64,000 bases of DNA. Source: Streptomyces cynarae. GTDB taxonomy: Bacteria; Actinomycetota; Actinomycetes; Streptomycetales; Streptomycetaceae. Below are positions 1 through 64,000 of this stretch, piece after piece (position 1 is the first letter of the stretch; every line of letters begins with the position of its first letter). Where the stretch lies: assembly GCF_025642135.1 (NCBI RefSeq), contig NZ_CP106793.1:7532001-7596000 (forward strand), given 5' to 3'. Below the pieces are notes generated by a model. It ran no database searches and was not told the origin of the DNA. It saw nothing but the letters and a program-made list of their open reading frames with translations. The position numbers and the translations under genes are program-made.

Positions 1-1251
1 AAGGCCCGCACCGGCACCGACGCCCGCAAGGGCGAGGGCTTCTTCGACCAGCTCAAGGCCGACGTGAAGTCCGGCGAGCTGCCGCAGATATCCTGGATCG
101 TCGCCCCCGAGGCCTTCACGGAGCACCCCAACTGGCCCGCCAACTACGGCGCCTGGTACATCTCACAGGTCCTCGACGCGCTCACCTCCGACCCGGCGGT
201 GTGGGCGAAGACGGCCCTGTTCATCACCTACGACGAGAACGACGGCTTCTTCGACCACCTGATACCCCCCATCCCGCCCGCCTCCGCCGCGCAGGGCAGG
301 TCCACCGTCGACGTGGGACCGGACCTCTTCAAGGGCGACGGCGGCCACGTCGCCGGCGCCTACGGGCTCGGGCAGCGCGTGCCGATGCTGGTCGTCTCCC
401 CGTGGAGCAAGGGCGGCTACGTCTGCTCCGAGACGCTCGACCACACCTCCGTCATCCGGTTCATGGAGCGCCGCTTCGGTGTGCACGAGCCGAACATCTC
501 GCCCTGGCGGCGCGCCATATCCGGCGACCTGACCTCCGCCTTCGACTTCTCCCGCAAGGACACCGAGCCGGTAGCGCTGCCGTCCACCGACGGCTACCAG
601 CCGCCGGACCGGGACCGCCACCCCGACTATGTGCCGACCCCGCCCGCCGACGGAACCCTGCCCAAGCAGGAGCGCGGCCTGCGACCCACCCGCCCGCTGA
701 AGTACGCGCCGTCCGTGGACGGTTCGGCGGACACCGCGGCCGGGACGTTCACCCTGACCTTCGCCTCCGGCGCGCACGCCGGTGCCGCCTTCCTGGTCAC
801 CTCCGGCAACCGCACCGACGGCCCCTGGAACTACACCACCGAGGCCGGCACGTCGGTCTCGGACACCTGGAACTCGGCGTACTCCGGCGGTTCCTACGAT
901 CTGACCGTGCACGGCCCGAACGGCTCCCTGCGCGTCTTCGAGGGCCATGGCAAGGCCGCCGGTCCCGAGGTCACCGCCCGGCACACCGGTGACGACCTCG
1001 CGCTGACGTTCACCAACAAGGGTTCCGGCACGGTGAAGTTGAAGGTCACGAGCGGCTACGGCGGCCGCCCGCAGACGGTCACGGTGCGCCCCGGTGCCAC
1101 GGTGAAGCACACCGTCGACCTCGGGTCGAGCAGGCGCTGGTACGACCTCACCGTCACCTCCGACGCCGACCCGTCCTTCCTGCGCCGCTTCGCCGGGCAC
1201 GTGGAGAACGGGCGGCCGGGTGTGAGCGACCCCGCGATCGTGACGGAATGA
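1..1251 (+). CDS. phosphocholine-specific phospholipase C, 3' part
   Basis: The frame is open from base 1, so the gene begins before the window; 416 codons remain. The first ~170 residues belong to the phosphoesterase family (bacterial phospholipase C/acid phosphatase), with the metal-site motif YDENDGFFDH near residues 77-86. Two beta-rich repeats follow at about residues 235-320 and 325-410, matching the paired C-terminal domains of non-haemolytic phospholipase C. Such enzymes are normally secreted through the Tat system and cleave phosphatidylcholine or sphingomyelin to the phosphorylated head group; the signal peptide would lie outside the window. No terminator is evident before the next gene 53 bp downstream. 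Confidence 0.9.
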   Translation, partial: KARTGTDARKGEGFFDQLKADVKSGELPQISWIVAPEAFTEHPNWPANYGAWYISQVLDALTSDPAVWAKTALFITYDENDGFFDHLIPPIPPASAAQGRSTVDVGPDLFKGDGGHVAGAYGLGQRVPMLVVSPWSKGGYVCSETLDHTSVIRFMERRFGVHEPNISPWRRAISGDLTSAFDFSRKDTEPVALPSTDGYQPPDRDRHPDYVPTPPADGTLPKQERGLRPTRPLKYAPSVDGSADTAAGTFTLTFASGAHAGAAFLVTSGNRTDGPWNYTTEAGTSVSDTWNSAYSGGSYDLTVHGPNGSLRVFEGHGKAAGPEVTARHTGDDLALTFTNKGSGTVKLKVTSGYGGRPQTVTVRPGATVKHTVDLGSSRRWYDLTVTSDADPSFLRRFAGHVENGRPGVSDPAIVTE

Positions 1252-1304
1252 CGGGAGGATCCGGTGTCCGTGGTTTTCCGGCCGGCTCGCGGTAGTGTGC
1301 CCCG

Positions 1305-2276
1305 GTGACCACGCATTCGAACACGCCTGCAGGCTGGTACCCCGATCCCCACGGCGCACCGCACACGCTGCGCTACTGGGACGGCTCGCAGTGGACGCAG
1401 CACACCCACGCCGAGCAGCAGGCACAGGCCGCGCAGCAGGCGCCGCAGCAGGTGCCCGCGCAGCAGGCGCAGGGTCCGCAGGGATACGGCCAGCAGCCTT
1501 ACGGTCAGCAGCCCCGTGGTCAGCAGCCCCATGGTCAGCAGCCCTATGGCCAGCAGCCTTACGGTCAGCAGCCCCATGGTCAGCAGCCCTACGGTCACCA
1601 GGCCGCGGCCCACGATCAGCGCGTCCAGCACCAGGTGCAGCAGCAGGCCGGGGTCGCGCCGAGCGGCCCCGGCGGCGGCACGCTGTTCACCGAACCGGTG
1701 CTGGTCGTGAACCAGAAGGCCAAGCTGATCGAGCTGACGAACGAGTACAGCGTCTTCGACCAGAACGGCAACCAGATCGGATCGGTCACGGAGGTCGGGC
1801 AGAGCGCGCTGAAGAAGGCGGTGCGCTTCGTCTCCAGTCTCGACCAGTTCATGACCCACAAGCTGGAGATCCGCGACAGCTACGGGCAGCCGCAGCTGGT
1901 GCTGACCCGGCCCGCGAAGGTCTTCAAGTCGCGGGTGGTGGTGGAGCGCCCGGACGGTCAGGTCGTGGGCGAGATCGTCCAGCAGAACATGATCGGGAAG
2001 ATCCACTTCGCGATGAACGCGGACGGCCGGCAGGTCGGCGCGATCAAGGCGGAGAACTGGCGCGCCTGGAACTTCGCGATCGTCGACCACGCCGAGAACG
2101 AGGTCGCCCGGATCACCAAGACCTGGGAGGGCCTGGCGAAGACCATGTTCACGACCGCGGACAACTACGTCCTGCAGATCCACTACCAACTGCCCGAGCC
2201 GCTGCTGAGCCTGGTGGTGGCGACCGCACTGACCGTGGACACGGCGCTGAAGCAGGACTCCCGCGGTCTCGGCTGA
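1305..2276 (+). CDS. DUF2510 and phospholipid scramblase-like protein
   Basis: A 323-residue protein starting at GTG. Residues ~8-40 (PAGWYPDPHG, then YWDGSQWTQH) form a DUF2510 domain. Residues ~45-120 are a low-complexity Gln/Gly/Pro/Tyr linker made of repeats such as YGQQPHGQQ; the DNA at 1483-1605 is correspondingly repetitive. From ~128 to the end is a scramblase/LURP-one-type beta-barrel domain (begins LFTEPVLVVNQKAKL). Eukaryotic relatives bind or flip phospholipids; the role of the bacterial proteins is not established. The last ~20 residues are hydrophobic, as in scramblases. The gene follows a phospholipase gene, which may be chance. Confidence 0.85.
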   Translation: MTTHSNTPAGWYPDPHGAPHTLRYWDGSQWTQHTHAEQQAQAAQQAPQQVPAQQAQGPQGYGQQPYGQQPRGQQPHGQQPYGQQPYGQQPHGQQPYGHQAAAHDQRVQHQVQQQAGVAPSGPGGGTLFTEPVLVVNQKAKLIELTNEYSVFDQNGNQIGSVTEVGQSALKKAVRFVSSLDQFMTHKLEIRDSYGQPQLVLTRPAKVFKSRVVVERPDGQVVGEIVQQNMIGKIHFAMNADGRQVGAIKAENWRAWNFAIVDHAENEVARITKTWEGLAKTMFTTADNYVLQIHYQLPEPLLSLVVATALTVDTALKQDSRGLG

Positions 2277-2302
2277 GCCGCGGGAGAGAAGACGGAAAAC
2301 GG

Positions 2303-2337
2303 CGGTGGCCGGCACGTACGTACAGTGCCGGCCACCG
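2303..2337. terminator. bidirectional terminator hairpin
   Basis: A perfect 13-bp inverted repeat (2303-2315 with 2325-2337, 9-nt loop) lies between convergent genes ending at 2276 and 2344. There is no U-run, as is common for Streptomyces terminators. Confidence 0.75.
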
Positions 2338-2343
2338 GCGTGT

Positions 2344-3291
2344 TCACAGGGTGGTCAGGTGCTCCGGCGCGGCCGGCCGCTGAGCGGGCAAGGACGGCTC
2401 GAAGGGGGCCGGCCCGGGCTCCAGAGCCAGCACCGCGGCGACCGGGTGGTCGTCGTCGACCGGGGCGAGGGCAGCGGGGCCGGACCGCGCCAGCGTCACC
2501 ACGCCCCAGGACGCCAGGCCCGCGCCCGCCGCCGCGAGGAGCAGACCTGCCGCGCCGCCCTGGAGGCGTTCGCCCAGCAGACTGAGACCGATGACCGCCG
2601 CCGCGACCGGGTTGGCGAGGGTGACGAGCGCGAGCGGAGCGCCGAGGCCGTCCCGGTACGCGGTCTGCGACAGCAGCAGACCGGCCGTCGCGAACAGCGC
2701 CACCAGCAGCGCCACCACGACGACGTGCGCGCTCAGCGGCGCTTCGGAGCGGTCCGTCGCCGCCACCGTCACGGTCTGGGTGAGCGCCGAGGCGACACCG
2801 GACGCGAAGCCCGAAGCGGTCGCGTGCCGAAGCCCGGGGCGGGCGCCCGGCCGGGAGAGCACGCCGATCACGGCGGTGGTCGCCCCGGCCACCGCCAGCG
2901 CCTCGGGCAGGCTCAGCACCTCGTCCGGCTCCGGCCCGGACGCCGTCACCAGCAGCGCTGCCAGACCGAGCAGCGTCAGGGCCGTGCCCCGCCACTCCAC
3001 CGCGCGGACCCGGCGCCCCGCCGCCCGCGCCCCCAGCGGCACCGCGGCCACCAGGGTGAGCGCGCCGAGCGGCTGCACCAGCGTCAGCGGACCGAACTTG
3101 AGAGCGGCGACGTGCAGCAGCGCGGCGGAGGCGTTCAGTGCGACCGACCACCACCAGGCGCCGCACGCCAGCAGCCGGACCACACCCGTCCCGCTCTCCC
3201 GGGCGGCGAGTCGCTCCTGAGCCACGGCGGCCGCCGCGTACGCGACCGCGGAGAACAGGGACAGGACGATCGCGAGGACGGCGGCGCTCAT
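2344..3291 (-). CDS. EamA/DMT-family membrane transporter
   Basis: A 315-residue integral membrane protein with about nine to ten hydrophobic helices. The start MSAAVLAIVLSLFSAVAYAA fits the drug/metabolite transporter fold: two related halves, small-residue-rich helices and a Pro-rich cytosolic tail from ~280. The substrate cannot be read from sequence. The ATG at 3291 overlaps the stop of the upstream PAP2 gene by 3 bases (ATGA arrangement), so the two are probably translationally coupled. The open frame continues upstream of 3291, but that part only shadows the PAP2 gene. Confidence 0.8.
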   Translation of the reverse strand: MSAAVLAIVLSLFSAVAYAAAAVAQERLAARESGTGVVRLLACGAWWWSVALNASAALLHVAALKFGPLTLVQPLGALTLVAAVPLGARAAGRRVRAVEWRGTALTLLGLAALLVTASGPEPDEVLSLPEALAVAGATTAVIGVLSRPGARPGLRHATASGFASGVASALTQTVTVAATDRSEAPLSAHVVVVALLVALFATAGLLLSQTAYRDGLGAPLALVTLANPVAAAVIGLSLLGERLQGGAAGLLLAAAGAGLASWGVVTLARSGPAALAPVDDDHPVAAVLALEPGPAPFEPSLPAQRPAAPEHLTTL

Positions 3292-4115
3292 CGCCCGGCC
3301 CCCACCAGGCCGTGGCCGTCGGCGGTCCTGGCCTCCGCGGACCTCGCCGACGGCACCGCGCGCCGCACCGCCGGGGCGATTCGCTGCGGCTTCGCCGACG
3401 GGCTCGGGACCACGGCCAGAGCGATGCCCAGCAGGACCGTCGCCACGACCGCGTCGAGCCAGTAGTGGTTCGCCGTACCGACGATCACGAGCAGCGTCAC
3501 CAGCGGATGCAGCAGCCACAGCCACCGCCACCGGGACCGGGTCGCCGCGATCAGGCCGACCGCGACCATCAGCGCCCAGCCGAAGTGCAGCGAGGGCATG
3601 GCGGCGAACTGGTTCGCCATCGAGTCGGTCGCGGGCTCGGCCCCGTACACCGTCGGCCCGTACAGCTGCCCGGTGTCCACCAGGTGCGCCATGTGGAGCA
3701 TTCGCGGCGGGGCGAGCGGAAACGTGAGGTGCAGCGCCAGCGCCGCGCCGGTGACCAGAGCGAGGATCCGGCGGGCCCACAGGTAGTGGTCCGGCCGCCG
3801 CAGGTACAGCCACACCAGGAACGCCGCGGTGGCCGTGAAGTGCACGGCCACGTAGTAGAGGTTCGCGGTGCGGACGAGGGTGTCGCCGTGCAGCAGTGCG
3901 GACTGCACGGCGCCCTCGCCGGGCAGCCGCAGCGCGCGCTCCCAGTCCCAGACGCGGTGCGCGTTGTGGAACGCCTCCGCGGTGTGGCCGTTCGCGAGCT
4001 GCCGGCCGAACTTGTAGACCAGGAAGAGCCCGGCGACGAGAAGGAGCTCGCGGACGAGGGGCGGCCGGTGTATCGCGGCTGCCCCTTCCCCTTCGGGCTC
4101 GGTGCGGGAATCCAT
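3288..4115 (-). CDS. PAP2-superfamily membrane phosphatase (AUR1-like)
   Basis: A 275-residue membrane protein with around six hydrophobic segments. PAP2 motifs are visible: MPSLHFGW at residues 173-180 and ANHYWLDAV near 215-223, which hold the two catalytic histidines and the Asp. This spacing matches the Aur1/inositol phosphorylceramide synthase-like branch, which acts on lipid or isoprenoid phosphates at the membrane. The substrate is unknown. The ATG at 4115 has a strong purine-rich site (AAGGGGGGCGGGG) just before it; a longer frame begins at 4205 but lacks such a site. It is coupled to the EamA gene and divergent from a TetR gene with operators between, so TetR control is inferred. Confidence 0.85.
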   Translation of the reverse strand: MDSRTEPEGEGAAAIHRPPLVRELLLVAGLFLVYKFGRQLANGHTAEAFHNAHRVWDWERALRLPGEGAVQSALLHGDTLVRTANLYYVAVHFTATAAFLVWLYLRRPDHYLWARRILALVTGAALALHLTFPLAPPRMLHMAHLVDTGQLYGPTVYGAEPATDSMANQFAAMPSLHFGWALMVAVGLIAATRSRWRWLWLLHPLVTLLVIVGTANHYWLDAVVATVLLGIALAVVPSPSAKPQRIAPAVRRAVPSARSAEARTADGHGLVGAGR

Positions 4116-4171
4116 CCCCGCCCCCCTTTGCTGACAGTACGTGTGGGGTGGTGTGTGGTGAGCCCAGGAGG

Positions 4172-4198
4172 GGACCCACTCGACAGAGGAGTGGGTCC
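4172..4198. promoter_or_regulatory. leader hairpin upstream of the PAP2 gene
   Basis: A perfect 10-bp inverted repeat (4172-4181 with 4189-4198, 7-nt loop) lies 57-83 bases before the PAP2 start. It sits between the operator cluster and the gene, so it could fold in the mRNA leader or be another protein site. Confidence 0.5.
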
Positions 4199-4212
4199 TG
4201 TCCAAGGCTCAT

Positions 4213-4274
4213 CGATACGCCAGTGTACCGATACGCTCGCGTACCGGTACACTGGCGTCTCGATACACTGGTGT
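4213..4274. promoter_or_regulatory. clustered operator repeats for the divergent TetR regulator
   Basis: Repeated half-sites of the form GATACnnnnnGTACC occupy the PAP2/TetR intergenic region. There are forward copies at 4214-4229 and 4230-4245 and a variant at 4262-4274. ACGCCAGTGTACCG (4217-4230) pairs exactly as an inverted repeat with CGGTACACTGGCGT (4245-4258). A dense array midway between divergent genes is the usual arrangement for TetR autoregulation and control of the neighbour. Confidence 0.75.
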
Positions 4275-4318
4275 GAAGCGGCCCACGCGGCCGGCACCAC
4301 GACCGAGGAGCAGAAGCC

Positions 4319-4933
4319 ATGACGTCGCAGGCAGCGGAGGTACCGCAGTCGGCGGCCGCCTCGCGCCGCTCCAAGCTCACGCCGGAGCGCGAGCAGGAGT
4401 TCTTCGACGCCGTGCTGGAGCAGATCCGCGAATGCGGCTACGACGCGGTCACCATGGAGGGCGTCGCGGCCGTCACCCGATGCAGCAAGTCGACGCTGTA
4501 CCGGCAGTGGAAGACGAAGCCGCAGTTCGTGGCCGCCGCCCTGAGGGCCAGTCGCTGCCCGCGGTTCGCGGGCGTCGACACCGGTTCGCTCGCCGGGGAC
4601 CTGCGCGCAGTGGCGCGGGCCGCGGCCGAGTGGTCGCGCCGGGACACCAAGCTCCACCAGGCCCTCGGCCACGCCGCGATGCAGGACCCGGAGCTCGCGC
4701 GGGCGCTGCGCGAAGCACTGGTCGAGCCCGAGGTCAGGGCGTTGCAGGAGATCGTCCGGCGTGGTGTGGAGCGCGAGGAGGTGCCCGCCGGCCATCCGGC
4801 GCTGGAGTACGTCCCCGCACAAGTGCTGGGCGTGCTGCGGGTCCGCCCCCTCCTGGAGGGGGAGTACGCGGACGAGGAGTACCTCACGCGCTTCGTCGAG
4901 GCCGTGGTGCTCCCGTCGCTGGGACTCACCTGA
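4319..4933 (+). CDS. TetR/AcrR-family transcriptional regulator
   Basis: A 204-residue regulator. Residues ~22-68 form the TetR helix-turn-helix (YDAVTMEGVAAVTRCSKSTLYRQW), and the rest is the ligand-binding helical domain (TetR_C-like). The ATG follows GAGGAGCAGAAGCC. It is transcribed away from the PAP2-EamA pair, with an inverted and direct repeat cluster between them, so it probably represses itself and that pair. The ligand is unknown. Confidence 0.88.
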   Translation: MTSQAAEVPQSAAASRRSKLTPEREQEFFDAVLEQIRECGYDAVTMEGVAAVTRCSKSTLYRQWKTKPQFVAAALRASRCPRFAGVDTGSLAGDLRAVARAAAEWSRRDTKLHQALGHAAMQDPELARALREALVEPEVRALQEIVRRGVEREEVPAGHPALEYVPAQVLGVLRVRPLLEGEYADEEYLTRFVEAVVLPSLGLT

Positions 4934-5013
4934 GGACCGGGTCGCCGTCCGTGGGATGACCGGACGTCGGCCCGACCGCGCCGCACCGTGGGGACGGGGG
5001 CGGCGCGCATCCC

Positions 5014-5060
5014 CGGCCGGGCGGGGCTCCTCCAGAGCGGAGGGGAGCCCCGCCCGGCCG
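5014..5060. terminator. bidirectional terminator hairpin
   Basis: A perfect 17-bp GC-rich inverted repeat (5014-5030 with 5044-5060, 13-nt loop) lies between the convergent TetR and DUF2510 genes. It is the strongest stem in this part of the window. Confidence 0.8.
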
Positions 5061-5108
5061 CATCGCATCGGCCGGGGCGGCAAGAGTGTTTCGTCTTCGG
5101 ACGGACCC

Positions 5109-6158
5109 CTAGACCTTCTGTCCGGTGCCGCCCGCCGACGACTCCTTGATGCCCTTGGTGATCTGGTCCAGGACGGACGGCTTGGGCCCGCCGGACCCGG
5201 CGTCGAGGCCGAAGCGTACGACGACGAGCTGCCGGGAGTCTGCGGGCGACGGGAAGACCAGCGACTCGACATAGCCGTCCGTGCCCTTAGCCGTGACCGC
5301 CTTCCAGCGGACCATGTAGCCGTTCTGCCCGGCCACGGTCACCGCCTCCGAGGCCAGCACCTGGTGCGAGGTGATCCCGCCGTAGGACGTGCCGCCGTAG
5401 GACTCCTCGGCGTTCTTGGCGATGTCCTGCTGGGCCGCCGCCCGAGCGGTCGTGGCCGTCAGCCCCTGCTGCTCGGCGGAGGCCGAGTAGGCCCCGCCGG
5501 TGTTGCAGGTCTTCGAGGCGTCACCGGGGCACTTGTAGGTGTCGTTCGACTGGACGGCCGCCCCGCCCTCGACGGTCTGGCCGGTCCACCCGGCGGGCAC
5601 CGGGATGCTGATGCCGTTGAACGGGTCGGCGGCGTACCCGTCCTCGGTCCCCGGCTGCCCGGACCGACCGGGCGCGGGCGTCTGACCGCCCGAACCCCCG
5701 GAACCACCGCCGAAGGGCCCGCCCTGCCCCCCGAACGGATCGCCCTGACCACCTTGGCCGCCCTGACCGCCCTGGCCTTCTTGGCCACCGAAGCCGCCCG
5801 GGCCGCCCGGACCCTGAGCACCCGCGGAGCGGCCGCTCGCGCCGTCCTGCGCCGTGAGCGCGTAGACACCGCCGCCTATGCCCGCCAGCACCACGATCGC
5901 CGCCGCCACGGCTATCCCGGTCCGCACACCGTGCCGCGCCCGAGCGGGCGCGGCACCGGGGTAGGGGGCGGCGGCGAACGGCTCGCCCGGATACGCGCCG
6001 GCGACCGGCGGCTGCTCCGGAGGACCCCACGAGGCGCCCGCGTCCACGGGGCGGACCCGGTCCGTCCACGCCTTGCCGTCCCACCACCGCTCGGTGGCGG
6101 GCCCGTCACTTGTCTGCCCCGGGTCGGGGTACCACCCGGGAGGAGTCACCTGCGTCAT
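5109..6158 (-). CDS. DUF2510 domain membrane-anchored protein
   Basis: A 349-residue protein. Residues ~5-40 (PPGWYPDPGQ, then WWDGKAWTDRV) are a DUF2510 domain. A Pro/Ala-rich linker, one transmembrane helix near 95-115 (GIAVAAAIVVLAGIGGGVYA) and a Gly/Gln-rich linker follow. The C-terminal ~170 residues form a probably extracytoplasmic domain with Cys pairs (YKCPGDASKTCNTGG). I do not recognise a catalytic motif. The start at 6158 (MTQVTPPGWYPDPG) was chosen because it begins right before DUF2510; the upstream open frame has no domain. Function unknown. Confidence 0.75.
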   Translation of the reverse strand: MTQVTPPGWYPDPGQTSDGPATERWWDGKAWTDRVRPVDAGASWGPPEQPPVAGAYPGEPFAAAPYPGAAPARARHGVRTGIAVAAAIVVLAGIGGGVYALTAQDGASGRSAGAQGPGGPGGFGGQEGQGGQGGQGGQGDPFGGQGGPFGGGSGGSGGQTPAPGRSGQPGTEDGYAADPFNGISIPVPAGWTGQTVEGGAAVQSNDTYKCPGDASKTCNTGGAYSASAEQQGLTATTARAAAQQDIAKNAEESYGGTSYGGITSHQVLASEAVTVAGQNGYMVRWKAVTAKGTDGYVESLVFPSPADSRQLVVVRFGLDAGSGGPKPSVLDQITKGIKESSAGGTGQKV

Positions 6159-6581
6159 GCCCCCACGGTATGAGGCGGGAGTGAAAGGCAGATGAGAGCG
6201 CCCGACCTGGGCACCCGGCCCACGGTGAGTCGACTGCCCGACTGCCCGACTGCCCGACGACTGCCGATCGGCCCGGCCGGCCCGCGGCGCCGCGGGTCCG
6301 TCGTGCCGGACTCGGAGCTGCCGCACGGCACCACGTACACGCCGGAACCAGGCCGTCGCCGCGAGGGTGGAGATTGCACTTGAGGGAGAATGCGCTTGCT
6401 CCGCACGGACTTTGACGTCCTATTACCCGCGCCGCGGCTGGTCGGCGCCGGATCGCGTCGCCCCGGGGTGCCTCGCGTCACCCGTCACGGCAACAGGTGC
6501 CCCGACGTCCCTCCACCGGGGCACGGGGACGGCTAGGCTCGATGTCCGTACGTCGTTTGGGCGACCTGGGGAGGTACCGGG
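6159..6581. other. 423-bp divergent intergenic region
   Basis: This separates the divergent DUF2510 and LAL-like genes, so it should hold both promoters. Three perfect tandem copies of GACTGCCC occupy 6232-6255. A less GC-rich patch at 6365-6430 is a plausible promoter area for the plus-strand gene, but I cannot fix -10/-35 boxes. No RNA gene or small ORF is supported. Confidence 0.5.
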
Positions 6582-9266
6582 ATGACGGAGGCACGGCCCG
6601 GCGCGGCCGCCTCGGCTTCCCTGTGGGAACGCGACGCGGAGCTGACCGTCATCACCGAGGCGGTCGACGCGCTCTGCGACGACGCGTCGCCCTCGGAGTC
6701 GGGGAGTCTGCTGGTGTTCAGCGGGGAGGCCGGCATCGGCAAGACCGCCCTCCTCGCCGAGACACGCCGCATCGCGGACGAGCGCGGCTGCGCGGTCTGG
6801 TGGGCGCGCGGCGGCGAGACCGTCACGTCCGTGCCCTTCAACGTCGTACGACAACTGCTCCAGCCCGTGCTCCTGTCCCTGATGCCTCAGGAGGCGCGGG
6901 AGTACCTGGGCGACTGGTACGAGGTCGCGGGCCCCGCCCTCGGCATAGCGGACCCCGGAGAGCGGCAGGCCGACCCGCAGGGCGTGTGCGACGGACTGGT
7001 CGAGGTCGTCTCCCGGCTCGCCCGGCGGGAGTGGCCGCTGGTCCTGATCGTCGACGACGCCCACTGGGCCGACCAGGAGACCCTGCACTGGCTGGCCGCC
7101 TGCTGCGAACGCCTCGCCGACCTGCGCGTGCTCCTCGTGGTGGCCCTGCGCCCCGGCGAGGCGTCCGGCGAGGGCGCCCGGCACCTCGACGCGATCACCG
7201 CGGCCGCCCGTCGCCCGGTCAGCACCCTCAGCGCGCTCACCCCCGAGGCGACCGCCGGACTCACCCGGGCCACCGTCGGCGCGCACGCCGACGCCCCGTT
7301 CTGCCGCGAGGTGTGGGCCGTGACCGGCGGCAACCCGTACGAGACCGTGGAACTGCTCGCCAAGGTGCAGGACAGCCGGCTCGACCCGGTCGAGGCCTCG
7401 TGCGCCGAGCTGCGCGACCTGAACCGCTCGGCCCGCGGCAACGGCCTCGTCGCCCGCCTGGAGGGCCTCGGCATCGACGCCACCCGGTTCGCCTGGGCCG
7501 CGGCCATCCTCGGCACCGGCATCACCCTGGACCTGGTGGCCGAGCTCGCCACCATGCGCCCCGAGGAGGCCGCCCGCTGCGCCGAACTGCTCAGCGCGGC
7601 CCGCATCCTGACCGCACCGGGTGTAGCGGGCCGCCGGACGGACGGCGCTGAGCTGGAGTTCGTCCACCCGCTGATCGCCAGTGCCGTCTACCGCTCGATC
7701 CCCGACGGCCTGCGTACCGCCATGCACGGCATCGCCGCGCGGGTCGTCACCGACTCCGGGCTCGGCGCGGCGGCCGCCTCCCGCCACCTCCTCGAAGTCC
7801 ACCCGGACGACGACGAGGAACTGGTCGAGCAGATGCGGGAGGCGGCGCGCGAACACCTCGCCGTCGGCGCCCCCGAAGCGGCCCGCCGCTGCCTGGAGCG
7901 CGCCCTGGCCGAACCGCCGACGCCCGAGGCCCACCCGTACGTGCTCTACGAACTGGGCTGCGCCACGCTGCTGACCGCACCGGCCACCACCATCGACTAC
8001 CTCCAGGCCGCCCTGGCCCTGCCGGGCCTGGAAGGCGACGACCGGGTGGATGCCGTCCACCGCCTGTCCCAGGCCCTGCTGCACAACGACCAGCTCGACG
8101 ACGCCATCCGCACCGTCGACGAGGAGGCCGCCCGTCTGGAACCGGGCCCCTCCCGGATGCGTCTGCAGGCCGTCCACTACATGTGGGAGAGCATCCACGC
8201 GGCCGAGGAGGACTCCCCGGCACGCTCCCGCGAGCTGGCCGAACTCGCCCGCACCTGCACCGGCAGGGACAACTCCGAGCGCGCCCTGCTCATCCTGCGC
8301 GGCTTCGACGCGATGACCCACGGCGAGAACGCCGAAGAGGTCGTGGAAGTGTGCGACCGGGCCCTCGTCAACGGCCGCCTCGCCCCGGGATTCGGCTGGA
8401 CCGACACCGAGTGGGGCATCGAACTGCTGCTCATGCTGGGCAGCGCGTACGCCTACAGCGACCGGCTCGACCGGGCCGAGAGCCTGTTCACCGAGGGCCT
8501 GCGCGCATACGAGTCCGCCGGCTGGAGCGGTGGTCATCTCTCCCTGGCCCACGCCTACGTCGGACTCGCGCACCGCAGGCGCGGTCGGCTCCGGGACGCG
8601 GAGACCTCCCTGCGCGAGTCGCTGCGCCTCGCCGAGCGCGTCGGGCGCGGGCTGCCCCTGTACTGGTCGGCGACCTGCGGCCTCGTCGACACGCTGCTCG
8701 CCCGCGGGCACGTCGAGGAGGCCTGGTCCCTCGCCGAGCGGTACGGTTTCGCACCTCCGTACCCGTCCACGATCGTGCTGCCCGACACCCGTTCCGTGCG
8801 CGGCCGGCTGCTTCTCGCCGTCGGGCGGACCGAGGAGGCCGTGGGCGAGCTGGAGGCCGCGGAGAAGGCGTGCGCGGGGCGCGGCCACAACCCGGTGCTG
8901 GCCCCCTGGGCGGGGGACCTGGCGCGGGCACTGGCCGCCGACGATCCGCGGCGTGCGGCGGATCTGGCCGCTCTTGCCCGCCGGCAGGCCGAGCTCCTGG
9001 GCACCGACACAGCCATCGGCGAGGCCCTGCGGGTGGCTGCCGCGCTGGAGACCGGGCAGCGTGCGGTGCGCCTGGCCGGGCAGGCGGTGGCGTACCTCGA
9101 GGCCTCACCCTGCCAGTACGAACACGCCGCCGCGCTGGTCGAGTACGGGATCGCCACGAGGTCGGTGCCCGAACTCGAACGGGGGCTTTCGCTGGCGGAG
9201 TCCTGCGGGGCGGACGGGTTGGCCGTCCGGGCCCGGGACGCGTTGGAGGCCGTCGGAGCACCGTGA
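6582..9266 (+). CDS. LAL-like AAA ATPase lacking a LuxR DNA-binding domain
   Basis: An 894-residue STAND-type ATPase resembling the LuxR large ATP-binding (LAL) regulators. Walker A is GEAGIGKT at 48-55 and Walker B is LVLIVDDAHWAD around 153-164. A long TPR-like helical region follows (~400-890). LAL proteins usually end in a LuxR helix-turn-helix. This one stops after AVRARDALEAVGAP-type helices, and the downstream DNA encodes no such domain in any frame before the next gene. It may act through a partner, or be a signalling ATPase without direct DNA binding. The ATG has a good site (GGGGAGG, 7 nt before it). It converges on a dehydrogenase gene. Confidence 0.8.
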   Translation: MTEARPGAAASASLWERDAELTVITEAVDALCDDASPSESGSLLVFSGEAGIGKTALLAETRRIADERGCAVWWARGGETVTSVPFNVVRQLLQPVLLSLMPQEAREYLGDWYEVAGPALGIADPGERQADPQGVCDGLVEVVSRLARREWPLVLIVDDAHWADQETLHWLAACCERLADLRVLLVVALRPGEASGEGARHLDAITAAARRPVSTLSALTPEATAGLTRATVGAHADAPFCREVWAVTGGNPYETVELLAKVQDSRLDPVEASCAELRDLNRSARGNGLVARLEGLGIDATRFAWAAAILGTGITLDLVAELATMRPEEAARCAELLSAARILTAPGVAGRRTDGAELEFVHPLIASAVYRSIPDGLRTAMHGIAARVVTDSGLGAAAASRHLLEVHPDDDEELVEQMREAAREHLAVGAPEAARRCLERALAEPPTPEAHPYVLYELGCATLLTAPATTIDYLQAALALPGLEGDDRVDAVHRLSQALLHNDQLDDAIRTVDEEAARLEPGPSRMRLQAVHYMWESIHAAEEDSPARSRELAELARTCTGRDNSERALLILRGFDAMTHGENAEEVVEVCDRALVNGRLAPGFGWTDTEWGIELLLMLGSAYAYSDRLDRAESLFTEGLRAYESAGWSGGHLSLAHAYVGLAHRRRGRLRDAETSLRESLRLAERVGRGLPLYWSATCGLVDTLLARGHVEEAWSLAERYGFAPPYPSTIVLPDTRSVRGRLLLAVGRTEEAVGELEAAEKACAGRGHNPVLAPWAGDLARALAADDPRRAADLAALARRQAELLGTDTAIGEALRVAAALETGQRAVRLAGQAVAYLEASPCQYEHAAALVEYGIATRSVPELERGLSLAESCGADGLAVRARDALEAVGAP

Positions 9267-9327
9267 CCGCGCGCCCCTTGCGGGCGTGCCGGGCGTCACG
9301 GCCCACGCGGGACGTTCGCAACAGGCC

Positions 9328-10119
9328 CTAGAGGGCCAGTAGTTGATCCGTGACCGCTTCCAGGCGCTTGCGTACCTCCCGGTCGTACGCCCTCTCATGC
9401 GCCCGTGAAGGACTGGTCCCGTCGAAGTAGCCGCCGCTGCCCACCTCCTGCGTCGCCGGCACCAGCACCCCCGCCGCCCCGTCCGCCACCGTGTTCCAGG
9501 GAGTGACCCCGGCCTCGCGGACCATCGCCGTGTCCATGTAGGTCGCGGGGTGCAGGACGTTCACCGACACGCCCGTGCCCCGGAGCTCCTCCGCCAGCGT
9601 GAACGTGTGCGCGGCCAGGGCGAATTTGCTGCGGCAGTACGCCGAGACGCCGCTGTAGCCGCGGGTCAGCTCCGGGTCGTCGAAGTCCACGGGCTCCTGG
9701 CCCGCCGAGCCCACGTTGACGATCCTGGCGGGGGTGTTCTGCCGCAGCACCGGCAGCAAGGCGCGGGTGAGGGCGACCGGTGCCAGGTAGTTGACCGCGA
9801 GCCGCAGTTCGTGGCCGTCGGCGCTGACCTCGCGCCCGGAGCCACGCGCGCCGCCGCCCACCCCCGCGTTGTTGATCAGGACGTCCAGCCCGGGGTGCGC
9901 CGCTGCGACCTCGTCGCCGAGCCGGCGCACCTCGGCCAGCGAGGCGAGGTCGGCGACGAAGCCGTGCGCCTCGCCCTCGGTGCGCAACTCCGCGACGAGC
10001 CGGTCGGTGCGGCCGGCGTCGCGCCCGTGGGCGAGGACCACGTGTCCGGAACGGGCCAGTTCGAAGGCGACGTACCGGCCGAGTCCGGAGGTGGCACCGG
10101 TGATGAGAACAGTCGACAT
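9328..10119 (-). CDS. short-chain dehydrogenase/reductase
   Basis: A 263-residue SDR enzyme: cofactor loop TGATSGLG at 7-14, NNAG at 83-86, catalytic Ser138 (NVGSAGQ) and Tyr161-Lys165 (YCRSK). Arg33 in HGRD suggests NADP(H). The sequence and its long loop after NNAG resemble retinol/protochlorophyllide-type SDRs; the substrate is unknown. It follows pcaL on the same strand after 64 bp, so it could be co-transcribed with the pca operon, but it is not a known pathway step. Confidence 0.85.
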   Translation of the reverse strand: MSTVLITGATSGLGRYVAFELARSGHVVLAHGRDAGRTDRLVAELRTEGEAHGFVADLASLAEVRRLGDEVAAAHPGLDVLINNAGVGGGARGSGREVSADGHELRLAVNYLAPVALTRALLPVLRQNTPARIVNVGSAGQEPVDFDDPELTRGYSGVSAYCRSKFALAAHTFTLAEELRGTGVSVNVLHPATYMDTAMVREAGVTPWNTVADGAAGVLVPATQEVGSGGYFDGTSPSRAHERAYDREVRKRLEAVTDQLLAL

Positions 10120-10183
10120 GCTTCCACCCTAGGCACGCGCGGGCGGGCTGTGAGGGGTGCTGCTGAAGCTACGACCAGCAGGG

Positions 10184-11311
10184 TCACCCTCCGGCGGCCT
10201 CCTCCTCCGCGAGCACCCGCTGTGCCACCGCGAACGCCGAGTTCGCCGCCGGCACTCCGCAGTAGACGGCGGTCTGCAGCAGCACCGCGCCGATCTCCTC
10301 CGGTGTCAGACCGTTGCGCCGGGCCGCCCGAACGTGCATGGCCAGCTCCTCGTGGTGACCGTGGGCGACCAGTGCCGTCAGCGTGATCATGCTGCGTTCG
10401 CGGCGGGACAGCGTCGGGTCGGTCCAGATCTCACCCCAGGCGTAACGGGAGATGAAGTCCTGGAAGCGCGCGGTGAAGGGGGTCTGGCGCGCCTGAGCCC
10501 GGTCCACGTGGGCGTCGCCCAGGACCTGGCGGCGCACCTCCATGCCGCGCTCCGGCGCTCCGGTCAGGTGCGTGCGCAGTGCCGCCAGGACGGCCTTCGG
10601 GCACTGCGCGGGCGCCAGGTGCGAGGCGCCCGGGATCTCGACCAGCGCGGAGCCGGGCACCGCGTCGGCGATCTCCCGCAGATGCGCGGGCGGCGTCGCC
10701 GGGTCCTGGCGGCCCGCGATCAACAACGTCCGTGCGGTGATCGATGCCAGCCGGTCACGGATGTCGAACGCGGCGAGCGCGTCGCAGCAGGCGGCGTACG
10801 CGTCCGGATCCGCGTCCCGGTGGTCCTGCACCAGCCGGGGCACGGTGAACCCGGCCGTGAACCAGCGGGAGTCGGCCGTCGCGGCGACCGGTGCCGGCCC
10901 CTCGCGGCGTACCAGGGCGGCGCGTTCCTCCCACGGCTTGGAGCCGTTGAAGTGGGCGGAGGAGCAGATCACGGCCAGTGACGAGATCCGCTCGGGGTGG
11001 TGCACGGCGAGGTGCAGCCCCACCGCGCCGCCGAGTGACACGCCGGCGTACGCGAACCGGTCGACGCCCAGCGAGTCCGCGAGCGCCAGGACCAGTTCGG
11101 CGAGGTCGCCGACCGTCGCGCCCGGCCCGATGAGGTCCGGGGCCGAGCCTCCGTGGCCGGGCAGGTCCCAGCGGATCACCCGGTGGGTGACCGACAATTC
11201 CGGTGCCACCGGGTCCCACAGGGCGTACGAGGTGCCGAGCGAGGGGCCGAGTATCAGCGGGGGAGCGGTGGCGGGACCCTCGATGCGGTGGTGCAGCAGC
11301 TTGTCGGTCAC
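10184..11311 (-). CDS. pcaL: 3-oxoadipate enol-lactonase / 4-carboxymuconolactone decarboxylase fusion
   Basis: A 375-residue bifunctional enzyme. Residues 1-~255 are an alpha/beta hydrolase with nucleophile elbow GVSLGG (Ser92), a conserved His near 235 (GASHLAP) and an acid in GRQDPATPP: the enol-lactone hydrolase PcaD. Residues ~260-375 are a carboxymuconolactone decarboxylase domain (PcaC), with the YAWGEIWTDP and HVRAARRNGLT segments. The fusion (PcaL) catalyses two consecutive steps from gamma-carboxymuconolactone to beta-ketoadipate and is usual in actinomycetes. The GTG start at 11311 overlaps the pcaB stop by four bases (GTGA), which indicates translational coupling. It is the last pca gene. 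Confidence 0.93.
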   Translation of the reverse strand: MTDKLLHHRIEGPATAPPLILGPSLGTSYALWDPVAPELSVTHRVIRWDLPGHGGSAPDLIGPGATVGDLAELVLALADSLGVDRFAYAGVSLGGAVGLHLAVHHPERISSLAVICSSAHFNGSKPWEERAALVRREGPAPVAATADSRWFTAGFTVPRLVQDHRDADPDAYAACCDALAAFDIRDRLASITARTLLIAGRQDPATPPAHLREIADAVPGSALVEIPGASHLAPAQCPKAVLAALRTHLTGAPERGMEVRRQVLGDAHVDRAQARQTPFTARFQDFISRYAWGEIWTDPTLSRRERSMITLTALVAHGHHEELAMHVRAARRNGLTPEEIGAVLLQTAVYCGVPAANSAFAVAQRVLAEEEAAGG

Positions 11312-12639
11312 GAGCGCTCCAGAGCACGGTCGGTGAGGGCTCCCGCGGAGCCGGTGTACTGGGCCGGGTCGGTCAGGGCGTCGAGGTCGATGTCCGTCAA
11401 CTCGATGTATTCGGCGAGGAGTTCGGCGAGCGTGCGGCCCTCGGTGCGGGCCCGCCGGGCGGCCTCGGTGAGCAGCTCCTTGGCGCGGGCGCGGCCCAGC
11501 ACGGGCGCCAGCCGGGCCGCCAGCCGCTCGGAGACGATCAACCCGTGGGTGAGGCCGAGGTGTTCCCGCATGGCGTCCGCGTCCACCCGGAGGCCTTCGG
11601 TCAAGTGCACGGCGTCGTGCGCGGCGCCGCCCACCAGCCGCAGCAGATCGCGCAGCGGCTCCCACTCGGCGTGCCAGGCTCCGGCCGGGCGTTCGTCCTC
11701 GGCGGCCAGTGACCCGTAGAGGGTGGCCGCGAGCTGCGGTGCCCGCCGGGCAGCCGCGGCGATCAGCGTCGCCCGAACCGGGTTCGCCTTGTGCGGCATC
11801 GCCGAGGAGCCGCCGCCCGCGCCCTCGGCGACCTCGGCGATCTCGGTACGCGAGAGCGTGAGGACGTCCGTGGCCGTCTTGCCGAGCGCCCCGGCCGTGA
11901 AAGCGAGCGCGCCCGCGAGGTCGGCGATGGGGGTGCGCAGGGTGTGCCAGGGCAACTCGGGTGCGCACAGGCCTAGTTCCCGTGCGTACGCGGTCACGAG
12001 CGCCGTCGGATCCTCGGCACCGTATGCGGTGAACGCGGCCAGCGTGCCCGCCGCACCACCCAGTTGAGCGGGCAGCCCGTCGCGCACGGCCCGTAGCCGG
12101 TCCCGGGCGTCCAGCGCCAGTGACCGCCAGCCGGCCGCCTTCAGCCCGAATGTCGTCGGCACCGCGTGCTGGGTGAGCGTCCGCCCGGGCAGCACCGTGT
12201 CCCGGTGGCGGGCGGCGAGCCGGGCCAGCGCCTCCTGCGTGCGCTCCAGATCGGCCAGCACCGGGTCCAGCGTGCGCACGGCGACCAGCATCGTCGCCGT
12301 GTCCAGGATGTCCTGGCTGGTGGCGCCCCGGTGGACGTACGGCCCGTACTCCTCTCCGGCCGCCTCGGTCAGGTCGGCGACGAGCGGGATCACGGGGTTG
12401 CCGCCGTCCCTGGCCCGCAGTGCGATGTCCCGGACGTCGAAGCGACCGGACCGGGCCGCCGCGGCCACCGCCGTGGCCGCCTCCTCGGGAACGAGCCCCA
12501 GTCCGGCCTGCACCCGGGTCAGGGCCGACTCCGCGTCCAGCAGCGCCCGCAGATATGCGGTGTCGCTCGTCGCGGACGCGGCGGGGGAGCCGGCCCACCC
12601 GGGGGCGAGCAGGCCGGTGCCGGACTCTTCAGAGGTCAC
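11308..12639 (-). CDS. pcaB: 3-carboxy-cis,cis-muconate cycloisomerase
   Basis: A 443-residue member of the fumarase/aspartase superfamily. The signature GGSSAMPHKANPV lies at 276-288, and HRGATSQDILDT at ~103-114 is another conserved active-site segment. It cycloisomerises beta-carboxymuconate to gamma-carboxymuconolactone, the step between PcaHG and PcaL. The GTG start at 12639 overlaps the pcaG stop (GTGA). Length is normal for PcaB. The frame is open further upstream, but only as a shadow of pcaG. Confidence 0.94.
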   Translation of the reverse strand: MTSEESGTGLLAPGWAGSPAASATSDTAYLRALLDAESALTRVQAGLGLVPEEAATAVAAAARSGRFDVRDIALRARDGGNPVIPLVADLTEAAGEEYGPYVHRGATSQDILDTATMLVAVRTLDPVLADLERTQEALARLAARHRDTVLPGRTLTQHAVPTTFGLKAAGWRSLALDARDRLRAVRDGLPAQLGGAAGTLAAFTAYGAEDPTALVTAYARELGLCAPELPWHTLRTPIADLAGALAFTAGALGKTATDVLTLSRTEIAEVAEGAGGGSSAMPHKANPVRATLIAAAARRAPQLAATLYGSLAAEDERPAGAWHAEWEPLRDLLRLVGGAAHDAVHLTEGLRVDADAMREHLGLTHGLIVSERLAARLAPVLGRARAKELLTEAARRARTEGRTLAELLAEYIELTDIDLDALTDPAQYTGSAGALTDRALERS

Positions 12640-13241
12640 CGGAACTCCAGGAAGACCGTCTCGCCTTCGCCCTGAAGGCGGATGTCGAAACGGTACGTGC
12701 CGTTGCCCCCGTCCACCGCGATCAGCGTGTCGCGACGCTCCGGCTCCAGCTGGGCGAGCAGCGGGTCCGCGGCGAGAGCCGCCTCGTCCCCGGGGAGGTA
12801 GATCCGCGTGAACAGGTGCATCAGCAGACCGCGCGCGAACACACAGGCGCTGATGTACGGGGCGCTGCGCCCGCGGGCGCCCGGCCGCAGCGTACGGGCG
12901 TACCAGTGGCCGTTGGCATCGGTCTGGACGCGGCCCCAGCCGGTGAACTCGACCCCGTTGCGGCCCAGGTAGCCGCCGGTCGCCGGGTCGCGCCGGATCG
13001 AGCCGTCGGTGGTCGGGACCGTGCCCTCCGGGTCCGGGCCCCACAGCTCCACGAAGGCGTCCGGCAGCGGGTTGCCCTCGCCGTCCAGGACGTACCCCTG
13101 GAGGGTGATCGTGTCGGGGTGGCCGACCGGCGCGATGTCACCGCCGCCCGGGAACGGCAGCGCGTACCCGTAGAAGGGGCCGACCGTGTGCGACGGGGTG
13201 GGCGGCACGCTCTCCGGCCTGCTCGTGTCGATCCTCGTCAT
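12636..13241 (-). CDS. pcaG: protocatechuate 3,4-dioxygenase alpha subunit
   Basis: A 201-residue intradiol dioxygenase subunit: TPSHTVGPFYGYALPF near the N-terminus and DAFVELWGPDPEG in the beta-sandwich core. As expected for the alpha chain, it lacks the Tyr/His iron-ligand set found in PcaH; the two chains form the (alpha-beta-Fe) holoenzyme that opens the protocatechuate ring. The ATG at 13241 lies 6 bp after the pcaH stop, and the stop overlaps pcaB. Confidence 0.94.
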   Translation of the reverse strand: MTRIDTSRPESVPPTPSHTVGPFYGYALPFPGGGDIAPVGHPDTITLQGYVLDGEGNPLPDAFVELWGPDPEGTVPTTDGSIRRDPATGGYLGRNGVEFTGWGRVQTDANGHWYARTLRPGARGRSAPYISACVFARGLLMHLFTRIYLPGDEAALAADPLLAQLEPERRDTLIAVDGGNGTYRFDIRLQGEGETVFLEFR

Positions 13242-13247
13242 GGCAGG

Positions 13248-14021
13248 TCAGCGTCCTTCCTCGATCCAGGTGGCGTGCGGGCCGTCGAGCACGATGTCCC
13301 AGTGGTAGCCGAGCGAGAACTCCGGCACCGACAGGCTGTGGTCGTACGTCGCGACCAGCCGCTGCCGGGCGGCGTCGTCCGTCACGGACTGCAGGATCGG
13401 GTCGTAGAGGAACAGCGGGTCGTTCGGGAAGTACATCTGCGTCACGAGCCGCTGCGTGAACGCCGTGCCGAACAGCGAGAAGTGGATGTGGGCCGGCCGC
13501 CAGGCGTTGACGTGATTGCGCCACGGGTACGGGCCCGGCTGGATGGTGGTGAAGCGGTAGAAGCCGTCGTCGTCCGTGAGGGTGCGGCCGACGCCCGTGA
13601 AGTTCGGGTCGAGCGGCGCGTCGTGCTGCTCGCGCTGGTGCGCGTACCGGCCCGCCGCGTTCGCCTGCCAGATCTCGACGAGCTGGCCGCGGATCGGACG
13701 TCCGTCGCGGTCGAGGAGGCGGCCCGAGACGGTGATCCGCTCCCCGACGGGTTCGCCCCGGTGGTGCCGGGTGAGGTCGTTGTCGATCTCCGTGATGTCC
13801 CGCTCGCCGAAGGCCGGGGAGGACAGCTCCACCAGCTCCGGGTCCTTGCTGACGTCGATGGTGACCGGCGGCTGCTTCGGGTGGCGCAGCACCGAGGAGC
13901 GGTACGGCGCGTAGTCGCGGCGCGGGTGGTGCTCGACGGGGCCGCCGTCGGCGACCCGCTTCTCATAGGCGGCGTGCTCGGCCGCGATCTCGAGGTCGAT
14001 GTCCTGCTGAGTGAGAGCCAT
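13248..14021 (-). CDS. pcaH: protocatechuate 3,4-dioxygenase beta subunit
   Basis: A 257-residue catalytic subunit. The non-haem Fe(III) ligands expected for the family are Tyr126 (AAGRYAH), Tyr165 (GPYPWRN) and His178/His180 (RPAHIHFSLFG). It inserts O2 into protocatechuate between the hydroxyl-bearing carbons to give beta-carboxymuconate. ATG at 14021 follows pcaF by 19 bp. The fully conserved ligand set suggests an active enzyme. Confidence 0.95.
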   Translation of the reverse strand: MALTQQDIDLEIAAEHAAYEKRVADGGPVEHHPRRDYAPYRSSVLRHPKQPPVTIDVSKDPELVELSSPAFGERDITEIDNDLTRHHRGEPVGERITVSGRLLDRDGRPIRGQLVEIWQANAAGRYAHQREQHDAPLDPNFTGVGRTLTDDDGFYRFTTIQPGPYPWRNHVNAWRPAHIHFSLFGTAFTQRLVTQMYFPNDPLFLYDPILQSVTDDAARQRLVATYDHSLSVPEFSLGYHWDIVLDGPHATWIEEGR

Positions 14022-14040
14022 GGGGGTTCCTAACGCTTCC

Positions 14041-15282
14041 TTAGCGTTCGAGGACGAGGGCGAGGCCCTGGCCGACGCCGACGCACAGGGTGGCGACGCC
14101 GGTGCCGGAGCCCCGGCGGGCGAGCTGGTGGGCGACGGTGCCGGCGAGACGGGCACCGGAGGCGCCGAGCGGGTGGCCGACGGCGATGGCGCCGCCCTGC
14201 GGGTTGAGGATCGCCGGGTCGAACTCTGGCCATTCGGCGAGGCAGCCGAGGACCTGGGCGGCGAAGGCCTCGTTGAGTTCGAGGACCGACAGGTCGTCGA
14301 AACTCCTGCCCGCCTTGGCCAGGGCGCGGCCCACCGCCTCGACGGGGGCGAGGCCGAAGTACTGAGGGTCGATTGCCGACACACCGGTCGCCGAGACCCG
14401 GGCGAGCGGCTCGCGGCCGATGGCCTGCAGGCCCTCCTCGTCGGCCAGCAGCAGGGCGGCGGCGCCGTCGTTGAGCGGGGAGGCGTTGCCCGCGGTCACG
14501 GTGCCTCCCCCAGCCTCCGGCCGGGGGGACCCCCATCTCGCTTCGCTCGCGGTGCGGAAGGACGGCTTGAGCCTGGCCATCGCCGCCAGGGAGGCGTCCG
14601 GGCGTACGCACTCGTCGGCGGCGAGGACCTGCGGGTCACCCTTGCGCTGCGGGACGGTGACGGGGGCGAGTTCGGCGTCGAACAGGCCTTGCTGCTGTGC
14701 CCTGGCGGCCTTCTGGTGGCTGTGCAGGGCGAACTCGTCCTGCTGCTCGCGGCTGATCTTGTGCTTGTCGGCGATCAGCTCCGCGCTCTCGCCGAGGGGG
14801 ATGGTCCACTGCGGGTCCATCTCCGGGTTCACCATGCGCCAGCCCAGCGTGGTGGAGTACAGCTCCGTGTGGGCGGCAGGGAACGGCCTGCCGCTCTTGG
14901 GCAGTACATAGGGGGCGCGGGTCATGGACTCCACGCCACCCGCCAGCGCGATCGAGGCGTCCCCGACGGCGATGGCGCGGGCGGCCTGGATCACGGCCTC
15001 CAGGCCGGAGGCGCACAGCCGGTTGACGGTGACGCCGGGCACGGAGGTGGGCAGACCGGCCAGCAGGGCGGCCATGCGGCCGACGTTGCGGTTCTCCTCG
15101 CCCGCGCCGTTGGCGTTGCCGAAGTAGACGTCCTCGATGCGGGACGGGTCCAAATCGGGCGTGCGGACCAGTAGTTCGCGGATGACGTGGGCGGCCAGGT
15201 CGTCCGGGCGGACGCCCGCGAGGCCGCCGTTGTAGCGGCCGATCGGGGTGCGGACCGCGTCGACGACGTAGACGGTCTTCAC
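14041..15282 (-). CDS. pcaF: beta-ketoadipyl-CoA thiolase with unusual in-frame insert
   Basis: A 413-residue thiolase that cleaves 3-oxoadipyl-CoA to acetyl-CoA and succinyl-CoA. The nucleophile is Cys90 ([10 protein letters not shown]); the C-terminal [10 protein letters not shown] and CVGVGQG motifs are present. The GTG start at 15282 overlaps the pcaJ stop (GTGA). About 15 residues (244-258, reading [15 protein letters not shown]) sit between KPSFR and [13 protein letters not shown], where thiolases normally have a very short link. Their DNA (about 14505-14552) looks like a GC-rich dispersed Streptomyces repeat rather than thiolase coding sequence. The insert keeps the frame and falls in a surface loop, so activity may be retained. 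Confidence 0.93.
14505..14552. repeat. repeat-like insert inside pcaF
   Basis: The sequence has the look of short intergenic Streptomyces repeats: runs of C and G around CCTCCGGCCGGGGG (imperfect palindrome), then CTCGCTTCGCTCG (palindromic). The related TGGGGGAG word also occurs in the non-coding block at 25851-25858. It adds about 15 codons to pcaF. Confidence 0.65.
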
Positions 15283-15923
15283 TTGCGTTCCTCCGCGGCG
15301 GTCAGCGGGGCGTCGGTCTTGGCGGTGATCTCCTCGACACTCACGCCGGGGGCGGTCTCGACGAGGACCAGGCCGTCGTCGGTGACGTCGAGGACGCCGA
15401 GGTCGGTGATGATCCGGTCGACGCAGGCCTTGCCGGTGAGCGGCAGCGCGCACTCCTTCAGGATCTTCGGGCTGCCGTCCTTCGCGGTGTGGGTCATCAC
15501 GACGATGACGGTGCGGGCGCCGTGCACCAGGTCCATCGCCCCGCCGATCCCCGTGATCAGCTTTCCGGGGATCGCCCAGTTCGCCAGGTCGCCCTTCGCC
15601 GAGACCTGCATGGCGCCCAGCACGGCGACGTCGATGTGCCCGCCGCGGATCATGGAGAACGACAGCGCCGAGTCGAAGAAGGCGGCGCCGGGGAGGACCG
15701 TGACCGTCTCCTTGCCCGCGTTGATCAGGTCCGGGTCGACCTCGTCCTCGGGGGGATACGGGCCGGTGCCCAGGATGCCGTTCTCCGACTCCAGGACCAC
15801 CTCCACACCCTCGGGCAGGTGGTTGGGGATCAGGGTCGGCAGCCCGATGCCGAGGTTGACGTACTGCCCGTCCTTCAGTTCGCGCGCCGCGCGGGCCGCC
15901 ATCTCCTCACGCGTCCACGCCAT
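15279..15923 (-). CDS. pcaJ: 3-oxoadipate CoA-transferase subunit B
   Basis: A 214-residue CoA-transferase family I beta chain. SENGILG at 46-52 contains the catalytic Glu47, and [12 protein letters not shown] is the conserved N-terminal segment. With PcaI it moves CoA from succinyl-CoA to beta-ketoadipate. The ATG at 15923 overlaps the pcaI stop by one base; a GTG one codon earlier is an alternative. The pcaF start overlaps its stop. Confidence 0.94.
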
Positions 15924-16705
15924 CACGCGCTCACCGTTCCTCGGGCCTCGGGCGCGGAGACCGTGCGCCGCTCGATCTTCTTGTCCGCGGCCTGCTCGCG
16001 CGTGAGCGCGACGACCCGCTGCACGAAGATCCCCGGCAGATGGACGGCGTCCGGTTCGATCTCTCCCGGCTCCACCAGCTCCTCCACCTCGGCGATCGTG
16101 ACGTCGCCGGCCATGGCCGCCAGGGGGTTGAAGTTGCGGGAGGACTTGTTGAAGACGAGGTTCCCGTGCCGGTCGCCCTTCGCCGCCCGCACCAGCGCGA
16201 AGTCGGTGCGGATGCCGCGCTCCAGCACGTACTCGGTGCCGTCGAACTCCCGGACCTCCTTGGGCGGAGAGGCCAGAGCGACCCCGCCCTGCCCGTCGTA
16301 CCGCCATGGCAGCCCGCCCTCGGCGACCTGCGTCCCCACACCCGCCGGGGTGTAGAACGCGGGGATCCCGGCCCCGCCCGCCCGCAGCCGCTCGGCCAGC
16401 GTGCCCTGCGGGATCATCTCGACCTCGATCTCCCCGGCCAGGTACTGGCGGGCGAACTCCTTGTTCCCCCCGATGTAGGAGCCGGTCACCCGGGCGATCC
16501 GTCCGGCGGCCAGCAGGACCGCGAGACCGGACTCCATCGCCCCGCAGTTGTTGGAGACGACGCTCAGGCCGCTGACCCCGCGCTCGTGGAGCGCCTGGAT
16601 CAACGCGTTCGGCACACCGCTCAGCCCGAACCCGCCCACCGCCAGCGACGCGCCGTCCGGCACGTCGGCCACCGCCTCCAGGGCCGTGGCGACCACCTTG
16701 TCCAT
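15923..16705 (-). CDS. pcaI: 3-oxoadipate CoA-transferase subunit A
   Basis: A 260-residue CoA-transferase family I alpha chain with the glycine-rich [14 protein letters not shown] near residues 22-36 and [10 protein letters not shown] around 94-103. It is the first gene of the pcaI-J-F-H-G-B-L operon. Its upstream region contains a palindrome-like PcaV site. The pathway order in the operon starts with the late steps (CoA activation, thiolysis) and then ring cleavage, as I recall for Streptomyces. Confidence 0.94.
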
Positions 16706-16752
16706 CCGTCAAGCCCCATCCGTCTTCGAAACCACGAGGACCACCGAATTAC

Positions 16753-16764
16753 TCAGCGCACTGA
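16753..16764. promoter_or_regulatory. pcaV operator: putative PcaV operator near pcaI
   Basis: TCAGCGCACTGA is a near-palindrome lying 48 bp upstream of pcaI. It resembles the second site at 16875-16886 (TCAGTGCACCGA). Two related sites, one per divergent promoter, fit MarR-type repression relieved by protocatechuate. Confidence 0.65.
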
Positions 16765-16874
16765 CTATTTCTGTGAGGTCTCACTCACGCTGCCACCCGA
16801 CGCTTGAGTCGTCAAGAGTCCAGCGAGATCAGCACATGCGCGCCATGGGCCTAGGTGGGAGCAGGCGGTATTGT

Positions 16875-16886
16875 TCAGTGCACCGA
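16875..16886. promoter_or_regulatory. pcaV operator: putative PcaV operator near pcaV
   Basis: TCAGTGCACCGA has a perfect GTGCAC core and lies 43 bp upstream of the pcaV start. It shares the TCAGYGCAC word with the pcaI-side site, suggesting autoregulation. Confidence 0.65.
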
Positions 16887-16928
16887 TGGAATGGCCGAAG
16901 CATGACGGACGGACGCTGAGGAGCGCTC

Positions 16929-17393
16929 ATGGCCGCGGTGGATCTCTCCGCCCACCCCGGGCACCTGGCCCGGCGGCTGCAGCAGGCGCACTACCTGCTG
17001 TGGAACACGATGGTCTCGGAGGAGATCACCTCGCCGCAGTTCGCGGTCCTGAACGCGCTCGTCGCCGAGCCGGGCCTCGACCAGCGCACGGTTGGGGAGC
17101 GGGTGGGCCTCGACCGGTCCACGATCGCCGAGGTGATCAGCCGGCTCGGCCGGCGGGGCCTCCTCGACAAGGTCCGCGACCCGCAGGACGGCCGCCGCTT
17201 CCTGCTGCGCCTGACGGAGGACGGTGTGCGGACGCACCGCAAGCTGACCGTGCGCACGGCCCGGATGAACCAGGTCTTCCTGGCCCCGCTCACATCCGAG
17301 GAACAGACCCTCTTCCTCGACCTCATCCGGCGTGTCGCGGACGCCGCCGAGGACCTGCGCAACCCGGCGGAACCCCTCGCGGCCAAGGCCTGA
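16929..17393 (+). CDS. pcaV: MarR-family regulator of the pca operon
   Basis: A 154-residue MarR protein with a winged helix at ~55-95 (QRTVGERVGLDRSTIAEVISRL, split by helix turn). It is divergent from pcaI and matches S. coelicolor PcaV in position and, as far as I recall, in sequence. Arg15 (LARRLQQAH), reported as important for protocatechuate binding and release from DNA, is present. Two operator-like palindromes lie between it and pcaI. Expected action: repress pcaIJFHGBL and itself until protocatechuate binds. ATG preceded by GAGGAG. Confidence 0.92.
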   Translation: MAAVDLSAHPGHLARRLQQAHYLLWNTMVSEEITSPQFAVLNALVAEPGLDQRTVGERVGLDRSTIAEVISRLGRRGLLDKVRDPQDGRRFLLRLTEDGVRTHRKLTVRTARMNQVFLAPLTSEEQTLFLDLIRRVADAAEDLRNPAEPLAAKA

Positions 17394-17517
17394 CCCCACA
17401 CTCCGAGGAGTCGGAGGAACGTGGCCGGTCCCCGCCCGGAGGGCGGCCCGGGCGCGGCCCCGCTGGTCCGTTCAGCGGACGGTGACCACCGCATTCCGGA
17501 CCTGCGGACCTAGACTT

Positions 17518-17535
17518 GGGTGCCCCGCGGCACCC
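17518..17535. other. 7-bp perfect hairpin upstream of a small gene
   Basis: GGGTGCC (17518-17524) and GGCACCC (17529-17535) form a 7-bp perfect stem with a CCGC loop, 35 bp before the next start codon. It could be a leader hairpin or a weak pcaV terminator. Confidence 0.4.
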
Positions 17536-17569
17536 CAGACGCGTACCTGCGAAGGAAGGCGGCATCACC

Positions 17570-17902
17570 GTGGACCGGACCCTCGCCACCCGTCCCCCGC
17601 ACACCTCCGCGGACTGGTGGGTCACCGCCGACCAGGCACGGCACGCGGCCCAGAGCGGCCTCGCGGACGCCGCGACGGCACCCGACCTGCTGCGCACCCT
17701 CACCGAACTGGACCGGGCCCGCCATGAGGCGGGCGTCGCCGTCGGTGCCGCGGTGGAGGCGCTGCTCATGGGCGGCGTCGCCTGGGAGGCGATCGCGGCC
17801 GCTCTGGGGTTCGGCTCGCCCGAGGAGGCCCGCCAAGCGCTCGCCCCCGACCGCAGGGAGGCGGGAGCGGCGATCGAACGCCGGCTGGGGCGCAGGGCGT
17901 AG
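17570..17902 (+). CDS. small conserved hypothetical helical protein
   Basis: A 110-residue, Ala/Arg-rich, predicted all-helical protein. No enzyme motif is visible. A segment near residues 55-90 (VEALLMGGVAWEAIAAALGF) looks like a helix-turn-helix (WEAIAAALGFGSPEEAR), so DNA binding is possible but weakly supported. GTG at 17570 follows GAAGGAAGG. The frame is also open from an ATG at 17516, which I reject because a hairpin occupies that region. Confidence 0.65.
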   Translation: MDRTLATRPPHTSADWWVTADQARHAAQSGLADAATAPDLLRTLTELDRARHEAGVAVGAAVEALLMGGVAWEAIAAALGFGSPEEARQALAPDRREAGAAIERRLGRRA

Positions 17903-17970
17903 ACGGGGACAGTCCCTCACGCGCGGGCGGGAGGCACCGGCACGCACCCGCCCCGCCCCCGCCGACGGGT

Positions 17971-18056
17971 GTCATCGCACCCGGCCCCGCCGTCGGGTGT
18001 CATCGCACCCTCCGGCGCTCGTCATCCGCACCCGTCGGCGGTCGTCATCCGCACCC
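17971..18056. repeat. degenerate tandem repeat, four copies
   Basis: The word GTCATCGCACCC or its variant GTCATCCGCACCC occurs at 17971, 17999, 18021 and 18044, at 22-28 bp intervals, within the gap between convergent genes. No coding potential is apparent. It may mark a replication-slippage tract. Confidence 0.6.
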
Positions 18057-18145
18057 GCCGCGTCCAAGTCCGCGAGTGCCGTCCGCGGGGGTCGGCGTCC
18101 GCCGCGGAGTCCGGCGTCCGCCGGAGGTTCAGCGTCGGCCGGAGG

Positions 18146-19216
18146 TCAGTCCCGGACGCCGAGGATCTCCGCGAGGTCGTAGCGCACCGGTTCCTGCAAC
18201 TGCGCGTACGTACAGCTCTCGGGGATGCGGTCCGGGCGCCAGCGGCGGAAACGCGCCGTGTGCCGGAAGCGCTCGCCGTTCTCCATGTGGTCGTACGCCA
18301 CCTCCGCCACCCGCTCGGGCCGCAGCGGCACCCATGACAGGTCCTTCTTCCCCGACCAGCGGCTCGGCGCCCCCGGCAGCCGGGCCGTCTCGTGCGCCTC
18401 CTCGTCCGACCAGGCCGCCCAGGGATGCCCGGCGACATCGTCCATCCGCAGCGGCTCCAGCTCCTCCACCAGCCGCTCCCGCTGCTTCATCGGGAACGCG
18501 GCCGACACCCCCACGTGCTGGAGCGCGCCCCGGTCGTCGTACAGCCCGAGCAGCAGCGACCCCACGACCGGGCCGCTCTTGTGGAAGCGGTAGCCCGCCA
18601 CCACGACGTCCGCCGTGCGCTCGTGCTTGACCTTGAACATCACGCGTTCGTCCGGCCGGTACGGCAGGGAGAGCGGCTTGGCGATCACCCCGTCCAGGCC
18701 AGCGCCCTCGTACTGCTCGAACCACTGCTCGGCCACCGCGCGGTCCGTCGTCGCCGGAGCCAGGTGGACGGGCGGCCGCACTCCGGACAGCGCCCGCTCC
18801 AACAGGGCGCGCCGCTGACCCAGCGGAACGTCGAGCAGCGAGTCGTCGTCCAGCGCCAGCAGATCGAACGCCACGAACGACGCCGGGGTCTTCTGCGCCA
18901 GCATCCGCACCCGCGAGTCCGCCGGATGGATCCGTTCCGTCAGCGCGTCGAAGTCCAGGCGGCCCTCCCGCGCGATCACGATCTCCCCGTCCACCACGCA
19001 CCGCTCGGGCAACCGCTCCCGCAGCGCCTCCACCAGCTCGGGGAAATACCTGGTCAGTGGCTTCCCCGTGCGGCTGCCCAGCTCGACCTCCACACCGTCG
19101 CGGAACACGATGGCCCTGAAGCCGTCCCACTTGGCCTCGTACTGCATGTCGGGCGGGATCGCCGCCACGGGCTTGGCGAGCATCGGCTTCACAGGGGGCA
19201 TCACCGGCAGGTCCAT
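18146..19216 (-). CDS. ATP-dependent DNA ligase (LigC-like)
   Basis: A 356-residue ATP-dependent DNA ligase. The adenylation Lys29 lies in EAKWDGFRA (KxDG motif I), with VVDGEIV (motif III), a GLDGVIAKP motif IV-like stretch near 185 and FKVKHERTADV (motif V), then an OB-fold domain. No nuclease or polymerase domain is fused, which matches stand-alone LigC/D-ligase of actinobacteria. It probably seals breaks or nicks in non-homologous end joining or repair. It is divergent, by 75 bp, from a LigD-type polymerase, its likely partner. ATG at 19216. Confidence 0.9.
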   Translation of the reverse strand: MDLPVMPPVKPMLAKPVAAIPPDMQYEAKWDGFRAIVFRDGVEVELGSRTGKPLTRYFPELVEALRERLPERCVVDGEIVIAREGRLDFDALTERIHPADSRVRMLAQKTPASFVAFDLLALDDDSLLDVPLGQRRALLERALSGVRPPVHLAPATTDRAVAEQWFEQYEGAGLDGVIAKPLSLPYRPDERVMFKVKHERTADVVVAGYRFHKSGPVVGSLLLGLYDDRGALQHVGVSAAFPMKQRERLVEELEPLRMDDVAGHPWAAWSDEEAHETARLPGAPSRWSGKKDLSWVPLRPERVAEVAYDHMENGERFRHTARFRRWRPDRIPESCTYAQLQEPVRYDLAEILGVRD

Positions 19217-19291
19217 GCCTTCGATTCTGCTGCCCGGCGAGGCGGTTCGCCCGGTGTGCGAGGAGGGGGGCGGACGCCTACCGTGGCTCGC

Positions 19292-20338
19292 ATGGGCGAT
19301 GCGGTGGAGCTGGAGGTGGCGGGCCGGACGGTGCGGCTGTCCAGCCCGGACAAGGTCTTCTTCCCGGAGCGCGGCTTCACCAAGCTCGACCTCGCGCAGT
19401 ACTACATGGCCGTCGGGCCCGGCATCCTGCGCGCCCTGCGCGACCGGCCGACCACCCTGGAGCGCTACCCGGACGGGGTGACCGGCGAGTGGTTCTTCCA
19501 GAAGCGGGCGCCCAAGAGCATGCCCGACTGGATCCCCACCGCGCACATCACCTTCCCCAGCGGCCGCAGCGCCGACGAGATGTGCCCGACCGAGGCCGGC
19601 GCCGTCGTCTGGGCCGCGCAGTACGGCACACTCACCTTCCATCCGTGGCCGGTGCGCCGCGCCGACGTCGACCGCCCCGACGAACTGCGCATCGACCTCG
19701 ACCCGCAGCCCGGCACCGACTACGCCGACGCCGTGCGTGCCGCCCATGAACTGCGCGCCGTCCTCGACGAGTACGGCGGGCTGCGCGGCTGGCCCAAGAC
19801 GTCCGGCGGCCGGGGCCTGCACGTCTTCGTGCCCATCGAGCCCCGCTGGACCTTCACCCAGGTGCGCCGCGCCGCGATCGCCGTCGGGCGCGAGCTGGAG
19901 CGGCGGATGCCCGAGCACGTGACCATCGCCTGGTGGAAGGAGGAGCGGGGCGAGAAGATCTTCCTGGACTACAACCAGACCGCCCGCGACCGCACCGTCG
20001 CCTCCGCCTACTCGGTACGCCCGAGACCCCATGCTCCCGTGTCGGCGCCGCTGCGCTGGGAGGAGGTCGACGACGCCGAACCCGGCGACTTCGACCTCGC
20101 GACCATGCCCCGCCGGTTCGCCGAACTGGGTGACGTCCACGCGGACATGGACGACCACGCCTTCTCCCTCGAGGCGCTCCTCGAACTCGCCCGCCGCGAC
20201 GAACACGACCACGGGCTCGGTGATCTGCCTTATCCGCCCGAGTATCCGAAGATGCCGGGCGAGCCGAAGCGCGTGCAGCCGAGCCGGGCACGGCGGGAGC
20301 GGAAGCGGGAGACCCCCGAGGGGCCGGCCGCCTCCTGA
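19292..20338 (+). CDS. LigD-type primase-polymerase domain protein
   Basis: A 348-residue archaeo-eukaryotic primase-like polymerase (LigD PolDom). The metal ligands are Asp135 and Asp137 (RIDLDPQP); SGGRGLHVFVP at 171-181 is the conserved nucleotide-binding strand and DYNQTARDRTVASAYS near 228-243 is a further conserved segment. It fills gaps with ribo- or deoxynucleotides during end joining. The basic C-terminal tail (~320-348) is disordered. With the divergent ligase it makes a split NHEJ polymerase-ligase pair. No Ku gene is present in the window. Confidence 0.9.
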   Translation: MGDAVELEVAGRTVRLSSPDKVFFPERGFTKLDLAQYYMAVGPGILRALRDRPTTLERYPDGVTGEWFFQKRAPKSMPDWIPTAHITFPSGRSADEMCPTEAGAVVWAAQYGTLTFHPWPVRRADVDRPDELRIDLDPQPGTDYADAVRAAHELRAVLDEYGGLRGWPKTSGGRGLHVFVPIEPRWTFTQVRRAAIAVGRELERRMPEHVTIAWWKEERGEKIFLDYNQTARDRTVASAYSVRPRPHAPVSAPLRWEEVDDAEPGDFDLATMPRRFAELGDVHADMDDHAFSLEALLELARRDEHDHGLGDLPYPPEYPKMPGEPKRVQPSRARRERKRETPEGPAAS

Positions 20339-20419
20339 CGTGTTCTGCGTCCCCGGTGACCCGACCTGTTCCGACGTCTCCCTGACCCGCGCGGACGTCA
20401 CCCTCCCCACGACACTTAT

Positions 20420-20435
20420 ATGTCGGTATGTCGGC
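20420..20435. promoter_or_regulatory. tandem 8-bp motif in the laccase upstream region
   Basis: ATGTCGGT and ATGTCGGC are adjacent direct copies in an unusually AT-rich patch (20410-20470), 114-129 bp before the laccase start. A promoter or activator site is plausible. Confidence 0.45.
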
Positions 20436-20548
20436 AATACGAAGAATCTGTCCTTTATGCGGATAAGCTCGCGCTGTGCCGCTACCGGTCCGTTGTTCGC
20501 CCCAGCGGCTCTTCTCCGTGAATTGCGTACGAGGATGGGGAGTTCCGC

Positions 20549-21496
20549 ATGGACAGACGCAGCTTCCACCGGCGGATGCTGATCGGTGGCGCCGCCGTTG
20601 CGACATCGTTGTCACTTGCTCCTGAGGCTTTCGCGGACGGTGGGCCGCGGACGGCGCCCGCCGGTGGCAAGGAGAGGCACATCAAACTCTTCGCCGCGGA
20701 GCTCGGTAAAGGTCGGATGGGCTACGGCCTCGCAGGCAAGAAGGCGACCATCCCGGGCCCGGTGATCGAGGCGGTCGAGGGTGACACGCTGTACATCGAG
20801 TTCGAGAACCGGCTGGACGTCTCGACGGGCCTGCATGTGCACGGGGTGGACTACACGATCAGCAACGACGGAACGAAGCTCACCGGAAGCCTCGTGAAAC
20901 CTGGCCGCAAACGCACCTACGTGTGGAAGACGCACGCCCCCGGCCGCCGCAAGGACGGCACCTATCGGGAGGGCAGCGCGGGCTACTGGCACTACCACGA
21001 CCATGCCATCGGCACCTCGCACGGCACCGGTGGCGTGCGCGCGGGCCTGTTCGGCGGCTTGATCGTGCGCCGTCAGGGCGACCTCATCCCCGACACCACG
21101 CACACCATCGTGTTCAACGAGACGTCGATCAACAACGGCAAGGGGCACGCCGGACCCACCTTCGAGGCCGTCGTGGGGGAGCGCGTCGAGTTCGTGATGA
21201 TCACGCACGGGGACGACTTCCACACGTTCCACCTGCATGGTCACCGGTGGGCGGACAACCGCACGGGACTGCTCGCCGGTCCCGAGGACTCGAGCCAGCT
21301 CATCGACACCAGGGTCGTCGGTCCCGGTGCCTCCTTCGGCTTCCAGGTCATCGCCGGCGAGTCGGGCGGCGCGGGCGCGTGGATGTACCACTGCCACGTC
21401 CAAAGGCACTCCGACAAGGGGATGGCCGGGCTGTTCCTCGTGCGGAGAGAGGACGGAACGATCCCCGAATACGACGATTCGTCACACAAGCACTAG
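20549..21496 (+). CDS. slac: small (two-domain) laccase, multicopper oxidase
   Basis: A 315-residue two-domain laccase with a Tat signal (RRSFHRRM at 3-10, then a hydrophobic stretch to about residue 29), so it is folded and copper-loaded before export. Copper ligands: HVH 96-98, HYHDH 148-152, HTFHLHGH 225-232 and [12 protein letters not shown] 281-292, the last holding the type 1 Cys282 and probable axial Met292. These enzymes form trimers and oxidise phenols and dyes, being tolerant of alkaline conditions. The position matches S. coelicolor SLAC (SCO6712, from memory). ATG start; single-gene unit. Confidence 0.95.
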
Positions 21497-21499
21497 GTC

Positions 21500-21513
21500 T
21501 GGGAGCGCTCTCA
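21500..21513. promoter_or_regulatory. LacI-type operator upstream of the lacI-family gene
   Basis: TGGGAGCGCTCTCA (one mismatch from palindrome) lies 55-68 bp before the regulator start. The same sequence class, TGAGAGCGCTCTCA, appears perfectly at 23914-23927 in front of the GH64 gene. Confidence 0.8.
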
Positions 21514-21567
21514 GCGCAGGGGCGGCCGGGGCTATCCTGATCGGCAACCGCCGAGGAGGAGCCCCAC

Positions 21568-22605
21568 GTGACCGAGACCGCGCCGCGCCCCACGCTGGAG
21601 GCCGTGGCTGCCCGGGCCGGGGTCTCCCGGGCGACGGTGTCCCGCGTCGTCAACGGCGGCGACGGAGTGCGCGAACCCCTCGTCGAGCGGGTGCGCCGAG
21701 CCGTGGAGGAACTCGGGTACGTGCCGAACCAGGCCGCGCGCAGCCTGGTCACCAAGCGGCACGACGCGGTCGCGGTCGTGATCGCCGAGCCGGAGACCCG
21801 GGTCTTCGCGGACCCCTTCTTCGCCCTGCAACTACGCGGCATCAGCAAGGAACTGACGGCCCACGACTCCCAGCTCGTCCTGCTGCTGACGGAGGGCCGC
21901 GCCGACCACGCCCGGGTCGGCCGCTATCTCGCAGGCGGGCACGTCGACGGCGCGCTCGTCTTCTCGCTGCACCTCGACGACCCGCTGCCCGAGCTGGTGC
22001 AGCGGGCCGGGGTGCCCACCGTGTTCGGCGGGCGGCCGGGCTGGGGCGACGGCACCGGCAGCGCCGTCTACGTCGACAGCGACAACCGCGGCGGTGCCCG
22101 CGAGGCCGTGCGCCATCTCGTGGGGCTCGGCCGCCGCCGTATCGCGCACATCACCGGCGCCCTCGACCAGACGTCCGCAGTGGACCGACTCGACGGGTTC
22201 CGCGACGTGATGGTCGACGCCGACCCGGGGCTCGTCGTGGAGGGGGACTTCACGCCGGCGGGTGGCGAACGGGCGATGCGGGAGCTGCTGGGCCGCTGCC
22301 CGGACCTGGACGCCGTGTTCGCCGCCAACGACCTGAGCGCCTCGGGCGCCCTGCGGGTGCTGCGCGACGAGGGCCGCCGGGTGCCCGACGACGTCGCCGT
22401 CATCGGCTTCGACGACATGCTGCCGGTCGCCGAACAGACCGACCCGCCGCTGACGACGGTCCGCCAGGACATCGAGGAGATGGGGCGTTTGATGGCCCGC
22501 CTCCTGCTGCGCGGCCTCGACCGGCGCGCTGAAGATCCGGGAGTGGGCGGTGTGCCGTCGAGCGTGGTGCTGCCGACGACGCTGGTACGGCGTGCGTCGG
22601 CGTGA
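21568..22605 (+). CDS. LacI/GalR-family transcriptional regulator
   Basis: A 345-residue regulator. The N-terminal HTH (PTLEAVAARAGVSRATVSRV) and hinge helix (GYVPNQAARSLVTKR) are typical; a periplasmic-binding-like domain fills ~65-335. It is transcribed toward the GH64 glucanase gene, which ends only 8 bp away on the other strand. Matching palindromic operators precede both genes, so I infer that it represses itself and the glucanase, with an oligosaccharide as the probable inducer. GTG start after GAGGAGGAG. Confidence 0.93.
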   Translation: MTETAPRPTLEAVAARAGVSRATVSRVVNGGDGVREPLVERVRRAVEELGYVPNQAARSLVTKRHDAVAVVIAEPETRVFADPFFALQLRGISKELTAHDSQLVLLLTEGRADHARVGRYLAGGHVDGALVFSLHLDDPLPELVQRAGVPTVFGGRPGWGDGTGSAVYVDSDNRGGAREAVRHLVGLGRRRIAHITGALDQTSAVDRLDGFRDVMVDADPGLVVEGDFTPAGGERAMRELLGRCPDLDAVFAANDLSASGALRVLRDEGRRVPDDVAVIGFDDMLPVAEQTDPPLTTVRQDIEEMGRLMARLLLRGLDRRAEDPGVGGVPSSVVLPTTLVRRASA

Positions 22606-22613
22606 CGGCACGG

Positions 22614-23834
22614 TCATGAACCGACCGTCACCGTGAACCGGCGTGGGTTCCCGTCGTACGCCGCCCCCGACACGTCCGGCTGACCGTCCGGACGCACGTC
22701 GTCGTACGGGAACGCGTACCCGATCGGCGAGTTCGCGTGCACGCAGCGCGCCCAGTGGTTGGTCACCGCGCCCCGGTAGTAGTCCGCGCTGGTCAGGCCG
22801 TTCGGCTGGTACGGGTGGGTGAGCATCAGCGAGCGGTTGAAGCCGGCGGCGAGACGCGCGAGCAGAGCCTTTTTGTCGTCGGGGTCGCCCGGGTTGTTGG
22901 CGAACGGCCCGTGGTCGCAGGTGAAGACGTCCCTGGAGGTGGGCTTGGAGAAGGTGTGCCCGCCCGTGAAGGTGAGCGTGTCGCCGGTGACCCGGCCGGT
23001 GAACACGCCCCGGCCCCCCTGGAGGTCGATCCTCAGGTCCGTGGCGCGGTACTTGTCCCAGACCTGGTCGATGTAGGCGGTCCACAGTTCGCGGAACGGC
23101 ATCCGGTCGGGTTGGCCGAAGTACGGTGCCATCAGGTTCTGCGGGGAGACGGCGCGTAGCACCTTGCCGTCCGAGCCGTGGATGACCAGCTTGTCCCAGG
23201 GCTGCCCGTCCTTCGCGGCCTGGGCCGAAAGGGCCGAGGCGATCCGGTCCACGGCGCCGTCGGGGAGCGGTGCGACGGTGTGGGTGGCGTCGCCCTCCAG
23301 GGTGAGTCCGATCGGGAGGGCGGTCACCAGGTCGACATAGCTGATGTTCGCGTACAGCTGCGCCGAGTTGAAGGTGAACTCGCAGAACGACCAGGTCTTG
23401 CCGTAGTTGGGGTCGGCGGGGGTGGCGAAGGCGGGCTCCACCAGGGCCGGGCCCGGGTTGAGGAAGAAGTCGAGGGCGGCGTCCCGCACGAAGTAGATCC
23501 TGGCACCGTACATCTGGGGAAGCGTCAGCACGGTGGGGGGCGAGCCCGCGGGGCCCAGGGGGATCGCGCAGTCGACGGGGAGCGGGCTGTGCGGCGCGGA
23601 GGGGGAGCCCGGCCGGTAGACGCTGCCGTCGGCGCGCAGGAGCATCCAGTTGCCGGTCGACTGCTCGTGTCCCGTGACGTACGCCCGGACGGTGCCAGGC
23701 AACGAGGCGTTGCGGAGGGCGAGTTGGCAGGTGGCGGGGGCCGCCTGGGCGGTGCTGGGGGCGAGGGCGGCCGACCAGGCGGGGGAGGTGGCGGCCGCGG
23801 TGGCCGCCGACAGAAACGCTCGGCGCGATATCAC
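22614..23834 (-). CDS. secreted GH64 beta-1,3-glucanase-like enzyme
   Basis: A 406-residue secreted protein. A Tat-like signal (VISRRAFLSAATAAAT, then AQAA) covers ~1-32, followed by a GH64 catalytic domain with a thaumatin-like part (ATCQLALRNASL start, YVTGHE, then TWSFCEFTFN, PYQPNGLTS). GH64 enzymes cleave long laminaripentaose units from beta-1,3-glucan, so it likely attacks fungal or algal cell-wall glucan outside the cell. The GTG at 23834 follows AGGAG; the open frame upstream of it lacks a signal peptide. A perfect LacI operator lies 80 bp upstream. Confidence 0.9.
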   Translation of the reverse strand: MISRRAFLSAATAAATSPAWSAALAPSTAQAAPATCQLALRNASLPGTVRAYVTGHEQSTGNWMLLRADGSVYRPGSPSAPHSPLPVDCAIPLGPAGSPPTVLTLPQMYGARIYFVRDAALDFFLNPGPALVEPAFATPADPNYGKTWSFCEFTFNSAQLYANISYVDLVTALPIGLTLEGDATHTVAPLPDGAVDRIASALSAQAAKDGQPWDKLVIHGSDGKVLRAVSPQNLMAPYFGQPDRMPFRELWTAYIDQVWDKYRATDLRIDLQGGRGVFTGRVTGDTLTFTGGHTFSKPTSRDVFTCDHGPFANNPGDPDDKKALLARLAAGFNRSLMLTHPYQPNGLTSADYYRGAVTNHWARCVHANSPIGYAFPYDDVRPDGQPDVSGAAYDGNPRRFTVTVGS

Positions 23835-23913
23835 GAGGGGGCTCCTGGGATGTGGGGGGAGGAGGAGTGGTCCCACTGTTCCCAGGAGGAGTTGAAGCGT
23901 CAAGGGTTATGAC

Positions 23914-23927
23914 TGAGAGCGCTCTCA
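23914..23927. promoter_or_regulatory. LacI-type operator upstream of the GH64 gene
   Basis: TGAGAGCGCTCTCA is a perfect 14-bp palindrome, the CebR-like class of Streptomyces operators. It matches the site at 21500-21513 and gives direct support for control of the glucanase by the neighbouring LacI regulator. Confidence 0.85.
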
Positions 23928-24041
23928 GAAATTTTTCGCGTTCAAGAAGTGACAGCGCGGGGACCGCTTTTGGGGCGGAAGAAGGATGGGGCGCCGTGCG
24001 TGCGAACAGGACGTCGGCACCGCGCCCGGAACCGACCGGCG

Positions 24042-24842
24042 TCAGCTCTGCTGCGGCTGCGGCGGTGCGCTCTTGATCACCGCGAAGCGGGCTCCGTACG
24101 GGTCGGCGAGCCGGGCGATACGACCCACCCCTTCGATGTCCGCCGCGGGCACCTGGACGCTGCCGCCCAGCTCCTGCGCCTGGCTCACCGTGGCGTCCGT
24201 GTCCGCGACCTCGAAGTACGGCAGGAAGTGCGCACCGACCTCCGCTTCCGTGGGGTCGTCGGCCAGCGGGACGAGGCCGCCGAACATGTCGTCCCGGCCG
24301 CCGCCCTCCGGGTTGATGCACGTGTAGGTGCCGCCGGGGAAGGGGACGCCCTCGGTCTCCCAGCCGAGCACCTGGCGGTAGAACGCGGCGGCGCGGGCGA
24401 TGTCCGGCGTGTACAGCTCGACCCAGCACAACGAGCCCGGGTCGCCGGCCACCTCGATGCCCTTGGTGCGGCCCGGTTGCCAGATGCCGAACGGCACGCC
24501 GGCCGTATCGGCGAGGACGGCCATGTGACCCTCACCCATCACGTCCATGGGCCGCATGAGCACGCTGCCCCCGGATTGCTCGGCCGCCTTGGCCGTGGCC
24601 TCCGCGTCGGCACTCTGGAAGTAGACGGTCCAGGACGGCGGCCCCTGCTCCGGGGTGGTCTGCATACCGCCGGCCGCGGTCCTGCCGGACAGTTGGAAGA
24701 AGCCGTAGCCGCCGGCGTCGGGGCCCGCCGACTGGAACCGCCAGCCGAAGAGGTCGCCGTAGAAGGAGTTGGCGCCGTCGATGTCCGGGGTGCCGATGTC
24801 GAGCCAGTTCGGAGCGCCGTTGACGAAACGGGTGGTGAGCAT
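24042..24842 (-). CDS. two-domain VOC (glyoxalase/bleomycin resistance) protein
   Basis: A 266-residue protein with two VOC modules (about 6-120 and 130-255), each with the start PNWLDIGTPDIDGANSFYG or CWVELYTPDIARAAAFY and ending GVPFGIWQPG or GARFAVIK. The fold supports glyoxalase, isomerase and antibiotic-binding activities; the function is not determined by sequence. A duplicated module within one chain is common in Streptomyces. ATG at 24842 follows GAAGGAGG. Confidence 0.85.
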   Translation of the reverse strand: MLTTRFVNGAPNWLDIGTPDIDGANSFYGDLFGWRFQSAGPDAGGYGFFQLSGRTAAGGMQTTPEQGPPSWTVYFQSADAEATAKAAEQSGGSVLMRPMDVMGEGHMAVLADTAGVPFGIWQPGRTKGIEVAGDPGSLCWVELYTPDIARAAAFYRQVLGWETEGVPFPGGTYTCINPEGGGRDDMFGGLVPLADDPTEAEVGAHFLPYFEVADTDATVSQAQELGGSVQVPAADIEGVGRIARLADPYGARFAVIKSAPPQPQQS

Positions 24843-25177
24843 CTCTGCCCTCCTTCGAGGGTTCCCGGTGCCTGCTCTGCCGAGTCTTCCACCCCCCACT
24901 GACAATCGCCGCCGGAATGACGCGGCGGGCTCCTGTGACGACGTGTATCGGCAGCGTGCGCTCTCGTCACGGAGTTCTCGGCGCGCCGCCGTGCGCGGCG
25001 CCGTGAGGCGAGGACATCATCGGGAGCCGCACGAGGCCGTGAGCCCCACGACGTCGTGCCCTGCGAGGCCGTGTGTTGTCAGTTGTCGTCCCCGGTCGCG
25101 GTGGGCCCGGGGACGGCCGGTCCGCCGTTGATCACGTGTTGATCGAACGTTTTTCGCCGCGCGGCACGATCTCGGCC
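24843..25177. other. 335-bp divergent intergenic region
   Basis: This lies between the minus-strand VOC gene and the plus-strand WhiB-like gene. GTTGATC is repeated at 25125-25131 and 25137-25143, just before the WhiB-like start. I see no RNA gene or clear promoter boxes. Confidence 0.4.
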
Positions 25178-25429
25178 ATGCACATCGAAGCGATCATCGC
25201 GTCCGACATCCCCTGGCAGGCCCAGGCGCTCTGTGCGCAGACGGGGGGCGATTTCTTCTTCCCCGAGCCGGGCAGTTCGGTGCGGGAGGCGAAGCGTATC
25301 TGCGGGCTGTGCGAGAGCCGTGCCGCGTGTCTCGAATACGCGCTCGCCCACGACGAACGGTTCGGCGTCTGGGGCGGGCTGTCCGAGAAGGAGCGGCTGC
25401 AACTGAGGCGGACGCCGGACAGCAAGTGA
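25178..25429 (+). CDS. WhiB-like iron-sulfur regulator
   Basis: An 83-residue Wbl protein. The four [4Fe-4S]-cluster cysteines are Cys19, Cys42, Cys45 and Cys51 (ICGLCESRAAC), followed by the sigma-binding turn GVWGG at 63-67 and a short basic tail. It is at the short end of the family. From position I suspect wblH of S. coelicolor, but cannot confirm it. Such proteins bind SigA and act in development or redox response. ATG chosen because it precedes all conserved residues. Confidence 0.92.
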   Translation: MHIEAIIASDIPWQAQALCAQTGGDFFFPEPGSSVREAKRICGLCESRAACLEYALAHDERFGVWGGLSEKERLQLRRTPDSK

Positions 25430-25482
25430 GAGCTCTCACCCGTCCGGATGCGCGGCCGGACGCCCGGGACGATGCTGGAGAC

Positions 25483-25698
25483 ATGTCCGGACGGGCTCCT
25501 GTCATCGTTCATCCGCCGTCGGGCACCGGCGGCCGCCGGGTGACCGCGCGCGGGGAGAGCCTGGGGGTGGCGTTCTCCGACGAGGACGTGATCGAGTTCC
25601 TCGGCCGGGCCGGGCTGCCCGACGCCGAGGACCTGCTCGACGACCCGGCGTGGGTGAAGTGGCGCGGCGCGGACGCCCACCACTACGAGGCCGCCTAG
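25483..25698 (+). CDS. small conserved hypothetical protein
   Basis: A 71-residue protein of unknown function with acidic helical C-terminal half (SDEDVIEFLGRAGLPDAEDL). It starts at ATG after GCTGGAG and lies 53 bp after the WhiB-like gene, so it could be in the same transcript. The preceding open frame overlaps the WhiB-like gene and is rejected. Confidence 0.55.
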   Translation: MSGRAPVIVHPPSGTGGRRVTARGESLGVAFSDEDVIEFLGRAGLPDAEDLLDDPAWVKWRGADAHHYEAA

Positions 25699-26000
25699 GG
25701 TCTTTCGTTTGGCTCAGGCGGGATCAGTGAGCGGGGCCATGGGGGGTGCCCCTGCGCGAGCGTGTTCGAGCGTGCAGCTGCAAGGCGGAGGAGGCTGTGA
25801 CATCAGCCGCTACCGCGGCGGGGGTCCCGCCGCGCGAGCGTGTTCGAGCGTGGGGGAGTCGGCGAGTGACGACAACGCCGCTGGGGGTGTCCCCACGCCG
25901 TCAAGGCAGTGGGGGAGTGCGTGCCAGCCCCCGCGAGCCCGGCATGATCCGAACGAGAGGCCCTGGGACCCGGGAGCCTGTGGCCCGGGGCGGTCCGGGG
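25699..26000. repeat. non-coding block of dispersed-repeat type
   Basis: A 302-bp gap without a supported gene. A 21-bp sequence beginning GCGCGAGCGTGTTCG is present twice without change (25754-25774 and 25832-25852). Nearby C/G-rich hairpins (GGGGGTCCCGCC, GGGGGTGTCCCCAC) and TGGGGGAG words resemble short repeats scattered through Streptomyces genomes. Confidence 0.7.
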
Positions 26001-26468
26001 TCAGTCCTCGCTGACGGTTGCCAGGACGGCGAGCGTCTCGCCCGCCAGGCGCAGCGCGCGCCGCAGGACGACCGGGGAATGCAGCAGCCCGTTTCCGTCG
26101 GGCGGGACGATCCACTCCAGGGAACCGGCAGGCCGGTACGGCGGGGGCACGGCGACCCAGGCACCCCTGCCCGCATGGCGGACCCCGGCGCCGGCCCAGT
26201 GGCCGGGCGGATCCGGCGGCACGAGGAAACCCACCCTGAGCGCCGCCGAGTCCACCAGCGTCGGTCCGGGCGTCCGCAGCGGGTCGTCCCACAGAATGTC
26301 CAGGGCGAGCAGCCCCAGGCGGCGCGGAACGCTCACCACGTCCCAGTGGCGTCCGGCCTCCAGCAGCACCGTGCCCTCGCCCCGCTCCCACTGCTCTGCG
26401 CAGGCGTGCGGGTCCGGTGCGGCGGCGGCCAGCCACTGGACGCCTCGCATCCACATCGGATTCGTCAT
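26001..26468 (-). CDS. conserved hypothetical protein (primase/polymerase-like fragment?)
   Basis: A 155-residue protein with a hydrophobic central part and the sequence WDVVSVPRRLGLLALD. I recall similar words in Streptomyces proteins annotated as bifunctional DNA primase/polymerase N-terminal domains, but cannot confirm the family. No catalytic DxD pattern is seen. The ATG at 26468 has GGAG six bases before it, better than the GTG at 26489. Downstream lies the repeat block. Confidence 0.6.
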   Translation of the reverse strand: MTNPMWMRGVQWLAAAAPDPHACAEQWERGEGTVLLEAGRHWDVVSVPRRLGLLALDILWDDPLRTPGPTLVDSAALRVGFLVPPDPPGHWAGAGVRHAGRGAWVAVPPPYRPAGSLEWIVPPDGNGLLHSPVVLRRALRLAGETLAVLATVSED

Positions 26469-26643
26469 GACCCGCTCCAGGGGCGCCACCCGGCCCGACC
26501 GGCCCGACCAGGCGTACGACAGGGACAGGCCGGGCGGGTCGGCCCGCGGGGACGTCCACCCGGCATATGCATCCTGAGGGATGCTCCAGTGCGGCGAACA
26601 GGGTGGCGCGGCGTGGCGTTTGCGGCGGATCCGGAGGCGGATA

Positions 26644-26704
26644 CGGACTCGTATGCGGGTACCCGACGCGGTTACGGACTCGGATGCGGGTACCGACGCG
26701 GTTA
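26644..26704. repeat. 31/30-bp tandem duplication overlapping a stop codon
   Basis: Two adjacent copies, 26644-26674 and 26675-26704, differ by one substitution and one base deletion. The second copy contains the TAA stop of the desaturase gene. A recent local duplication explains it best. Confidence 0.75.
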
Positions 26705-27676
26705 CGCCTCGGCCCTGGCCGCCATCCGGGCCTTGCGGGTGGCCAGCTTCTCGTCGAACCGCGTGGCCTCGCTGTCGAGGCCGTCCATGAACAGGCCGAG
26801 TTCCTCCTGAGCCCGGAGGCCTTCGGGCCCCAGGCCGTCGATCTGCAGGACCTTCAGGAAGCGGAGCACCGGCTGGAGCACGTCGTCGTGGTGGATGCGC
26901 AGGTTGTAGACCTCGCCGATCGCCATCTGCGCGGCGGCGCGCTCGAAGCCGGGGATGCCGTGGCCGGGCATGCGAAAGCCCACCACGACGTCCCGCACCG
27001 CCTGCATGGTCAGGTCGGGTGCGATCTCGAACGCGGCCTTCAGCAGGTTCCGGTAGAACACCATGTGCAGGTTCTCGTCGGTCGCGATGCGGGCCAGCAT
27101 CCGGTCGCAGACCGGGTCGCCGGACTGGTGGCCGGTGTTGCGGTGCGAGATGCGGGTCGCCAGCTCCTGGAAGGCGACGTAGGCGACGGAGTGAAGCATC
27201 GAGTGCCGGTTGTCCGACTCGAAGCCCTCACTCATGTGCGCCATGCGGAAACGTTCCAGCTGGTCGGGGTCGACAGCGCGGGAGGCGAGCAGGTAGTCCC
27301 GCATCACGATGCCGTGCCGGCCCTCCTCCGCCGTCCAGCGGTGCACCCAGGTGCCCCACGCGCCGTCGCGGCCGAACAGCGTGGCGATCTCGTGGTGGTA
27401 GCTGGGGAGGTTGTCCTCCGTCAGAAGATTGACGACCAGCGCGATCCGGCCGATGTCGGTGACCTTCGACTGCTCCTTCTCCCAGGCCACACCGTCCTCG
27501 AAGAAGCCCGGGAAGTTGCGGCCGTCGCCCCAGGGGACGTACTCGTGCGGCATCCAGTCCCTGGCTACCTTCAGATGCCGGTTCAGCTCGTTCTCGACCA
27601 CTTCCTCCAGGGCGTACAGCAGCCGCGCGTCGGTCCAGACGGAGGGGCTGCCGAGGTGGGGAGAGGTGATCGTCAC
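26702..27676 (-). CDS. acyl-ACP desaturase (ferritin-like diiron)
   Basis: A 324-residue fatty-acyl-ACP desaturase. Diiron ligands are visible in TAEEGRHG (Glu117, Glu118 and His121) and ATDENLHM (Glu201, His204). It is in the DesA family and inserts a cis double bond, probably at C9, into an acyl-ACP chain with O2 and a ferredoxin. The GTG start follows GGAG; the upstream region has a 15-bp triple repeat that is probably a TetR-type operator responding to fatty-acid state. The stop codon lies in a tandem repeat. Confidence 0.9.
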   Translation of the reverse strand: MTITSPHLGSPSVWTDARLLYALEEVVENELNRHLKVARDWMPHEYVPWGDGRNFPGFFEDGVAWEKEQSKVTDIGRIALVVNLLTEDNLPSYHHEIATLFGRDGAWGTWVHRWTAEEGRHGIVMRDYLLASRAVDPDQLERFRMAHMSEGFESDNRHSMLHSVAYVAFQELATRISHRNTGHQSGDPVCDRMLARIATDENLHMVFYRNLLKAAFEIAPDLTMQAVRDVVVGFRMPGHGIPGFERAAAQMAIGEVYNLRIHHDDVLQPVLRFLKVLQIDGLGPEGLRAQEELGLFMDGLDSEATRFDEKLATRKARMAARAEA

Positions 27677-27735
27677 AGGAACTCCAGGGAGACGGGGAGG
27701 AACAGCGGTGCAGCCGGCGAGCGGTGCCGGAACTT

Positions 27736-27780
27736 ACGGGATCGTAGGCTACGAACCCGTAGGTTACGAATCCGTAGGTT
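27736..27780. promoter_or_regulatory. three tandem 15-bp operator repeats of the desaturase gene
   Basis: ACGGGATCGTAGGCT, ACGAACCCGTAGGTT and ACGAATCCGTAGGTT lie head to tail, 60-104 bp before the desaturase start. Each holds CGTAGG; read on the minus strand the pattern is CGTAACCTACGG repeated. This is the style of a TetR-family operator for a fatty-acid desaturase. Confidence 0.75.
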
Positions 27781-27933
27781 AAGGGCGCTGTAAAAGCCCT
27801 GCCCGTACGCCCGGAAGACCGCAAGGGGAGGACTCCGTCCGGCGTGCGGAAGTCCCCGCTGACGCGAAGTCGACGGGGATGTAACGGGGTGGACAGGGAT
27901 GAACACGGGCGAAAGGGTGGCCGCTTCAGCCGG

Positions 27934-28710
27934 TCAGCCGTACAACTCCCGCAGCCGCACCGACAGGCACGTCACACATCCCTCGAGCTTCTCGAACTCG
28001 CCGATGTCCACCAGGACCGGTTCATGACCGAGGTCGGCGAGCAGGTCCGCCGTCTTCGGCGCTGCGGCCGACATGAGCAGCCTGTCGCCGCCGAGCAGCA
28101 CGACGTGCGCCCCGGGCTCCTCCGGCACCGGAAGGAAGCGCGGGAACAGCGACGGCTTGTCCACCAGCGGCACATGGCCGATGACCGTTCCGTCGGGCAG
28201 CGCGGTGACCGCCGACTTCAGGTGCAGCACCTTCGTGACGGGCACCGGGACCACTCGGGCGCCCAGTGGTTCGAACACCGCGCGCATCTGCCGGACGGCG
28301 GCCGCGTTGGTGCGTCCGCCGCGGCCGACGTAGATCGTGTCGTCGATCTTCAGGACGTCGCCCCCGTCGAGGGTGCCCGGCTCCCAGATCCAGTTCACCG
28401 AACAGCCCAGCCGGGCCACGGCCTCCTCGACGCCCGCCGTCTCCTCGCGCCGTGACTCGGCGCCCGGTCGCGTGATCAGTGCGACATTCTTGTACATCAC
28501 CACCGTGTCCTCGACGAACACCGAGTCCGGGCAGTCGTCGGCCGGTTCGACCTCGATCGTCTCCCAGCCGTGCTCGCGCAGCGTCCGCGCGTACGCCTCC
28601 CACTGCTCGAGCGCGCGATCGACGTCGACCTTCTCCCGCTCGATGTGGGTCACCAGCCCCTCGGCCAGGCGCGGGCTGGGTCGGCGGATGAGGGCCTTCT
28701 TGCTGGGCAC
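27934..28710 (-). CDS. dimethylargininase (DDAH)
   Basis: A 258-residue amidinotransferase-fold enzyme that hydrolyses methylated arginines, or arginine-like substrates, to citrulline plus an amine. SVFVEDTVV near 68-76, GGDVLK near 120, HLKSAVT around 167 and the C-terminal GCVTCLSVRL, with the probable nucleophile Cys248, are visible. It closely resembles S. coelicolor DDAH as I remember it. GTG at 28710 follows CGGAG. A terminator hairpin of the upstream ABC-F gene lies just before it. Confidence 0.92.
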   Translation of the reverse strand: MPSKKALIRRPSPRLAEGLVTHIEREKVDVDRALEQWEAYARTLREHGWETIEVEPADDCPDSVFVEDTVVMYKNVALITRPGAESRREETAGVEEAVARLGCSVNWIWEPGTLDGGDVLKIDDTIYVGRGGRTNAAAVRQMRAVFEPLGARVVPVPVTKVLHLKSAVTALPDGTVIGHVPLVDKPSLFPRFLPVPEEPGAHVVLLGGDRLLMSAAAPKTADLLADLGHEPVLVDIGEFEKLEGCVTCLSVRLRELYG

Positions 28711-28762
28711 GTGCGGGACTCCGTCTCGGCTGATGATGTCGCCCGCCATCATGCAGGGCCGG

Positions 28763-28786
28763 AACCCGGGGACAAAGCCCCGGGTT
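28763..28786. terminator. terminator hairpin downstream of the ABC-F gene
   Basis: A perfect 9-bp stem (28763-28771 with 28778-28786, 6-nt loop) lies between the ABC-F gene stop and the DDAH start, both minus strand. It should end the ABC-F transcript. Confidence 0.65.
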
Positions 28787-28817
28787 TCGGCCCCGTCCGG
28801 ACCAGGTGCCTTTCCGG

Positions 28818-30446
28818 TCAGGGCCGGTCGGGCTCCCCGACGGCCTCCGGCGTGGTCTCCTTCAGCTCTCCGTCGAGCAGCAGCCAGCGTGTGATGCCGA
28901 TCGACTCCAGGAACGGCAGGTCGTGGCTCGCCACGATCAGCGCGCCCTCGTACGATTCCAGGGCCGTGGTGAGCTGCCGCACGCTCGCCATGTCGAGGTT
29001 GTTGGTCGGCTCGTCCAGCATGAGCAGCTGCGGCGCGGGCTCGGCGAGCATCAGCGCGGCCAGGGCGGCGCGGAAGCGCTCGCCACCCGACAGGGTTCCG
29101 GCCGGCTGGTCGGCCCGGGTGCCGCGGAACAGGAAGCGGGCCAGGCGTGCCCGGATCCGGTTGTTGGTGGCGGCGGGTGCGAACCGGGCCACGTTCTGCA
29201 CCACCGTCAGCCCGTCGTCCAGGACGTCGAGTCGCTGCGGCAGGAAGCGCAGCGGCACATGCGCCGTCGCCTCGCCCGCCACCGGGTCCAACTCGCCCGC
29301 GATGGTGCGCAGCAGCGTGGTCTTGCCCGCGCCGTTGCGCCCGATCAACGCGATCCGCTCGGGACCGCGCAGTTCCAGGCCCCCCTGCACACGGGCGCCG
29401 TACGTCAGCTCCAGGTCCAGGAGCGTCAGGACGGACCGCCCCGGCGGTACCGCCGTGTACGGCAGGTCGACGCGGATCTCGTCGTCGTCCCGGACCGCCT
29501 CGACCGCCTCGTCCAGTCTTTCCCTGGCCTCGGCGAGCCGCTCCTCGTGCAGAAGACGGTGCTTGCCCGCCGACTCCTGTGCGGCCCGTTTGCGTGCCCC
29601 CATGACGATCTTCGGTTCGCGCTTGCTGTCCCACATCTTCTGCCCGTACCGCTTGCGGCGCGCCAGCTTCACCTGCGCGTCGACCAGTTCGCGCTTCTGC
29701 TTGCGCAGATCGGCCTCGGCGACGCGCACCATGCGCTCGGCCGCCTCCTGTTCGACGGCCAGTGCCTCCTCGTACGCGGAGAAGGTGCCGCCGAACCAGG
29801 TGACCTCCCCGACGCGCAGATCGGCGATCTGGTCGACCCGGTCGAGGAGTTCCCGGTCGTGGCTGACCACGACCATGAGCCCCGGCCAGGACTCGACCGC
29901 CGCGTACAGCCGTCTGCGCGCGTACAGGTCGAGGTTGTTGGTGGGTTCGTCGAGCAGCAGCACGTCCGGGCGGCGCAGCAGCAGCGCGGCCAGCCGCAGC
30001 AGGACGGACTCGCCACCGGAGACCTCGCCGATGGTGCGGTCCAGCCCGATGTGACCGAGGCCGAGTTCACCGAGCATCGCCTCGGCGCGCTCCTCCACGT
30101 CCCAGTCGTCGCCGACGGTCGTGAACTGCTCCTCCGCCACGTCGCCCGCCTCGATGGCGTGGAGCGCGGCGCGCTGGGCGGCGATGCCGAGGGCCTCGTC
30201 GACCCGCAGGGCGGTGTCGAGCGTCACGTTCTGCGGCAGATGGCCGACCTCTCCCGTGACGCGCACGGTGCCCGAAGCCGGGGTGAGTTCGCCGGCGATC
30301 AGCTTCAACAGGGTGGACTTCCCAGATCCGTTGGTTCCGACGAGCCCGGTCCTGCCGGCGGCGAAGGCGACCTGGAGGTCCTCGAAGACGGAGGTGCCGT
30401 CGGGCCAGGAGAAGGAAAGGGAGGTGCAGGTGATGGAAGATGACAT
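28818..30446 (-). CDS. tiaA: ABC-F family ribosome-protection-type ATPase
   Basis: A 542-residue soluble ABC-F protein with two ATPase domains: Walker A VGTNGSGKST near 36-45 with VSGGES and LLLDEPTNNLDL, then GRNGAGKTT and LSGGERFRAA with LMLDEPTNNLDM. The charged interdomain linker is at ~225-295. No transmembrane segments are present. Position next to ssgD matches S. coelicolor SCO6720, which I recall as tiaA, an ABC-F linked to pleuromutilin/lincosamide resistance. That assignment is from memory, not search. The ATG at 30446 follows a long leader with a tiny ORF, pointing to ribosome-mediated attenuation. Confidence 0.85.
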   Translation of the reverse strand: MSSSITCTSLSFSWPDGTSVFEDLQVAFAAGRTGLVGTNGSGKSTLLKLIAGELTPASGTVRVTGEVGHLPQNVTLDTALRVDEALGIAAQRAALHAIEAGDVAEEQFTTVGDDWDVEERAEAMLGELGLGHIGLDRTIGEVSGGESVLLRLAALLLRRPDVLLLDEPTNNLDLYARRRLYAAVESWPGLMVVVSHDRELLDRVDQIADLRVGEVTWFGGTFSAYEEALAVEQEAAERMVRVAEADLRKQKRELVDAQVKLARRKRYGQKMWDSKREPKIVMGARKRAAQESAGKHRLLHEERLAEARERLDEAVEAVRDDDEIRVDLPYTAVPPGRSVLTLLDLELTYGARVQGGLELRGPERIALIGRNGAGKTTLLRTIAGELDPVAGEATAHVPLRFLPQRLDVLDDGLTVVQNVARFAPAATNNRIRARLARFLFRGTRADQPAGTLSGGERFRAALAALMLAEPAPQLLMLDEPTNNLDMASVRQLTTALESYEGALIVASHDLPFLESIGITRWLLLDGELKETTPEAVGEPDRP

Positions 30447-30490
30447 ACGGGCCTCGCGGTTGCTCAGGGGCGGGTGTCGGGCAACGCGTG

Positions 30491-30621
30491 TGAGACACCG
30501 CATGAGGCGACGGTCCGCGAACGGAGGGAAGAGGAAGCTCCGCACCGAAAGGACGGCTCGAACGCCGAGGTCGCACGCGACGCACACAGACACGGGCAGT
30601 GCTGTGCGACGCGGTGTCTCA
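30491..30621. promoter_or_regulatory. long-range 11-bp inverted repeat in the ABC-F leader
   Basis: TGAGACACCGC (30491-30501) and GCGGTGTCTCA (30611-30621) are perfectly complementary and 109 nt apart. The upstream arm, in transcript order, begins 6 nt after the three-codon leader ORF, so a stalled ribosome would cover it. Confidence 0.65.
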
Positions 30622-30626
30622 AGACC

Positions 30627-30638
30627 TCAGACGAGCAA
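30627..30638 (-). CDS. putative three-codon leader peptide Met-Leu-Val
   Basis: TTG CTC GTC TGA lies 9 nt after a GGAGG site (GGGAGGAGAAGG). A peptide of three residues is too short to annotate alone, but its position upstream of the complementary arms and ABC-F gene makes it a likely attenuation sensor. Confidence 0.55.
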   Translation of the reverse strand: MLV

Positions 30639-30675
30639 CGTCCTTCTCCTCCCGGCGGCAACAGAAGCGTTGAAC

Positions 30676-30704
30676 ACCGTACGAGGGGCTCGGGAGAGCG
30701 TCAA
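30676..30704 (-). promoter_or_regulatory. sigma70-type promoter of the ABC-F gene
   Basis: The -35 box TTGACG (30699-30704) and -10 box TACGGT (30676-30681) are separated by exactly 17 nt, with an A/T-rich stretch upstream. Transcription would begin about 30668, giving a ~220-nt leader. Confidence 0.7.
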
Positions 30705-30816
30705 CGCAATTAAATGCGCGGAGGGCGCCCCCGGTCCCTCGCCCTTGTCGTCCGCCCTACCCGCATGTCGGATTTCCGCCAGCCACCGGCCCCCGCCCGT
30801 TGGTTGACTCGTCCGC

Positions 30817-31659
30817 ATGACGAACAAGACCTCGCCGCGTGAGCAGGCCCTCGCCTTCCGTTCCCTGCATGTGCCCGGTCGTCCGCTCGTGCTGCCCAAC
30901 GTCTGGGACGTCGCCAGCGCGAGGCTCGTCGAGGACGCGGGGGCCGCGGCCGTCGCCACGACGAGCGCCGGGCTCGCCTGGGAGCTGGGCGCCGCCGACG
31001 GCGACCGCCTCTCCGGCGGCGACGCCTTCGCGGCCCTTACCCGGATCGCGGACGCGGTGCGCGTCCCGGTGAGCGCGGACGTCGAGACCGGGTACGCCGA
31101 TGACGCCGCGGGCGTCGGCGCCACGATCAGGGCGGTGCTGGCGGCGGGCGCCGTCGGCGTCAACATCGAGGACGGCCTGTACGGCGGCGGCGCCTCGCTG
31201 CGCCCGGTCGCCGAGCAGGCGGCGCGCATCGCCGCCGCGCGCGAGGCCGCCGAGGCGGCCGGGGTGCCTCTGTTCGTCAACGCGCGCGTCGACACGTATC
31301 TGCGCGGCGCCGGAGGCCTGGAGGAGACCCTGGAGCGGGCAGCCGCGTTCCTCGCCGCCGGAGCGGACGGCGTCTTCGTCCCCGGGGCCGTCGACCCGGT
31401 GACGGTGAAGGCACTCGCCGAGGGCATCGAGGGCCCGCTGAACGTGATGGCCGGCCCGGGCGCGCCCGCGGTGGCCGAACTGGCCGCCCTCGGCGTCGCC
31501 CGGGTCAGCGTCGGCTCGGGCATCGCACAGGCCGCCCACGCCCTGGTCCGCCGCGCCGCAAGGGAGCTGCTCGACGCGGGAACGTACGACGCACTGGCCG
31601 CCGGCCTCGACTACGGCGAGCTCAACGGGCTGCTGGGCGGGAGCAGCCAGAAGGCCTGA
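30817..31659 (+). CDS. isocitrate lyase/PEP mutase superfamily enzyme
   Basis: A 280-residue enzyme of the PEP mutase/isocitrate lyase superfamily: (beta/alpha)8 barrel with VLPNVWDVASARLVEDAG at the N-terminus and the metal site SADVETGYAD near 88-97, plus NIEDGLYGGG. Related proteins are methylisocitrate lyases, oxaloacetate decarboxylases and phosphonopyruvate hydrolases. The lack of a clear KKCGH lyase motif argues against isocitrate lyase itself. ATG; divergent from the ABC-F gene. Confidence 0.85.
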   Translation: MTNKTSPREQALAFRSLHVPGRPLVLPNVWDVASARLVEDAGAAAVATTSAGLAWELGAADGDRLSGGDAFAALTRIADAVRVPVSADVETGYADDAAGVGATIRAVLAAGAVGVNIEDGLYGGGASLRPVAEQAARIAAAREAAEAAGVPLFVNARVDTYLRGAGGLEETLERAAAFLAAGADGVFVPGAVDPVTVKALAEGIEGPLNVMAGPGAPAVAELAALGVARVSVGSGIAQAAHALVRRAARELLDAGTYDALAAGLDYGELNGLLGGSSQKA

Positions 31660-31770
31660 AGGGATGCGGGGTTGTGACCGTGTCCGGCTCCGCCGACCGG
31701 GCGCGACCGGCCACGGACGACCCGCACGCGACGTCGGACCGAAGGACGGCGAGCGGGCGCACCGAGGAGT

Positions 31771-32187
31771 TCAGCACGCGTCCCGCATCAGTTCCGCGAG
31801 GTCGTGGTCCAGGTCGACCTGAAGATGCTCCAGACCCACCGGCACCAGCTCGGTGGTCCGCTGCAGGAAGCGCTCGATCTCGTCCGAGTGGACGTGCACC
31901 ACGGCGGTGCCCTCCGGGGCGTGGAACTCCAGGACGGTGCGCTCGTAGCCGTACGGCCGCACCCGGACGTCCCCGTGCCCCTCCGGGCCCTCCAGGCCGG
32001 CGGCGAGGAGTTCGCGGGCGAAGGTCCAGCACACCTCCACACCCTCCAGGGTGGCGGGGGCGGGGAAGGTCATGCGGACGGCGAACGGGTCGCTCCGGTC
32101 GTAGTGGAGCACGGCCGGAATGCTCTGCATGCGCGGCGCGGCAGCGACGAGACGGGCCTCCACGGGCTGCTCGATGACGGTCGACAA
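31771..32187 (-). CDS. ssgD: SsgA-like sporulation protein SsgD
   Basis: A 138-residue SsgA-like protein, one of the actinomycete-specific family guiding cell division and peptidoglycan remodelling. Recognisable segments are PAVLHYDRSDPFAVRMTFP, VCWTFARELLAAGL and VRVRPYGYERTVLEF. I recall S. coelicolor SsgD (SCO6722) as nearly identical in this part; SsgD affects the lateral wall in aerial hyphae. Start TTG at 32187 preceded by GGGAG at 7 nt; the longer frame upstream has no family similarity. Confidence 0.88.
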   Translation of the reverse strand: MSTVIEQPVEARLVAAAPRMQSIPAVLHYDRSDPFAVRMTFPAPATLEGVEVCWTFARELLAAGLEGPEGHGDVRVRPYGYERTVLEFHAPEGTAVVHVHSDEIERFLQRTTELVPVGLEHLQVDLDHDLAELMRDAC

Positions 32188-32476
32188 CGCCTTGCTCCCT
32201 TGTGACGGCTGGACGGACTTCGGGCGGATGAGGCCAGGCACTTGAAGAGACGATGGAATCGGCCAATCCGTGCACATGAAATGCGAGTGACCTCTGTCAC
32301 CGAGTCCATGCCACCGGACGGCGCACGGTGAGGGCGATCACTCCGGTGTCCCGCGGTCTCCGGGACACCGGAGAGGACACCGCGTACGCGCGTTCGGTTC
32401 CCGGGCGGGTGGTGGCGGTGAACCGCGGCGAAAGGGGTACTCGGGGAGCACCGCATTCGGAGAGGAAGTGACGGTC

Positions 32477-32800
32477 ATGCCACGCGGCTCGAGCCCCAAG
32501 CGGGAACGACAGTACGAGCACATCAAGGAGAGCGCGCGCGACCGCGGGGAGGGCGAGGGACGCGCCAAGGAGATCGCGGCGCGGACCGTGAACAAGGAGC
32601 GCGCCCGTTCCGGTGAGTCCAAGACCGCGAGCCGCACGTCCACCCAGGACAAGTCGTCCGCCAAGCGCGGCGGACAGCGCTCGGGCAAGGGCTCCCAGGG
32701 GCAGACGTACGACCAACTGTACGAGGAGGCCAAGCGGCGCAACATCCGCGGCCGCTCGGACATGAACAAGAGCGAGCTTCAGCGCGCGCTGGGCAAGTGA
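32477..32800 (+). CDS. small basic Rho-N-domain protein (plasmid-stabilisation type)
   Basis: A 107-residue, very basic and polar protein. The C-terminal ~30 residues (YDQLYEEAKRRNIRGRSDM, then SELQRAL) form a Rho N-terminal-like helical domain; the first 70 are disordered, rich in Arg, Lys, Gly and Ser. Similar proteins are annotated as plasmid stabilisation proteins. Nucleic-acid binding is likely. I choose ATG at 32477; GTG at 32468 has no room for its ribosome site. Confidence 0.75.
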   Translation: MPRGSSPKRERQYEHIKESARDRGEGEGRAKEIAARTVNKERARSGESKTASRTSTQDKSSAKRGGQRSGKGSQGQTYDQLYEEAKRRNIRGRSDMNKSELQRALGK

Positions 32801-32834
32801 CGGCGGTCCGGGGGGTCGTACGCTCGTCACCACC

Positions 32835-33534
32835 ATGACCGTCGTACGCACCCCCGCGGGCTGGCCCGCGACCGAAGAAGAGGCCCGTGCCGTGCAGGAC
32901 GAGCTGCGCGGCCGGGTGATCCTCGACGAACCGGGGCCGCCGCCCGGGACCGGCCCCGTGACGGGGGTCGACGTCGCCTACGACGACGAGCGCGGCGTGG
33001 TCGCGGCGGCGGCCGTCGTCCTGGACGCGGCCACGCTCACCCCTCTCGCCGAGGCCACGGCCGTCGGTGAGGTCTCCTTCCCGTACGTTCCCGGTCTGCT
33101 CGCCTTCCGGGAGATCCCCACCGTCCTGGCCGCGTTGGAGGCCCTGGACCGCGATCCCGGGATGGTCGTCTGCGACGGCTACGGCCTCGCCCACCCGCGC
33201 CGGTTCGGTCTGGCGAGCCACCTCGGCGTCCTCACCGGACTGCCCACGATCGGCGTCGCCAAGAACCCGTTCACCTTCGCCTACGCGGAGCCGGGGACCG
33301 AGCGCGGCAGCAGCAGCCCGCTCCTCGCGGGCAGCGAGGAGGTCGGCAGCGCCCTGCGCACCCAGGCGGGCGTCAAGCCGGTGTTCGTCTCCGTGGGGCA
33401 CCGGGGTCGGCCTCGACACCGCCTGCGCGCACACCCTCGCGCTCGCCCCGGTGTACCGCATCCCCGAGTCCACCCGGCGCGCCGACAGCCTGTGCAGGCG
33501 CGCCCTCAAGGAGGCCGTCGGGTCCGCGGCCTGA
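32835..33534 (+). pseudogene. nfi: endonuclease V, broken by a one-base insertion
   Basis: Codes for endonuclease V, which cuts DNA beside deoxyinosine. GVDVAYDDE (catalytic Asp ~43), FPYVPGLLAFREIP, VCDGYGLAHPRRFG and GVAKNPF are intact. After VFVSVGHR the frame changes: the expected GLDTACAHTLALAPVYRIPE appears in the next reading frame and ends at 33534. The G run at 33403-33406 has one base too many. Unshifted translation runs to 33551 with an unrelated Arg/Pro-rich tail and loses the last conserved Asp. Either a true inactivation or a sequencing error in the homopolymer. ATG at 32835. Confidence 0.85.
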
Positions 33535-33596
33535 GTACTGCGCCTGAGTAGGTGAACGGATGTGGCCGCACCGCCGTGATCGGCAAGGTGGGACAC

Positions 33597-33743
33597 ATGA
33601 CGACACACCGTGCGCCGAAGACCGTGAGCCACCCCGCCCAGCCCGTCGAGCGTGCCGTGACGGCCGCTCTGCTGCTCACCGCTCTCGCGGGGCTCGCCTG
33701 GATCGTCGGGATGGTCGTCACGGTCCTGGAGTGGGGGTCCTGA
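33597..33743 (+). CDS. small single-span membrane protein
   Basis: A 48-residue protein with one transmembrane helix (VTAALLLTALAGLAWIVGMVV) and a short charged end. The ATG has AGGTGGG before it. It resembles small conserved membrane proteins of Streptomyces; no function is known. An upstream alternative start at 33552 has a poorer site. Confidence 0.6.
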   Translation: MTTHRAPKTVSHPAQPVERAVTAALLLTALAGLAWIVGMVVTVLEWGS

Positions 33744-33839
33744 CGCCGGCCGACGATTGCCCCCCGTGCCGTTGTCGGTGGCCGCGACTACGGTGAGGCG
33801 AGAATGTGCGTACGGAGAGTATGCGGTCGAGGCCCACGC

Positions 33840-33868
33840 TTGACTAAGCGCTTGCTCGATCGGATAGT
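33840..33868 (+). promoter_or_regulatory. promoter of the beta-oxidation operon
   Basis: TTGACT (33840-33845) and GATAGT (33863-33868) are 17 nt apart. Transcription would begin near 33875, inside or beside the operator at 33879-33888. An AAGCGCTT palindrome (33846-33853) overlaps the spacer. Confidence 0.6.
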
Positions 33869-33878
33869 GCCCGTACTG

Positions 33879-33888
33879 GAACACGTTC
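33879..33888. promoter_or_regulatory. KstR-like operator of the beta-oxidation operon
   Basis: GAACACGTTC is a perfect palindrome matching the KstR-type consensus TnnAACnnGTTnnA in its core; the outer bases agree at the T but not the terminal A. It lies about 10 bp after the -10 box, so a bound repressor would block transcription. Confidence 0.6.
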
Positions 33889-33936
33889 TCGACAACGCCG
33901 ATCTCGGATCGGGTGTCTCACGGAGCTGGGGGCCGG

Positions 33937-35130
33937 ATGGCAGTGGCAAGGACGCCGGGGCTGGGCCCCCTCGCCGGCGTGCGCGTCGTCGAGCTGGCCG
34001 GTATCGGGCCCGGCCCGTTCGCCGGCATGCTCCTCGCCGATCTCGGCGCCGACGTCGTCCGCGTGGACCGGCCGAACGGCTCCGGACTCGCCGTCGACCC
34101 GGAGTACGACGTCACCAACCGCAACAAACGCTCGGTGATCGTCGACCTGAAGACCGAGGAGGGCCCGGCCCGCGTCCTGGACCTGGCCGAGCGCGCCGAC
34201 ATCCTCATCGAGGGCTACCGCCCGGGCGTCGCGGAGCGCCTCGGCGTCGGCCCCGAGACCTGCCACGCCCGCAACCCCCGGCTCGTCTACGGCCGGATGA
34301 CCGGCTGGGGCCAGGAGGGCCCGCTCGCCCCGCGCGCCGGACACGACATCGCCTACATCGCGCTCACCGGCACGCTCGGCATGATCGGCGCCCCGGACGC
34401 GCCGCCCGCGGTCCCCGCGAACCTCGTCGGCGACTACGCGGGAGGCGCGCTCTACCTCGTGGTCGGCGTTCTCGCCGCCCTCCACCACGCCCGCGCGACC
34501 GGAACCGGCCAGGTGGTGGACGCGGCCATCGTCGACGGTGCCGCCCACCTGGCCTCGATGATCCACGGCATGCTCGCCGCCGGGGGCTGGCAGGACCGGC
34601 GCGGCGCCAACCTGCTCGACGGAGGCTGCCCGTTCTACGGCACCTACGAGACGGCCGACGGCCGTTACATGGCGGTGGGTGCCCTTGAACAGCAGTTCTA
34701 CGGGGAGTTCGTGGAGTTGCTGGGGATCGCGGACCGGGCCCCGGCCCGCAAGGACGTCGCCCGTTGGGATGAACTCCGGGAGCTGGTCGCGGCCCGTTTC
34801 AAGACCCGCACGCGCGACGAGTGGACCGCCGTCTTCGAAGGCTCCGACGCGTGCGTGGCGCCCGTCCTGTCACTCCGGGAGGCGCCGGCACACCCCCACC
34901 TCGCCGCCCGCGGCACCTTCACCGACCACGGCGGCATCACCCAGCCGGCGCCCGCGCCCCGCTTCTCGGTCACCCATACGGCGGTGCACGGCGGGCCCGC
35001 GCAGCCCGGCGCCGACACCGAGGACGTCGCCCGCGACTGGGACGTGCCGCGACTCCTCGGGGCGGCGACCGACGAAGCTTTCGACCCTCCCGAGCCGCGC
35101 CTGCCCGGCCGACCCTCCTCGAAAGGCTGA
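33937..35130 (+). CDS. CaiB/BaiF-family CoA transferase, AMACR-like
   Basis: A 397-residue type III CoA-transferase family member nearest to alpha-methylacyl-CoA racemase. RVVELAGIGPGPFAGMLLAD at the N-terminus, AGHDIAYIALTGTLG (possible catalytic His) and GDYAGGALYL (the Asp/Glu pair region) are visible. Racemases of this type convert (2R)- to (2S)-methylacyl-CoA so that branched chains, including sterol side chains, enter beta-oxidation. The gene leads an operon with a thiolase and FadB under a KstR-like site. ATG at 33937; GTG at 33913 lacks a site. Confidence 0.85.
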   Translation: MAVARTPGLGPLAGVRVVELAGIGPGPFAGMLLADLGADVVRVDRPNGSGLAVDPEYDVTNRNKRSVIVDLKTEEGPARVLDLAERADILIEGYRPGVAERLGVGPETCHARNPRLVYGRMTGWGQEGPLAPRAGHDIAYIALTGTLGMIGAPDAPPAVPANLVGDYAGGALYLVVGVLAALHHARATGTGQVVDAAIVDGAAHLASMIHGMLAAGGWQDRRGANLLDGGCPFYGTYETADGRYMAVGALEQQFYGEFVELLGIADRAPARKDVARWDELRELVAARFKTRTRDEWTAVFEGSDACVAPVLSLREAPAHPHLAARGTFTDHGGITQPAPAPRFSVTHTAVHGGPAQPGADTEDVARDWDVPRLLGAATDEAFDPPEPRLPGRPSSKG

Positions 35131-35133
35131 CAG

Positions 35134-36348
<1,215 letters not shown>

Positions 36349-36397
36349 CCTTCCCCAACGGATCGAACGGTTCGAACGGACCTTACGGAGCACCCCG

Positions 36398-38578
36398 ATG
36401 AGCACAGAGTCCACCACCATCCGCTGGGAGCAGGACGACACCGGCGTCGTCACCCTCGTCCTCGACGACCCGAACCAGTCCGCGAACACCATGAACCAGG
36501 CGTTCAAGGAGTCGATCGCGGCGATCGCCGAGCGGGCCGAGGCCGAGAAGGACTCCATCCGCGGCATCGTCTACACCTCCGCGAAGAAGACCTTCTTCGC
36601 GGGCGGCGACCTCAAGGACATGATCAAGGCCGGCCCCGAGGACGCCCAGCAGGCGTTCCAGACCGGTGTGGCGATCAAGAACTCCCTGCGCCGTATCGAG
36701 ACCCTCGGCAAGCCGGTCGTCGCCGCCCTCAACGGCGCGGCCCTCGGCGGCGGCTACGAGATCGCCCTCGCCTCCCACCACCGCATCGCCCTCGACGCCC
36801 CCGGCTCCAAGATCGGCCTTCCCGAGGTCACCCTGGGTCTGCTCCCGGCGGGCGGCGGCGTCACCCGCACCGTGCGCCTGATGGGCATCGCCGACGCCCT
36901 GCTGAAGGTGCTGCTCCAGGGCACCCAGTACTCGCCCCGGCGCGCGCTGGAGAACGGTCTCGTGCACGAGGTCGCCGCCACCCCCGAGGAGATGATGGCC
37001 AAGGCCCGCGCCTTCATCGACGCCAACCCCGAGTCCCACCAGCCCTGGGACCGGCCCGGCTACAAGATCCCGGGCGGTACGCCGTCCAACCCGAAGTTCG
37101 CCGCCAACCTGCCCGCCTTCCCGGCCAACCTGAGGAAGCAGCTGAACGGCGCCCCCTACCCGGCCCCGCGCAACATCCTCGCGGCGGCCGTCGAGGGCTC
37201 CCAGGTCGACTTCGAGACCGCCCTGACCATCGAGGCGCGCTACTTCACCGAGCTGGTCACCGGGCAGACCGCGAAGAACATGATCCAGGCGTTCTTCTTC
37301 GACCTCCAGGCCGTCAACTCGGGCGCCAACCGCCCGGGGGGCATCGAACCGCGCCAGGTCCGCAAGGTGGCCGTCCTCGGCGCCGGCATGATGGGCGCGG
37401 GCATCGCCTACGCGTGTGCCCGCGCGGGCATCCAGGTCGTCCTGAAGGACGTCTCCCTCGAGGCGGCCGTCAAGGGCAGGGGCTACTCCGAGAAGCTGTG
37501 CGCCAAGGCGGTCTCCAAGGGGCGTACGACCCAGGAGAAGGCCGACGCGCTGCTCGCCCGCATCACCCCCACCGCCGAGGCCGCCGACCTCGCGGGCTGC
37601 GACGCCGTCATCGAGGCCGTGTTCGAGGATCCGGCGCTCAAGCACAAGGTGTTCCAGGAGATCGAGAACGTCGTCGAGCCCGACGCGCTGCTGTGCTCCA
37701 ACACCTCCACCCTGCCGATCACCGCGCTCGCGGAGGGTGTGGAGCGGCAGTCCGACTTCGTCGGGCTGCACTTCTTCTCGCCGGTCGACAAGATGCCGCT
37801 CGTCGAGATCATCAAGGGGGAGCGGACCGGTGAGGAGGCGCTGGCGCGCGCCTTCGACCTGGTGCGGCAGATCAACAAGACGCCGATCGTGGTCAACGAC
37901 TCGCGGGGCTTCTTCACCTCCCGGGTCATCGGCCACTTCATCAACGAGGGTGTCGCGATGGTCGGCGAGGGCATCGAGCCCGCGTCCGTCGAGCAGGCGG
38001 CGGCCCAGGCGGGCTACCCGGCGAAGGTGCTGTCCCTGATGGACGAGCTGACGCTCACCCTGCCCCGGAAGATCCGCAACGAGACCAAGCGGGCCGTGGT
38101 GGAGGCGGGCGGCACCTGGACACCGCACCCGGCAGAGGCCGTCATCGACCGCATGATCGACGAGTTCGGCCGCACCGGGCGCAGCGGCGGCGCCGGGTTC
38201 TACGAGTACGGCGAGGACGGCAGGCGCGGCCGGCTGTGGCCGGGCCTGCGGGAGCACTTCACCGAGCCCGGGTACCGGATCCCGTTCCGGGACATGCAGG
38301 AGCGCATGCTGTTCTCGGAGGCGCTGGACACCGTCCGGCTCCTCGAGGAGGGCGTACTGACCTCCGTCGCCGACGCCAACATCGGATCGATCTTCGGGAT
38401 CGGCTTCCCCGGCTGGACCGGCGGCGTCCTGCAGTACATCAACGGCTACGAGGGAGGCCTGCCCGGCTTCGTGGCCCGGGCCCGGGAGCTGGCCGAGCGG
38501 TACGGCGAGCGGTTCACGCCGCCCGCGCTGCTGGTGGAGAAGGCGGAGAAGGGGGAGCGGTTCACCGACGCTCACTGA
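36398..38578 (+). CDS. fadB: fatty-acid oxidation complex alpha subunit
   Basis: A 726-residue multifunctional enzyme. The N-terminal ~190 residues are an enoyl-CoA hydratase/isomerase ([14 protein letters not shown], then [10 protein letters not shown]). Residues ~324-336 ([13 protein letters not shown]) start the 3-hydroxyacyl-CoA dehydrogenase NAD fold, with [16 protein letters not shown] carrying the catalytic His-Phe region; the C-terminal helical domains follow. It hydrates and oxidises acyl-CoA intermediates and hands them to the thiolase. ATG, 49 bp after fadA. A terminator hairpin lies 29 bp after the stop. Confidence 0.93.
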
Positions 38579-38606
38579 GACGGTGGACGACGCCCGCTGA
38601 GACGGC

Positions 38607-38645
38607 CGGGGGACCCGGGACCAGGAGTCCCGCACGGGTCCCCCG
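38607..38645. terminator. terminator hairpin after fadB
   Basis: An 11-bp perfect stem (38607-38617 with 38635-38645, 17-nt loop) lies 29 bp after the fadB stop. It should end the beta-oxidation operon before the permease gene. Confidence 0.75.
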
Positions 38646-38849
38646 CCGTGCCTTTATGACCACTCTGGGACGCCCATGTGGGGAACATGTGAGAAGTCCC
38701 GCTCTGTGACCTGCGCCATCGCATGGAAATCGGCCTCTGCGAGAAGGTGAGCCCTTGGTCTGTGCCGCGTCAAGGGTGGCCGGACCGAGCCCCATCCGGA
38801 AACCCGCGCACCACCCCAGCGCCGGGCGTACCAGAGAGTAGATCCACTC

Positions 38850-40316
38850 GTGAGCAAGGACGCCGTGAACACGGCCGCGGTTGCATCCCACACCGATGCG
38901 ACCCGGGCGCCCGCGGACGCGGGCGACGCCGGTTACAGCAAGGACCTCAAGGCCCGCCACATCAACATGATCGCGATCGGCGGGGCGATCGGCACCGGAC
39001 TCTTCCTCGGTGCCGGAGGACGGCTGCACAACGCGGGTCCTGCCCTCGCGCTGGCGTACCTGGTCTGCGGCGTCTTCGCCTTCTTCGTCGTGCGCGCCCT
39101 CGGCGAGCTGGTCCTGTACCGGCCGTCGTCCGGGTCGTTCGTCTCGTACGCGCGCGAGTTCCTCGGCGAGAAGGGCGCCTACGTCGCCGGCTGGATGTAC
39201 TTCCTGAACTGGTCGACGACCGGCATCGCCGACATCACCGCCATCGCGCTCTACACCCACTACTGGAGCTTCTTCACCTCCATCCCGCAGTGGGTGCTCG
39301 CCCTGATCGCCCTCGCGGTCGTGCTGGCGGTGAACCTGATCTCGGTGAAGATCTTCGGCGAGATGGAGTTCTGGTTCGCGATCATCAAGGTCGCCACCCT
39401 GGTGGCCTTCATGTTCGTCGGCATCTTCCTGCTGGCCACGCGGCACGAGGTGGACGGCCGCACGCCCGGTCTCGGCGTGATCAGCGACCACGGCGGGATC
39501 TTCCCGCACGGGCTCATGCCCGTCGTCCTGGTGATGCAGGGCGTGATCTTCGCCTACGCGGCCCTGGAGTTGGTGGGCGTCGCCGCGGGCGAGACCGCGG
39601 AGCCCGAGAAGGTCGTGCCGCGCGCCGTGAACTCGATCATGTGGCGTGTGGGTCTGTTCTACGTCGGCTCGGTGGTCCTGCTCGCACTGCTGCTGCCGGG
39701 CTCGGTCTACTCCGGGGACGAGAGCCCCTTCGTCACCGTGCTGTCGAAGATCGGTGTCCAGGGCGCGGGCGACGTGATGAACCTGGTCGTCCTCACCGCC
39801 GCGATGTCCTCGCTGAACTCCGGCCTGTACTCCACCGGCCGCATCCTGCGCTCCATGGCGATGGCGGGCTCGGCGCCCAAGTTCACGGCGCGGATGAACC
39901 GCAGCCAGGTGCCCTACGGCGGCATCCTGCTGACCTGCGCGGTCTGCGTGATCGGCGTGGGCCTGAACTACTTCGTGCCGAGCCAGGCCTTCGAGATCGT
40001 GCTGAACGTGGCCTCCCTCGGGATCGTCAGCACCTGGGTGATCATCATGATCTGCCACCTGGTCTTCGTCCGCCGTGCCCGGGCGGGCCACCTCACCCGA
40101 CCGTCCTTCCGGCTGCCCGGCAGCCCGGTCACGGAGATCGCGACGATCGCCTTCCTGCTGGTCTGCCTCGGCCTGATGTGGAACGACCCCGACGTCGGCC
40201 GCAAGACCCTGCTGCTCATCCCCGTGATCGCGGCCCTGCTCGTCGGCGGCTGGTTCGCGCTGCGCCGCCGCATCGAACAGGCCACGAACCAGGAACTGAC
40301 CGACCTCACGAAGTAG
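38850..40316 (+). CDS. amino-acid permease (APC family, AnsP-like)
   Basis: A 488-residue polytopic membrane protein with about 12 transmembrane helices. IGGAIGTGLFLGAGGRLHNAGP at ~45-66 is the APC family signature, so a secondary amino-acid/H+ symporter is likely. Overall similarity to L-asparagine permease AnsP is inferred, but the substrate is not fixed. Start GTG at 38850; a ~270-bp region before it is probably leader and promoter. A long acidic/polar N-terminus of ~35 residues is present. Confidence 0.87.
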   Translation: MSKDAVNTAAVASHTDATRAPADAGDAGYSKDLKARHINMIAIGGAIGTGLFLGAGGRLHNAGPALALAYLVCGVFAFFVVRALGELVLYRPSSGSFVSYAREFLGEKGAYVAGWMYFLNWSTTGIADITAIALYTHYWSFFTSIPQWVLALIALAVVLAVNLISVKIFGEMEFWFAIIKVATLVAFMFVGIFLLATRHEVDGRTPGLGVISDHGGIFPHGLMPVVLVMQGVIFAYAALELVGVAAGETAEPEKVVPRAVNSIMWRVGLFYVGSVVLLALLLPGSVYSGDESPFVTVLSKIGVQGAGDVMNLVVLTAAMSSLNSGLYSTGRILRSMAMAGSAPKFTARMNRSQVPYGGILLTCAVCVIGVGLNYFVPSQAFEIVLNVASLGIVSTWVIIMICHLVFVRRARAGHLTRPSFRLPGSPVTEIATIAFLLVCLGLMWNDPDVGRKTLLLIPVIAALLVGGWFALRRRIEQATNQELTDLTK

Positions 40317-40359
40317 CAGCTCAGGGGCCGCTGTCAGTGGCAGCTCCTACGGTGGCGTC

Positions 40360-40848
40360 ATGCCGGAGATCGCATACATCCGGGGTGATGCCACCGTGCC
40401 TTCGGGCGAGGGCCCCAAGGTGATCGCCCATGTCTGCAATGACATCGGGGGCTGGGGGAAGGGGTTCGTCCGAGCGCTGTCGCACCGCTGGCCCGAGCCT
40501 GAGGCGGCGTACCGCGCCTGGCACCGGGACCGCGCGGCGAACGACTTCGGGCTGGGGGCTGTTCAGTACGTCCGCGTTGAGCCCTCCTTGTGGGTGGCCA
40601 ACATGGTCGGGCAGCGGGGGATACGCAGGCGCGGGAGCAGCGGCACGGAGGTGCCGGTGAGGTATGAGGCGATCGACGCGGCACTCGCCGCGCTGGGCGA
40701 GAAGACCCTCGAACTCGGCGCCTCCGTGCACATGCCGCGCATCGGCTGCGGGCTGGCGGGCGGTACGTGGTCCCAGGTGGAGCCGCTGATTGAGCAACGG
40801 CTAGTACGGCGGGAGATACAGGTGACCGTGTACGACCACGGTGACTGA
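40360..40848 (+). CDS. macro-domain ADP-ribose-binding protein
   Basis: A 162-residue macro domain, close to the OARD1/TARG1 type in the segment VIAHVCNDIGGWGKGFVRAL (residues ~21-40). The conserved GCGLAGGTW near 125-133 is another ligand loop. Members bind ADP-ribose and remove it from protein, or hydrolyse related ester bonds. No ADP-ribosyltransferase gene is adjacent, so I see no DarT/DarG toxin-antitoxin pair here. ATG at 40360. Confidence 0.85.
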   Translation: MPEIAYIRGDATVPSGEGPKVIAHVCNDIGGWGKGFVRALSHRWPEPEAAYRAWHRDRAANDFGLGAVQYVRVEPSLWVANMVGQRGIRRRGSSGTEVPVRYEAIDAALAALGEKTLELGASVHMPRIGCGLAGGTWSQVEPLIEQRLVRREIQVTVYDHGD

Positions 40849-40985
40849 GCAGCGGACACGTGGAGGATCACCGCCGTCGGCCTGTGGCGAAGCCCAGCCG
40901 GTAGCGCCCCGGGCACTGCTTGCCGAGGCCGACTACGCGGGTACGTCCCGGAGCCGGCCTCGGGCCGCGCGTGGAGTGGCGCCGA

Positions 40986-42479
40986 TCAGCCGGAGTGAGC
41001 GGTGTTCGTCGCCTCGATCTTCTTCCAGGACCTCGGCTGCGTCACGGCAGCCGAAGCCGGTGCGACGGACGCGGCGCGTGCCGCCGGTGCCGCCGGCTTC
41101 GAGGGCTGGAACAGCCAGGTGTCGAAAAGAGCCCCCAGCGGCTTCCCGGACACCTTCTCCGCGTACGCCTGGAAGTCGGCGACCGAGGCGTTGCCGTACG
41201 CGTGCTCCTTCGGCCAGCCCTTCAGGACGGCGAAGAATGCGTCGTCCCCGATCTCGTTCCGCAGCGCCTGGACGGCCAGCGCACCCCGGTCGTAGACCGC
41301 GATGTCGAACTGGCTGTCCGGCCCCGGGTCACCCGGCTTCACCGTCCAGAAGGCGTCGTCGGCCGGGTGCGCGGCGTACACGTAGTCCGCCAGCTCCTGC
41401 GTCGTGCCCTCGCCCTCGTGCTCCGACCAGAGCCACTGCGCGTACCGCGCGAAGCCCTCGTTGATCCAGATGTCCTTCCAGCCCTTCAGCGACACGTCGT
41501 CGCCGTACCACTGGTGCGCCAGCTCGTGCACCACGACGGACGTGTTGGAGCCGTTCGCGAACTGCTTGGGGCTGTAGTACACCCGGGTCTGCGTCTCCAG
41601 TGCGTACCCGGTGGTCGTGTTCGGCACATAGCCGCCCGCCGAGCTGAACGGATACGGCCCGAAGTAGCCGCTGAGCCAGTCGACGATCTCCCCGGTCCGC
41701 TCCACGCTCGCCCGCGCGGCCCCGTCGTTGTCGCCCAGGTCCTTGCTGTAGGCGTTGACGACCGGGACCCCGCCGTCCGAGGCGCTCGTCGTGATGTCGA
41801 ACCTGCCGATCGCGAGGGTGGCGAGATAGGTCGCCTGAGGCTTGTTCTCCCGCCAGTTGTAGCGGGTCCAGCCCAGCTTGGAACTCGTCGACTGCAGCGT
41901 GCCGTTGGATATCGCCTGCGTGCCGTCCGGCACCGCCACCGACACGTCGTACGTCGCCTTGTCGCTCGGGTGGTCGTTGCTCGGGAACCACCACCACGCC
42001 GACTCGGGCTCGTCCGCGGCGACCGCGCCGTCCGGGGTCCGGTGCCAGGTGGTGAAGCCGTAGGCGCTCTTGGTGGACGGCACGCCGCTGTAGCGGACCA
42101 CGACGGTGATCGGCGTGCCCTTCGCCAGCGGGTTCGCGGGTGTGACCACCAGCTCGTGCTGGCCCGAGGCGGTGAAGGACGCCTTCGCCCCGTTCACCCG
42201 CACCTCGCTCACATCCAGCAGGAAGTCCAGGTCGAACCGCGACAGGTCCTGTGTCGTCCGCGCCAGGATCGTCGCCGTGCCCTGCAGCTCGTCCGTCTTC
42301 GGCTGGTACGTCAGCCGCAGGTCGTAGTGGGAGACGTCGTATCCGCCGTTGCCGTAGTACGGGTAGTAGGGATCGCCGATACCCGGGGCACCGGGCTGGT
42401 AGGTGGCCGCCGATGCCGGGATCGCCAGCAACAGGGAAGCCGCCGCGAGTGCGCCCGGGGCGATGAGTCTGCGGTGCAC
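40986..42479 (-). CDS. secreted M1-family zinc aminopeptidase
   Basis: A 497-residue M1 metallopeptidase. Signal peptide ~1-24 (APGALAAASLLLAIPASA), zinc motif HELAH at 318-322 with the third ligand Glu341 (INEGFARY); GYALETQTRVYYS is the region equivalent to GAMEN. The C-terminal ~100 residues are shorter than in full-length PepN, so the family is the single-module secreted M1 of actinomycetes. It likely trims peptides outside the cell. GTG at 42479 follows GGAG; the longer frame starting at 42503 is unlikely. Confidence 0.88.
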   Translation of the reverse strand: MHRRLIAPGALAAASLLLAIPASAATYQPGAPGIGDPYYPYYGNGGYDVSHYDLRLTYQPKTDELQGTATILARTTQDLSRFDLDFLLDVSEVRVNGAKASFTASGQHELVVTPANPLAKGTPITVVVRYSGVPSTKSAYGFTTWHRTPDGAVAADEPESAWWWFPSNDHPSDKATYDVSVAVPDGTQAISNGTLQSTSSKLGWTRYNWRENKPQATYLATLAIGRFDITTSASDGGVPVVNAYSKDLGDNDGAARASVERTGEIVDWLSGYFGPYPFSSAGGYVPNTTTGYALETQTRVYYSPKQFANGSNTSVVVHELAHQWYGDDVSLKGWKDIWINEGFARYAQWLWSEHEGEGTTQELADYVYAAHPADDAFWTVKPGDPGPDSQFDIAVYDRGALAVQALRNEIGDDAFFAVLKGWPKEHAYGNASVADFQAYAEKVSGKPLGALFDTWLFQPSKPAAPAARAASVAPASAAVTQPRSWKKIEATNTAHSG

Positions 42480-42699
42480 GAGAACTCCAAGTCGTAGGGG
42501 CACGAGGTCTGTTGTGTCCGGAGCCTATTCAGACCCGGCGTTGCCCGGCATGTCCATGGCACCCTCTGTCACACGATCGCCATCCGGCCGACATGAGCCA
42601 CCCGTCCATCCGGCCCCACCGGCCACGCCGGAACCCGAACCGGACAGTCCCTCAGATGCCCTCTTCTGCACAGGAGTTGATCCCGGTACCGTCCCGCGC

Positions 42700-44652
42700 A
42701 TGCGGATCAGCACCCCCCTCAGAGCCTTCAGACCGCTCGCGGCTGCGGCCACCGCCGCGCTCCTGGCGGTCCTCCTCATCCCGTCGGCCGCCCACAGCGC
42801 GCCCCGGGAGAGCTGGCCCGTCTACTCGTACGACAACGCCATCCGTGAGTCGGTCTGGGTGGACACCGGCCTGGACGGCGACGGCGACGGAAAGTCCGAC
42901 CGTGTCGCCGCCGACGTCGTCCGGCCCCGTGAACCCGCGGCCAAGGGCCGCAAGGTGCCCGTCATCATGGACGCCAGCCCCTACTACTCCTGCTGCGGGC
43001 GCGGCAACGAGAGTCAGAAGAAGACCTACGACGCGAGCGGCCACGTCGTCCAGATGCCGCTCTTCTACGACAACTACTTCGTACCGCGCGGGTACGCCTT
43101 CGTCGGCGTCGACCTGGCCGGAACCGATCGCTCCGACGGCTGCGTGGACGTGGGCGGCCGCTCCGACATCCAGTCCGCCAAGGCCGTGATCGACTGGCTG
43201 AACGGCCGCGCCAAGGCCTACACCACCCGTACCGGCACCACGCCCGCCAAGGCGTCCTGGACCAACGGCGCCACCGGCATGATCGGCAAGAGCTGGGACG
43301 GCACCATCGCCAACGGAGTCGCCGCCACCGGCGTCAAGGGCCTGAAGACCATCGTGCCCATCAGCGCCATCTCCTCCTGGTACGACTACTACTTCGCCAA
43401 GGGCGCACCCCTGTACGACTCCGGCCCCAACTGGCTGTCCGACTACGTCGAGAGCCCCGACGCCCGCGCCAAGTGCGCCGCCGTGCAGCACAGACTCGTC
43501 GACGGCGCGCCGCGCACCGGTGACTGGACACCGCTGTGGACCGAACGCGACTACGTGAAGGACGCGGGCAAGGTCCGCGCGAGCGTCTTCCTCGTGCACG
43601 GCATGCAGGACCTCAACGTGCGCACCAAGCACCTCGGCCAGTGGTGGAACGCCCTCGCCCAGCACGGCGTCAAGCGCAAGATCTGGCTCTCGCAGACCGG
43701 GCACGTCGACCCCTTCGACTACCGGCGCGCCCCATGGGTGGACACCCTGCACCGCTGGTTCGACCACGAACTCCTCGGATACGACAACGGCATCGACCGC
43801 GAGCCCGTGGCCGACATCGAACGTCACCCCGACCAGTGGGTCACCTCCACCGTCTGGCCGCCCCGCGACACGGCCACGACCACGCTGCGTCCCGGCCACG
43901 GCGACCGGGCCGGCGTCGGCACCCTCGGACTGCGCTCCGGCACCGGCACCGAGACCTTCACCGACGACCCGCAGCTCAGCGAGACCGACTGGGCCGCGCA
44001 CATCGACCGGTCCACCCCCGACAAGGCCGGGTTCGTCACCCCGACGCTGTCGAGGGACCTGCGGATCTCCGGCTCCTCCACGGTGACCGTCACCGTCACG
44101 CCCACCACCTCCTCCGCCCACCTGTCCGCCGTGCTCGTCGACCTCGGCGCCGACACGATCCGCGACTACGCCGACTCCCAGGAGGGCATCACCACGCTCA
44201 CCGACCGCACCTGCTGGGGCGCGAGCACGGCCGGCGACAGCGCCTGCTTCAAGGTCACCCAGGCCAAGAAGGCGGACGTCACCTCCACGGTGTTCAGCCG
44301 CGGCTGGGCCGACCTCGGCCACTACGCCTCGGACGCGAAGGGCGTCCCGCTGACCCCGGGCAGGCCCTACACCGTCACGCTCGACCTGGCCGCGACCGAC
44401 CACGTCGTCCCGAAGGGCCACCGGTTGGCCCTGATCGTCGCCGGCACCGACAAGGACCTCATCGACCCTCCGTCCACCACGCCCACCCTGACCGTGGACC
44501 TGTCCCGCACGGCGGCCCGGGTGCCGCTCGTCGGAGGGGCCGCGGCGTTCGCGGGCGCCACCTCCGGGGCGACGTCGGCAACTGCTGCGCCCACCACGCC
44601 GTACGGCCTGCGGAGCCCGCACAGGGACCACCGCGTCCCCGACGGCCGCTGA
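42700..44652 (+). CDS. secreted Xaa-Pro dipeptidyl-peptidase (S15)
   Basis: A 650-residue secreted S15-type hydrolase with signal peptide (~1-33, PLAAAATAALLAVLLIPSAA). The nucleophile is Ser198 in GKSWDGT, with the Asp and His further on (HGMQDLNVR, SQTGHVD), and a jelly-roll C-terminal domain from ~440. DGDGDGKSD near 60 is a Ca2+-binding-like loop. It removes X-Pro dipeptides; together with the divergent M1 peptidase it suggests extracellular peptide scavenging. ATG at 42700 has no close ribosome site, so the start is less sure. Confidence 0.87.
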   Translation: MRISTPLRAFRPLAAAATAALLAVLLIPSAAHSAPRESWPVYSYDNAIRESVWVDTGLDGDGDGKSDRVAADVVRPREPAAKGRKVPVIMDASPYYSCCGRGNESQKKTYDASGHVVQMPLFYDNYFVPRGYAFVGVDLAGTDRSDGCVDVGGRSDIQSAKAVIDWLNGRAKAYTTRTGTTPAKASWTNGATGMIGKSWDGTIANGVAATGVKGLKTIVPISAISSWYDYYFAKGAPLYDSGPNWLSDYVESPDARAKCAAVQHRLVDGAPRTGDWTPLWTERDYVKDAGKVRASVFLVHGMQDLNVRTKHLGQWWNALAQHGVKRKIWLSQTGHVDPFDYRRAPWVDTLHRWFDHELLGYDNGIDREPVADIERHPDQWVTSTVWPPRDTATTTLRPGHGDRAGVGTLGLRSGTGTETFTDDPQLSETDWAAHIDRSTPDKAGFVTPTLSRDLRISGSSTVTVTVTPTTSSAHLSAVLVDLGADTIRDYADSQEGITTLTDRTCWGASTAGDSACFKVTQAKKADVTSTVFSRGWADLGHYASDAKGVPLTPGRPYTVTLDLAATDHVVPKGHRLALIVAGTDKDLIDPPSTTPTLTVDLSRTAARVPLVGGAAAFAGATSGATSATAAPTTPYGLRSPHRDHRVPDGR

Positions 44653-44679
44653 CGGCGGCACGGCATCCGACACAGCCTC

Positions 44680-44708
44680 GGGCGGCCGGGTCCACGGCCC
44701 GGCCGCCC
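44680..44708. terminator. terminator hairpin after the S15 peptidase gene
   Basis: An 11-bp perfect stem (44680-44690 with 44698-44708, 7-nt loop) lies 28 bp after the stop codon. Confidence 0.75.
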
Positions 44709-44781
44709 CTGCCGGCGCGGTAGGCCGATCGAATCCGTTCTGCCGTGCTCACATCACCCCCCGCGTGGGGATACTCACGGC

Positions 44782-45804
44782 ATGCCTGCCGAATACGCGA
44801 CCTTCGGCCTGGCACCGGCCATGCGGGCCGGTGCCGTGCTCACCGGTGGCGACTACGAAGCGCACCGGGATTTCGTGGACTTCGTCGTCGACGGACGCCC
44901 GCTGCTGCACCGGCTCTCCGACCTCGACGCCGTCTCCCCGCTGGCCTCCGACATACCGCCTGCGATCTTCACCGCGCAGGTGCGCGGGCTGCTGCTGGAG
45001 ACCGGTGCGCCGCTGCCGGGCGGCCGGTACGTCCTGTACGGCTGCCCCGAGTGCGAGGACCTGGCGTGCGGAGCGGTCACCGCGGTCATCGCACGCGACG
45101 GCGACGACTACGTCTGGCGGGACTTCGCCTGGCAGACCGACGACACCGCCGATCTCGAACTCAACGGTTACCACGGCATCGGCCCCTTCCGCTTCCACGG
45201 AGCCGAGTACCGTGCCGCGTTGGGCGCGCTGCTGGACGGCGGCGCCCCCGCGTCCCGGCGCCGCGTGCTGCTGATCGGCGCCCGTGTCGCCGTGCTCGCC
45301 AAGCTCGCCGCCGCCCTGCGCACCATCGGCATCGGCGCCGACATCACCCGCGACGCGACCGGCGTCCCCACCGAGGAACTGCGCCAGTACGGTGCCGTCG
45401 CCTTCGGACGGGCGGTCACGGAGGAGGAACGGGCCGCCGTACGCCGGTCCTTCGAGGACGCCGGGCTCGATGTCGCCCACGTCGACGGACTCGCCCCGAT
45501 CGTCCCGCTGCTCGTCGCCCAGATCGAGCAGGCGCTGGACCGCGCCCCGGCCCAGCAGCGCCGCCTGACGGGACTGGCTGCCACCGACGGCGCGGCGTAC
45601 GTAGAGGTCACCTCCCGCTGCCGTGTCCGCCTCACCGCCCACCGCCTCGACCGCCTCTACCGCACCCACACCAGCGAGGTCTTCGACGGCGTCCTGGAGC
45701 CGGGCCGTCACCGTATCGCCCTTGACTCCAAGGCGGTGAAGGGCGAGGCGTTCCTCGTGGCGCGGACCTCGGGAAGTGTCCTGGTGGAGGCCGTGACGCG
45801 GTGA
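44782..45804 (+). CDS. conserved hypothetical protein, possible oxidoreductase
   Basis: A 340-residue protein I do not recognise as a named enzyme. GCPECEDLACGA near residues 94-105 holds a CxxC plus a third Cys, possibly a metal site. The middle (RRRVLLIGARVAVLAKLAAAL) looks like a Rossmann beta-alpha unit. Related Streptomyces proteins are often called oxidoreductase without evidence. ATG at 44782; it is followed 48 bp later by an ABC-F gene. Confidence 0.6.
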   Translation: MPAEYATFGLAPAMRAGAVLTGGDYEAHRDFVDFVVDGRPLLHRLSDLDAVSPLASDIPPAIFTAQVRGLLLETGAPLPGGRYVLYGCPECEDLACGAVTAVIARDGDDYVWRDFAWQTDDTADLELNGYHGIGPFRFHGAEYRAALGALLDGGAPASRRRVLLIGARVAVLAKLAAALRTIGIGADITRDATGVPTEELRQYGAVAFGRAVTEEERAAVRRSFEDAGLDVAHVDGLAPIVPLLVAQIEQALDRAPAQQRRLTGLAATDGAAYVEVTSRCRVRLTAHRLDRLYRTHTSEVFDGVLEPGRHRIALDSKAVKGEAFLVARTSGSVLVEAVTR

Positions 45805-45852
45805 GAATCCGGGCGCGCGCGGCACCGGGCGGCCGTTAGGATCGGCGGTCTG

Positions 45853-47493
45853 ATGACTGCCACCCTCGTCGCCAAGAACCTCGCCGCCGGGCACGGCGAC
45901 CGCTCGCTCTTCACCGGGCTCGACCTCGTCGTCGCGCCCGGTGATGTGATCGGGCTCGTCGGTGCCAACGGCGCGGGCAAGTCCACCCTGCTGCGCATGC
46001 TCGCCGGGCTGCACACCCCCGAGCAGGGCGAGCTGCGGCTGTCCCCGCCCACCGCCACGGTCGGGCACCTGCCGCAGGAGCCGGAGCGCCGGCCGGGGGA
46101 GACCGTACGGGAGTTCCTGGCCCGCCGCACAGGCGTCGCCGACGCGCAGCGGGCGATGGACGAGGCCACGCAGGGGCTCGTCGACGGGGCGCCCGGCGCG
46201 GACGACGCGTACGCGGCGAGCCTGGAGCGCTGGCTCGCCCTCGGCGGCGCGGACCTCGACGAACGCGCCGAGGAGGTCGCCGACTCCCTGGGCCTGGGCG
46301 TCGGCCTGGACCAGCCGATGACGTCCCTGTCCGGCGGGCAGGCGGCCCGCGCAGGCCTCGCCTCCCTGCTGCTGTCCCGCTACGACGTCTTCCTGCTCGA
46401 CGAGCCCACCAACGACCTCGACCTGGACGGCCTGGAGCGGCTGGAGCGCTTTGTCAGCGGGCTCCGCGCCGGGACGGTGGTCGTCAGCCACGACCGGGAG
46501 TTCCTCACCCGCACGGTCACCAAGGTTCTCGAACTCGACCTCGCGCAGCGGCAGATCAACCTCTACGGCGGCGGATACGAGGCCTATCTCGAGGAGCGTG
46601 AGCGGGCCCGCCGGCACGCCCGCGAGGAGTACGAGGAGTACGCCGACAAGAAGTCCGCCCTCCAGGACCGTGCCCAGATGCAGCGCGCCTGGATGGACAA
46701 GGGCGTCAAGAACGCACGCCGCAAGGCGAGCGACAACGACAAGATCGGCCGCAAGTTCCGCAGCGAGGCCAGCGAGAAGCAGGCCGCGAAGGCCCGGCAG
46801 ACCCAGCGCATGATCGAGCGCCTGGAGGCCGTCGAGGAGCCCCGCAAGGAGTGGGAGCTGCGCATGGAGATCGCGTCGGCCCCCCGCTCGGGCGCGGTCG
46901 TCGCCACGCTGCGGGACGCGGAGGTGCGGCGCGGCGACTTCACCTTCGGCCCGGTGTCCCTCCAGATCGACTGGGCGGACCGGGTGGCGGTGACGGGCGC
47001 GAACGGCGCGGGCAAGTCCACCCTGCTCGGCGCGCTCCTCGGCCGTGTCCCGCTGGACGCGGGCCACGCCTCCCTCGGCTCGGGCGTCCTGGTCGGCGAG
47101 GTCGACCAGGCCCGCAAGCTGTTCCACGGCCCGGAATCCCTGCTGGACGCGTTCCGCGCCGCGGTCCCCGACACCGAGCCGGTCGAGGTCCGCACCCTGC
47201 TCGCCAAGTTCGGCCTGAAGACGGACCACATCCTGCGCCCGGCAGCGACCCTCTCCCCGGGCGAACGCACCCGTGCCGCGCTGGCGCTGCTCCAGGGCCG
47301 GGGGGTCAATCTGCTGGTCCTGGACGAGCCGACGAACCACCTGGACCTGCCGGCGATCGAACAGCTGGAGTCGGCCCTGGACTCCTACGAGGGCACTCTG
47401 CTCCTCGTCACCCACGACCGCCGGATGCTGGACGCGGTACGGGTGACACGCCGCCTGGAGGTGGCGGACGGCAAGGTGACGGAACACCCGTGA
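45853..47493 (+). CDS. ABC-F family ATPase
   Basis: A 546-residue ABC-F protein with two ATPase domains. First: Walker A GANGAGKST near 38-46, LSGGQAARAG, LLDEPTNDLD. Second: GANGAGKST near 382, LSPGERTRAA, LVLDEPTNHLD. The linker (~240-330) is charged and helical. It differs from the tiaA-like copy at 28818; resemblance to Uup/EttA housekeeping factors or to resistance types cannot be decided by eye. ATG at 45853. A ~170-bp structured region follows it. Confidence 0.85.
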   Translation: MTATLVAKNLAAGHGDRSLFTGLDLVVAPGDVIGLVGANGAGKSTLLRMLAGLHTPEQGELRLSPPTATVGHLPQEPERRPGETVREFLARRTGVADAQRAMDEATQGLVDGAPGADDAYAASLERWLALGGADLDERAEEVADSLGLGVGLDQPMTSLSGGQAARAGLASLLLSRYDVFLLDEPTNDLDLDGLERLERFVSGLRAGTVVVSHDREFLTRTVTKVLELDLAQRQINLYGGGYEAYLEERERARRHAREEYEEYADKKSALQDRAQMQRAWMDKGVKNARRKASDNDKIGRKFRSEASEKQAAKARQTQRMIERLEAVEEPRKEWELRMEIASAPRSGAVVATLRDAEVRRGDFTFGPVSLQIDWADRVAVTGANGAGKSTLLGALLGRVPLDAGHASLGSGVLVGEVDQARKLFHGPESLLDAFRAAVPDTEPVEVRTLLAKFGLKTDHILRPAATLSPGERTRAALALLQGRGVNLLVLDEPTNHLDLPAIEQLESALDSYEGTLLLVTHDRRMLDAVRVTRRLEVADGKVTEHP

Positions 47494-47583
47494 CCGCGTC
47501 GGGCAATCGGCTTGTTCCCCGAACTGTGCTCGTCCTAGAGTGAGTTGACTCCGACGAGATGTTCCCCCGAAGTACGCCGCAGA

Positions 47584-47662
47584 GCGGGAGCGTCCCACCT
47601 CACCGAGGTGCCGGAGGGGCGGCAGCTGTCCTTGTCGACCCTTCCTGTCGGAGGTCTCCCGC
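47584..47662 (+). promoter_or_regulatory. structured leader before the LLM gene
   Basis: GCGGGAG (47584-47590) pairs perfectly with CTCCCGC (47656-47662), which sits between the ribosome site and the ATG at 47663. Inside it are a 6-bp hairpin (47596-47601 with 47605-47610) and a 4-bp hairpin (47636-47639 with 47647-47650). The result is a closed multi-branch fold that could block translation, as riboswitches do. I recognise no known class. Confidence 0.5.
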
Positions 47663-48508
47663 ATGAACATCGGTATCGGTCTGCCCATCGGCGACCCGAC
47701 CACCCTGCTCACCTGGGCGCGGCACGCGGACGCCGGGCCCTTCAGCACCCTCGGCCTGCTCGACCGGCTCGTCTACGACAACCCGGAACCCCTGGTCGCG
47801 CTCTCCGTCCTCGCGGGCGCCACCTCCCGCATCCGCGTCCAGACCGAGGTGCTGCTCGCCCCGCTGCGGGATACCGCCCTGCTCGCCAAGCAGGCCGCCA
47901 CCCTCGACCGGATGACCGGTGGGCGGCTGGTCCTCGGCCTGGGCATCGGCGGCCGTGACGACGACCACCGGGCCACGGGCACCGACCCGCGTACCCGGGG
48001 TCGGCGCCTCGACGAGCAGATGGAGGTCATGCGGCGCCTGTGGTCCGGCGAGCCGTACGGTGAGGGCGTCGGCCCGATCGGGCCGACGCCCGCTCGCCCC
48101 GGCGGCCCCGAGGTCCTCTTCGGCGGGTTCAAGCCGGCCGCGCTCGAACGCGTCGCGCGGTGGGGCGACGGCTTCCTGGCCGCCGCGCCGCCCTCCTGGG
48201 CGGGCGGCCTGTTCGACACCGTCCGCGGGTTCTGGCAGCAGTACGGCCGCGACGGCGAGCCCCGCCTCGTCGCGCAGGTCAATGTGGCGCTCGGCCCGCA
48301 GGACGTGATCGACGACGCACGGACCGCCATGCACGCCTACTACACCTTCACCGGCATGGCCGACCGGATGGTCGCCGGGATGCTCACCACACCGGCGGAG
48401 ATCCAGGAGGCGATCACCGCCTTCACCGACCTCGGTGCCGACGAGGTGATGCTCTACTGCTACGGCCTCGACCCGGCCCAGGTGGACCGCCTGGCCGACA
48501 TCCTGTGA
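47663..48508 (+). CDS. LLM-class F420-dependent oxidoreductase
   Basis: A 281-residue luciferase-like monooxygenase family enzyme: GIGLPIGDP at the N-terminus, LVLGLGIGGRDDD at ~91-103 and the typical barrel. Binding F420H2 or FMN is likely; the substrate is unknown. The ATG has GGAGG a few bases upstream, but its spacer is complementary to an upstream segment. It converges with tex, with a hairpin between. Confidence 0.85.
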   Translation: MNIGIGLPIGDPTTLLTWARHADAGPFSTLGLLDRLVYDNPEPLVALSVLAGATSRIRVQTEVLLAPLRDTALLAKQAATLDRMTGGRLVLGLGIGGRDDDHRATGTDPRTRGRRLDEQMEVMRRLWSGEPYGEGVGPIGPTPARPGGPEVLFGGFKPAALERVARWGDGFLAAAPPSWAGGLFDTVRGFWQQYGRDGEPRLVAQVNVALGPQDVIDDARTAMHAYYTFTGMADRMVAGMLTTPAEIQEAITAFTDLGADEVMLYCYGLDPAQVDRLADIL

Positions 48509-48542
48509 CGACCTGATCCCGTACGGCTCGGCCGGAGGGAAC

Positions 48543-48583
48543 CCGGGCCCGGGCTCCCCTACGGAGCAGGGGCCCGGGCCCGG
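48543..48583. terminator. bidirectional terminator hairpin
   Basis: A 12-bp perfect stem (48543-48554 with 48572-48583) lies between the convergent LLM and tex genes and probably serves both. Confidence 0.75.
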
Positions 48584-48587
48584 CACC

Positions 48588-50951
48588 TCAGCGGCGGCCC
48601 GGCTTCTGGTCGAGCAGACCGGCCCGGCGCAGTGCGTCCGCCATCGCGCTGTTGGCCGGCGGGGGCGCCTGGCGGGAGCCCGTGCCCTGGCGGCCCTGGC
48701 GCTGCTGCGGGGGACGCCCGCCGCGCTGCCGGGCGCCGCCGGAGGGCTGCCCCTGCGGAGCCGCCTCGTCGTCCAGCCGCAGCGTCAGCGAGATCCGCTT
48801 GCGCGGAATGTCGACGTCCAGGACCTTCACCTTGACGATGTCACCCGGCTTCACCACGTCCCGCGGGTCCTTGACGAACGTCTTCGACATCGCGGAGACG
48901 TGCACCAGACCGTCCTGGTGGACGCCGACGTCGACGAAGGCGCCGAACGCGGCGACGTTCGTGACCACGCCCTCCAGGATCATCCCGGACGACAGGTCGG
49001 AGATCTTCTCCACGCCCTCCTTGAAGCTGGCCGTCTTGAACGCGGGCCGCGGGTCGCGCCCCGGCTTCTCCAGCTCCTTGAGGATGTCGGTCACCGTCGG
49101 CAGACCGAACGTCTCGTCCACGAAGTCGGACGCCTTCATCGAGCGCAGCACCGCCGTGTTCCCGATCAGCGACGCCACCTCCTGGCCCGTCGTCTTCACC
49201 ATGCGCCGGACCACCGGGTACGCCTCCGGGTGCACGCTGGAGGCGTCCAGCGGGTCGTCACCGCCCCGGATCCGCAGGAAGCCCGCGCACTGCTCGTACG
49301 CCTTGGGCCCGAGCCGCGCCACGTTCTTCAGCTGGGCGCGGGACGTGAACGGGCCGTTGGTGTCGCGGTGCGCCACGATGTTCTCCGCGAGCCCGGAGGA
49401 GATGCCGGAGACCCGGGCCAGCAGCGGAGCCGACGCCGTGTTGACGTCCACGCCCACGCCGTTCACACAGTCCTCCACGACCGCGTCCAGCGAGCGGGAC
49501 AGCTTCACCTCGGACAGGTCGTGCTGGTACTGGCCGACGCCGATCGACTTCGGGTCGATCTTCACCAGTTCGGCGAGCGGGTCCTGCAGACGGCGCGCGA
49601 TGGAGACGGCGCCACGCAGCGACACGTCCATGTCCGGCAGCTCCTGCGAGGCGAACGCGGAGGCGGAGTACACCGACGCGCCGGCCTCGGACACCATCAC
49701 CTTCGTCAGCCCCAACTCGGGGTGCTTGGAGATGAGTTCACCGGCGAGCTTGTCCGTCTCGCGGGACGCCGTGCCGTTGCCGATCGCGATCAGCTCGACC
49801 GCGTGCTCCTTGGCCAGCCGGGCCAGCTTGGCGATCGCCTCGTCCCACTTGTTGGCCGGGACGTGCGGGTGGATGACGTCCGTGGCGACCACCTTGCCGG
49901 TCGCGTCCACCACGGCCACCTTCACGCCCGTACGGAAACCGGGGTCCAGGCCCAGCGTCGCGCGGGTGCCGGCGGGGGCGGCGAGCAGCAGGTCGCGCAG
50001 ATTCGCAGCGAAGACCTTGACGGCCTCGTCCTCGGCCGCCGTACGCAGCCTGAGCCGCAGGTCGATGCCCAGGTGCACCAGGATGCGGGTGCGCCAGGCC
50101 CAGCGGACGGTGTCCAGCAGCCACTTGTCGGCAGGACGGCCGCGGTCGGCGATCCCGAAGCGGTGCGCCACGATCCCCTCGTACGACGACGGACCGTCCG
50201 TCGGCTCCTCCGGCTCCAGGACGAGGTCGAGGACCTCCTCCTTCTCGCCGCGCAGCAGAGCGAGGACCCGGTGCGAGGGCAGCTCGGTGAAGGGCTCGGC
50301 GAAGTCGAAGTAGTCGGCGAACTTGGCGCCCGTCTCCTCCTTGCCCTCCCGTACCTTGGACGCCAGGCGTCCGCGCACCCACATCCGCTCGCGCAGCTCG
50401 CCGATCAGGTCCGCGTCCTCCGCGAACCGCTCGGTGAGGATCGCCCGCGCGCCCTCCAGCGCGGCCTGCGGGTCCGGCACCCCCTTGTCGGCGTCGACGA
50501 ACGCGGCCGCCGCGGCCACGGGCTCCACCGTCGGGTCGCCGAGCAGGCCCTCGGCCAGCGGCTCGAGCCCCGCCTCGCGTGCGATCTGCGCCTTGGTGCG
50601 CCGCTTTGGCTTGTAGGGGAGGTAGATGTCCTCCAGGCGCGCCTTGGTCTCCGCGCCCCGGATCCGCGCCTCGAGCTCCTCCGTGAGCTTGCCCTGCTCC
50701 CGCACCGACTCGAGGATCGCCGTGCGCCGCTCCTCGAGCTCACGCAGATAGCGCAGCCGCTCCTCGATCGTGCGCAGCTGCGCGTCGTCGAGCATCTCGG
50801 TCGCTTCCTTGCGGTAGCGGGCGATGAAGGGCACCGTCGAGCCGCCGTCCAGCAGCTCGACCGCGGCCTTCACCTGCCGCTCCCGTACGCCGAGCTCCTC
50901 GGCGATCCTGCCTTCGATGGACCCTGCTCCGAGGGACCCGGGTGTCGTCAC
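48588..50951 (-). CDS. tex: Tex family RNA-binding transcription accessory protein
   Basis: A 787-residue Tex protein. The N-terminal helical domain ([20 protein letters not shown]), the YqgF-like RNase H fold ([19 protein letters not shown]), the helix-hairpin-helix region ([18 protein letters not shown]) and C-terminal S1 domain ([20 protein letters not shown]) are in the usual order. The Gly/Arg-rich tail after S1 is extra in Streptomyces. It binds RNA and affects transcription or translation. GTG at 50951 is the best start; the ribosome site GGAGAAGG is 12 nt upstream. Confidence 0.92.
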
Positions 50952-51083
50952 GATCCCGTACCGCCTTCTCCACTGAGGTTGCGCGGCAATTGTGGCAGGT
51001 CGCACCGACAACGGGGGCGCAAGGGCACGAGGACGGGGCGGCGCCGTCCGCGCCGCCCCGTGGGCTGGGGGTCCTCGGGCGGT

Positions 51084-51209
51084 TCAGGCCCGGCGGGCGG
51101 AGTCCGAAGCCCCGCCGAACAGCCGGGCCAGTGCCCGCAGCGGCAGCGTCACGACGGTCGCGACGGCGCCGCCGATCTGGCGCAGTACGTCTGCGATCGC
51201 ACGGAACAC
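51084..51209 (-). CDS. 41-residue LPFR-motif-type small protein
   Basis: GTG at 51209 follows AAAGGGG by six bases. The 41 residues (MFRAIADVLRQIGGAV at the start) form one amphipathic helix and then TLPLRALARLFGGA. I recall small actinomycete proteins of this type annotated for an LPFR motif; here it reads LPLR. A membrane-associated amphipathic helix is likely, function unknown. It is the sole gene on this strand between tex and the next gene at 51262. Confidence 0.7.
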   Translation of the reverse strand: MFRAIADVLRQIGGAVATVVTLPLRALARLFGGASDSARRA

Positions 51210-51261
51210 AAGTTTCCCCTTTCGTCTCCCGGTGTGGACCATCGGGTGACGGCCGGGTACC

Positions 51262-52128
51262 TCATCCCTTGCCGATCATGCCCTCCGGGAAGGCCCCGGC
51301 CGTGAGGGCCCTGGTCAGCAGCGCGCCCGCGAGATCCGTCAGCCGTTCGACGCCCGCGGCGCCGAGGTGTTCGTAGGGGGCCCGGTCCAGGCGGTCGGTC
51401 TCCGCCTCGATCTCCCCGCGCAGCGCGGTGCCCGCCTCGGTCAACTCGTCGTCCGCACCGAGCAGTCCACGCTCGCGCAGCCGCCCGCACGCCGCGTCCC
51501 AGTCCTCCCGGCTCCAGCCGCGCGTGCCGAGCGCCCACTTGGGGGACATGCCCTTGCCGGTCGCGGTGTGCGTCACCAGTGCCTCCACCGGATCGAGGTC
51601 CGCCGCCAGCAGCACCGCGAGATGGCCGTCGCCGCGGTGCTCCCGCAGCAGTGTGGCAGCGTGCCAGAGCGCCAGGTGCGGCTCGTCGGGCACCGGCAGA
51701 TCGGCGTGCGCGGCATACAGGGGGCGCGCGTGCCGGGTGCACGCCTCCGTCGCGCGCAGCGCGAGCTGCGCCGCCTCGGCCGTCTCCTTGGCGGCGACGG
51801 TCTCCTCGCCCAGCAGCCGCCGCAGCGTCGCGTCGACTGCACGCGCGCGTGCCGCGAGCACCACCTGGGGGGACGCCGTCTCCCACACGGCCGGCACATG
51901 CCGTGCCACCAGCCCGGGGTGGAAGTTGAAGAACGCGGCCGTCACCACACCCGCGCCCACGGGGCCCATGGCGGCGGCCCGCACCGCGAAGTAGGCGGCT
52001 CTGCTGTCGGACACGCCCACGGCGGTCAGTTCCCGGCTCAGATCCGGCGAGAAGTAGTGCGTCGAGTGCAGCGGATTGATCACATTGTGGCAGCGCCGCG
52101 CGGCGCGCTCCGGTAGGGGAGAGGTCAT
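51262..52128 (-). CDS. SCO6745-type conserved protein
   Basis: A 288-residue helical protein of the actinomycete family I recall as SCO6745 family. RRCHNVINPLHSTHYFSPDLSR at the N-terminus and HLALWHAATLLREHRGDGH are conserved. A winged-helix-like region near 225-265 (LGTRGWSREDWDAACGRLRERG) suggests a MarR-like part, but no function is established. The ATG at 52128 lies only 12 bp from a perfect palindrome, so control at its promoter is probable. Confidence 0.75.
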   Translation of the reverse strand: MTSPLPERAARRCHNVINPLHSTHYFSPDLSRELTAVGVSDSRAAYFAVRAAAMGPVGAGVVTAAFFNFHPGLVARHVPAVWETASPQVVLAARARAVDATLRRLLGEETVAAKETAEAAQLALRATEACTRHARPLYAAHADLPVPDEPHLALWHAATLLREHRGDGHLAVLLAADLDPVEALVTHTATGKGMSPKWALGTRGWSREDWDAACGRLRERGLLGADDELTEAGTALRGEIEAETDRLDRAPYEHLGAAGVERLTDLAGALLTRALTAGAFPEGMIGKG

Positions 52129-52139
52129 GACCGGCAGGT

Positions 52140-52155
52140 TACCGACTGGTCGGTA
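52140..52155. promoter_or_regulatory. palindromic operator between divergent genes
   Basis: TACCGACTGGTCGGTA has perfect 7-bp arms and is a typical TetR-family target. It lies 12 bp from the start at 52128 and 86 bp before the start at 52242. No TetR gene is adjacent. Confidence 0.65.
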
Positions 52156-52241
52156 CGTCGAAAAGCGCACGGCCCGGCATGGCAGGAAAGGTGGGATCTT
52201 CGTCGTTGCAGCCATGTCGCCCACCGCCAAGAATCGACGGC

Positions 52242-53195
52242 ATGCGCACCCTCCTGGTCGTCCTCTTCGACGGCGTTCAGAGTCTTGACGTCACCGGCCC
52301 GGTGGAGGTCTTCGCGGGCGCCGAGCTGCGCCGCCCCGGGTCCTACCGCCTCGTCACCGCCTCCCTGGACGGCGGCCCTGTCCGCACCTCCAGCGGCCTC
52401 ACGCTGGCGGCCGACCACGCCCTCTGCGACGCGCCCGCCCCGCACACCCTGATCGTTCCCGGCGGTCAGGGCAGCCGGCACCCCGATGAGCGCCTGCTCG
52501 ACTGGCTGCGGGAACACGGTCCCCGCGCCGACCGTCTGGTCTCCGTCTGCACCGGCGCCGTCCTGCTGGCCCGCGCGGGCCTCCTCGACGGGCGCCGGGC
52601 CACGACCCACTGGGCGTACTGCGACACGCTGGCCCGCCACCATCCGGAGATCGAGGTCGACCCCGACCCCATCTACGTACGCGACGGACACGTCGCCACC
52701 TCCGCCGGCGTCACCTCCGGCATCGACCTCGCCCTGGCCCTCGTCGAGGAGGACCTGGGTCGTGACACCGCCCTGACCATAGCCCGCCACCTGGTCGTCT
52801 TCCTGCGCCGCCCCGGCAACCAGGCCCAGTTCAGCGCTCAGCTCGCCGCCCAGACCGCGCGGCGCGAGCCCTTGCGCGAGGTCCAGCAGTGGATCAGCGA
52901 GCACCCGGACGACGACCTCACCGTGGAGGCGCTCGCCGCCCGGGCCCGGCTGTCGCCCCGTCACTTCGCCCGCGCCTTCCAGGCCGAGACAGGGATGCCC
53001 CCGGGCCGCTATGTCGACCGCGTCCGCCTCGAACACGCCCGCCGTCTGCTGGAGGACACCGGCGACGGCGTGGAGGAGATCGCCCGCGCCAGCGGCTACG
53101 GCACCCCGGAGGCCATGCGGCGTGCCTTCGTCAAGGCCCTCGGGGCCTCCCCGGCGGAGTACCGCCGCCGGTTCCGCCCCGCCACCACCCCCTGA
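52242..53195 (+). CDS. GlxA-family AraC regulator with DJ-1/PfpI domain
   Basis: A 317-residue regulator. Residues ~1-190 are a DJ-1/PfpI domain (VVLFDGVQSLDVTGPVEVF; VCTGAVLLARAGLL with the nucleophile-elbow Cys), and ~215-310 is an AraC HTH pair (LTVEALAARARLSPRHFARAF and EIARASGYGTPEAMRRAF). Such proteins often control amide, choline or aldehyde-related genes. It is followed, 12 bp later, by a stand-alone DJ-1 protein, which is probably its partner or target. ATG at 52242; the frame upstream has no domain. Confidence 0.9.
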   Translation: MRTLLVVLFDGVQSLDVTGPVEVFAGAELRRPGSYRLVTASLDGGPVRTSSGLTLAADHALCDAPAPHTLIVPGGQGSRHPDERLLDWLREHGPRADRLVSVCTGAVLLARAGLLDGRRATTHWAYCDTLARHHPEIEVDPDPIYVRDGHVATSAGVTSGIDLALALVEEDLGRDTALTIARHLVVFLRRPGNQAQFSAQLAAQTARREPLREVQQWISEHPDDDLTVEALAARARLSPRHFARAFQAETGMPPGRYVDRVRLEHARRLLEDTGDGVEEIARASGYGTPEAMRRAFVKALGASPAEYRRRFRPATTP

Positions 53196-53206
53196 AAGGG
53201 ACCTTC

Positions 53207-53842
53207 ATGCAGATCGCCATGGTCGTCTACGACCGCTTCACCGCCCTCGACGTCGTCGGGCCCTACGAGATCCTCAGCCGTCTGCCGGACGCCCGCGTCG
53301 ACTTCGTCGCCGAGCGGCCGGGCGCCGTCCGCACCGACACGGGATTCCTCGCCCTCACCGCCGACAAGGCCCTGCGGGAGGTGCCCCGCCCCGACATCGT
53401 CGTGGTGGCGGGCGGCCCCGGCACGCTCGCGCAGCTGGAGAACGAGGCCCTGGCTGAGTGGCTGCGCGCGGCCGACGCGACCAGCGCCTGGACGACCTCC
53501 GTCTGTTCCGGGTCGCTGCTGCTGGCGGCCGCCGGCCTGCTGCGCGGACGGCGGGCGACCAGTCACTGGATCGCGCGGGACCTGTTGCGCCGGTACGGCG
53601 CCGAGCCGACCGGGCAGCGAGTGGTCTTCGACGGCAAGTACGTCACCGCCGCCGGGGTCTCCTCAGGCATCGACATGGCGCTCACCCTGGTCGGCAGGAT
53701 CGGCGGCGACGAGCACGCCCAGGCCGTGCAGTTGCTGACCGAGTACGACCCGCAGCCGCCCTACGACGCCGGGTCGCCCGAGAAGGCGCCCGCGCATCTC
53801 GTCGAGGAGTTCCGCGCCTCCAGCCGGTTCAGCCTGACGTAG
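53207..53842 (+). CDS. DJ-1/PfpI family protein
   Basis: A 211-residue DJ-1/PfpI family protein (YDRFTALDVVGPYEIL; TTSVCSGSLLLAAAGLLRG with the nucleophile Cys). It resembles isonitrile hydratase-like members and lacks an HTH. It follows the GlxA-type gene by 12 bp and probably shares its transcript. Its 3' end overlaps the convergent enoyl-CoA hydratase gene by 14 bp. Confidence 0.88.
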   Translation: MQIAMVVYDRFTALDVVGPYEILSRLPDARVDFVAERPGAVRTDTGFLALTADKALREVPRPDIVVVAGGPGTLAQLENEALAEWLRAADATSAWTTSVCSGSLLLAAAGLLRGRRATSHWIARDLLRRYGAEPTGQRVVFDGKYVTAAGVSSGIDMALTLVGRIGGDEHAQAVQLLTEYDPQPPYDAGSPEKAPAHLVEEFRASSRFSLT

Positions 53843-54578
53843 TCCAGGTGAAGCGCGGCGCGCGGCGCTCAAGGAACGCGGCGACGCCCTCCGCGGTGTC
53901 GCCGCTGCCGCGCGCCTGCTCCATCCAGTACGCCTCGCGGTGCGTGCGGCCGTTCGCGAACTCCTTGGCCGCGGCCTGCGTCAGCTGCGAGCGGGCGGCC
54001 AGGACGCTGGTGAACTCGGTGACCCGCTTGTCCAGTTCGCCCTCGGGCAGCAGCTCGTCGACGAGACCGGTGCGCAGCGCGCGCCCGGCGTCGATCAACT
54101 CGCCGGAGAACAGCAGGTACTTGGTGTTCGCCGGGCCGACCAGCGCGGCCAGTCGGCGGGTGGCGGAGGCCGGGTAGACGATCCCGAGCTTCGCGGGCGT
54201 CACCCCGAACAGCGCACCTTCCTCGGCGAACCGCAGATCGCAGGCGGCCGCAAGCTGGGCGCCGCCGCCCACACAGTGCCCACGCACCGCGGCCAGCGTC
54301 GGCTTGGGGAAGGCGGCCAGCGCCTCCTCCGCGAGCACGGCCAGGCGCTGCGCCTCCTCGGGGGAGTCCTGGAGCGTGGAGATGTCGGCGCCCGCGCAGA
54401 ACGTTCCGCCCTCCCCGGTCAGCACCAGTACCCGGACCGTGGGGTCGGCGGCCAGGGCGTCGAGCAGCGGCGGCAGCGTCTCCCACATGGCGGCCGTCAT
54501 GGCGTTCCGCTTGGCCGGATGGTGGATGACGACGGTCGCGACCCCGTCGGCGACGCGGTGCAGCAGCTGGGGCTCCAT
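53829..54578 (-). CDS. enoyl-CoA hydratase/isomerase family protein
   Basis: A 249-residue crotonase-fold enzyme: FCAGADISTL near 60-69 and GHCVGGGAQLAAACDLRF around 95-112. The Glu pair typical of hydratases is not fully clear, so isomerase or other crotonase activity is possible. ATG at 54578. It has no pathway neighbour here. Confidence 0.88.
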   Translation of the reverse strand: MEPQLLHRVADGVATVVIHHPAKRNAMTAAMWETLPPLLDALAADPTVRVLVLTGEGGTFCAGADISTLQDSPEEAQRLAVLAEEALAAFPKPTLAAVRGHCVGGGAQLAAACDLRFAEEGALFGVTPAKLGIVYPASATRRLAALVGPANTKYLLFSGELIDAGRALRTGLVDELLPEGELDKRVTEFTSVLAARSQLTQAAAKEFANGRTHREAYWMEQARGSGDTAEGVAAFLERRAPRFTWTTSG

Positions 54579-54776
54579 ACGCCGGATGCTATCCGCAGCC
54601 GTCGAAGGCTCGACGAACGCGTACAACCCGAAGAGTTCGCAAGGTGGCGCGGCAGGGAGCAGGAGCGGTCACACAACTGACCGTGTCATACGCCAATGGT
54701 CAGATGTCGTCGATACTTGCTGACTTGTGTTCAGTCTTTTGGGACGGACCAGCGCATTCCCAACACTCGAGGTGTG

Positions 54777-55319
54777 GTGACAATCGAGCGCAAGGGTGGC
54801 GACCGGACGATGGAGAACGAAGGGCGAGGGTCCGGCCCACGCCCTGAAGGCGGCGGAAGGGCGCCGGAAGGCGTGAGGCCGACGGGACCGCTGCCGTACG
54901 AGGGGGTGTGGCGGTTCACCGCCGCCGCCGTGGACGCCTCGGTGCCGCAGGCGCGGCACGCGGTGCGGGACCTGCTCGTCCGCCAGGGCGTGCCGGTCTC
55001 TGACGACACCGTGCAGGCGCTGTTGCTGATCGTCTCCGAGCTGGTCACCAACGCGGTCCGGCACGCGGCGCTGCTGTCGCCGATGCTCGCCGTGGAGGTC
55101 GCCGTCGGCCCCGAGTGGGTGCGGGTGGCGGTGGAGGACGACCACCCCTACCGCCCGAGCGCGCTGGAGGCGGACCACGGCCGCACCGGGGGTCGGGGAC
55201 TGCTCCTGGTGCGGGAGGTGACGAGGGAGGCCGGCGGGGTGTGCGACGTCGAGCACACGGCCGGCGGCGGCAAGGTGATCTGGGCCGCGCTTCCGCTCAA
55301 GCCCACGGGCGTCTTCTGA
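54777..55319 (+). CDS. ATP-binding protein, anti-sigma (HATPase) type
   Basis: A 180-residue GHKL ATPase of the RsbW/SpoIIAB-like kind: ELVTNAVRHA (N box) and GGRGLLLV (G2). A ~45-residue disordered N-terminus precedes the domain. These proteins are usually anti-sigma factors or kinase partners. No sigma or antagonist gene is adjacent. The GTG at 54777 has GAGG very close (four bases), so ATG at 54810 is an alternative. Confidence 0.75.
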   Translation: MTIERKGGDRTMENEGRGSGPRPEGGGRAPEGVRPTGPLPYEGVWRFTAAAVDASVPQARHAVRDLLVRQGVPVSDDTVQALLLIVSELVTNAVRHAALLSPMLAVEVAVGPEWVRVAVEDDHPYRPSALEADHGRTGGRGLLLVREVTREAGGVCDVEHTAGGGKVIWAALPLKPTGVF

Positions 55320-55366
55320 GCCGGCAGGGACGTCCACCGAGCCGGTCCGGCATCCGCGGACCGTGC

Positions 55367-55395
55367 GGGTCCGTCCGGGCGGGCCGGACGGACCC
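55367..55395. terminator. bidirectional terminator hairpin
   Basis: A 12-bp perfect stem (55367-55378 with 55384-55395, 5-nt loop) lies between the convergent ATPase and idi genes. Confidence 0.75.
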
Positions 55396-55400
55396 CCGCT

Positions 55401-55994
55401 TCACCAGCCCGCGGAGGGCCCGGTCAGCTCCCTGATCGCGGGCCGCGCCGCGTCCAGGACCGTCATGAACCACGACGAGAACCTGTCCTCGGCGTGCCGC
55501 TGGGCCAGCTCCTCCGTGGTCACGAACGCCGTCGCCCCGACCTCCTCCGGGTCCGGGTGCAGGGGGGACTGCACCAGGCCGACGAAGAGGTGGTTGTACT
55601 CCTGCTCCACCAGGCCCGAGTCCGGATCCGGATGGTTGTAGCGGACCGTGCCCGCCTCGGCGAGCAGCGACGGGGAGACGCCCAGCTCCTCGTACGTCCG
55701 CCGGGCCGCCGCCGCGAACGGCGCCTCACCCGGGTAGGGGTGGCCGCAGCAGGTGTTCGACCAGACGCCGGGGGAGTGGTACTTGCCCAGCGCCCGCTGC
55801 TGGAGCAGCAGCCGGCCCCGCTCGTCGAAGAGGAACACCGAGAACGCCCGGTGCAGCCGGCCCGGCGGCTGATGGGCGGCGAGCTTCTCGGCGGTGCCGA
55901 TCGTGGTGCCGTTCTCGTCGACCAGCTCCAGCATGACGGCTTCGGCGGTGCCGTTCGGCGAACGGTGCGTCGCGGTGGCAGGTGTGATCGGCAT
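55401..55994 (-). CDS. idi: isopentenyl-diphosphate delta-isomerase type I
   Basis: A 197-residue Nudix-fold IPP isomerase. NTCCGHPYPGE (metal and catalytic Cys region) and RTYEELG (metal Glu) are intact, with PGRLHRAFSVFLFD at the start. It interconverts isopentenyl and dimethylallyl diphosphate, feeding terpenoid synthesis. I recall a near-identical S. coelicolor Idi (SCO6750). ATG at 55994 has GAAGG 6 nt upstream. Confidence 0.95.
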   Translation of the reverse strand: MPITPATATHRSPNGTAEAVMLELVDENGTTIGTAEKLAAHQPPGRLHRAFSVFLFDERGRLLLQQRALGKYHSPGVWSNTCCGHPYPGEAPFAAAARRTYEELGVSPSLLAEAGTVRYNHPDPDSGLVEQEYNHLFVGLVQSPLHPDPEEVGATAFVTTEELAQRHAEDRFSSWFMTVLDAARPAIRELTGPSAGW

Positions 55995-56269
55995 ACCCAT
56001 CCTTCGCATCGGTTGTCCAGCCTCAAGTCTGCCGTACGAATCCGGCACTCCCGGCACTTCGCTCCTCCCCGCATGTCCCGGCACGGACGTATCGAAAGCG
56101 GTCCGGGACCACGCGGAGAGGGCGCCAAGAGCGGTCGGATACCTGATCGTGCCCGTCGCCACCGACGGGGAACCACGCGGGAGCGCGCCCACGGCAACCC
56201 GCGCCGGCGCACGCGCCGCGCACCCGTGGCGCAGCCCCGCGTACCCCCGCCGAGGGGCTCGCGTCCCGC
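55995..56269. other. 275-bp intergenic region between galE and idi
   Basis: Both genes run on the minus strand, so the idi promoter is expected here. No hairpin, repeat or RNA gene is clear by eye. Confidence 0.35.
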
Positions 56270-57250
56270 TCAGTCGTGACGTGCCTCCGGGTGGTGCAGC
56301 AGCCACCCCTGCCAGGCCGACTCCACCATGTCGCGCACCCCGCGCTGGGCCCTCCAGCCCAGCTCCCGCTCGGCGAGCGCGGACGACGCGACCGCGCGGG
56401 GCGCGTCCCCGGGGCGGCGCGGCTCGACGACCGCGGGCGTGCCGTCACCGGTCACCTCGCCGATGAGCGTGACGAGCTCCCGTACCGAGACGCCCTCGCC
56501 ACGGCCGACGTTGACCGTCAGGTCGCCCGTCGCGCCCCCGGCCAGCCGCCGGGCCGCAGCGAGGTGCGCCTCGGCGAGGTCGGCGACGTGGATGTAGTCG
56601 CGGACACAGGTGCCGTCCGGTGTCGGATAGTCGTCGCCGAAGATCCGCGGGGCCTCGCCGCGGGTCAGCCGGTCGAAGACCATGGGCACGACGTTGAACA
56701 CGCCCGTGTCGGCCAGCTCCGGCGCCGCCGCGCCCGCCACGTTGAAGTAGCGCAGACACACCGTCGCCATGCCGTGCGCCCGGCCCGCCGCCCGCACCAG
56801 CCACTCGCCCGCGAGCTTCGTCTCGCCGTACGGGCTCATCGGGGTGCAGGGGGTGTCCTCCGTGATGAGGTCCACATCCGGGTCGCCGTACACGGCCGCG
56901 GACGACGAGAACAGAAACCGCCTGATCCCGGCCTCCGCGACCGCGTCCAGCAGCGTGGCGAGACCGCCCAGGTTCTCCCGGTAGTAGTGCGTCGGCCGCT
57001 CCACGGACTCGCCGACCTGCTTGCGCGCCGCGAGGTGCACCACACCGGTCACCTCGTGCTCGGCCAGGACACTCTTGAGCAGCTCGCCGTCCAGCGCGGA
57101 GCCCCGCACCAGTGGAACGCCCTCCGGAAGCCGGGAGCGAACGCCGGCCGAGAGGTCGTCCAGGACCAGGACGCGCTCACCCTCGGCGACCATCGCCCGC
57201 GCCACATGGGCTCCGATGTACCCGGCTCCGCCGGTGATCAGCCATGTCAT
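56270..57250 (-). CDS. galE: UDP-glucose 4-epimerase
   Basis: A 326-residue extended SDR. GGAGYIGAH at 7-15 binds NAD; SSSAAVYG and YGETKLAGEW hold the Ser/Tyr/Lys catalytic group; FNVAGA and RDYIHVADLAEAHL follow. It interconverts UDP-glucose and UDP-galactose, or N-acetyl forms. It is divergent from the envelope cluster starting at 57542 and could supply UDP-galactose to it, but this is inference. ATG at 57250. Confidence 0.92.
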   Translation of the reverse strand: MTWLITGGAGYIGAHVARAMVAEGERVLVLDDLSAGVRSRLPEGVPLVRGSALDGELLKSVLAEHEVTGVVHLAARKQVGESVERPTHYYRENLGGLATLLDAVAEAGIRRFLFSSSAAVYGDPDVDLITEDTPCTPMSPYGETKLAGEWLVRAAGRAHGMATVCLRYFNVAGAAAPELADTGVFNVVPMVFDRLTRGEAPRIFGDDYPTPDGTCVRDYIHVADLAEAHLAAARRLAGGATGDLTVNVGRGEGVSVRELVTLIGEVTGDGTPAVVEPRRPGDAPRAVASSALAERELGWRAQRGVRDMVESAWQGWLLHHPEARHD

Positions 57251-57541
57251 GGAGCCTCACCCTATGCCCGTCCGGCGAACGCCGTCCGGCCCCGCCCGCC
57301 CAGCTGTCGGGAATGGGTGGATCCGCACCCGCGGTTTGTGGCCTGCCCGTCCCATCCCCGATGATGATCGCGGCGGTGGCCGCACAGGCCGGGTTGATCA
57401 GCCCGTGAACGCCCGGTGAACCTGGGCTTCCAGGCATCCGATAGCCTCTGCCGACACGCCGCCCGGCCCCTGCCCGGGCGTACCGCATCGCACACATGAC
57501 CGGCGCCCGTACGCGCGTCGGCCTTCAGGGAGTGAGTTCGT

Positions 57542-59356
57542 CTGTCGACCGCCATCCTCACCGGACAGCCGGTCCCCGGATCGTCGCTCGAGGGCGATCT
57601 GCGGTCCCTCGGCTTCGACGTGCGGGTCGCCACCGGCACCGGTGACGCCGAGGCCCTCCTCGCCGCCGTGCCGGCGGGCCAGCGGGTCGCGATCGTCGAC
57701 GCCCGCTTCGTGGGGCATCTGCACGCCCTGCGCCTCGGTCTGACCGATCCCCGCTTCCCGGCCGCCGCCGTGCCCGGTGCCGTCACCGCCCAGCCCGCCG
57801 CCCGCCCGGCCCTGACCCGTGCTCTGGCCCGCGAGAACTCCGCCACGGCCGGCGGTGCGGCCGTGGTCACCGACAACCTCGCCGAGCGCATCACCGCCGC
57901 CCTCGACGCCGACGGCATCCCGGTCCACCGCCCCGAACTCGGCACCCTGGTCGCCGCCGTCCCCACCGACCCGCAGTCCCGCAACGAGGCCCGGCAGGCG
58001 GTCGCCGCCGTCGACGACGAGGCCGTCCGGCTGCGCAGCGCCGTCAAGGCCCGCGACGGCTTCTTCACCACCCACTTCATCAGCCCGTACTCGCGCTACA
58101 TCGCGCGCTGGTGCGCCCGCCGCGGGCTGACCCCCAACCAGGTCACCACCGCCTCGCTGGTCACCGCCCTCATCGCGGCGGCCGCCGCGGCCACCGGCAC
58201 CCGCGGCGGTTTCGTCGCGGCCGGCGTCCTGCTGATCCTGTCCTTCGTCCTGGACTGCACCGACGGCCAGCTCGCCCGGTACTCCTTGCAGTACTCCACG
58301 CTCGGCGCCTGGCTGGACGCCACGTTCGACCGGGTCAAGGAGTACGCCTACTACGCGGGCCTCGCCCTCGGCGCCGCCCGCGGCGGCGACGACGTGTGGG
58401 CGCTCGCGCTCGGCGCGATGGTCCTGCAGACATGTCGGCACGTGGTCGACTTCGCGTTCAACGAGGCCAACCACGACGCGACCGCGAACACCAGCCCCAC
58501 CGCGGCCCTCTCCGACCGCCTGGACAGCGTCGGCTGGACGGTGTGGGTGCGCCGGATGATCGTTCTGCCGATCGGGGAGCGCTGGGCGCTGATAGCCGTC
58601 CTGACGGCCGCCGCCACTCCCCGTGTCACCTTCGTGGTGCTGCTCATCGGCTGCGCCTTCGCGGCGACGTACACCACGGCGGGCCGGGTGCTCCGGTCGG
58701 TGACGCGCAAGGCGCGCCGCACCGACCGGGCGGCTCGGGCGCTGGCGGACCTCGCGGACAGCGGGCCGCTCGCCGAGCTGCTGACGCGCGTCGCGCGTCG
58801 GGTGTCCTTGCGGGCACCCGCCTGCACCGCCCTGGTCGGCGGCGCCGTCGTCGTGCTCGCGGCCTCGCTCGCCGGATACGGCAGCTGGTGGCCCGTCCTG
58901 GGCGCCGTCTTCTACGTGCTTCAGTCGCCCCTGGCCCTGGCCCTGGCCCGCCCCCTCAAGGGCCCCCTGGACTGGCTGGTCCCCCCGCTCTTCCGGGCCG
59001 CCGAATACGGCACGGTCCTCGTACTCGCCGCGAAGTCCGGGGTGAACGGAGTGCTGCCGGCGGCTTTCGGCCTGGTGGCGGCCGTCGCCTACCATCACTA
59101 CGACACGGTGTACCGCATCCGCGGCGACGCCGGCGCGCCGCCGCACTGGCTGGTGCGCGCGATCGGGGGGCACGAGGGCCGGACGCTGCTCGTCACGGTT
59201 CTCGCCGCAACTCTCACCGCGGCACAGTTCAAGGTCGCCCTCACGGCCCTCGCCGGGTACGTGGCGCTCGTGGTGCTCGTCGAGAGCATCCGCTTCTGGG
59301 TGGCCGCACACAAGGGCGGCGCACCCGCCGTACACGATGAAGGAGAACCCGCATGA
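57542..59356 (+). CDS. large CDP-alcohol phosphatidyltransferase family protein (CTG start)
   Basis: About 604 residues. The N-terminal ~200 form a soluble domain with an ALTG(Q/P)-type start and no clear known fold (probably DUF5941 or nucleotidyltransferase-like). From ~210 there is a CDP-alcohol phosphotransferase domain with CDP-OH-P motif DCTDGQLARY and later Asp residues (~238-264), in several transmembrane helices; further membrane helices follow to ~590. It likely transfers a phosphoalcohol to a lipid or sugar acceptor. In frame the only codons before GTG 57620 are CTG at 57542, preceded by GGGAG, so CTG seems to be the start. Stop overlaps the next ATG (ATGA). Confidence 0.75.
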   Translation: MSTAILTGQPVPGSSLEGDLRSLGFDVRVATGTGDAEALLAAVPAGQRVAIVDARFVGHLHALRLGLTDPRFPAAAVPGAVTAQPAARPALTRALARENSATAGGAAVVTDNLAERITAALDADGIPVHRPELGTLVAAVPTDPQSRNEARQAVAAVDDEAVRLRSAVKARDGFFTTHFISPYSRYIARWCARRGLTPNQVTTASLVTALIAAAAAATGTRGGFVAAGVLLILSFVLDCTDGQLARYSLQYSTLGAWLDATFDRVKEYAYYAGLALGAARGGDDVWALALGAMVLQTCRHVVDFAFNEANHDATANTSPTAALSDRLDSVGWTVWVRRMIVLPIGERWALIAVLTAAATPRVTFVVLLIGCAFAATYTTAGRVLRSVTRKARRTDRAARALADLADSGPLAELLTRVARRVSLRAPACTALVGGAVVVLAASLAGYGSWWPVLGAVFYVLQSPLALALARPLKGPLDWLVPPLFRAAEYGTVLVLAAKSGVNGVLPAAFGLVAAVAYHHYDTVYRIRGDAGAPPHWLVRAIGGHEGRTLLVTVLAATLTAAQFKVALTALAGYVALVVLVESIRFWVAAHKGGAPAVHDEGEPA

Positions 59357-60105
59357 TCGGCCTCGTGCTGGCGGCCGGCGCCGGACGGCGCCTGCGCCCC
59401 TACACCGACACCCTGCCCAAGGCTCTGGTGCCGGTGGGGCCCGAGGGCGCGGAGGACAGCCTCACGGTCCTCGACCTCACGCTCGGCAACTTCGCCGAGG
59501 TGGGCCTGACCGAGGTCGGCGTCATCGTCGGCTACCGCAAGGAGGCCGTGTACGAGCGCAAGGCGGCCCTCGAGCAGAAGTACGGCCTGAAGCTCACCCT
59601 GATCGACAACGACAAGGCCGAGGAGTGGAACAACGCCTACTCCCTGTGGTGCGGCCGTGACGCCCTCAAGGACGGCGTGATCCTCGCCAACGGCGACACC
59701 GTCCACCCGGTCTCGGTCGAGAAGACCCTGCTCGCCGCCCGCGGCGACGGCAAGAAGATCATCCTCGCCCTCGACACGGTCAAGAAGCTCGCCGACGAGG
59801 AGATGAAGGTCGTCGTCGACCCCGCCAAGGGCGTCCAGAAGATCACCAAGCTGATGGACCCGGCCGAGGCGACCGGCGAGTACATCGGCGTCACCCTCAT
59901 CGAGGGCGAGGCCGCCGAGGAGCTGGCCGACGCCCTCAAGGCCACCTTCGAGCGCGACCCGCAGCTGTACTACGAGGACGGCTACCAGGAGCTCGTCAAC
60001 CGCGGCTTCAAGATCGACGTGGCGCCGATCGGCGACGTCCCGTGGGTCGAGATCGACAACCACGACGACCTGGCCCGGGGGCGGGAGATCGCGTGCCGGT
60101 ACTGA
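59353..60105 (+). CDS. nucleotidyltransferase, phosphocholine cytidylyltransferase-like
   Basis: A 250-residue nucleotidyltransferase: LVLAAGAGRRLRPYTDTLPK at the N-terminus is the NTP-binding loop with Lys, and LANGDTV (~114-120) the metal-binding Asp. It probably activates an alcohol or sugar phosphate with CTP (or another NTP), giving the substrate of the adjacent CDP-alcohol transferases. It starts at ATGA overlapping the previous stop and is followed by an overlapping dehydrogenase gene. Confidence 0.85.
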   Translation: MIGLVLAAGAGRRLRPYTDTLPKALVPVGPEGAEDSLTVLDLTLGNFAEVGLTEVGVIVGYRKEAVYERKAALEQKYGLKLTLIDNDKAEEWNNAYSLWCGRDALKDGVILANGDTVHPVSVEKTLLAARGDGKKIILALDTVKKLADEEMKVVVDPAKGVQKITKLMDPAEATGEYIGVTLIEGEAAEELADALKATFERDPQLYYEDGYQELVNRGFKIDVAPIGDVPWVEIDNHDDLARGREIACRY

Positions 60106-61154
60106 CGAGGCTCATCCCCTCGCCGGTCGTCGTGGACATCCGTGCGGGTGCCCTCGACGACCTGGCGGGCGTGCTCGCGGACGAGCGCATCTCCCACTCG
60201 GGCAAGCTCGCCGTCGCGGTCAGCGACGGCTCCGGCGCCCGGCTGCGGGAGCGGCTCTCCCCCAGCCTGCCCGGTGCCACCTGGTACGAGGTCGGCGGCG
60301 GCACCCTCGACGACGCGGTCCGGCTGGCCGGTGAGATGAAGTCCGGCCACTACGACGCGCTCGTGGGGCTGGGCGGAGGCAAGATCATCGACTGCGCCAA
60401 GTTCGCCGCGGCGCGCGTCGGCCTGCCCCTGGTCGCCGTGCCCACGAACCTCGCGCACGACGGCCTGTGCTCCCCGGTCGCCACCCTCGACAACGACGCG
60501 GGCCGCGGCTCGTACGGAGTGCCGAACCCGATCGCGGTCGTCATCGACCTCAACGTGATCCGCGAGGCACCCGTCCGTTTCGTGCGCTCCGGTATCGGCG
60601 ACGCCATCTCCAACATCTCCGCGGTCGCGGACTGGGAGCTGGCCAACCGTGTCAACGGCGAGAAGATCGACGGCCTCGCCGCGGCCATGGCCCGGCAGGC
60701 CGGCGAGGCCGTGCTGCGCCACCCCGGAGGGATCGGCGACAACGACTTCCTCCAGATCCTCGCCGAGGCGCTGGTCCTCAGCGGCATCGCCATGTCCGTG
60801 TCGGGCGACTCCCGCCCCTCCTCCGGGGCCTGCCACGAGATCAACCACGGCTTCGACCTGCTGTTCCCCAAGCGCGCGGCCGCCCATGGCGAGCAGTGCG
60901 GCCTCGGTGCCGCCTTCGCGATGTACCTGCGCGGGGCGCACGAGGAGTCGGCGTTCATGGCCCAGGTGCTGCGCCGGCACGGGCTGCCCGTGCTGCCGCA
61001 GGAGATCGGCTTCACGGTGGACGAGTTCGTCCGGGTCGTGGAGTACGCCCCGCAGACCCGGCCCGGCCGCTACACGATCCTCGAACACCTCGACCTGAAG
61101 CCCGAACAGATCAAGGACACCTACGCCGACTATGTCAAGGCCATCGGTAGCTGA
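60093..61154 (+). CDS. glycerol-1-phosphate dehydrogenase-like enzyme
   Basis: A 353-residue iron-containing alcohol dehydrogenase-fold enzyme of the AraM/EgsA group. AHDGLCSP (~119-126), HEINHGFD and AHGEQCG are the metal-ligand segments of sn-glycerol-1-phosphate dehydrogenases; GGGKIIDCAKFAA binds NAD(P). It would reduce dihydroxyacetone phosphate to sn-glycerol 1-phosphate, a stereoisomer unusual in bacteria, though other keto-phosphates are possible. GTG at 60093 after GGGAG overlaps the previous gene by 13 bp; its end overlaps the next gene by 23 bp. Confidence 0.85.
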   Translation: MPVLTRLIPSPVVVDIRAGALDDLAGVLADERISHSGKLAVAVSDGSGARLRERLSPSLPGATWYEVGGGTLDDAVRLAGEMKSGHYDALVGLGGGKIIDCAKFAAARVGLPLVAVPTNLAHDGLCSPVATLDNDAGRGSYGVPNPIAVVIDLNVIREAPVRFVRSGIGDAISNISAVADWELANRVNGEKIDGLAAAMARQAGEAVLRHPGGIGDNDFLQILAEALVLSGIAMSVSGDSRPSSGACHEINHGFDLLFPKRAAAHGEQCGLGAAFAMYLRGAHEESAFMAQVLRRHGLPVLPQEIGFTVDEFVRVVEYAPQTRPGRYTILEHLDLKPEQIKDTYADYVKAIGS

Positions 61155-61911
61155 ACTCCGGCCCGTCGTGCACCCCGCAGGGGTGAAGGACCGGCGCAGC
61201 GGTGAGCACTGGATGGGACGCCTCTACATGCGAGAGGTGTCCCTGCGGGTCGACCGCTACCTGGTCAACACCAGGGTCACACCCAACCAGCTCACGTACC
61301 TGATGACCGTCTTCGGCGTGCTCGCGGCCCCGGCACTGCTCGTGCCGGGGATCTGGGGCGCAGTGCTCGGCGTGGTGTGCGTCCAGCTGTACCTGCTGCT
61401 GGACTGCGTCGACGGGGAGATCGCGCGCTGGAAGAAGCAGTACTCGCTGGGCGGGGTGTACCTGGACCGAGTCGGTGCCTACCTCACCGATGCCGCCGTG
61501 CTCGTCGGCTTCGGTCTGCGCGCCGCCGACCTGTGGGGCAGCGGCCGTATCGACTGGCTGTGGGCCTTCCTCGGGACGCTGGCCGCGCTCGGTGCCATCC
61601 TGATCAAGGCCGAGACCGACCTGGTCGGCGTGGCCCGGCACCAGGGCGGGCTGCCGCCGGTGAAGGAGGCCGCCTCGGAGATGCGCTCCTCCGGCATGGC
61701 CCTGGCCCGCAGGGCCGCCGCCGCGCTCAAGTTCCACCGGCTGATCCTGGGCATCGAGGCGTCCCTGCTGATCCTGGTCCTGGCGATCGTGGACACGGTG
61801 CGGGGCGACCTGTTCTTCGAGCGGCTCGGCGTGGCCGTGCTGGCCGGCATCGCGCTGCTCCAGACGGTGCTCCACCTCGTGTCCATCCTGGCCTCCAGCA
61901 GGCTGAAGTGA
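61132..61911 (+). CDS. CDP-alcohol phosphatidyltransferase
   Basis: A 259-residue membrane enzyme with the complete CDP-OH-P motif: DCVDGEIARWKKQYSLGG followed by YLDRVGAYLTD (~90-116), and about six transmembrane helices. It transfers an alcohol phosphate from CDP to an acceptor. It differs from the larger transferase at 57542, so two transfers or two acceptors are likely. ATG at 61132, overlapping the dehydrogenase end; its stop overlaps the next gene's GTG (GTGA). Confidence 0.88.
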   Translation: MSRPSVAELRPVVHPAGVKDRRSGEHWMGRLYMREVSLRVDRYLVNTRVTPNQLTYLMTVFGVLAAPALLVPGIWGAVLGVVCVQLYLLLDCVDGEIARWKKQYSLGGVYLDRVGAYLTDAAVLVGFGLRAADLWGSGRIDWLWAFLGTLAALGAILIKAETDLVGVARHQGGLPPVKEAASEMRSSGMALARRAAAALKFHRLILGIEASLLILVLAIVDTVRGDLFFERLGVAVLAGIALLQTVLHLVSILASSRLK

Positions 61912-62822
61912 GCGGCGCCGCACGCGGCGGTGCCGCCCCGGGCGGCGCCCTGAAGGTCGGGGCCGTCATCATCACGATGGGCAACCGCCCGGCCGAGCTC
62001 CGCGGCCTCCTCGACTCGGTGGCCAAGCAGGACGGCGACCCCGTCGAGGTGGTCGTGGTCGGCAACGGCTCCCCGGTCCCGGACGTCCCCGACGGCGTTC
62101 GCACGATCGAGCTGCCCGAGAACCTCGGCATCCCCGGCGGCCGCAACGTCGGCATCGAGGCCTTCGGCCCCGGCGGCACCGACGCCGACGTGCTGCTCTT
62201 CCTCGACGACGACGGCCTGCTCGCCCGCACCGACACCGCCGAGCTGTGCCGCGAGGCCTTCGCCGCGGACCCCCGGCTCGGCATCATCAGCTTCCGCATC
62301 GCCGACCCCGACACAGGCGAGACCCAGCGCCGCCACGTGCCCCGGCTGCGCGCCTCCGACCCGATGCGCTCCTCGCGGGTGACCACCTTCCTGGGCGGCG
62401 CCAACGCCGTCCGCACGAAGGTCTTCGCCGAGGTCGGCGGCCTGCCGGACGAGTTCTTCTACGCCCATGAGGAGACCGACCTGGCCTGGCGGGCCCTGGA
62501 CGCGGGCTGGATGATCGACTACCGGTCGGACATGGTGCTGTACCACCCCACGACCGCGCCCTCCCGGCACGCGGTCTACCACCGGATGGTCGCCCGCAAC
62601 CGGGTGTGGCTCGCCCGCCGCAACCTGCCCGCCGTCCTCGTCCCGGTGTACTTGGGCGTCTGGATGCTCCTGACGCTGCTGCGCCGCCCCTCGCGGGCCG
62701 CCCTGAGGGCCTGGTTCGGCGGCTTCCGGGAGGGCTGGACGACCCCCTGCGGGCCCCGCCGGCCCATGCGGTGGCGTACGGTCTGGCGGCTCACCCGACT
62801 GGGCCGACCCCCGGTGATCTGA
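61908..62822 (+). CDS. family 2 glycosyltransferase
   Basis: A 304-residue GT-A enzyme: VVVVGNGSP with ENLGIPGGRNVGIE, then the nucleotide-sugar DxD motif in LFLDDDGLLA and EETDLAWRALD near 190-200. It would add a sugar to a lipid or polymer intermediate. GTG at 61908 overlaps the previous stop by four bases. A hairpin separates it from the exporter genes. Confidence 0.88.
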   Translation: MSGAARGGAAPGGALKVGAVIITMGNRPAELRGLLDSVAKQDGDPVEVVVVGNGSPVPDVPDGVRTIELPENLGIPGGRNVGIEAFGPGGTDADVLLFLDDDGLLARTDTAELCREAFAADPRLGIISFRIADPDTGETQRRHVPRLRASDPMRSSRVTTFLGGANAVRTKVFAEVGGLPDEFFYAHEETDLAWRALDAGWMIDYRSDMVLYHPTTAPSRHAVYHRMVARNRVWLARRNLPAVLVPVYLGVWMLLTLLRRPSRAALRAWFGGFREGWTTPCGPRRPMRWRTVWRLTRLGRPPVI

Positions 62823-62851
62823 CAAGCTCGGTACTCGGAAGCCAGCGGGCG

Positions 62852-62890
62852 GGGGCCCACATCGCGGCTCCACCCGAGCGCGGGCCCCCC
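62852..62890. terminator. hairpin between glycosyltransferase and exporter genes
   Basis: GGGGGCCC (62852-62859) and GGGCCCCC (62883-62890) form an 8-bp stem in the 100-bp gap. It may be a partial terminator separating biosynthesis from export genes or a leader structure. Confidence 0.45.
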
Positions 62891-62922
62891 GCGCATCCCG
62901 AAAACGGAGAGTTTGCCAACCT

Positions 62923-63852
62923 GTGAGTGAGACAACGCATGACGGGCGCGTCGCGGTGACCGACGGCCCGTCCGCCGATGGCGGGCTGAGCCCGGCCGAG
63001 CTGGCCGCCAAGTACGGCCTCTCGGTGAGCGGTGCCCGGCCCGGACTCGTCCGCTACGTCCGCCAGCTGTGGGGACGGCGCCACTTCATCCTCGCCTTCT
63101 CGCAGGCGAAGCTCACCGCCCAGTACAGCCAGGCCAAGCTCGGCCAGCTGTGGCAGGTCGCCACCCCGCTGCTGAACGCGCTCGTGTACTACTTCATCTT
63201 CGGGCTGATCCTGAAGGCCAGCCGGGGCATGTCGCACGGGACGTACATCCCGTTCCTGGTGACCGGCGTGTTCGTGTTCACCTTCACCCAGAGCTCGATC
63301 ATGGCGGGCGTCCGGGCGATCTCCGGCAACCTGGGCCTGGTCCGGGCCCTGCACTTCCCGCGCGCCTCGCTGCCCATCTCCTTCGCGCTGCAGCAGCTCC
63401 AGCAGCTGCTCTTCTCGATGATCGTGCTGTTCGCCGTCGCCATCGGGTTCGGCAGCTACCCGAGGCTGTCCTGGCTGCTGATCATCCCGGTCCTGGTGCT
63501 GCAGTTCCTCTTCAACACCGGCCTGTCCCTGATCGTGGCGCGGATGGGTGCCAAGACCCCGGACCTCGCGCAGCTGATGCCCTTCATCCTGCGCACGTGG
63601 ATGTACGCCTCCGGTGTCATGTTCTCCATCCACACCATGCTCGCCGGCCGCCCGGAATGGGTCGTCCGCGCGCTGCAGGCGAATCCGGCCGCCGTCTACA
63701 TGGACCTGATGCGCTTCGCGCTCATCAAGAACTACGGCGCCGCCAACCTCCCGCCGCACGTGTGGGCCATCGCCTTGTTCTGGGCCGTCGTCGTCTTCGC
63801 CGGCGGGTTCGTGTACTTCTGGAAGGCGGAGGAGCGGTACGGCCGTGGCTGA
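62923..63852 (+). CDS. ABC-2 type exporter permease (Wzm/TagG-like)
   Basis: A 309-residue membrane protein with six transmembrane helices typical of ABC-2 polysaccharide/teichoic acid exporters (NALVYYFIFGLILKA and similar). A ~55-residue soluble N-terminus is present. It pairs with the ATPase starting at 63845, whose start overlaps by 8 bases. Function: export of a lipid-linked glycopolymer made by the genes upstream (inferred). GTG at 62923. Confidence 0.87.
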   Translation: MSETTHDGRVAVTDGPSADGGLSPAELAAKYGLSVSGARPGLVRYVRQLWGRRHFILAFSQAKLTAQYSQAKLGQLWQVATPLLNALVYYFIFGLILKASRGMSHGTYIPFLVTGVFVFTFTQSSIMAGVRAISGNLGLVRALHFPRASLPISFALQQLQQLLFSMIVLFAVAIGFGSYPRLSWLLIIPVLVLQFLFNTGLSLIVARMGAKTPDLAQLMPFILRTWMYASGVMFSIHTMLAGRPEWVVRALQANPAAVYMDLMRFALIKNYGAANLPPHVWAIALFWAVVVFAGGFVYFWKAEERYGRG

Positions 63853-64000
63853 GCAGAACACCGGGGCCAGGGTGCCCACCGTCATCGCGGACGAGCTGCA
63901 CATCGTCTACCGCGTCAACGGTGCCGGGGCCGGCAAGGGCAGCGCGACCGCCGCTCTGAGCCGCATCCTCAAGCGGGGCTCCGACGACGCGGCGCGCGGT
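63845..64000 (+). CDS. ABC exporter ATPase (Wzt/TagH-like), cut by window end
   Basis: Only 52 codons are seen (VAEQNTGARVPTVIADELHI at the start), before any Walker motif. The start overlaps the permease by eight bases and continues beyond 64000. The context indicates the ATPase of the exporter. Confidence 0.75.
   Translation, partial: MAEQNTGARVPTVIADELHIVYRVNGAGAGKGSATAALSRILKRGSDDAARG

What the first reader, a model, noticed from the sequence alone, without database searches (positions are those of the whole stretch)
57542..64000. Envelope cluster with two CDP-alcohol transferases, a cytidylyltransferase-like enzyme and a G1P-dehydrogenase-like enzyme
Seven genes run in one direction and mostly overlap: CDP-alcohol transferase, nucleotidyltransferase, G1P-dehydrogenase-like enzyme, second CDP-alcohol transferase, GT2, ABC-2 permease and ATPase. 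Gene content suggests DHAP reduction to sn-glycerol 1-phosphate (or a related alcohol phosphate), CTP activation, transfer to two acceptors, glycosylation and export. Archaeal-type G1P in a bacterial phosphodiester polymer or glycolipid would be novel. Known teichoic-acid pathways use glycerol 3-phosphate. Alternative: the dehydrogenase acts on another keto-phosphate and the product is a known Streptomyces teichoic acid.
Basis: partly seen in the sequence, partly recalled or inferred. Interest (0 to 1): 0.75.

Follow-up and report, generated by a model that had tools for sequence, protein, structure and literature searches.

The report
Mirror-image glycerol-phosphate envelope operon in Streptomyces
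A gene cluster conserved in Streptomyces looks able to make an activated form of the archaeal mirror-image glycerol phosphate and attach it to a cell-surface molecule, a route that published work had thought unlikely in bacteria.

Summary
In detail: seven co-directional genes, from window 57542 past its edge. The dehydrogenase falls with G1P dehydrogenases, away from glycerol dehydrogenase controls, and its metal-ligand positions align. The nucleotidyltransferase's best solved relatives are mostly CTP enzymes making CDP-alcohols or CDP-phosphonates. AF2299, reported with CDP-glycerol as donor (PMC4634129), is the best solved relative of both CDP-alcohol transferases by sequence.

The nucleotidyltransferase gene lies directly upstream of the dehydrogenase gene in 83 of 89 evaluable loci, three named non-actinobacterial phyla included; 58 of the 83 also have a CDP-alcohol transferase nearby. 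The dehydrogenase was found in 150 of 150 genomes of the genus.

Best reading: DHAP to G1P to CDP-1-glycerol to an envelope acceptor, then export. The second transferase lacks the last signature Asp in 61 of 61 orthologues. Exporter and galE paralogues sit in the genome's TagF cluster.

Correction: bacterial Gro1P polymers are already known (lipoteichoic acid, from phosphatidylglycerol; PMC7086022). The CDP-1-glycerol route would be new. Every catalytic step is inferred.

The parts
57542..59356 (+). CDP-alcohol phosphotransferase 1: N-terminal cytidylyltransferase-like fold (residues 1-160), CDP-alcohol transferase domain (about 166-390) and DUF5941 membrane domain (395-604)
59353..60105 (+). 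Nucleotidyltransferase, inferred CTP:sn-glycerol-1-phosphate cytidylyltransferase
   Evidence: Pfam NTP_transferase 43 bits; the five best solved relatives by profile are 6pd1 PntC, 1jyk LicC, 4jd0 (unnamed nucleotidyl transferase) and the two A. fulgidus IPCT entries 2xme and 4mnd; A8, G9, R13, K23, N86, N94, S97, N113, D115, E233 and D235 are invariant in 24 relatives
60093..61154 (+). sn-Glycerol-1-phosphate dehydrogenase-like enzyme (353 aa, GTG start)
   Evidence: NCBIfam PRK00843 G1PDH 240.6 bits (cut-off 413, not reached) against glycerol dehydrogenase 92.8; metal-ligand positions D170, H248, H265 align with 4rgq chain positions 181, 259, 280 (which numbers from codon 60099, two lower); parted from four GldA controls at 100/100; in 150 of 150 genomes of the genus sampled
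61132..61911 (+). CDP-alcohol phosphotransferase 2, motif variant (last Asp replaced by Ala; DRVGA)
   Evidence: Pfam CDP-OH_P_transf 33 bits; best solved relative AF2299 by single sequence and by a profile that includes it; last motif Asp is Ala in 34 and His in 27 of 61 non-duplicate orthologues, Asp in 0; model mean pLDDT 88
61974..62822 (+). GT2 glycosyltransferase (start uncertain, about 61950-61974)
   Evidence: Pfam Glycos_transf_2 40 bits; the codon at 61956 is GTC, so the start was not settled
62923..63852 (+). ABC-2 permease, Wzm/TagG type
   Evidence: Pfam ABC2_membrane 48 bits; 70% identical paralogue in the TagF cluster of the same genome
63845..64000 (+). First 156 bases of the ABC ATPase (TagH/Wzt type); the complete gene is L008:8346-9134
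   Evidence: 84% identical paralogue in the TagF cluster
56270..57250 (-). Flanking galE-type epimerase, divergent; not claimed as part of the operon
   Evidence: NCBIfam galE 320 bits over cut-off 262.3; 70% identical paralogue in the TagF cluster

Best explanation
The cluster is a CDP-1-glycerol module of the cell envelope. The dehydrogenase reduces DHAP to sn-glycerol-1-phosphate (inferred from homology and metal-ligand positions). The neighbouring nucleotidyltransferase makes CDP-1-glycerol from it and CTP (inferred from family and conserved pairing). The first CDP-alcohol transferase, an AF2299-like core extended by DUF5941 into what models as a cholinephosphotransferase-like membrane fold, passes glycerol-1-phosphate to a membrane-lipid or lipid-linked acceptor (inferred from modelled architecture). 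The second, motif-variant transferase does a further or partner step (least certain), the GT2 adds sugar, and the Wzm/Wzt or TagGH-type ABC transporter exports the product (inferred). The most likely product is a phosphoglycerol-bearing glycolipid or a lipoteichoic or teichoic acid precursor.
Against: No enzyme activity was tested. The dehydrogenase falls short of the NCBIfam G1PDH equivalog cut-off (240.6 against 413), though the Geoglobus enzyme does too (371.8). Its best single PDB match, 3ce9, is deposited as a glycerol dehydrogenase. Six of 89 loci lack the adjacent nucleotidyltransferase: L043, L049 (3.1 kb away), L072, L086, L088, L107. In 25 of the 83 loci with the pair no same-strand CDP-alcohol transferase lies within 6 kb. 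The 89 are not independent: 41 are Streptomycetaceae and only six are not Actinomycetota (and record titles). DUF5941 lies about 15 kb from the dehydrogenase in G108 and about 0.9 Mb away in G204. Transferase 2 lacks a signature residue. The transferase 1 model is partly of low confidence, and Foldseek itself puts the cholinephosphotransferases at ranks 19-22 with E 0.019-0.16.
Confidence: 0.57

Rival explanations
1. The module supplies CDP-glycerol to the genome's TagF-type polymerases, and the local CDP-alcohol transferases only make a primer, linker or cap of an otherwise conventional Streptomyces teichoic or lipoteichoic acid. This overlaps with the best explanation and differs in where the main polymer is made.
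For: TagF-family matches at six places, two of them adjacent pieces, so five genes; no TagD over cut-off here or in 150 genomes of the genus, and the one weak hit here is a PfkB/cytidylyltransferase fusion; the TagF cluster has galE, permease and ATPase paralogues 70, 70 and 84% identical to those here and no match to the nucleotidyltransferase profile. PMC3196553 (abstract and passages): Streptomyces lipoteichoic acid exists, clear LtaS orthologues are lacking, and an overlap with wall teichoic acid synthesis is proposed.
Against: 53 of 150 genomes of the genus have weak TagD-like matches of about 60-71 bits that could be divergent glycerol-3-phosphate cytidylyltransferases; this genome has three PF01467 and two PF01128 matches over those broad families' cut-offs, not all examined; TagF-family enzymes may use other donors; the two clusters lie 4 Mb apart.
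Confidence: 0.35
2. The dehydrogenase acts on a different keto-phosphate, and the nucleotidyltransferase activates that alcohol phosphate; the architecture is as proposed but the building block is not glycerol-1-phosphate.
For: The window protein is only 35% identical to the archaeal Geoglobus enzyme and 37-42% to the bacterial non-actinobacterial ones, and below the G1PDH equivalog cut-off. The nearest solved nucleotidyltransferases include choline, inositol and phosphonate enzymes.
Against: Residues of the 'DGxxSP' and 'GxGD...AxxDW' stretches and the metal-ligand positions are shared with solved G1PDHs 4rgq and 5fb3; the nearest solved relative of the transferases binds CDP-glycerol. No phosphonate or inositol-phosphate synthase turned up among the neighbours scanned with Pfam, but no dedicated search was made.
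Confidence: 0.2
3. G1P made here enters membrane lipids, either archaeal-type ether lipid or heterochiral phospholipid through PlsY, and the gene neighbours are incidental.
For: AraM plus PcrB make an ether lipid in B. subtilis, and PMC6431249 lists Streptomyces among genera with all three archaeal-type genes (passages); PlsY accepts both enantiomers (PMC13400652, title and passages).
Against: No PcrB match in this genome, with the control ringing in 7 of 14 genomes; pairing with the nucleotidyltransferase in 83 of 89 loci points to CTP activation.
Confidence: 0.08
4. The product is a soluble glycerophosphodiester such as the glycerophosphoinositol of hyperthermophiles, not an exported envelope molecule.
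For: AF2299 and DIPP synthase, the nearest solved relatives, do not process lipids (PMC4634129); PMC8262930 names archaeal glycerophosphoinositol as needing CDP-1-glycerol.
Against: DUF5941 adds what models as a lipid-acceptor-like half, and the operon carries a GT2 and an ABC-2 exporter.
Confidence: 0.07

Closest known systems
Archaeoglobus AF2299 and the archaeal CDP-1-glycerol route (glycerophosphoinositol)
   Same: AF2299-like fold and motif in transferase 1, cytidylyltransferase-like N-terminal domain, CDP-glycerol as donor of AF2299; an A. fulgidus lysate preferred G1P over G3P for CDP-glycerol formation (PMC8262930)
   Different: Bacterial host, separate nucleotidyltransferase, DUF5941 extension, a second motif-variant transferase, GT2 and ABC exporter. 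That AF2299 itself makes glycerophosphoinositol was not established here
B. subtilis AraM-PcrB
   Same: Bacterial G1P dehydrogenase of the same superfamily
   Different: No PcrB match in this genome; CTP activation instead of prenyl transfer
Wall teichoic acid pathway TagD/TagF/TagGH
   Same: CDP-polyol chemistry and a TagGH-type exporter; close paralogues sit in the genome's TagF cluster
   Different: Nucleotidyltransferase is not TagD; CDP-alcohol transferases instead of TagF; inferred enantiomer is sn-1
Lipoteichoic acid via LtaS
   Same: Gro1P units linked to lipid
   Different: There Gro1P comes from phosphatidylglycerol and is polymerised outside the cell (PMC7086022); no PF00884 match over cut-off here
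Streptomyces syntenic region of PMC13118837 (2026)
   Same: Names the same kinds of genes in passing: CDP-alcohol transferase, GT2, nucleotidyltransferase, araM, tagG, tagH, crtB (one passage)
   Different: The passage associates it with teichoic acid biosynthesis and secondary metabolism; it states no CDP-1-glycerol pathway

Membership tests
G1P dehydrogenase (EgsA/AraM) | Three metal ligands (Asp, His, His) | tested here: met
   D170, H248, H265 align with 4rgq 181, 259, 280; that these are the ligands is recalled
G1P dehydrogenase (EgsA/AraM) | Groups with G1PDH, not glycerol dehydrogenase | tested here: met
   100/100 split, 36 rows; profile scores with four GldA controls. Only one archaeal reference, on a long branch, and no AraM of B. 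subtilis in the tree
G1P dehydrogenase, NCBIfam equivalog NF002022 | Score over the curated cut-off of 413 bits | tested here: not met
   240.6 bits; the archaeal Geoglobus enzyme also misses it, 371.8. Not filed under this equivalog
G1P dehydrogenase (EgsA/AraM) | NAD(P)H-dependent DHAP reduction to sn-glycerol-1-phosphate | not testable with these tools
   needs purified enzyme
CTP:alcohol-phosphate cytidylyltransferase (LicC/IPCT/PntC group) | NTP_transferase domain, closer to CTP:alcohol-phosphate enzymes than to sugar enzymes | tested here: met
   Pfam 43 bits over 21.2; four of the top five PDB sequences by profile, the fifth (4jd0) unnamed; by single sequence LicC is first. The best NCBIfam matches are sugar nucleotidyltransferases, all far under their cut-offs
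CTP:alcohol-phosphate cytidylyltransferase (LicC/IPCT/PntC group) | Use of CTP and G1P | not testable with these tools
   needs assay
CDP-alcohol phosphotransferase (transferase 1) | D-xx-DG-xx-AR-x8-G-xxx-D-xxx-D signature | tested here: met
   DCTDGQLARYSLQYSTLGAWLDATFD
CDP-alcohol phosphotransferase (transferase 2) | Same signature, including the last Asp | tested here: not met
   DCVDGEIARWKKQYSLGGVYLDRVGA; last Asp absent in 61 of 61 orthologues. Pfam domain and modelled fold agree with the family; activity open
Wall teichoic acid synthesis, TagD/TagF type | TagD cytidylyltransferase and TagF polymerase in the cluster | tested here: not met
   neither among the cluster proteins scanned; TagF family elsewhere; no TagD over cut-off in the genome
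Wall teichoic acid synthesis, TagD/TagF type | TagGH-type ABC exporter | tested here: inconclusive
   TagH is the ATPase's best model but under its cut-off, with the galactan exporter ATPase close behind; 70% and 84% identical paralogues sit in the TagF cluster
Bacterial archaeal-type ether lipid (AraM-PcrB) | PcrB/GGGPS present | tested here: not met
   0 matches to PF01884 in the whole genome, control rings in 7 of 14
LtaS lipoteichoic acid | LtaS-type sulfatase-fold synthase | tested here: not met
   two matches, both below the PF00884 cut-off; that LtaS belongs to PF00884 is recalled

The most novel reading that the evidence does not exclude
Streptomyces and relatives build their glycerol-phosphate teichoic and lipoteichoic acids from CDP-sn-glycerol-1-phosphate, the archaeal enantiomer. 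The DUF5941 enzyme is a Kennedy-type lipid primer that stands in for the missing LtaS, and the genome's TagF-type polymerases use the CDP-1-glycerol made here, so their wall polymers are mirror images of the Bacillus ones.
Probability: 0.2. Interest if true: 0.87.

Novelty: new variant of a known kind. Interest (0 to 1): 0.7.

Why it matters
[quoted passage not shown] Here a plausible gene set for making and using it sits in one operon, and its dehydrogenase was found in all 150 genomes of the genus sampled. Streptomyces lipoteichoic acid had no identified synthase in the papers seen, because clear LtaS orthologues are lacking (PMC3196553; PMC8225852). This cluster gives that question a concrete, testable candidate, and it bears on the chirality 'lipid divide' and on the envelope of the main antibiotic producers.

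Tried and rejected
Rejected: (1) glycerol dehydrogenase, by profile scores and tree, although the best single PDB match (3ce9) is deposited under that name. (2) Archaeal-type ether lipid through PcrB: no match in the genome. (3) TagD-type cytidylyltransferase: the nucleotidyltransferase belongs to another Pfam family, and the only TIGR01518 hit in the genome, 38.5 bits, is a PfkB/cytidylyltransferase fusion. (4) A functional link to hopanoids: in the loci of Streptosporangiaceae, Thermomonosporaceae and deeper lineages no hpnC/hpnD match appeared in the stretch held, so the adjacency in Streptomyces looks incidental. (5) Gene fusions of nucleotidyltransferase with dehydrogenase or transferase: none among the ORFs scanned.

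Novelty check: searches listed no paper that, by title, abstract or the passages I opened, proposes a G1PDH to CDP-1-glycerol route in Streptomyces. The library holds open-licence papers only, listings were capped, and most listed papers were not opened, so absence there is not proof.

Confidence of the best explanation was lowered from 0.58 to 0.57 for the deposited name of 3ce9 and the low Foldseek rank of the cholinephosphotransferases.


Full report
WHAT IS THERE. The window lies in a 9.36 Mb genome (G000:C1:7532001-7596000). Its dehydrogenase is closest to Streptomyces proteins in the listing, so I take the unnamed genus to be Streptomyces. Seven genes run on the + strand from 57542 to beyond the window edge: a 604-residue CDP-alcohol transferase with DUF5941, a nucleotidyltransferase, a G1P-dehydrogenase-like enzyme, a second CDP-alcohol transferase, a GT2, an ABC-2 permease and an ABC ATPase that ends 633 bases past the edge. 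Four of six junctions overlap. Upstream and divergent are galE and idi. Downstream are what I read as hopanoid genes (hpnC, hpnD, squalene-hopene cyclase, hpnH), then ispG and dxs; these names come from reading the ORFs and from recall. The likely start of the dehydrogenase is the GTG at 60093, which gives 353 residues, the length of 119 of the 120 relatives listed.

THE DEHYDROGENASE. Against NCBIfam it scores 240.6 bits with the G1P dehydrogenase model and 92.8 with glycerol dehydrogenase. Four glycerol-dehydrogenase-like proteins from other genomes of the phylum do the reverse, 98-117 against 427-528. In a tree of 36 rows the two kinds are parted with 100/100 support, and the one archaeal reference (Geoglobus) falls on the window's side; that reference has a long branch, so its exact place is unsure. 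The best solved relatives are 3ce9 (deposited as glycerol dehydrogenase), then 4rgq, 4rfl and 5fb3 (deposited as G1P dehydrogenases). Residues D170, H248 and H265 align with chain positions 181, 259 and 280 of 4rgq (its printed numbers are two lower because they count from codon 60099). That these three are the metal ligands is recalled, not read here. The protein misses the NCBIfam equivalog cut-off of 413 bits, but so does the Geoglobus enzyme, at 371.8. It is 35% identical to the Geoglobus enzyme and 37-42% to the five bacterial non-actinobacterial ones. Streptomyces and other actinobacterial G1PDH homologues are already in published trees (PMC5059525 and PMC6431249, passages).

THE NUCLEOTIDYLTRANSFERASE. 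A profile of 24 relatives finds, as its five best solved relatives, PntC (6pd1), LicC (1jyk), 4jd0 (named only 'Nucleotidyl transferase') and the two Archaeoglobus inositol-phosphate cytidylyltransferase entries (2xme, 4mnd); sugar nucleotidyltransferases and others follow at lower scores. In NCBIfam its best matches are sugar nucleotidyltransferases, all far under their cut-offs, with the bifunctional inositol-phosphate enzyme fourth. So it is most likely a CTP:alcohol-phosphate cytidylyltransferase. It is not of the TagD family.

LINKAGE. In 296 Actinomycetota genomes, 144 had a match at E of 0.001 or better, but only 32 had E below 1e-45 (counted). Six weaker matches were fetched; four of them were tested and are glycerol dehydrogenases. 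In the remaining 89 the nucleotidyltransferase gene lies directly upstream (within 1 kb, same strand) in 83. The six misses are L043, L049 (3.1 kb away), L072, L086, L088 and L107. Non-actinobacterial loci with the pair are Bacillota (L066), WOR-3 (L067), an unclassified bacterium (L068) and Kerfeldbacteria (L069). These loci were chosen by similarity to the dehydrogenase; one search kept the best 80 of 576. Of the 89, 41 are Streptomycetaceae by title, so they are not independent. A same-strand CDP-alcohol transferase lies within 6 kb in 58 of the 83 and not in 25. DUF5941 was found in 13 of 296 genomes, all 13 among the 14 with a dehydrogenase of E below 1e-90; nine of the 13 are of the window's genus, and in G108 and G204 the two genes are about 15 kb and 0.9 Mb apart. 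The dehydrogenase was found in 150 of 150 genomes of the genus.

SURROUNDINGS ELSEWHERE. Next to the pair lie a polysaccharide flippase-family protein and a glycosyltransferase (L069), MurJ and a glycosyltransferase (L066), UDP-GlcNAc 2-epimerase and a polysaccharide flippase-family protein (L068), WecG/TagA (L049), and, in deep-branching actinobacteria, a bacterial sugar transferase (PF02397), DUF4012 and a PF01663 phosphodiesterase-family protein. Most of these point to envelope polysaccharides; DUF4012 and PF01663 do not by themselves. In the 25 loci without a nearby CDP-alcohol transferase the CDP-compound must be used by something else or by a distant gene.

THE REST OF THE GENOME. There is no PcrB match. 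No PF00884 match reaches its cut-off. TagF-family matches occur at six places, two of them adjacent pieces. No TagD reaches its cut-off, nor in any of 150 genomes of the genus, although 53 of the 150 have weak matches of about 60-71 bits that could be divergent relatives. Broader searches give three PF01467 matches and three PF01128 matches, two of the latter over the cut-off; these were not all identified. The TagF cluster near 3.55 Mb contains galE, permease and ATPase paralogues 70, 70 and 84% identical to those of the window cluster, and no match to the nucleotidyltransferase, dehydrogenase or CDP-alcohol-transferase profiles. This ties the window cluster to teichoic-acid biology and makes its nucleotidyltransferase a leading candidate for CDP-glycerol supply.

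LITERATURE. PMC7086022 (passages): lipoteichoic acid is a polymer of sn-glycerol-1-phosphate derived from phosphatidylglycerol, wall teichoic acid of sn-glycerol-3-phosphate from CDP-glycerol. PMC8262930 (Discussion, part 1): CDP-1-glycerol is likely absent in bacteria, and an A. fulgidus activity prefers G1P. PMC3196553 (abstract and passages): Streptomyces hygroscopicus has polyglycerolphosphate lipoteichoic acid, and actinobacteria lack clear LtaS orthologues. PMC8225852 (passages) repeats that the actinobacterial polymer is thought to be made by an alternative pathway. PMC13400652 (title and passages): PlsY accepts G1P. PMC13118837 (one passage) lists this kind of syntenic region in passing and links it to teichoic acid biosynthesis.

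JUDGEMENT. Shown by sequence: gene content, order, overlaps, conservation, motifs, paralogues. Inferred: every catalytic step. The likeliest pathway is DHAP to G1P to CDP-1-glycerol to a lipid or lipid-linked acceptor, then glycosylation and export. My confidence in that chain is 0.57. It is stronger for the dehydrogenase and cytidylyltransferase class, and weaker for the acceptor and for transferase 2. It is a new variant of CDP-polyol envelope chemistry, not a new kind of chemistry.

Noticed in passing
L165:197-1177, 6883-7797, 7790-8674 (G000 near 3.55 Mb): The TagF cluster of the same genome has galE, ABC permease and ABC ATPase paralogues 70, 70 and 84% identical to those of the window cluster.
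   Followed up: partly
L164:6280-8418 and 8415-8915: One TagF-family gene reads as two adjacent ORFs in different frames; whether it is broken or a sequencing error was not examined.
   Followed up: no
L045-L047, L050-L054, L056-L062 and L069: A PF01663 phosphodiesterase-family protein of about 540 aa lies near the dehydrogenase in 15 non-duplicate deep-branching actinobacterial loci, with a 26-29% identical relative in Kerfeldbacteria; it could be a glycerophosphate-transferring or -cleaving enzyme.
   Followed up: partly
window 61132-61911 and its orthologues (61 in all): In the second CDP-alcohol transferase, Ala at the last-Asp position goes with Asp four residues on (34 of 34) and His with Glu (26 of 27).
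   Followed up: partly
L087:6315-7010, L117:6098-7012, L128:6287-6949: DUF5941 occurs as a separate ORF beside the CDP-alcohol transferase in other actinobacterial families, but is fused in Streptomyces.
   Followed up: partly
G298, G314, G362, G372, G382, G391, G399, G404, G406, G419, G434: Eleven of 150 genomes of the genus show two matches to the dehydrogenase at E of 1e-40 or better; second copies or assembly pieces were not told apart.
   Followed up: no
L008:9465-18001 and L009:18-3152: Genes read as hopanoid biosynthesis, ispG and dxs follow the cluster directly (names read from the ORFs and recalled).
   Followed up: no
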